Source of the DNA: Rhodospirillales bacterium
GTDB taxonomy: Bacteria; Pseudomonadota; Alphaproteobacteria; Acetobacterales; Acetobacteraceae
Assembly: GCA_018971455.1 (NCBI GenBank)
Contig: JAGXAV010000024.1
Coordinates: forward strand, 1 to 11,707
Direction: 5' to 3'
Length of the DNA stretch: 11,707 nucleotides
In this document: positions 1-11,707 of the stretch, one piece after another
How the letters are laid out: the number at the start of each line of letters is the position of its first letter
How positions within the stretch are numbered: position 1 is the stretch's first letter
Notes under the pieces: model-generated
What the model was told of the DNA's origin: nothing
What the model saw: the letters and a program-made list of their open reading frames with translations, nothing else
Database searches by the model: none
Program-made: the position numbers and the translations under genes

Positions 1-550
1 CACCGTCGGCATCGCCTACAGCCTGGTGATCGCGCTGGTGGTCTATCGCGGCGGGCTGAGCTGGGCGCGGATGCAGCCGATGCTGGTACAGACCGCGTCC
101 TTGTCGGGGGCCATCCTGTTCATCGTCGGTGCCGCTTCGGCGATGGCGTGGGCGCTGACGCAGTCGGGCTTCTCGCATGATCTGGCGGTGGTGATGGCCG
201 CGGTGCCCGGCGGGTGGATCGGCTTCATGCTGATCTCGATCCTCGCCTTCATCGTGCTCGGCAGCGTGCTCGAGGGTATTCCGGCCATCGTGTTGTTCGG
301 CCCGCTGCTGTTTCCGATCGCGCGCAGCCTGGGCGTGAACGAGGTGCACTACGCGGTGGTGGTGGTCCTGGCGATGGGGCTGGGCCTGTTCGCGCCGCCG
401 TTCGGCCTTTGCTACTACGCGGCGTGCATCATCGGCGAAGTCTCGCCGGAGGCGGCTATCCGACGGATCTGGGTGTACCTGTTCGCGCTGCTTCTCGGCC
501 TGCTGGTGATCGCCTTCGTTCCGTGGATCTCGACGGGATTTCTCGGCTAG
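1..550 (+). CDS. TRAP transporter large permease (DctM-type), C-terminal part only
   Basis: Inner-membrane ion-coupled permease of a tripartite ATP-independent periplasmic (TRAP) transporter; only the last 182 codons are present (open frame from base 2, stop TAG 548-550), so the start lies outside the window. Visible are a run of hydrophobic helices and the conserved DctM stretch VLEGIPAIVLFGPLLFPIA, followed by GLGLFAPPFG and a C-terminal hydrophobic segment ending STGFLG. It is a close paralogue of the C-terminus of the fused permease at 6193-8067: by hand alignment about 121 of 182 residues are identical, and both end with the same six residues. It may therefore also be a DctQM fusion, but the front cannot be seen. 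It would be the last gene of an upstream operon, convergent with the LysR gene. Family is certain, substrate unknown. Confidence 0.93.
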   Translation, partial: TVGIAYSLVIALVVYRGGLSWARMQPMLVQTASLSGAILFIVGAASAMAWALTQSGFSHDLAVVMAAVPGGWIGFMLISILAFIVLGSVLEGIPAIVLFGPLLFPIARSLGVNEVHYAVVVVLAMGLGLFAPPFGLCYYAACIIGEVSPEAAIRRIWVYLFALLLGLLVIAFVPWISTGFLG

Positions 551-572
551 CGCGGTGACGGCCGCAGCCCGA

Positions 573-600
573 TGACCGGCCGCCGGCCGGGAGCCGGTCA
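573..600. terminator. Hairpin between convergent genes, possible bidirectional terminator
   Basis: Perfect 8-bp inverted repeat: TGACCGGC (573-580) pairs with GCCGGTCA (593-600) around a 12-base GC-rich loop. It sits in the 61-base gap between the stop of the upstream TRAP permease and the stop of the minus-strand LysR gene, where a shared terminator is expected. There is no T-tract on either side, so intrinsic termination is not assured; in GC-rich genomes such hairpins may instead act with Rho or protect 3' ends. Confidence 0.45.
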
Positions 601-611
601 GCGCCGACGGG

Positions 612-1532
612 TCACGGGAAATCGAGCCGGATGCCGAGTTCGGCCGCGATCCAGCGGGCGAGTGCGAGCAGCTCCGGCCGGTAGCGCTCGGCGCGTGGAA
701 ACGTCAGCCAATGGCCGACGTAGCGCACCGCGCGGCTGCGCGGCAGGGGGCATACCAGCCTCCCGCTGGCCAGTTCGCGCTCGGCAAGGCGGGTCGATTC
801 CAGCGCCACGCCCAGCCCGTCCGCCGCGGTGCAGATCGACAGGAAGCTGCGATCGAAGCGCGGGCCGCGCGGCTCCGGTGCCGCCAGATCGTTGGCGGCG
901 AACCAGGCCGGCCAGCGCACCTGCTTGTTGTCGCTCTCGATCAGGGTCTGGCCGAACAGGTCACGCGGGCTGCGAATGTGGGCGGCCAGTTCCGGCGTGC
1001 AGAGCGGCAGCACCTCCTCCTCGCCGAGCGGCAGGACGATGATGGGCGGATGGCGGCTGCGCGCATAAGCCTCCGCCCAGCCCACGCCATAGACGATATC
1101 GGCATCGAAGGCGCCGGTCTGGAAGCGGGTATAGTCCACGCCGGCGGAGATCTGCAGCTCCAGCCCCTCGCAATCGGTGAGCAGGCGCGGCAGGCGCGGC
1201 ACCAGCCATTGCGCGGCTATGCTGGGCGCGCAGTGCATGCGCAGCAGGCTGCGGTTGCGCCCCGAGATGGCGCCGAGGCCACGCTGCAATTCCTCGAAGC
1301 CCTGCTGGACATGGCGCAGAAGCGTCTCGCCCTGCGGCGTGAGATCGATGCGCCGGCGGTCGCGCACGAAGAGCTTGGTCTGCAACGAATCCTCCAGCCC
1401 GCGGATGGCGTGGCTGATGGCGCTCGGCGTCACATGCAGCGCGTCCGCGGCGGCGCGGAACGACCCGGTGCGGGCGGCCGCCTCGAAGCTGCGCAAAGCG
1501 GTGAGAGGAATTTGTTGCATCGCGGAAGACAT
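612..1532 (-). CDS. LysR-family transcriptional regulator, GcvA-like subgroup
   Basis: A 306-residue LysR-type regulator, the normal family length. The N-terminal winged helix-turn-helix covers roughly residues 8-67, with SFRAAADALHVTPSAISHAI as the helix-turn-helix and FVRDRRRIDLTPQGE as the wing; the helix that follows would be the dimer linker. The rest (about 95-306) is the two-lobed periplasmic-binding-protein-like effector domain, resembling the GcvA/AmpR/TrpI group (for example CAPSIAAQWLVPRL near its start). I chose ATG at 1532, which is preceded by an AGGTGA about 12 bases upstream on the minus strand; ATG at 1520 is an alternative but has no visible ribosome site. It is divergent from the SDR-transketolase-TRAP operon, so it most likely senses that pathway's substrate or intermediate and controls the operon and itself. 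The effector is not identifiable from sequence. Confidence 0.93.
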   Translation of the reverse strand: MSSAMQQIPLTALRSFEAAARTGSFRAAADALHVTPSAISHAIRGLEDSLQTKLFVRDRRRIDLTPQGETLLRHVQQGFEELQRGLGAISGRNRSLLRMHCAPSIAAQWLVPRLPRLLTDCEGLELQISAGVDYTRFQTGAFDADIVYGVGWAEAYARSRHPPIIVLPLGEEEVLPLCTPELAAHIRSPRDLFGQTLIESDNKQVRWPAWFAANDLAAPEPRGPRFDRSFLSICTAADGLGVALESTRLAERELASGRLVCPLPRSRAVRYVGHWLTFPRAERYRPELLALARWIAAELGIRLDFP

Positions 1533-1549
1533 GGTGAACCCAATTCACC
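1533..1549. promoter_or_regulatory. Candidate LysR operator (T-N11-A palindrome)
   Basis: GGTGAA (1533-1538) and TTCACC (1544-1549) form a perfect 6-bp dyad with a 5-base spacer. It contains TGAA-N5-TTCA, which satisfies the T-N11-A rule of LysR-family boxes (T1535, A1547). It ends one base before the start codon of the LysR gene and lies within the 96-base divergent intergenic region, about 80 bases before the SDR start. This placement fits autoregulation together with control of the divergent operon. A weaker dyad, CAAA-N7-TTTG (1558-1572), lies just downstream and could be part of an activation half-site. The motif is seen; the function is inferred. Confidence 0.5.
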
Positions 1550-1628
1550 TTTCGGTGCAAATTTCGCGTTTGATCATTGGTGCCGCCGGTTCCACCAAGG
1601 GGCAACTGAAAAACCCCTGGAGGAAGCG
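1550..1628 (+). promoter_or_regulatory. Presumed promoter and leader region of the catabolic operon
   Basis: This is the only gap upstream of the plus-strand operon and holds its AT-richest stretch (about 1556-1580). I see no convincing sigma-70 -35/-10 pair, which is common for LysR-activated promoters. It ends with a strong ribosome binding site, GGAGGA at 1619-1624, placed before the SDR start codon at 1629. The transcription start cannot be fixed from sequence. Confidence 0.4.
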
Positions 1629-2378
1629 ATGCTGCTATCTGGTCGTGTGGCCGTCATATCGGGGGCGGCGAGCCGCCGTGGCATTGGCCGCGCGACGGCG
1701 GGCCTGTTCGCGACCCATGGGGCGCGCGTGGTCATCCTCGATCTCGACGCTGCCGGCGCCACCGCGGCGGCGGCCGAACTCGGCCCCCAGCATCTCGGCT
1801 TCGGCTGTGACGTCACCGATCGCGCAAGCTGTGCGGCCGCGTCCGAGCAGGTGCTGGCGGCGTGCGGCCATGTCGACATCCTCGTCAACAATGCCGGCAT
1901 CACCCAGCCGGTGAAGCTGATGGACATCACCGAGGCCGACTGGAAGCGCATCATGGCCGTCAATCTCGACGGCGTGCTGAATCTCAGCCAGGCCTTCGTG
2001 CCGCATATGCGCGCCCGCCGGCAGGGCTCGATCGCCTGCATGTCCTCGGTCTCGGCGCAGCGCGGCGGCGGCATCTTCGGCGGGCCGCACTACTCCGCGG
2101 CCAAGGCCGGCGTGCTCGGCCTGGCCAAGGCGATGGCCCGCGAACTGGGGCCGGACAATATCCGCGTCAACTGCGTGACCCCCGGCCTGATCCAGACCGA
2201 CATCACCGGCGGCATGCTGACCAACGAGATGAAGACCGAAATCCTCAAGGGCATCCCGCTGCCGCGCCTGGGCGAGGCGCAGGACGTCGCCGGCGCGTTC
2301 CTCTTCCTCGCCTCCGACCTGTCTTCCTACATCACCGGGGCGGTGATCGACGTCAACGGCGGCATGCTCATTCATTGA
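1629..2378 (+). CDS. SDR-family NAD(P)-dependent oxidoreductase
   Basis: A 249-residue classical short-chain dehydrogenase/reductase, typical in length and expected to be a cytosolic tetramer interconverting a secondary alcohol and a ketone. Seen: dinucleotide-binding glycine motif SGAASRRGIG (residues 11-20, longer by a residue or two than the usual GxxxGxG); Asp38 ending beta-2 (VVILD), which favours NAD over NADP; NNAG 87-90; Asn112; Ser139-142 region; catalytic Tyr155 and Lys159 in YSAAK; PG at 185-186. The ATG at 1629 follows GGAGGA and gives the full Rossmann start; longer in-frame extensions only overlap the opposite-strand regulator. First gene of the operon, 14 bases before the transketolase N-subunit. 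The 3-oxoacyl-ACP reductase (FabG) label that automatic pipelines often give would be misleading here; context suggests oxidation of a polyol or sugar acid (compare gluconate 5-dehydrogenase-type SDRs). The substrate is inferred only. Confidence 0.93.
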   Translation: MLLSGRVAVISGAASRRGIGRATAGLFATHGARVVILDLDAAGATAAAAELGPQHLGFGCDVTDRASCAAASEQVLAACGHVDILVNNAGITQPVKLMDITEADWKRIMAVNLDGVLNLSQAFVPHMRARRQGSIACMSSVSAQRGGGIFGGPHYSAAKAGVLGLAKAMARELGPDNIRVNCVTPGLIQTDITGGMLTNEMKTEILKGIPLPRLGEAQDVAGAFLFLASDLSSYITGAVIDVNGGMLIH

Positions 2379-2392
2379 GCGGGAGCGGTGCG

Positions 2393-3241
2393 ATGACCCA
2401 ACCGACACGCTTCAGCAACGCGCCGAGTCTGGCCGCGCGGGCCTGGCGCATCCGCCGGCACGCCCTGCGCATGGGCGAGGTGCAGGGGCAGGGGTACATC
2501 GCCCAGGCGCTCGGCATCGCCGACGTCCTGGCTGTCGCCTATTTCCACGCCCTGGCCTACCGCGCGGAAGACCCGGCCTGGGAGGGGCGCGACCGCTTCC
2601 TGCTTTCGATCGGCCATTACGCCATCGCCCTCTACGCGGCGCTGATCGAGGCCGGGGTAATCCCCGAGGAGGAACTCGAGACCTACGGCGCCGATGACAG
2701 CAGGCTGCCGATGTCGGGCATGGCGACCTACACGCCGGGCATGGAGATCAGCGGCGGCTCGCTCGGCCAGGGGCTGGGCATGGCCGTGGGGATGGCGCTC
2801 GGGCTGAAGCGCAAGACATCCCCTGCCTTCGTCTACAATCTCATGTCCGATGGCGAGCTCGGTGAGGGCGCCACCTGGGAGGCGGCGATGTCGGCGGCGC
2901 ATTGGAAGCTCGACAACCTGATCTGCGTGGTGGATTTCAACAACCAGCAGGCTGACGGCCCCTCCACCGACATGCTGTGCAGCGAGCCGCTGGCGCCGAA
3001 ATGGGCGGCGTTCGGCTGGCACGCCCAGCGCGTCGATGGCAACGACATCGACGCCGTGCGCGCCGCCTTCGATGCCGCGCGGGCGCTGACGGCGCCGCAG
3101 CCGCGCGTCATCATCTGCGACACCCGCATGGCCAAGGGCGTGCCCTTCCTGGAGGCGCGCGACCGCAACCACTTCCTGCGCGTCGAGGCGGATGAATGGG
3201 CAAAGGCGCTCGACGTGCTCGACGCGGGGCGCGTGTCATGA
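2393..3241 (+). CDS. Split transketolase, N-terminal (TPP-binding) subunit
   Basis: A 282-residue protein covering only the PP domain of transketolase; the Pyr and C-terminal domains are in the next gene, and both are needed for a thiamine-diphosphate enzyme. Seen: diphosphate/Mg motif SDGELGEG (residues 152-159, Ser replacing the first Gly of GDG) continuing to DFNNQQADG (181-189, Asn183 as metal ligand); GSLGQGLGMAVGMALG (122-137); SIGHYAIALYA, retaining His75; and His260. Unusual: the canonical GHPG near the N-terminus is GQGYIA, putting Tyr35 where the substrate-channel His normally is, and the GHPD/GHPE motif before TPG is MSGM, putting Ser108 in place of another channel His. The start ATG at 2393 has GGGAG seven bases upstream. 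It shares an ATGA overlap with the C-subunit gene, implying 1:1 coupled translation. Known split enzymes with non-standard substrates include AptAB (apulose-4-phosphate) and SqwGH (sulfoglycolysis). Family sure, substrate unknown. Confidence 0.92.
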   Translation: MTQPTRFSNAPSLAARAWRIRRHALRMGEVQGQGYIAQALGIADVLAVAYFHALAYRAEDPAWEGRDRFLLSIGHYAIALYAALIEAGVIPEEELETYGADDSRLPMSGMATYTPGMEISGGSLGQGLGMAVGMALGLKRKTSPAFVYNLMSDGELGEGATWEAAMSAAHWKLDNLICVVDFNNQQADGPSTDMLCSEPLAPKWAAFGWHAQRVDGNDIDAVRAAFDAARALTAPQPRVIICDTRMAKGVPFLEARDRNHFLRVEADEWAKALDVLDAGRVS

Positions 3242-4227
3242 GCGCCGGCAAGCCCCGCCTGACCACTTCGGCGATGATCGCCTCGATCGCCTCGGAAGGT
3301 CAGCGCACCAAGCCCGCGCCTTTCGGGCACGCGCTCGCGGCCCTTGCCGCCGATCGCCCGGACATCGTCGGCATGACCGCCGATCTCGGCAAATACACCG
3401 ATCTGCACATCTTCGCGAAGGCCTTCCCCGATCGCTATTACCAGATGGGCATGGCCGAGCAGCTGCTGATGGGGGCGGCCGCCGGCATGGCGCGCGAAGG
3501 CTTCATGCCGTTTGCCACCACCTATGCGGTGTTCGCCGCGCGGCGGGCCTACGATTTCATCTGCCTCGGCATCGCCGAGGAGAAACTAAACGTCAAGATC
3601 GTCTGCGCCCTGCCGGGGCTGACGAGCGGCTACGGGCCGAGCCATCAGGCCACCGAGGATCTCGCCATCTTCCGCGGCATGCCGGAGCTCACCATCGTCG
3701 ATCCGTGTGACGCACTGGAGATCGAGCAGGCGGTGCCGGCGATCGCCGCCCATCGCGGGCCGGTCTATATGCGCCTGCTGCGCGGCAACGTGCCGCTGGT
3801 GCTCGACGAGTACAATTACCGCTTCGAACTGGGCAAGGCGGCCCTGCTGCGCGACGGGGCGGATGTGCTCATCGTGTCCTCCGGGCTGATGACCATGCGC
3901 GCGCTGGAGACGGCGAACGCGCTGCGGGCCGACCGCATCGACGCCGCGGTGCTGCACGTGCCGACCATCAAGCCGCTCGACGAGGCGACCATCCTCACCG
4001 CGGCCGCGCGCACCGGCCGGCCGGTGGTGGTCGCCGAGAACCATACCGTCATCGGCGGATTGGGTGAGGCCGTCGCCGCCACGCTGCTGCGCGGCGGCAT
4101 CACCCCACGCTTCCGCCAGATCGGCCTGCCGGACGCCTTTCTCGATGCCGGCGCCCTGCCCACGCTGCACGACCGCTACGGCATCTCCACCGACGCCATG
4201 GTGCAGACGCTGCGGGCCTGGCTGTGA
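3238..4227 (+). CDS. Split transketolase, C-terminal (Pyr plus C-domain) subunit
   Basis: A 329-residue partner of the preceding protein, carrying the pyrimidine-binding domain (about residues 25-190) and the transketolase C-terminal domain (about 200-329). Seen: TADLGKYTDL (47-56); Glu74 in QMGMAEQ, the Glu that activates the thiamine aminopyrimidine; GYGPSHQATED (131-141), corresponding to the canonical GEDGPTHQ region; MRLLRGNVP (178-186); and GGLGEAVAA in the C-domain. Compared with canonical enzymes, the conserved His before this loop is replaced (CALPGLTSGYGPSHQ) and the Glu-Asp pair is reduced to Tyr132, so substrate recognition should differ. The start ATG at 3238 overlaps the upstream stop by four bases, and the gene overlaps the next by GTGA. 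1-deoxyxylulose-5-phosphate synthase is excluded because that enzyme is a single chain. Confidence 0.92.
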   Translation: MSAGKPRLTTSAMIASIASEGQRTKPAPFGHALAALAADRPDIVGMTADLGKYTDLHIFAKAFPDRYYQMGMAEQLLMGAAAGMAREGFMPFATTYAVFAARRAYDFICLGIAEEKLNVKIVCALPGLTSGYGPSHQATEDLAIFRGMPELTIVDPCDALEIEQAVPAIAAHRGPVYMRLLRGNVPLVLDEYNYRFELGKAALLRDGADVLIVSSGLMTMRALETANALRADRIDAAVLHVPTIKPLDEATILTAAARTGRPVVVAENHTVIGGLGEAVAATLLRGGITPRFRQIGLPDAFLDAGALPTLHDRYGISTDAMVQTLRAWL

Positions 4228-5120
4228 CGCAACCCGCCGCCAGCATCGCCGCGGTCGGTTTCGTCGGCCTCGGCGCCATGGGCCTGCCGATGGCCCAGGC
4301 GCTGCTGGCGCGCGGGTTCGTGGTGCGCGGGCATGATCTGCGCACCGCCTCCACCGCCGCTCTGGTCGAGGCCGGCGGGATCGCCGCCGGCTCGGCCGCC
4401 GCCGCCGCGACCGGGGCCGACGCCCTGGTTCTGATGGTGGTGGACGCGGCACAGGCCGAAGCCGTGCTGTTCGACGAGGGCGCGCTCGAGGCGCTGCCGC
4501 CGCACGGCCTCGTCGTGCTGACCGCGACCTGCCCGCCAGCGGCGGTCACCGCGATTGCGGGGCGCGTGTCGGCGAGCGGGCGGCGCTTCATCGATGCGCC
4601 GGTATCCGGCGGCGTGGCCGGCGCGCGTGCCGCGCGGCTCACCATCATGGCCGCCGGCCCTTCGGCCGACATCGCGGCAGTGCGCCCGCTGCTGGCGGCG
4701 TTCGGCGAGCGCATCTTCCATGTCGGCGAACGGCCCGGCCAGGGTGCGGTGATGAAGAGCGTGAACCAGCTGCTCTGTGGCGCGCATCTCGCCGTCGCGG
4801 CGGAGGGGCTTGCGCTCGCGACGCGGCTCGGCGTGGATGGGCGGATCGCCCTGGAGATCATGGGCGGATCGGCGGCGGCGAGCTGGATGTTGAACGATCG
4901 CGGCCCGCGCATGCTGGAGGCGACGCCCGAGGTGACCAGCGCAATCGACATCTTCGTCAAGGACCTCGGCATCGTCATGCAGGCCGGCCGCGACAGCCGG
5001 GCCGCCCTGCCGATCGCGGCCATCGCCCATCAGCTATTTCTGTCCGTCTCGGGCCGCGGCGAAGGCGGTGCCGATGACAGCCAGGTGATCCGTGCCTATC
5101 GCGCGCTGAACGGTCCCTGA
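4224..5120 (+). CDS. NAD(P)-dependent beta-hydroxyacid dehydrogenase (HIBADH/tartronate semialdehyde reductase/LtnD family)
   Basis: A 298-residue beta-hydroxyacid dehydrogenase of usual length. The N-terminal Rossmann domain begins GFVGLGAMGLPMA (residues 12-24) with His-Asp at the end of beta-2 (GHD, 36-38). The substrate loop is DAPVSGGVAGA (124-134) with Ser128-Gly129-Gly130, the carboxylate-binding signature of 3-hydroxyisobutyrate and tartronate-semialdehyde enzymes. The catalytic Lys is Lys178 in MKSVNQLLCG with Asn181, and KDLG (246-249) is also conserved. The QLLCGAHLAVAAEG stretch reminds me of L-threonate dehydrogenases (LtnD), but the kinase and aldolase partners of that pathway are absent. 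The start is GTG at 4224 in a GTGA overlap with the transketolase C-subunit stop. It probably reduces or oxidises the short hydroxy- or aldehydo-acid made or used by the split transketolase; the direction is unknown. Confidence 0.9.
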   Translation: MTQPAASIAAVGFVGLGAMGLPMAQALLARGFVVRGHDLRTASTAALVEAGGIAAGSAAAAATGADALVLMVVDAAQAEAVLFDEGALEALPPHGLVVLTATCPPAAVTAIAGRVSASGRRFIDAPVSGGVAGARAARLTIMAAGPSADIAAVRPLLAAFGERIFHVGERPGQGAVMKSVNQLLCGAHLAVAAEGLALATRLGVDGRIALEIMGGSAAASWMLNDRGPRMLEATPEVTSAIDIFVKDLGIVMQAGRDSRAALPIAAIAHQLFLSVSGRGEGGADDSQVIRAYRALNGP

Positions 5121-5164
5121 CCCTGCGGGCGGATTTCACACAAGACCATCAAGGGAGAAGAAAC

Positions 5165-6196
5165 ATGACGACCAGACAACACGGCTTCCGCCCCGTCACC
5201 CGCCGCGGCCTCCTCGCCGCCGGCGCCGCGCTGCCGCTTTGCGGCATTCTCAGCCGCCGCGGCTATGCGGCGCAGTTCTCCTACAAGCTGGCCACCGGCC
5301 AGGATCCGACGCACCCTATCAACATCCGCGACCAGGAGGCCATCAACCGCATCCAGGCGGCGAGCGGCGGGCGGCTCGAGATCAAGCTCTTTCCGGCCAA
5401 CCAGCTCGGCTCGGACACCGACCTGCTCTCGCAGGTCCGCAACGGCGGCGTGGAACTTTTCAACCTCGCGACATCCATCCTCGCGACCTTCGTTCCCGTC
5501 GCCGGCATCGTGAACACCGGCTTTGCCTTCCCCGATTACGCCACGGTGTGGAAGGCGATGGACGGCGCGCTCGGCCAGCATATCCGCGCGCAGATCAACA
5601 AATCCGGCATCGTCTCGGTGTCGCGCATGATGGATAACGGCTTCCGCCAGATCACCACCTCGACGAAGGTGATCGCGACACCGGCCGACCTGCACGGGCT
5701 GAAGCTGCGCGTGCCGCCGGCGCCGATGCTGACCTCGCTGTTCCAGGCCTTCGGTGCGGGGCCGGCGCCGATCAATTTCAACGAGGTCTATTCGGCGCTG
5801 CAGACCAAGGTGGTCGAGGGGCAGGAGAACCCGCTGGCCATCATCGCCACCGCGCGGCTGTACGAAGTGCAGAAATTCTGCAGCATGACCAGCCATGTGT
5901 GGGATGGCTATCTGATCCTCGGCAATCGTGGCGCATGGACGGCCCTGCCGAAGGACCTGCAGGACATCGTCATGCGCGAGTTCGACCACTCGGCCGAAGA
6001 CCAGCGCGCCGACATCGCCAAGCTCAGCGTCTCGCTGCAGAAGGACCTGACGGCGAAGGGCCTGGTCTTCAACGAACCCGACAAGGCGGCATTCCGCGCC
6101 GCCCTCGCCAAGACCAGCTTCTACGGCGAGTGGAAGAAGAAGTACGGCGCCGAAGCCTGGGGCCTGCTCGAGGCCAGCACCGGCAAGCTGGTGTGA
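5165..6196 (+). CDS. TRAP transporter substrate-binding protein (DctP family)
   Basis: A 343-residue periplasmic solute receptor of the DctP/TAXI-unrelated TRAP class. The N-terminus has a twin-arginine-like signal (TRRGLLAAGAALPLCGIL, residues 12-29) with probable cleavage after GYA (33-35), so export may go through Tat or Sec. The mature protein shows DctP hallmarks: KLATGQDPTHPINI (41-54); LFPANQLGS (75-83); GLKLRVP (178-184) with Arg182, the family's conserved carboxylate-clamping Arg; and VVEGQENPLAII (216-227). In this family the ligand is nearly always an organic acid. The ATG at 5165 follows GGGAG by seven bases; the 44-base gap from the dehydrogenase gene has no terminator-like hairpin that I can see. 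The stop overlaps the permease start by GTGA. It delivers the operon's substrate to DctQM. Confidence 0.95.
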   Translation: MTTRQHGFRPVTRRGLLAAGAALPLCGILSRRGYAAQFSYKLATGQDPTHPINIRDQEAINRIQAASGGRLEIKLFPANQLGSDTDLLSQVRNGGVELFNLATSILATFVPVAGIVNTGFAFPDYATVWKAMDGALGQHIRAQINKSGIVSVSRMMDNGFRQITTSTKVIATPADLHGLKLRVPPAPMLTSLFQAFGAGPAPINFNEVYSALQTKVVEGQENPLAIIATARLYEVQKFCSMTSHVWDGYLILGNRGAWTALPKDLQDIVMREFDHSAEDQRADIAKLSVSLQKDLTAKGLVFNEPDKAAFRAALAKTSFYGEWKKKYGAEAWGLLEASTGKLV

Positions 6197-8067
6197 CCGG
6201 CGCCGGCGCATACGCGGCCGCCGACGCGCCCGTGCCGCCCCGCTGGGCGGTACGGGCGGATGCGGTGCTCGGCCGGCTCGTCGAGATTCCGGCCGCCCTG
6301 CTGGTGGTGGCCGAAATGGTCGTGCTGTTTGCCGGCGTGGTGGCGCGCTATGTGCTCGACAGCCCGCTCGTCTGGTCCGACGAGCTGGCGTCGATGCTGT
6401 TCCTGTGGCTCGCCATGCTCGGCTCGGTGGTGGCGCTGCGGCGCGGCGAGCATATGCGCATGACGGCGCTGGTCGGCCGCGTCGGCCCGCGCACGCGCGG
6501 CTTTCTGGAGGTGGTGGCGATCGCGGTGCCGCTGGCCTTCCTCGCGCTGATCATCGTGCCCGGCGTGCGGTTTGCCGCCGGCGAGGGTTTCGTCACCACG
6601 CCGGCGCTGCAGATCCCGGGATCCTGGCCGGCCGCGGCCTTCCCGGTCGGCGCGGTGCTGATGCTGCTGGTCGCGCTGCTGCGGCTGGCGCGCGTCGGCA
6701 ACTGGCGGCTGGTGGCCGGCGCCGGCCTGCTGGTCGGCGGCATCATGCTCGCCTTCGTTGCCGCCGCCCCGCTGCTGCAACCGCTGGGCAATCTCAACCT
6801 GGTGATCTTCTTCGTCGTGCTGGTGGCGGCGATGGTGCTGGGCGCCGTGCCCATCGCCTTCGCTTTCGGGCTGGCGACGTTCGGCTATCTCGGCCTGACC
6901 ACGCATGTGCCGTCGATGGTGCTGGTGGGGCGGATGAACGAGGGGATGTCGCAGCTCATCCTGCTGGCCGTGCCGCTTTTCGTCATCCTCGGTATGCTGA
7001 TGGAGATGACCGGCATCGCGCGCGCCATGGTGCAGTTCCTGGTCTGTCTGCTCGGCCATGTGCGCGGCGGGCTGTTCTATGTGCTGGTCGGCGCGATGTA
7101 TCTCGTGTCCGGCATTTCGGGATCGAAGGCGGCCGACATGGCGGCGATCGCCCCGGTGCTGTTTCCGGAGATGAAGGCGCGCGGCGCGCGCCCCGGCGAG
7201 CTTCTGGCCCTGCTGGCGGCGACCGGCGCGCAGACCGAGACGATTCCGCCGAGCCTGGTTCTGATCACCATCGGCTCGGTCACCGGCGTCTCGATCGCGG
7301 CACTGTTCACCGGCGGGCTGCTGCCCGGGCTGCTTCTCGGCCTCGTGCTGTGCCTCGTCGTGCGCATGCGGCTGCGCGGCGAGACGGCCGAAGCCCTGCC
7401 GCCGCGCGCGCCCTGGCCGGTGATCGGGCGCAGCTTCGTCATCGCCCTGCCGGGCCTCGCGCTGCCGTTCGTGGTGCGCTACGCGGTGATCAGCGGTGCC
7501 ACCACGGCGACCGAGGTGTCGGTGGTCGGCGTGGTCTATTCGGTGCTGGTCGGCCTGCTGGTCTATCGCCGGTTCGACTGGCGCGCTGTGATGCCGATGC
7601 TGGTCGAGACGGCCGCGCTCTCCGGCGCCATCCTGATCATCATCGGCGCGGCCACGGGCATGTCCTGGGCGCTCACCCAGTCGGGATTTTCCCAGCAGCT
7701 CGCGGCCACCATGGCGGCGTTGCCGGGCGGCAAGGCGAGCTTCCTCGCGGTGTCGATCATCGCCTTCGTCGTGCTCGGCAGCGTGCTCGAGGGCATTCCC
7801 TCGATCGTGCTGTTCGGCCCGCTGCTCTTCCCGATCGCGCGCAGCCTCGGCATCAACGAGGTGCACTACGCCATCGTGGTGGTGCTGGCGATGGGCGTGG
7901 GGCTGTTCTCGCCGCCCTTCGGCGTGGGCTACTACTCGGCCTGCGCGGTCAGCCGCATTCACCCCGATGCCGGGCTGAAGCCCATTTTTCGCTACCTCGT
8001 TGCCCTGGTACTCGGCCTGCTGGTGATCGCCGCGGTGCCGTGGTTCTCCACCGGCTTCCTCGGCTGA
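6193..8067 (+). CDS. Fused TRAP transporter permease DctQM
   Basis: A 624-residue inner-membrane protein in which the small (DctQ) and large (DctM) TRAP subunits are one chain. The DctQ part is about residues 25-165, with RYVLDSPLVWSDELA (52-66) and RRGEHMRM (83-90) typical of the family. A connecting hydrophobic segment (about 174-195) leads to DctM (about 198-624), with NEGMSQLILLAVPLFVILGM, SGISGSKAADMAAIAP (306-321), IPPSLVLITIGSVTGVSIAA, and VLEGIPSIVLFGPLLFP near the C-terminus. The extra segment is expected in fusions, to bring DctQ and DctM into the right topology. The start is GTG at 6193, overlapping the binding-protein stop; no in-frame ATG occurs before the first helix. Its C-terminal third is about two-thirds identical to the permease fragment at 1-550. 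Confidence 0.94.
   Translation: MTGAGAYAAADAPVPPRWAVRADAVLGRLVEIPAALLVVAEMVVLFAGVVARYVLDSPLVWSDELASMLFLWLAMLGSVVALRRGEHMRMTALVGRVGPRTRGFLEVVAIAVPLAFLALIIVPGVRFAAGEGFVTTPALQIPGSWPAAAFPVGAVLMLLVALLRLARVGNWRLVAGAGLLVGGIMLAFVAAAPLLQPLGNLNLVIFFVVLVAAMVLGAVPIAFAFGLATFGYLGLTTHVPSMVLVGRMNEGMSQLILLAVPLFVILGMLMEMTGIARAMVQFLVCLLGHVRGGLFYVLVGAMYLVSGISGSKAADMAAIAPVLFPEMKARGARPGELLALLAATGAQTETIPPSLVLITIGSVTGVSIAALFTGGLLPGLLLGLVLCLVVRMRLRGETAEALPPRAPWPVIGRSFVIALPGLALPFVVRYAVISGATTATEVSVVGVVYSVLVGLLVYRRFDWRAVMPMLVETAALSGAILIIIGAATGMSWALTQSGFSQQLAATMAALPGGKASFLAVSIIAFVVLGSVLEGIPSIVLFGPLLFPIARSLGINEVHYAIVVVLAMGVGLFSPPFGVGYYSACAVSRIHPDAGLKPIFRYLVALVLGLLVIAAVPWFSTGFLG
7522..8067 (+). repeat. Region duplicated with 2-550 (paralogous DctM 3' ends)
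   Basis: These 546 bases align with bases 2-550 with one codon difference and similar nucleotide sequence. The most conserved block includes an identical 23-base run at 254-276 and 7771-7793, continuing with few mismatches for about 100 bases. This reflects paralogy of two TRAP permease genes rather than a recent perfect duplication, since about one third of residues differ. It could still serve as a substrate for recombination that would delete everything between. Confidence 0.7.
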
Positions 8068-8107
8068 CCCGCGGCCCTCGCAGCCTTTGCAAATCTCGGA
8101 GCTTCCG

Positions 8108-10099
8108 ATGTCCGACGTCGATTCCCGGCTCATGGCCAATGCCATCCGCTTCCTGGCGATGGACGCGATCGAGCGCGCCGGCGATGGCCATCCCGGCGCG
8201 CCGCTCGGCTGCGCGGAAATCACCACCGCACTGTTCACCCGCCACCTGCGCTTCAACCCCGCCGATCCGCAATGGTTCGACCGCGACCGCTTCGTGCTGT
8301 CCAACGGGCATGGCTCGATGCTGCTCTACGCGCTGCTGCACCTGAGCGGCTATGAGCGCATCAGCATCGACGAGATCCGCAACTTCCGCACGCTTGGCGC
8401 CCATTGCGCCGGCCATCCAGAGCATGATCCGCAGGCCGGCATCGAGGTCACCACCGGACCGCTCGGGCAGGGCATCGCCAATGCCGCCGGCATGGCGGTC
8501 GCCGAGACCTTCCTGCGCACCTGGCTGGGCGCTGATCTGGTCGATCACCGCACCTACGCCCTGGTGGGCGATGGCTGCCTGCAGGAGGGCATCGGGCAGG
8601 AGGTCATTTCGCTCGCCGGCCATCTGCGCCTCGGCCGGCTGACCTTCCTGTGGGACGACAACCAGATCACCGACGATGGCAGCCTCGATATCGCCCAGCG
8701 CGACGACATGGGCGCGCGGTTCCGCCTCAGCGGCTGGCATGTGCAGGAGGTGGACGGCCATGATGTCGAGGCGGTCGCCGCCGCCCTGCTGCTCGCGCGG
8801 CAGGATCCACGCCCTTCGATGATCGCCTGCCGCACCATCATCGGGCGCGGCATTCCCCGCGTGCAGGGCCAGCGTGGCGCCCATGGCGGGCGGGTCTTCG
8901 CCGCGGACACGGCGGCGGCGCGCGACTATCTGGGCTGGGAGCACGGTCCTTTCATCATTCCGCCGGACATCCGCGCGGCCTGGCGCGCCGGCGGGGCGCG
9001 CAATGCGCCGGACTACGATTCCTGGCAGACGCGTCTCGCGGCGCTGCCGACGGAGCGGCGGCAGCTGCTGGACCGGCTGCGCGCCGGACGCCTGCCGGAG
9101 GGCTGGGAGCGGCCGCTGCGCGCCTGGCGCGAGGAAGCGGCGGCGAGCGGACTGAGGCAAGGCGGCATCAACAGCTCCGCCGACATCGTCGAGAGGCTGG
9201 CCGAGGCCATTCCGGAGTTGATCTCCGGCGCGCCGGACCTCGAAGGCCCGACGCAGCACAAGCGCCGGCTGTCGGCCTTCGGCGCCGGCGATCCGGGCGG
9301 GCGCTACGTTCACTACGGCGTGCGCGAGCACGCCATGGGGGCGATGCTGAACGGCATGGCGGCGCATGGCGGGGTGGTGCCGCTTGGCGTCACCTACCTG
9401 GTGTTCTCGGATTACGAGCGCCCCGCGATGCGCCTGGCGGCGATGATGGGCGTGCCGTCCCTGTTCGTGTTCAGCCATGATTCCATCGGCATCGGCCGCA
9501 ACGGCCCGACCCACCAGCCGGTCGAGTTCCTTGCCTCGCTGCGCGCGATGCCCAACATGCACGTCTTCCGCCCGGCCGACGCGGTCGAGGCGGCGGAATG
9601 CTGGGAGGCGGCGCTCGCGAATCGCGGCGGCCCTTCCGCGCTGATCTTCTCGCGCCAGCTATTGCCGCCCGTGCGCCGCGAGGCCGGCGGACCCAACCGT
9701 TCCGCACTTGGCGCCTATGTGCTGGCCGAGGCCGAGGGCGGGCCGCATCGGGTCACGTTGCTCGCCACCGGCTCGGAAGTTGCCATCGCGCTCGCCGCCC
9801 GCACGATATTGCAGGCCGAAGGCGTGCCCACCTCCGTGGTGTCGATGCCGTGCTGGGAGGCTTTCGAGAAGCAGGATGCGGCGACGCGGGCGGCCGTCAT
9901 TCCGCGGGGCACCGTGCGCGTCGCCGTCGAGGCGGCGATCCGCCAGGGGTGGGACCGCTGGATCGGTGAGGATGGCGGCTTCGTTGGCATGAGCGGGTTC
10001 GGTGCCTCGGGCCCGGAAGCCGAGCTTTTCGCGCATTTCGGCATCACGGCCGAGGCCGTCGCCGAGACCGCGCGCCGGCGCCTTGCGCCAAACGGGTAG
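8108..10099 (+). CDS. tkt: Full-length transketolase, atypical substrate-site residues
   Basis: A 663-residue transketolase with PP, Pyr and C-domains in one chain (E. coli enzymes are also about 663), transferring a two-carbon ketol unit with thiamine diphosphate. Seen: GHPGAP (His28), NGHGSM (His68), GHPE (His103), TTGPLGQG (116-122), GDGCLQEG (154-161) to DDN (183-185), His259, catalytic Glu407 in YGVREHAM, His457 in HDSIGIG, GPTHQP (466-471) and SRQ (515-517). A gapless alignment to E. coli TktA from memory (constant offset of 4) puts Ile354 at Arg358, Asn465 at Asp469 and Pro381 or Thr382 at Ser385; the first and third bind the substrate phosphate, and Asp469 reads the C2 hydroxyl. The start ATG at 8108 has GGAG upstream; TTG at 8087 is less likely. 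It lies 40 bases after dctQM with no hairpin, so it is probably the last gene of the operon. Whether it is the housekeeping enzyme or pathway-specific is open. Confidence 0.93.
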   Translation: MSDVDSRLMANAIRFLAMDAIERAGDGHPGAPLGCAEITTALFTRHLRFNPADPQWFDRDRFVLSNGHGSMLLYALLHLSGYERISIDEIRNFRTLGAHCAGHPEHDPQAGIEVTTGPLGQGIANAAGMAVAETFLRTWLGADLVDHRTYALVGDGCLQEGIGQEVISLAGHLRLGRLTFLWDDNQITDDGSLDIAQRDDMGARFRLSGWHVQEVDGHDVEAVAAALLLARQDPRPSMIACRTIIGRGIPRVQGQRGAHGGRVFAADTAAARDYLGWEHGPFIIPPDIRAAWRAGGARNAPDYDSWQTRLAALPTERRQLLDRLRAGRLPEGWERPLRAWREEAAASGLRQGGINSSADIVERLAEAIPELISGAPDLEGPTQHKRRLSAFGAGDPGGRYVHYGVREHAMGAMLNGMAAHGGVVPLGVTYLVFSDYERPAMRLAAMMGVPSLFVFSHDSIGIGRNGPTHQPVEFLASLRAMPNMHVFRPADAVEAAECWEAALANRGGPSALIFSRQLLPPVRREAGGPNRSALGAYVLAEAEGGPHRVTLLATGSEVAIALAARTILQAEGVPTSVVSMPCWEAFEKQDAATRAAVIPRGTVRVAVEAAIRQGWDRWIGEDGGFVGMSGFGASGPEAELFAHFGITAEAVAETARRRLAPNG

Positions 10100-10104
10100 C
10101 ACCG

Positions 10105-10128
10105 CGCCGCCGCAAGGTTCCGGCGGCG
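10105..10128 (+). terminator. GC-rich hairpin just after the transketolase stop
   Basis: An 8-bp perfect stem, CGCCGCCG (10105-10112) with CGGCGGCG (10121-10128), and an 8-base loop, starting six bases after the TAG stop. Its position at the end of the long operon suggests termination or mRNA 3' end protection. No T-tract follows, so factor-independent termination is uncertain. Confidence 0.5.
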
Positions 10129-10170
10129 GCACGGCCCCGTCGGCTGCTTCCTCGTCGGCCTCTGGCGGGC

Positions 10171-10184
10171 TTGCGCCAGATCAA
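10171..10184 (+). promoter_or_regulatory. Candidate FixK/FNR-family binding site
   Basis: TTGC-GCCAGA-TCAA fits the alphaproteobacterial FixK2/FNR pattern TTG(A/C)-N6-(T/G)CAA exactly; the right half matches the classical FNR half-site ATCAA, the left half less well. It is followed about 47 bases later by TACAAT (10231-10236), a five-of-six match to a -10 box, with no recognisable -35. Its centre is then roughly 62-66 bases before the likely transcription start, close to the class I activator position. This suggests oxygen-limited activation of the BON/pfkB unit. One box of this degeneracy can arise by chance. Confidence 0.4.
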
Positions 10185-10230
10185 TGCGCCCCCGCGCGCC
10201 CGCGCTAGGCTGCGGAGCAGCGTAGGGGGG

Positions 10231-10236
10231 TACAAT
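10231..10236 (+). promoter_or_regulatory. Possible -10 element of the BON/pfkB promoter
   Basis: TACAAT differs from the sigma-70 consensus in one base and stands in an otherwise GC-rich stretch. The expected -35 position (about 10207-10214) has no TTG, as is usual for activator-dependent promoters. It would leave a leader of roughly 170 bases before the BON start. Confidence 0.3.
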
Positions 10237-10412
10237 CATGCCCGCGACTTGTGGGACGGTCCGCTGGCTGGCCATGCCTGGAATGGGCGCCGTCGCCACG
10301 CCCCGGGGCCCGGAACGCCTTGATCGGCCCGAGCGATCTCGCCCAGCATCGCTTCCACCGCCATCACACCCGGCCGCCACTGCGCGGCACGACAATCGAG
10401 GAGCGCATCCCC

Positions 10413-11063
10413 ATGGATGATCAGGCCCTGCGCCAGATGGTCAGTGAGGAGCTGACGTGGGCGCCGCATGTCGATGCCACGAATATCACGGTCGATGTGC
10501 GGGACGGCGTCGTCCGCCTCGGCGGCGTGGTTGGCAGCCTTGCCGAGAAACACGCCGCCGAGCGCACCATCTGGCACGTGCGCGGCGTGCGCGGGCTGGT
10601 CGAGGAGATCGAGGTTCGCGTGCCGGAGGCGCTGCGCCATGGCGACACGGAAATCGCCCAGCGGGTGCGGAACGTGCTGCGCTGGGACGCACAGATCCCT
10701 GATGCAAGGCTGCGGATTAAGGTCGAGGACGGCGTGGTGACCCTGATGGGTACGCTTGATCGGCAGTACCAGCGGCAGGAAGCCGAGGCCCGCGTGCGCG
10801 CGCTGGAGGGGGTGCGGGGGGTGGCGAACGACATCGCCATCCGCCCGGCCGCGATCGCCCCCGACATCGCCGCCAATGTGCGCCGCGCGCTGGCGCGCCA
10901 CGCCGAGCTCGATGCCGGCCGGATCACCGTCGCAGTGGATGGCGCGTCGGTGGCGCTGGCCGGAACGGTGCCCAGCCTCGCCGCGCGACACGCGGCCGAG
11001 AACGCGGCCTGGTCGGCGGCCGGCGTGGCGGCGGTGGAGAACCGGCTGAGCGTGGCAAGCTGA
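10413..11063 (+). CDS. Protein with three BON domains
   Basis: A 216-residue protein made almost entirely of three tandem BON repeats, at about residues 4-70, 79-145 and 151-214. Each has the alpha-beta-beta pattern with a hydrophobic strand, DG, a second strand, G and a VxGV-like turn (for example VDVRDGVVRLGGVVGSLAEK, VEDGVVTLMGTL, and VDGASVALAGTVPSLAAR). BON domains are thought to bind phospholipid or other hydrophobic ligands and are common in osmotic- and stress-response proteins such as OsmY. There is no signal peptide or membrane segment, so it is probably cytosolic. The ATG at 10413 has GAGGAG nine bases upstream; an in-frame GTG at 10251 would add 54 non-BON residues and is rejected. 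It is followed one base later by pfkB. A specific function is not known. Confidence 0.88.
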   Translation: MDDQALRQMVSEELTWAPHVDATNITVDVRDGVVRLGGVVGSLAEKHAAERTIWHVRGVRGLVEEIEVRVPEALRHGDTEIAQRVRNVLRWDAQIPDARLRIKVEDGVVTLMGTLDRQYQRQEAEARVRALEGVRGVANDIAIRPAAIAPDIAANVRRALARHAELDAGRITVAVDGASVALAGTVPSLAARHAAENAAWSAAGVAAVENRLSVAS

Positions 11064-11064
11064 C

Positions 11065-11707
11065 ATGACCGAGCGGATCGTCACGCTCACGCTCAATCCG
11101 GCGATCGACCTGGCCTCCACCGCACCCGCCGTGCGGCCCCTCCATAAGATCCGCACCACCGGCGAGCATGTCGATCCCGGTGGCGGGGGGATCAATGTCG
11201 CCCGGGTGGTGCATGCGCTGGGCGGCGAAAGCCTGGCGGTGCTTGCGGCCGGCGGCGCCACCGGCCGGTTCCTGACCGAGCTGCTGGACGAAGCGGACGT
11301 GCCCTATCATGCCGTGCCGATCGCCGGACGCACGCGCGTCTCCATCACCGTGCGCGCGGCGGATACGGGGCTGGGATATCGCTTCGTTCCCGAAGGCCCG
11401 GTGCTGTCCGAACCGGAATGGCGCGTGTCGCTCGCGGCGCTCGACGAGGCGGAGGGCGGCTTCGTCGTCGCCAGCGGCAGCCTGCCGCAAGGCGTGCCGG
11501 CGGAGGCCTATGCCATCGCCGCGCGGGCGGCCGCGGCGCGCGGCCGCCATTTCGTGCTGGACAGCTCCGGAGAGGCCTTGCGGGCCGCGCTTGGCGCCGG
11601 CATTGCGCTGATGAAGCCCAGCCTGGGTGAACTGGAATCGCTGGTCGGCCGCACGCTGCCCGATGCCGACAGCCAGGCGGCCGAAGCGCTCGCCCTCGTG
11701 CGTGCCG
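11065..11707 (+). CDS. pfkB: 6-phosphofructokinase 2 (PfkB), 3' end cut by the window
   Basis: The first 214 residues of a ribokinase-fold sugar kinase that phosphorylates fructose 6-phosphate with ATP. It follows E. coli Pfk-2 closely: TLTLNPAIDLA at the N-terminus (7-17), PGGGGINVARVVHALGG (38-54), AAGGATGRFL (61-70), YRFVPEGP (105-112), SGSLPQGVP (137-145), DSSGEALRAAL (166-176) and the KPS-xx-EL stretch (184-190; KPN in E. coli). The ATP-site GAGD motif with the catalytic Asp lies beyond the window. The ATG at 11065 is separated from the BON stop by a single base and lacks a clear ribosome site, so translation is probably coupled. 1-phosphofructokinase or tagatose-6-phosphate kinase are relatives, but the GGGGINVAR and DSSGEAL stretches favour Pfk-2. 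In alphaproteobacteria such genes often sit with stress or hypoxia genes, which fits its BON neighbour. Confidence 0.88.
   Translation, partial: MTERIVTLTLNPAIDLASTAPAVRPLHKIRTTGEHVDPGGGGINVARVVHALGGESLAVLAAGGATGRFLTELLDEADVPYHAVPIAGRTRVSITVRAADTGLGYRFVPEGPVLSEPEWRVSLAALDEAEGGFVVASGSLPQGVPAEAYAIAARAAAARGRHFVLDSSGEALRAALGAGIALMKPSLGELESLVGRTLPDADSQAAEALALVRA

Follow-up and report, generated by a model that had tools for sequence, protein, structure and literature searches.

A conserved bacterial operon with a remodelled split transketolase, probably serving the breakdown of a sugar acid

The operon described here is a real and conserved gene system built around a split transketolase, TkA/TkB, whose two halves, as far as sequence can define them, form a sharply bounded subfamily, and which probably provides the carbon-carbon cleavage step in the use of a sugar acid. 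Our preferred reading, to which we assign a probability of roughly 0.55, is that the operon imports a short polyhydroxy acid and degrades it by oxidation, cleavage by TkA/TkB and reduction of a three-carbon product. The window, meaning the whole stretch of DNA analysed, is an 11,707-nucleotide contig sequence from a Rhodospirillales bacterium. Public records that we examined label TkA and TkB plainly as transketolase, and no description of the system was found in the open-licence PMC literature; PMC5996035 reports a Bradyrhizobium transketolase alpha subunit (blr2168), a possible TkA, detected with mannitol only, and PMC3234253 treats cbb transketolases.

Gene prediction and Pfam bore out every gene of the set originally proposed, namely an SDR, a two-gene transketolase, a dehydrogenase, a full TRAP system and a LysR regulator. 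On the plus strand, the core SDR dehydrogenase gene (1629..2378; PF13561) is followed after 14 bp by the genes for TkA, the N-terminal half of the transketolase-like enzyme (2393..3241; PF00456), and TkB, its C-terminal half (3238..4227; PF02779 and PF02780), then by a beta-hydroxyacid dehydrogenase of the HIBADH family (4224..5120; PF03446 and PF14833), and, 44 bp further, by the TRAP solute-binding protein DctP (5165..6196; PF03480) and a fused DctQ-DctM permease (6193..8067; PF04290 and PF06808). Overlaps of 4 bp at TkA/TkB, TkB/HIBADH and DctP/DctQM, together with the short gaps, agree with the tight coupling that had been claimed. The original gene list, while right in what it named, overlooked a full-length transketolase, TK2 (8108..10099, plus strand). 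As this gene follows DctQM at a distance of 40 bp in the same orientation, the operon probably extends to 10099. The absence of a kinase, aldolase or dehydratase held for the ten predicted proteins of the window by Pfam, with no kinase among the predicted genes from 1629 to 10099. Upstream lies a GcvA-like LysR-type regulator on the minus strand (612..1532; PF00126 and PF03466), whose top NCBIfam match is GcvA at 215 bits, under the cut-off of 288. Between regulator and SDR, at 1534..1548, an intergenic pattern predicts an unstranded LysR box of the T-N11-A type, GTGAACCCAATTCAC, fitting RTGAA-N5-TTCAY. Of 37 LysR-SDR intergenic regions, 20 contain this pattern exactly and 35 contain it with at most two mismatches, against a mean of 6.0 and a maximum of 13 of 37 over 200 rounds of base shuffling, the pattern having been derived from the same 37 sequences on which it was scored, with relatedness not controlled. 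The sharing of this predicted box counts in favour of the preferred reading.

Conservation was surveyed over 110 TkA loci, an uneven sample comprising the 80 best genome-contig matches, 19 hand-picked plasmid loci, 10 class genomes and the window; four of the 110 are of a divergent sister type, and the AptAB locus of E. coli used for comparison (L129), which matches TkA weakly, was excluded. TkB lies within 9 kb of TkA in 109 loci and the SDR in 99, so that the gene set goes beyond chance, and LysR is present in 90. Peptide patterns of the subfamily were matched by at least 569 of the 597 listed genome stretches. TRAP DctP occurs in 74 loci and a galactonate-type MFS transporter in 11, never together, and this mutual exclusion supports the reading as acid uptake; another 20 loci have no transporter from the reference set, some being clipped by contig ends or carrying transporters that the references missed. 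Further genes are found in smaller numbers of loci: an HIBADH-type dehydrogenase in 31 (not found in 79), a D2HADH resembling hydroxypyruvate/glyoxylate reductase in seven, a glycerate 2-kinase in four, each time with D2HADH, an aminotransferase in four, and a full-length transketolase in 17. A Skermanella locus has the row SDR-TkA-TkB-TRAP-HIBADH-D2HADH-TK2. Conservation of the gene set holds for TkB and the SDR and not for the dehydrogenase, which, at 31 of 110 loci, has to be regarded as accessory and not as part of the core. An Amidohydro_2 (lactonase-type) gene in 14 loci and a sugar ABC ATPase in 15 are neighbours as would be expected for lactone import. DhaKL and TIM-barrel genes accompany TkA in 14 loci; the TIM-barrel protein had no NCBIfam match at E 0.001 (two weak ones at 0.008), a single weak PDB match and only the general AP_endonuc_2 barrel in Pfam. 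In two loci of the sister subfamily (L121 and L122), methylamine dehydrogenase genes sit between TkA and TkB. These genes and the DhaKL and TIM-barrel genes suggest other acceptors or substrates.

In E. coli transketolase, H66, D155, N185 and H473 belong to the residues serving thiamine diphosphate (ThDP) and its metal, and E411 is the catalytic glutamate. All five are preserved in 98 of 98 aligned TkA/TkB rows (four of 102 TkA-frame loci were left out for want of a TkB frame), and TkA also retains H261 and TkB R520. The residues that mark a canonical pentose-phosphate transketolase, namely the substrate histidines H26 and H100 and the phosphate residues R358, S385 and H461, are replaced or missing in every row: TkA has Y35 at H26 and S108 at H100, while TkB has K52/Y53 at P384/S385, L125 at H461, a deletion at D469 and a gap at R358. 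The alignment thus indicates a substrate pocket rebuilt on an intact ThDP site. The nearest solved structure is 6YAK, the split transketolase of Carboxydothermus hydrogenoformans (212 bits for TkA and 231 for TkB), in which, by alignment, the GHPGG, ATH and GEDG segments are intact, whereas TkA/TkB have lost them. A parallel is offered by an engineered E. coli TktA (R358I/H461S/R520Q), reported in PMC12016104 to cleave 5-ketogluconate to tartaric semialdehyde and to have lost, like TkAB, R358 and H461; that enzyme is a man-made single chain with H26 and H100 unchanged and with R520Q, whereas TkAB keeps R520. The idea of a split transketolase acting on keto acids was thus strengthened by the loss of the phosphate contacts throughout the 98 rows. 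Its cited precedent, the cleavage of 5-ketogluconate in acetic acid bacteria, stands as a reported reaction, but it was obtained with the engineered E. coli enzyme in Gluconobacter, where the strain carrying it made 30.35 g/L tartaric semialdehyde and the control stayed under 0.5 g/L (PMC12016104).

TK2 reaches the TIGR00232 cut-off with the full-length fold (691 vs 682 bits), and sequence comparison identifies it as a transketolase with a remodelled phosphate/hydroxyl site. The window copy has I, P, Y and N at E. coli R358, S385, F434 and D469, and so departs from the canonical enzyme at the phosphate/hydroxyl residues R358, S385 and D469. Among the full-length copies near TkA, 16 of 17 combine I, V, W or Y at R358 with N at D469; the transketolase of L075 is canonical and not of the TK2 type. 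By comparison, all 19 of the other transketolases read in twelve genomes with TkA/TkB retain R358, S385 and D469. The other transketolase of the genome (L131) breaks off short of E. coli position 461. A TK2-type gene also occurs in one genome (G247) that lacks TkA/TkB, which speaks against a strict link.

The SDR, whose closest solved structure is 7krk (327 bits), shows D38, S140, R145, Y155 and K159 in 90 of 90 rows, the window frame included. Aspartate at the D38 position is a hallmark of NAD-dependent SDRs, and its invariance fits the oxidising step that had been assigned to this enzyme. DctP, DctQ and DctM all exceed their Pfam cut-offs, and Arg182 of DctP, invariant in a 16-row alignment, may be the carboxylate contact by analogy with TRAP binding proteins in general. 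Carboxylate import, as originally proposed for the TRAP system, accords with the occurrence of recognised acid transporters, whether TRAP or galactonate-type MFS, at these loci. The window dehydrogenase bears the sequence DAPVSGG and belongs to the same HIBADH family as the tartronate semialdehyde reductases GarR/GlxR and the L-threonate dehydrogenase LtnD, but reaches no curated NCBIfam cut-off: its best match is L-threonate dehydrogenase (NF043037, 279 bits against 350), and tartronate semialdehyde reductase (TIGR01505) gives 182 bits against 340.75, or 341 rounded. It is a probable reductase of the three-carbon product.

On our preferred reading, the TRAP system would bring in the acid, and the SDR with NAD+ would oxidise a secondary hydroxyl to give a keto acid with a HOCH2-CO- end. 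TkA/TkB would then cut the unphosphorylated keto acid beside the ketone, the two-carbon glycolyl unit staying on ThDP while a C3 aldehydo- or keto-acid is freed, which would be either tartronate semialdehyde or hydroxypyruvate. This acid would pass to glycerate and 2-phosphoglycerate by the HIBADH-family enzyme, or elsewhere by D-2-hydroxyacid dehydrogenase and glycerate kinase, and the neighbouring HIBADH (31 loci), D2HADH (seven) and glycerate 2-kinase (four) genes do point to glycerate. The two-carbon unit may enter pentose phosphates through TK2 or the housekeeping transketolase; as loss of the phosphate site favours an unphosphorylated donor, a sugar-phosphate acceptor is less certain. 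Acid transport, the NAD-type SDR, the lost phosphate contacts and, in some loci, the glycerate-forming genes partly support the general route first put forward, and a core role for the dehydrogenase does not survive. Counting against the preferred reading, HIBADH is found in only 31 of 110 loci and falls below the curated cut-offs, and the 11 loci with an MFS transporter are all without HIBADH, D2HADH, glycerate kinase and TK2.

It is very improbable that TkA/TkB is simply a known enzyme, AptAB or SqwGH, although all are split transketolases of the same fold. AptA/AptB of E. coli SE15, the apulose-4-phosphate transketolase of the D-apiose pathway, whose genes were traced through PMC13001218, likewise stand in a catabolic operon as N- and C-terminal halves, but they are only 35/34% identical to TkA/TkB, AptA keeps the H26 and H100 where TkA has Y and S, and their locus carries a sugar ABC transporter and an FGGY kinase gene instead of TRAP and SDR. 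With this identity, a different donor site and no operon kinase here, AptAB is excluded. SqwGH is a split sulfofructose transketolase with an unphosphorylated, acidic-headed substrate and, in one variant, a downstream reductase; its phosphate-site (head-group) motif RAFDR keeps both arginines, whereas TkAB reads gap-Y-Y-L-R, where R358 falls in the gap and H461 is replaced by L, and the two are set apart by this published motif alone (PMC11659671). Both identities, which the original prediction had named as grounds for its rejection, thus find no support, by identity for AptAB and by motif for SqwGH. The H26Y and H100S changes of TkA have no counterpart in AptA or engineered TktA and are unexplained.

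As for the substrate, a linear pentonate oxidised at C4, cleaved by TkA/TkB to tartronate semialdehyde and reduced by the HIBADH enzyme to glycerate, is plausible but unproven, and we hold it tentatively. The HIBADH/tartronate semialdehyde reductase family gene adjoining TkB, glycerate kinase in four loci and the use of 5-ketogluconate, an omega-1 keto acid, as donor (PMC12016104) favour it, whereas L-threonate dehydrogenase outscores tartronate semialdehyde reductase, both under cut-off, and the D2HADH genes fit hydroxypyruvate better. A branched C5 acid is about as good a fit, though it too is doubtful: oxidation of 2-C-(hydroxymethyl)- or 2-C-methyl-tetronate at C3 would yield a keto acid resembling acetolactate (of the 3-oxo-isoapionate type), from which TkA/TkB would give hydroxypyruvate (or pyruvate) and a C2 unit. 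DctP is by far closest to 4OAN (405 bits, the next structure 147), whose ligand was reportedly modelled as (S)-2-acetolactate, but the two are just 52-56% identical in structure alignments (DctP model mean pLDDT 65.5, middling). H461 and D469 are missing from TkB and likewise from AptB, whose substrate apulose-4-phosphate is branched, and D2HADH/glycerate kinase with the aminotransferase in four loci would suit hydroxypyruvate. We consider unlikely a serial double cut in the style of sulfo-transketolase, from a hexonate through a C4 aldehydo-acid to glyoxylate by TkA/TkB, TK2 and an isomerase. The presence in one operon of two transketolases remodelled in different ways, the 5-ketogluconate chemistry (PMC12016104), the sulfo-transketolase precedent (PMC11659671) and the D2HADH of L112, whose nearest matches are 2-hydroxyacid dehydrogenases, glyoxylate reductases among them, speak for it; yet TK2 occurs in just 17 of 110 loci, neither the window nor 16 of the 17 loci with the full-length transketolase carries the TIM-barrel gene (a possible isomerase), and glycerate kinase is left unexplained. 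Even less probable is carboligation, with TkA/TkB adding a C2 unit to formaldehyde or glycolaldehyde to form dihydroxyacetone or erythrulose for DhaKL kinase; DhaKL in 14 loci and the amine dehydrogenase genes of L121 and L122 would fit, but neither is among the predicted genes of the window, and the core consists of SDR, TkA/TkB and acid transporter alone.

Taken at about even odds, two natural transketolases freed from phosphate, the split TkA/TkB and the full-length TK2, have evolved in one operon type and, with an NAD-dependent SDR, make up a minimal kinase-free and aldolase-free sugar-acid pathway (import, oxidise, cleave) across alpha-, beta- and gammaproteobacteria and at least one actinobacterium. 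If this is true, a class of acids would have a catabolic route so far unrecognised, and evolution would already have produced the kind of phosphate-independent transketolase that was engineered to make tartaric acid. The two remodelled pockets would also provide an immediate way to examine how transketolases evolve their specificity.

The TkA/TkB operon is a real, conserved system and, as far as literature searches show, an undescribed one. In the window, every gene named in the original prediction was found in the order and on the strand claimed: a LysR regulator gene (612-1532, minus strand), an SDR gene (1629-2378), TkA (2393-3241) and TkB (3238-4227), which encode the N- and C-terminal halves of a split transketolase-like enzyme, the beta-hydroxyacid dehydrogenase gene HIBADH (4224-5120), and the TRAP genes DctP (5165-6196) and DctQM (6193-8067). 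A gap of 14 bp separates SDR and TkA, and 4-base overlaps occur at the TkA/TkB, TkB/HIBADH and DctP/DctQM junctions. The original prediction stopped at 8067 and overlooked a full-length transketolase gene, TK2 (8108-10099; 663 residues), which begins just 40 bp later and, at 691, passes the TIGR00232 cut-off of 682. The source is contig C600 of a 3.1 Mb assembly (721 contigs, 85.8% complete). At 2-547 lies the 3' end of another TRAP DctM gene, truncated by the window start; it shares about 67% identity with the permease of the operon and probably belongs to a second, related transport operon upstream. A gene for a three-BON-domain protein (10413-11063; OsmY-like, below cut-off), on the same strand as TK2 and 313 bp past it, is probably unrelated to the operon, and the start of a PfkB-family sugar kinase-like frame, judged by eye, runs from about 11066 off the window end at 11707.

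The TkA search gave at least 8000 matches at E <= 1e-10, not necessarily all of the subfamily, and the 119 matches listed besides the window's own had 78-88% identity. In a plasmid collection, 189 records matched at E <= 1e-70, 188 with more than 60% identity and the remaining one, an Arthrobacter plasmid, with 59.9%; the next identity below, among matches listed at even steps through all 635 matching records, was 41.7%. Of 385 genomes sampled evenly across the class, 13 gave a match at E <= 1e-80, the window's own included, four of the 13 being of a divergent sister type. Together with the window, the 80 best loci from genome contigs, 19 plasmid loci and 10 class-genome stretches were compared, no two of the 110 having the same TkA DNA stretch in common. 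Contig ends truncate some loci and close relatives are over-represented in the sample, so the following counts of genes within 9 kb of TkA are not frequencies: TkB 109, SDR 99, LysR 90, DctP 74, HIBADH 31 (not found in 79), TIM barrel 18, full-length transketolase 17, sugar ABC ATPase 15, Amidohydro_2 14, DhaKL 14 (all with the TIM barrel), galactonate-type MFS 11 (none with DctP), D-2-hydroxyacid dehydrogenase 7, glycerate 2-kinase 4 (all with the latter dehydrogenase), aminotransferase 4 and FAH hydrolase 4. DctP, MFS and sugar ABC were all unrecognised within 9 kb in 20 loci. The core therefore consists of SDR and TkA/TkB with a regulator and, in most loci, an acid transporter. This core alone, with MFS as transporter, is found in Acinetobacter, Pantoea, Klebsiella and Chimaeribacter; the most complete version is that of Skermanella (SDR, TkA, TkB, TRAP, HIBADH, D-2-hydroxyacid dehydrogenase and TK2). 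The TIM-barrel (AP_endonuc_2) gene accompanies TkA/TkB in Rhizobiaceae and Rhodobacterales (L005 12775-13599, L006 7259-9832, L115 6259-8825), adjoined by the DhaKL kinase in the last two loci. LysR regulation is predicted to be common to these loci through a box, RTGAA-N5-TTCAY, at 1534-1548 in the window. It was exact in 20 of 37 LysR-SDR intergenic regions and within two mismatches in 35, whereas shuffled controls averaged 6.0 and never exceeded 13 of 37. These figures ignore kinship and come from the same 37 regions from which the box was derived.

Judged from its sequences, the operon most likely serves a sugar acid. In transketolase, H26 and H100 bind the donor, D469 the hydroxyl, and R358, S385, H461 and R520 the phosphate. 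Relative to E. coli TktA, all 98 TkA/TkB rows retained H66, G114, D155, N185, H261, E411, H473 and R520, had Y in place of H26, S in place of H100, K/Y in place of P384/S385 and L in place of H461, and showed gaps at D469 and R358. Two papers bear on this pocket, one independently describing R-S-F-H-R as the phosphate-orienting motif (PMC11659671), the other a Gluconobacter strain with TktA R358I/H461S/R520Q that converted 5-ketogluconate to 30.35 g/L tartaric semialdehyde, compared with <0.5 g/L in the control strain (PMC12016104). Two of the three residues altered in that engineered enzyme are also lost in natural TkA/TkB. Weighing against the sugar-acid reading are H26Y and H100S of TkA, for which there is no explanation, and HIBADH, which falls short of every curated cut-off and was not found in 79 of 110 loci. 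The SDR kept D38, S140, Y155 and K159 in 90 of 90 rows, which include the frame from the window; D38 denotes NAD(H) use, which fits an oxidation, and R145 near the catalytic serine, equally invariant, could hold a carboxylate. The solute-binding protein DctP was nearest to 4OAN (405 bits; next 147 bits), whose ligand is probably acetolactate.

Cleavage of a carbon-carbon bond by the split transketolase, the central idea of the original prediction, gains support; its route from a pentonate through tartronate semialdehyde to glycerate is one of several. The dehydrogenases and glycerate 2-kinase point to glycerate and hence to a C3 product, with D-2-hydroxyacid dehydrogenase at 337 bits (curated cut-off 492), glycerate 2-kinase at 229 bits (cut-off 550) and HIBADH reaching no curated cut-off. 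Tartronate semialdehyde, from a linear pentonate, and hydroxypyruvate, from a branched acid, both fit as that product. HIBADH, D-2-hydroxyacid dehydrogenase and glycerate 2-kinase were found in none of the 11 MFS loci, which would rely on housekeeping enzymes.

TK2, labelled ordinary by automatic annotation, is a specialised transketolase. TkA has a full-length transketolase nearby in 17 cases, and in 16 of these R358 is replaced (by I in 13, and by V, W and Y once each), S385 by P or A, F434 by Y and D469 by N, the canonical exception being that of locus L075. By contrast, in 12 TkA/TkB genomes searched whole, all 19 other transketolases found kept R358, S385 and D469, nine of these coming from the six TK2-bearing genomes. 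In the genome of the window, the second transketolase is canonical at R358, S385 and F434, after which its sequence ends. Of 26 further best matches from the class, 25 were canonical, and the sole TK2-type outlier (L186 204-2297, near a contig end) came from a genome (G247) with no TkA/TkB. The operon therefore carries a second, specialised transketolase.

The sister subfamily shares 51-55% identity with TkA/TkB. In two genomes, methylamine dehydrogenase genes lie between the divergent TkA and TkB (L121 9210-12717, L122 8882-12354), the insert comprising the large and small subunits, MauD, a MauE-like protein and a cytochrome-like protein; the small subunit in L121 scores above the NCBIfam cut-off. 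In a third locus, a mandelate racemase/enolase superfamily-like frame, recognised by eye, lies between the divergent TkB and downstream TRAP genes (L119 9611-10870). In view of these neighbours, the family as a whole may not be uniform in its chemistry.
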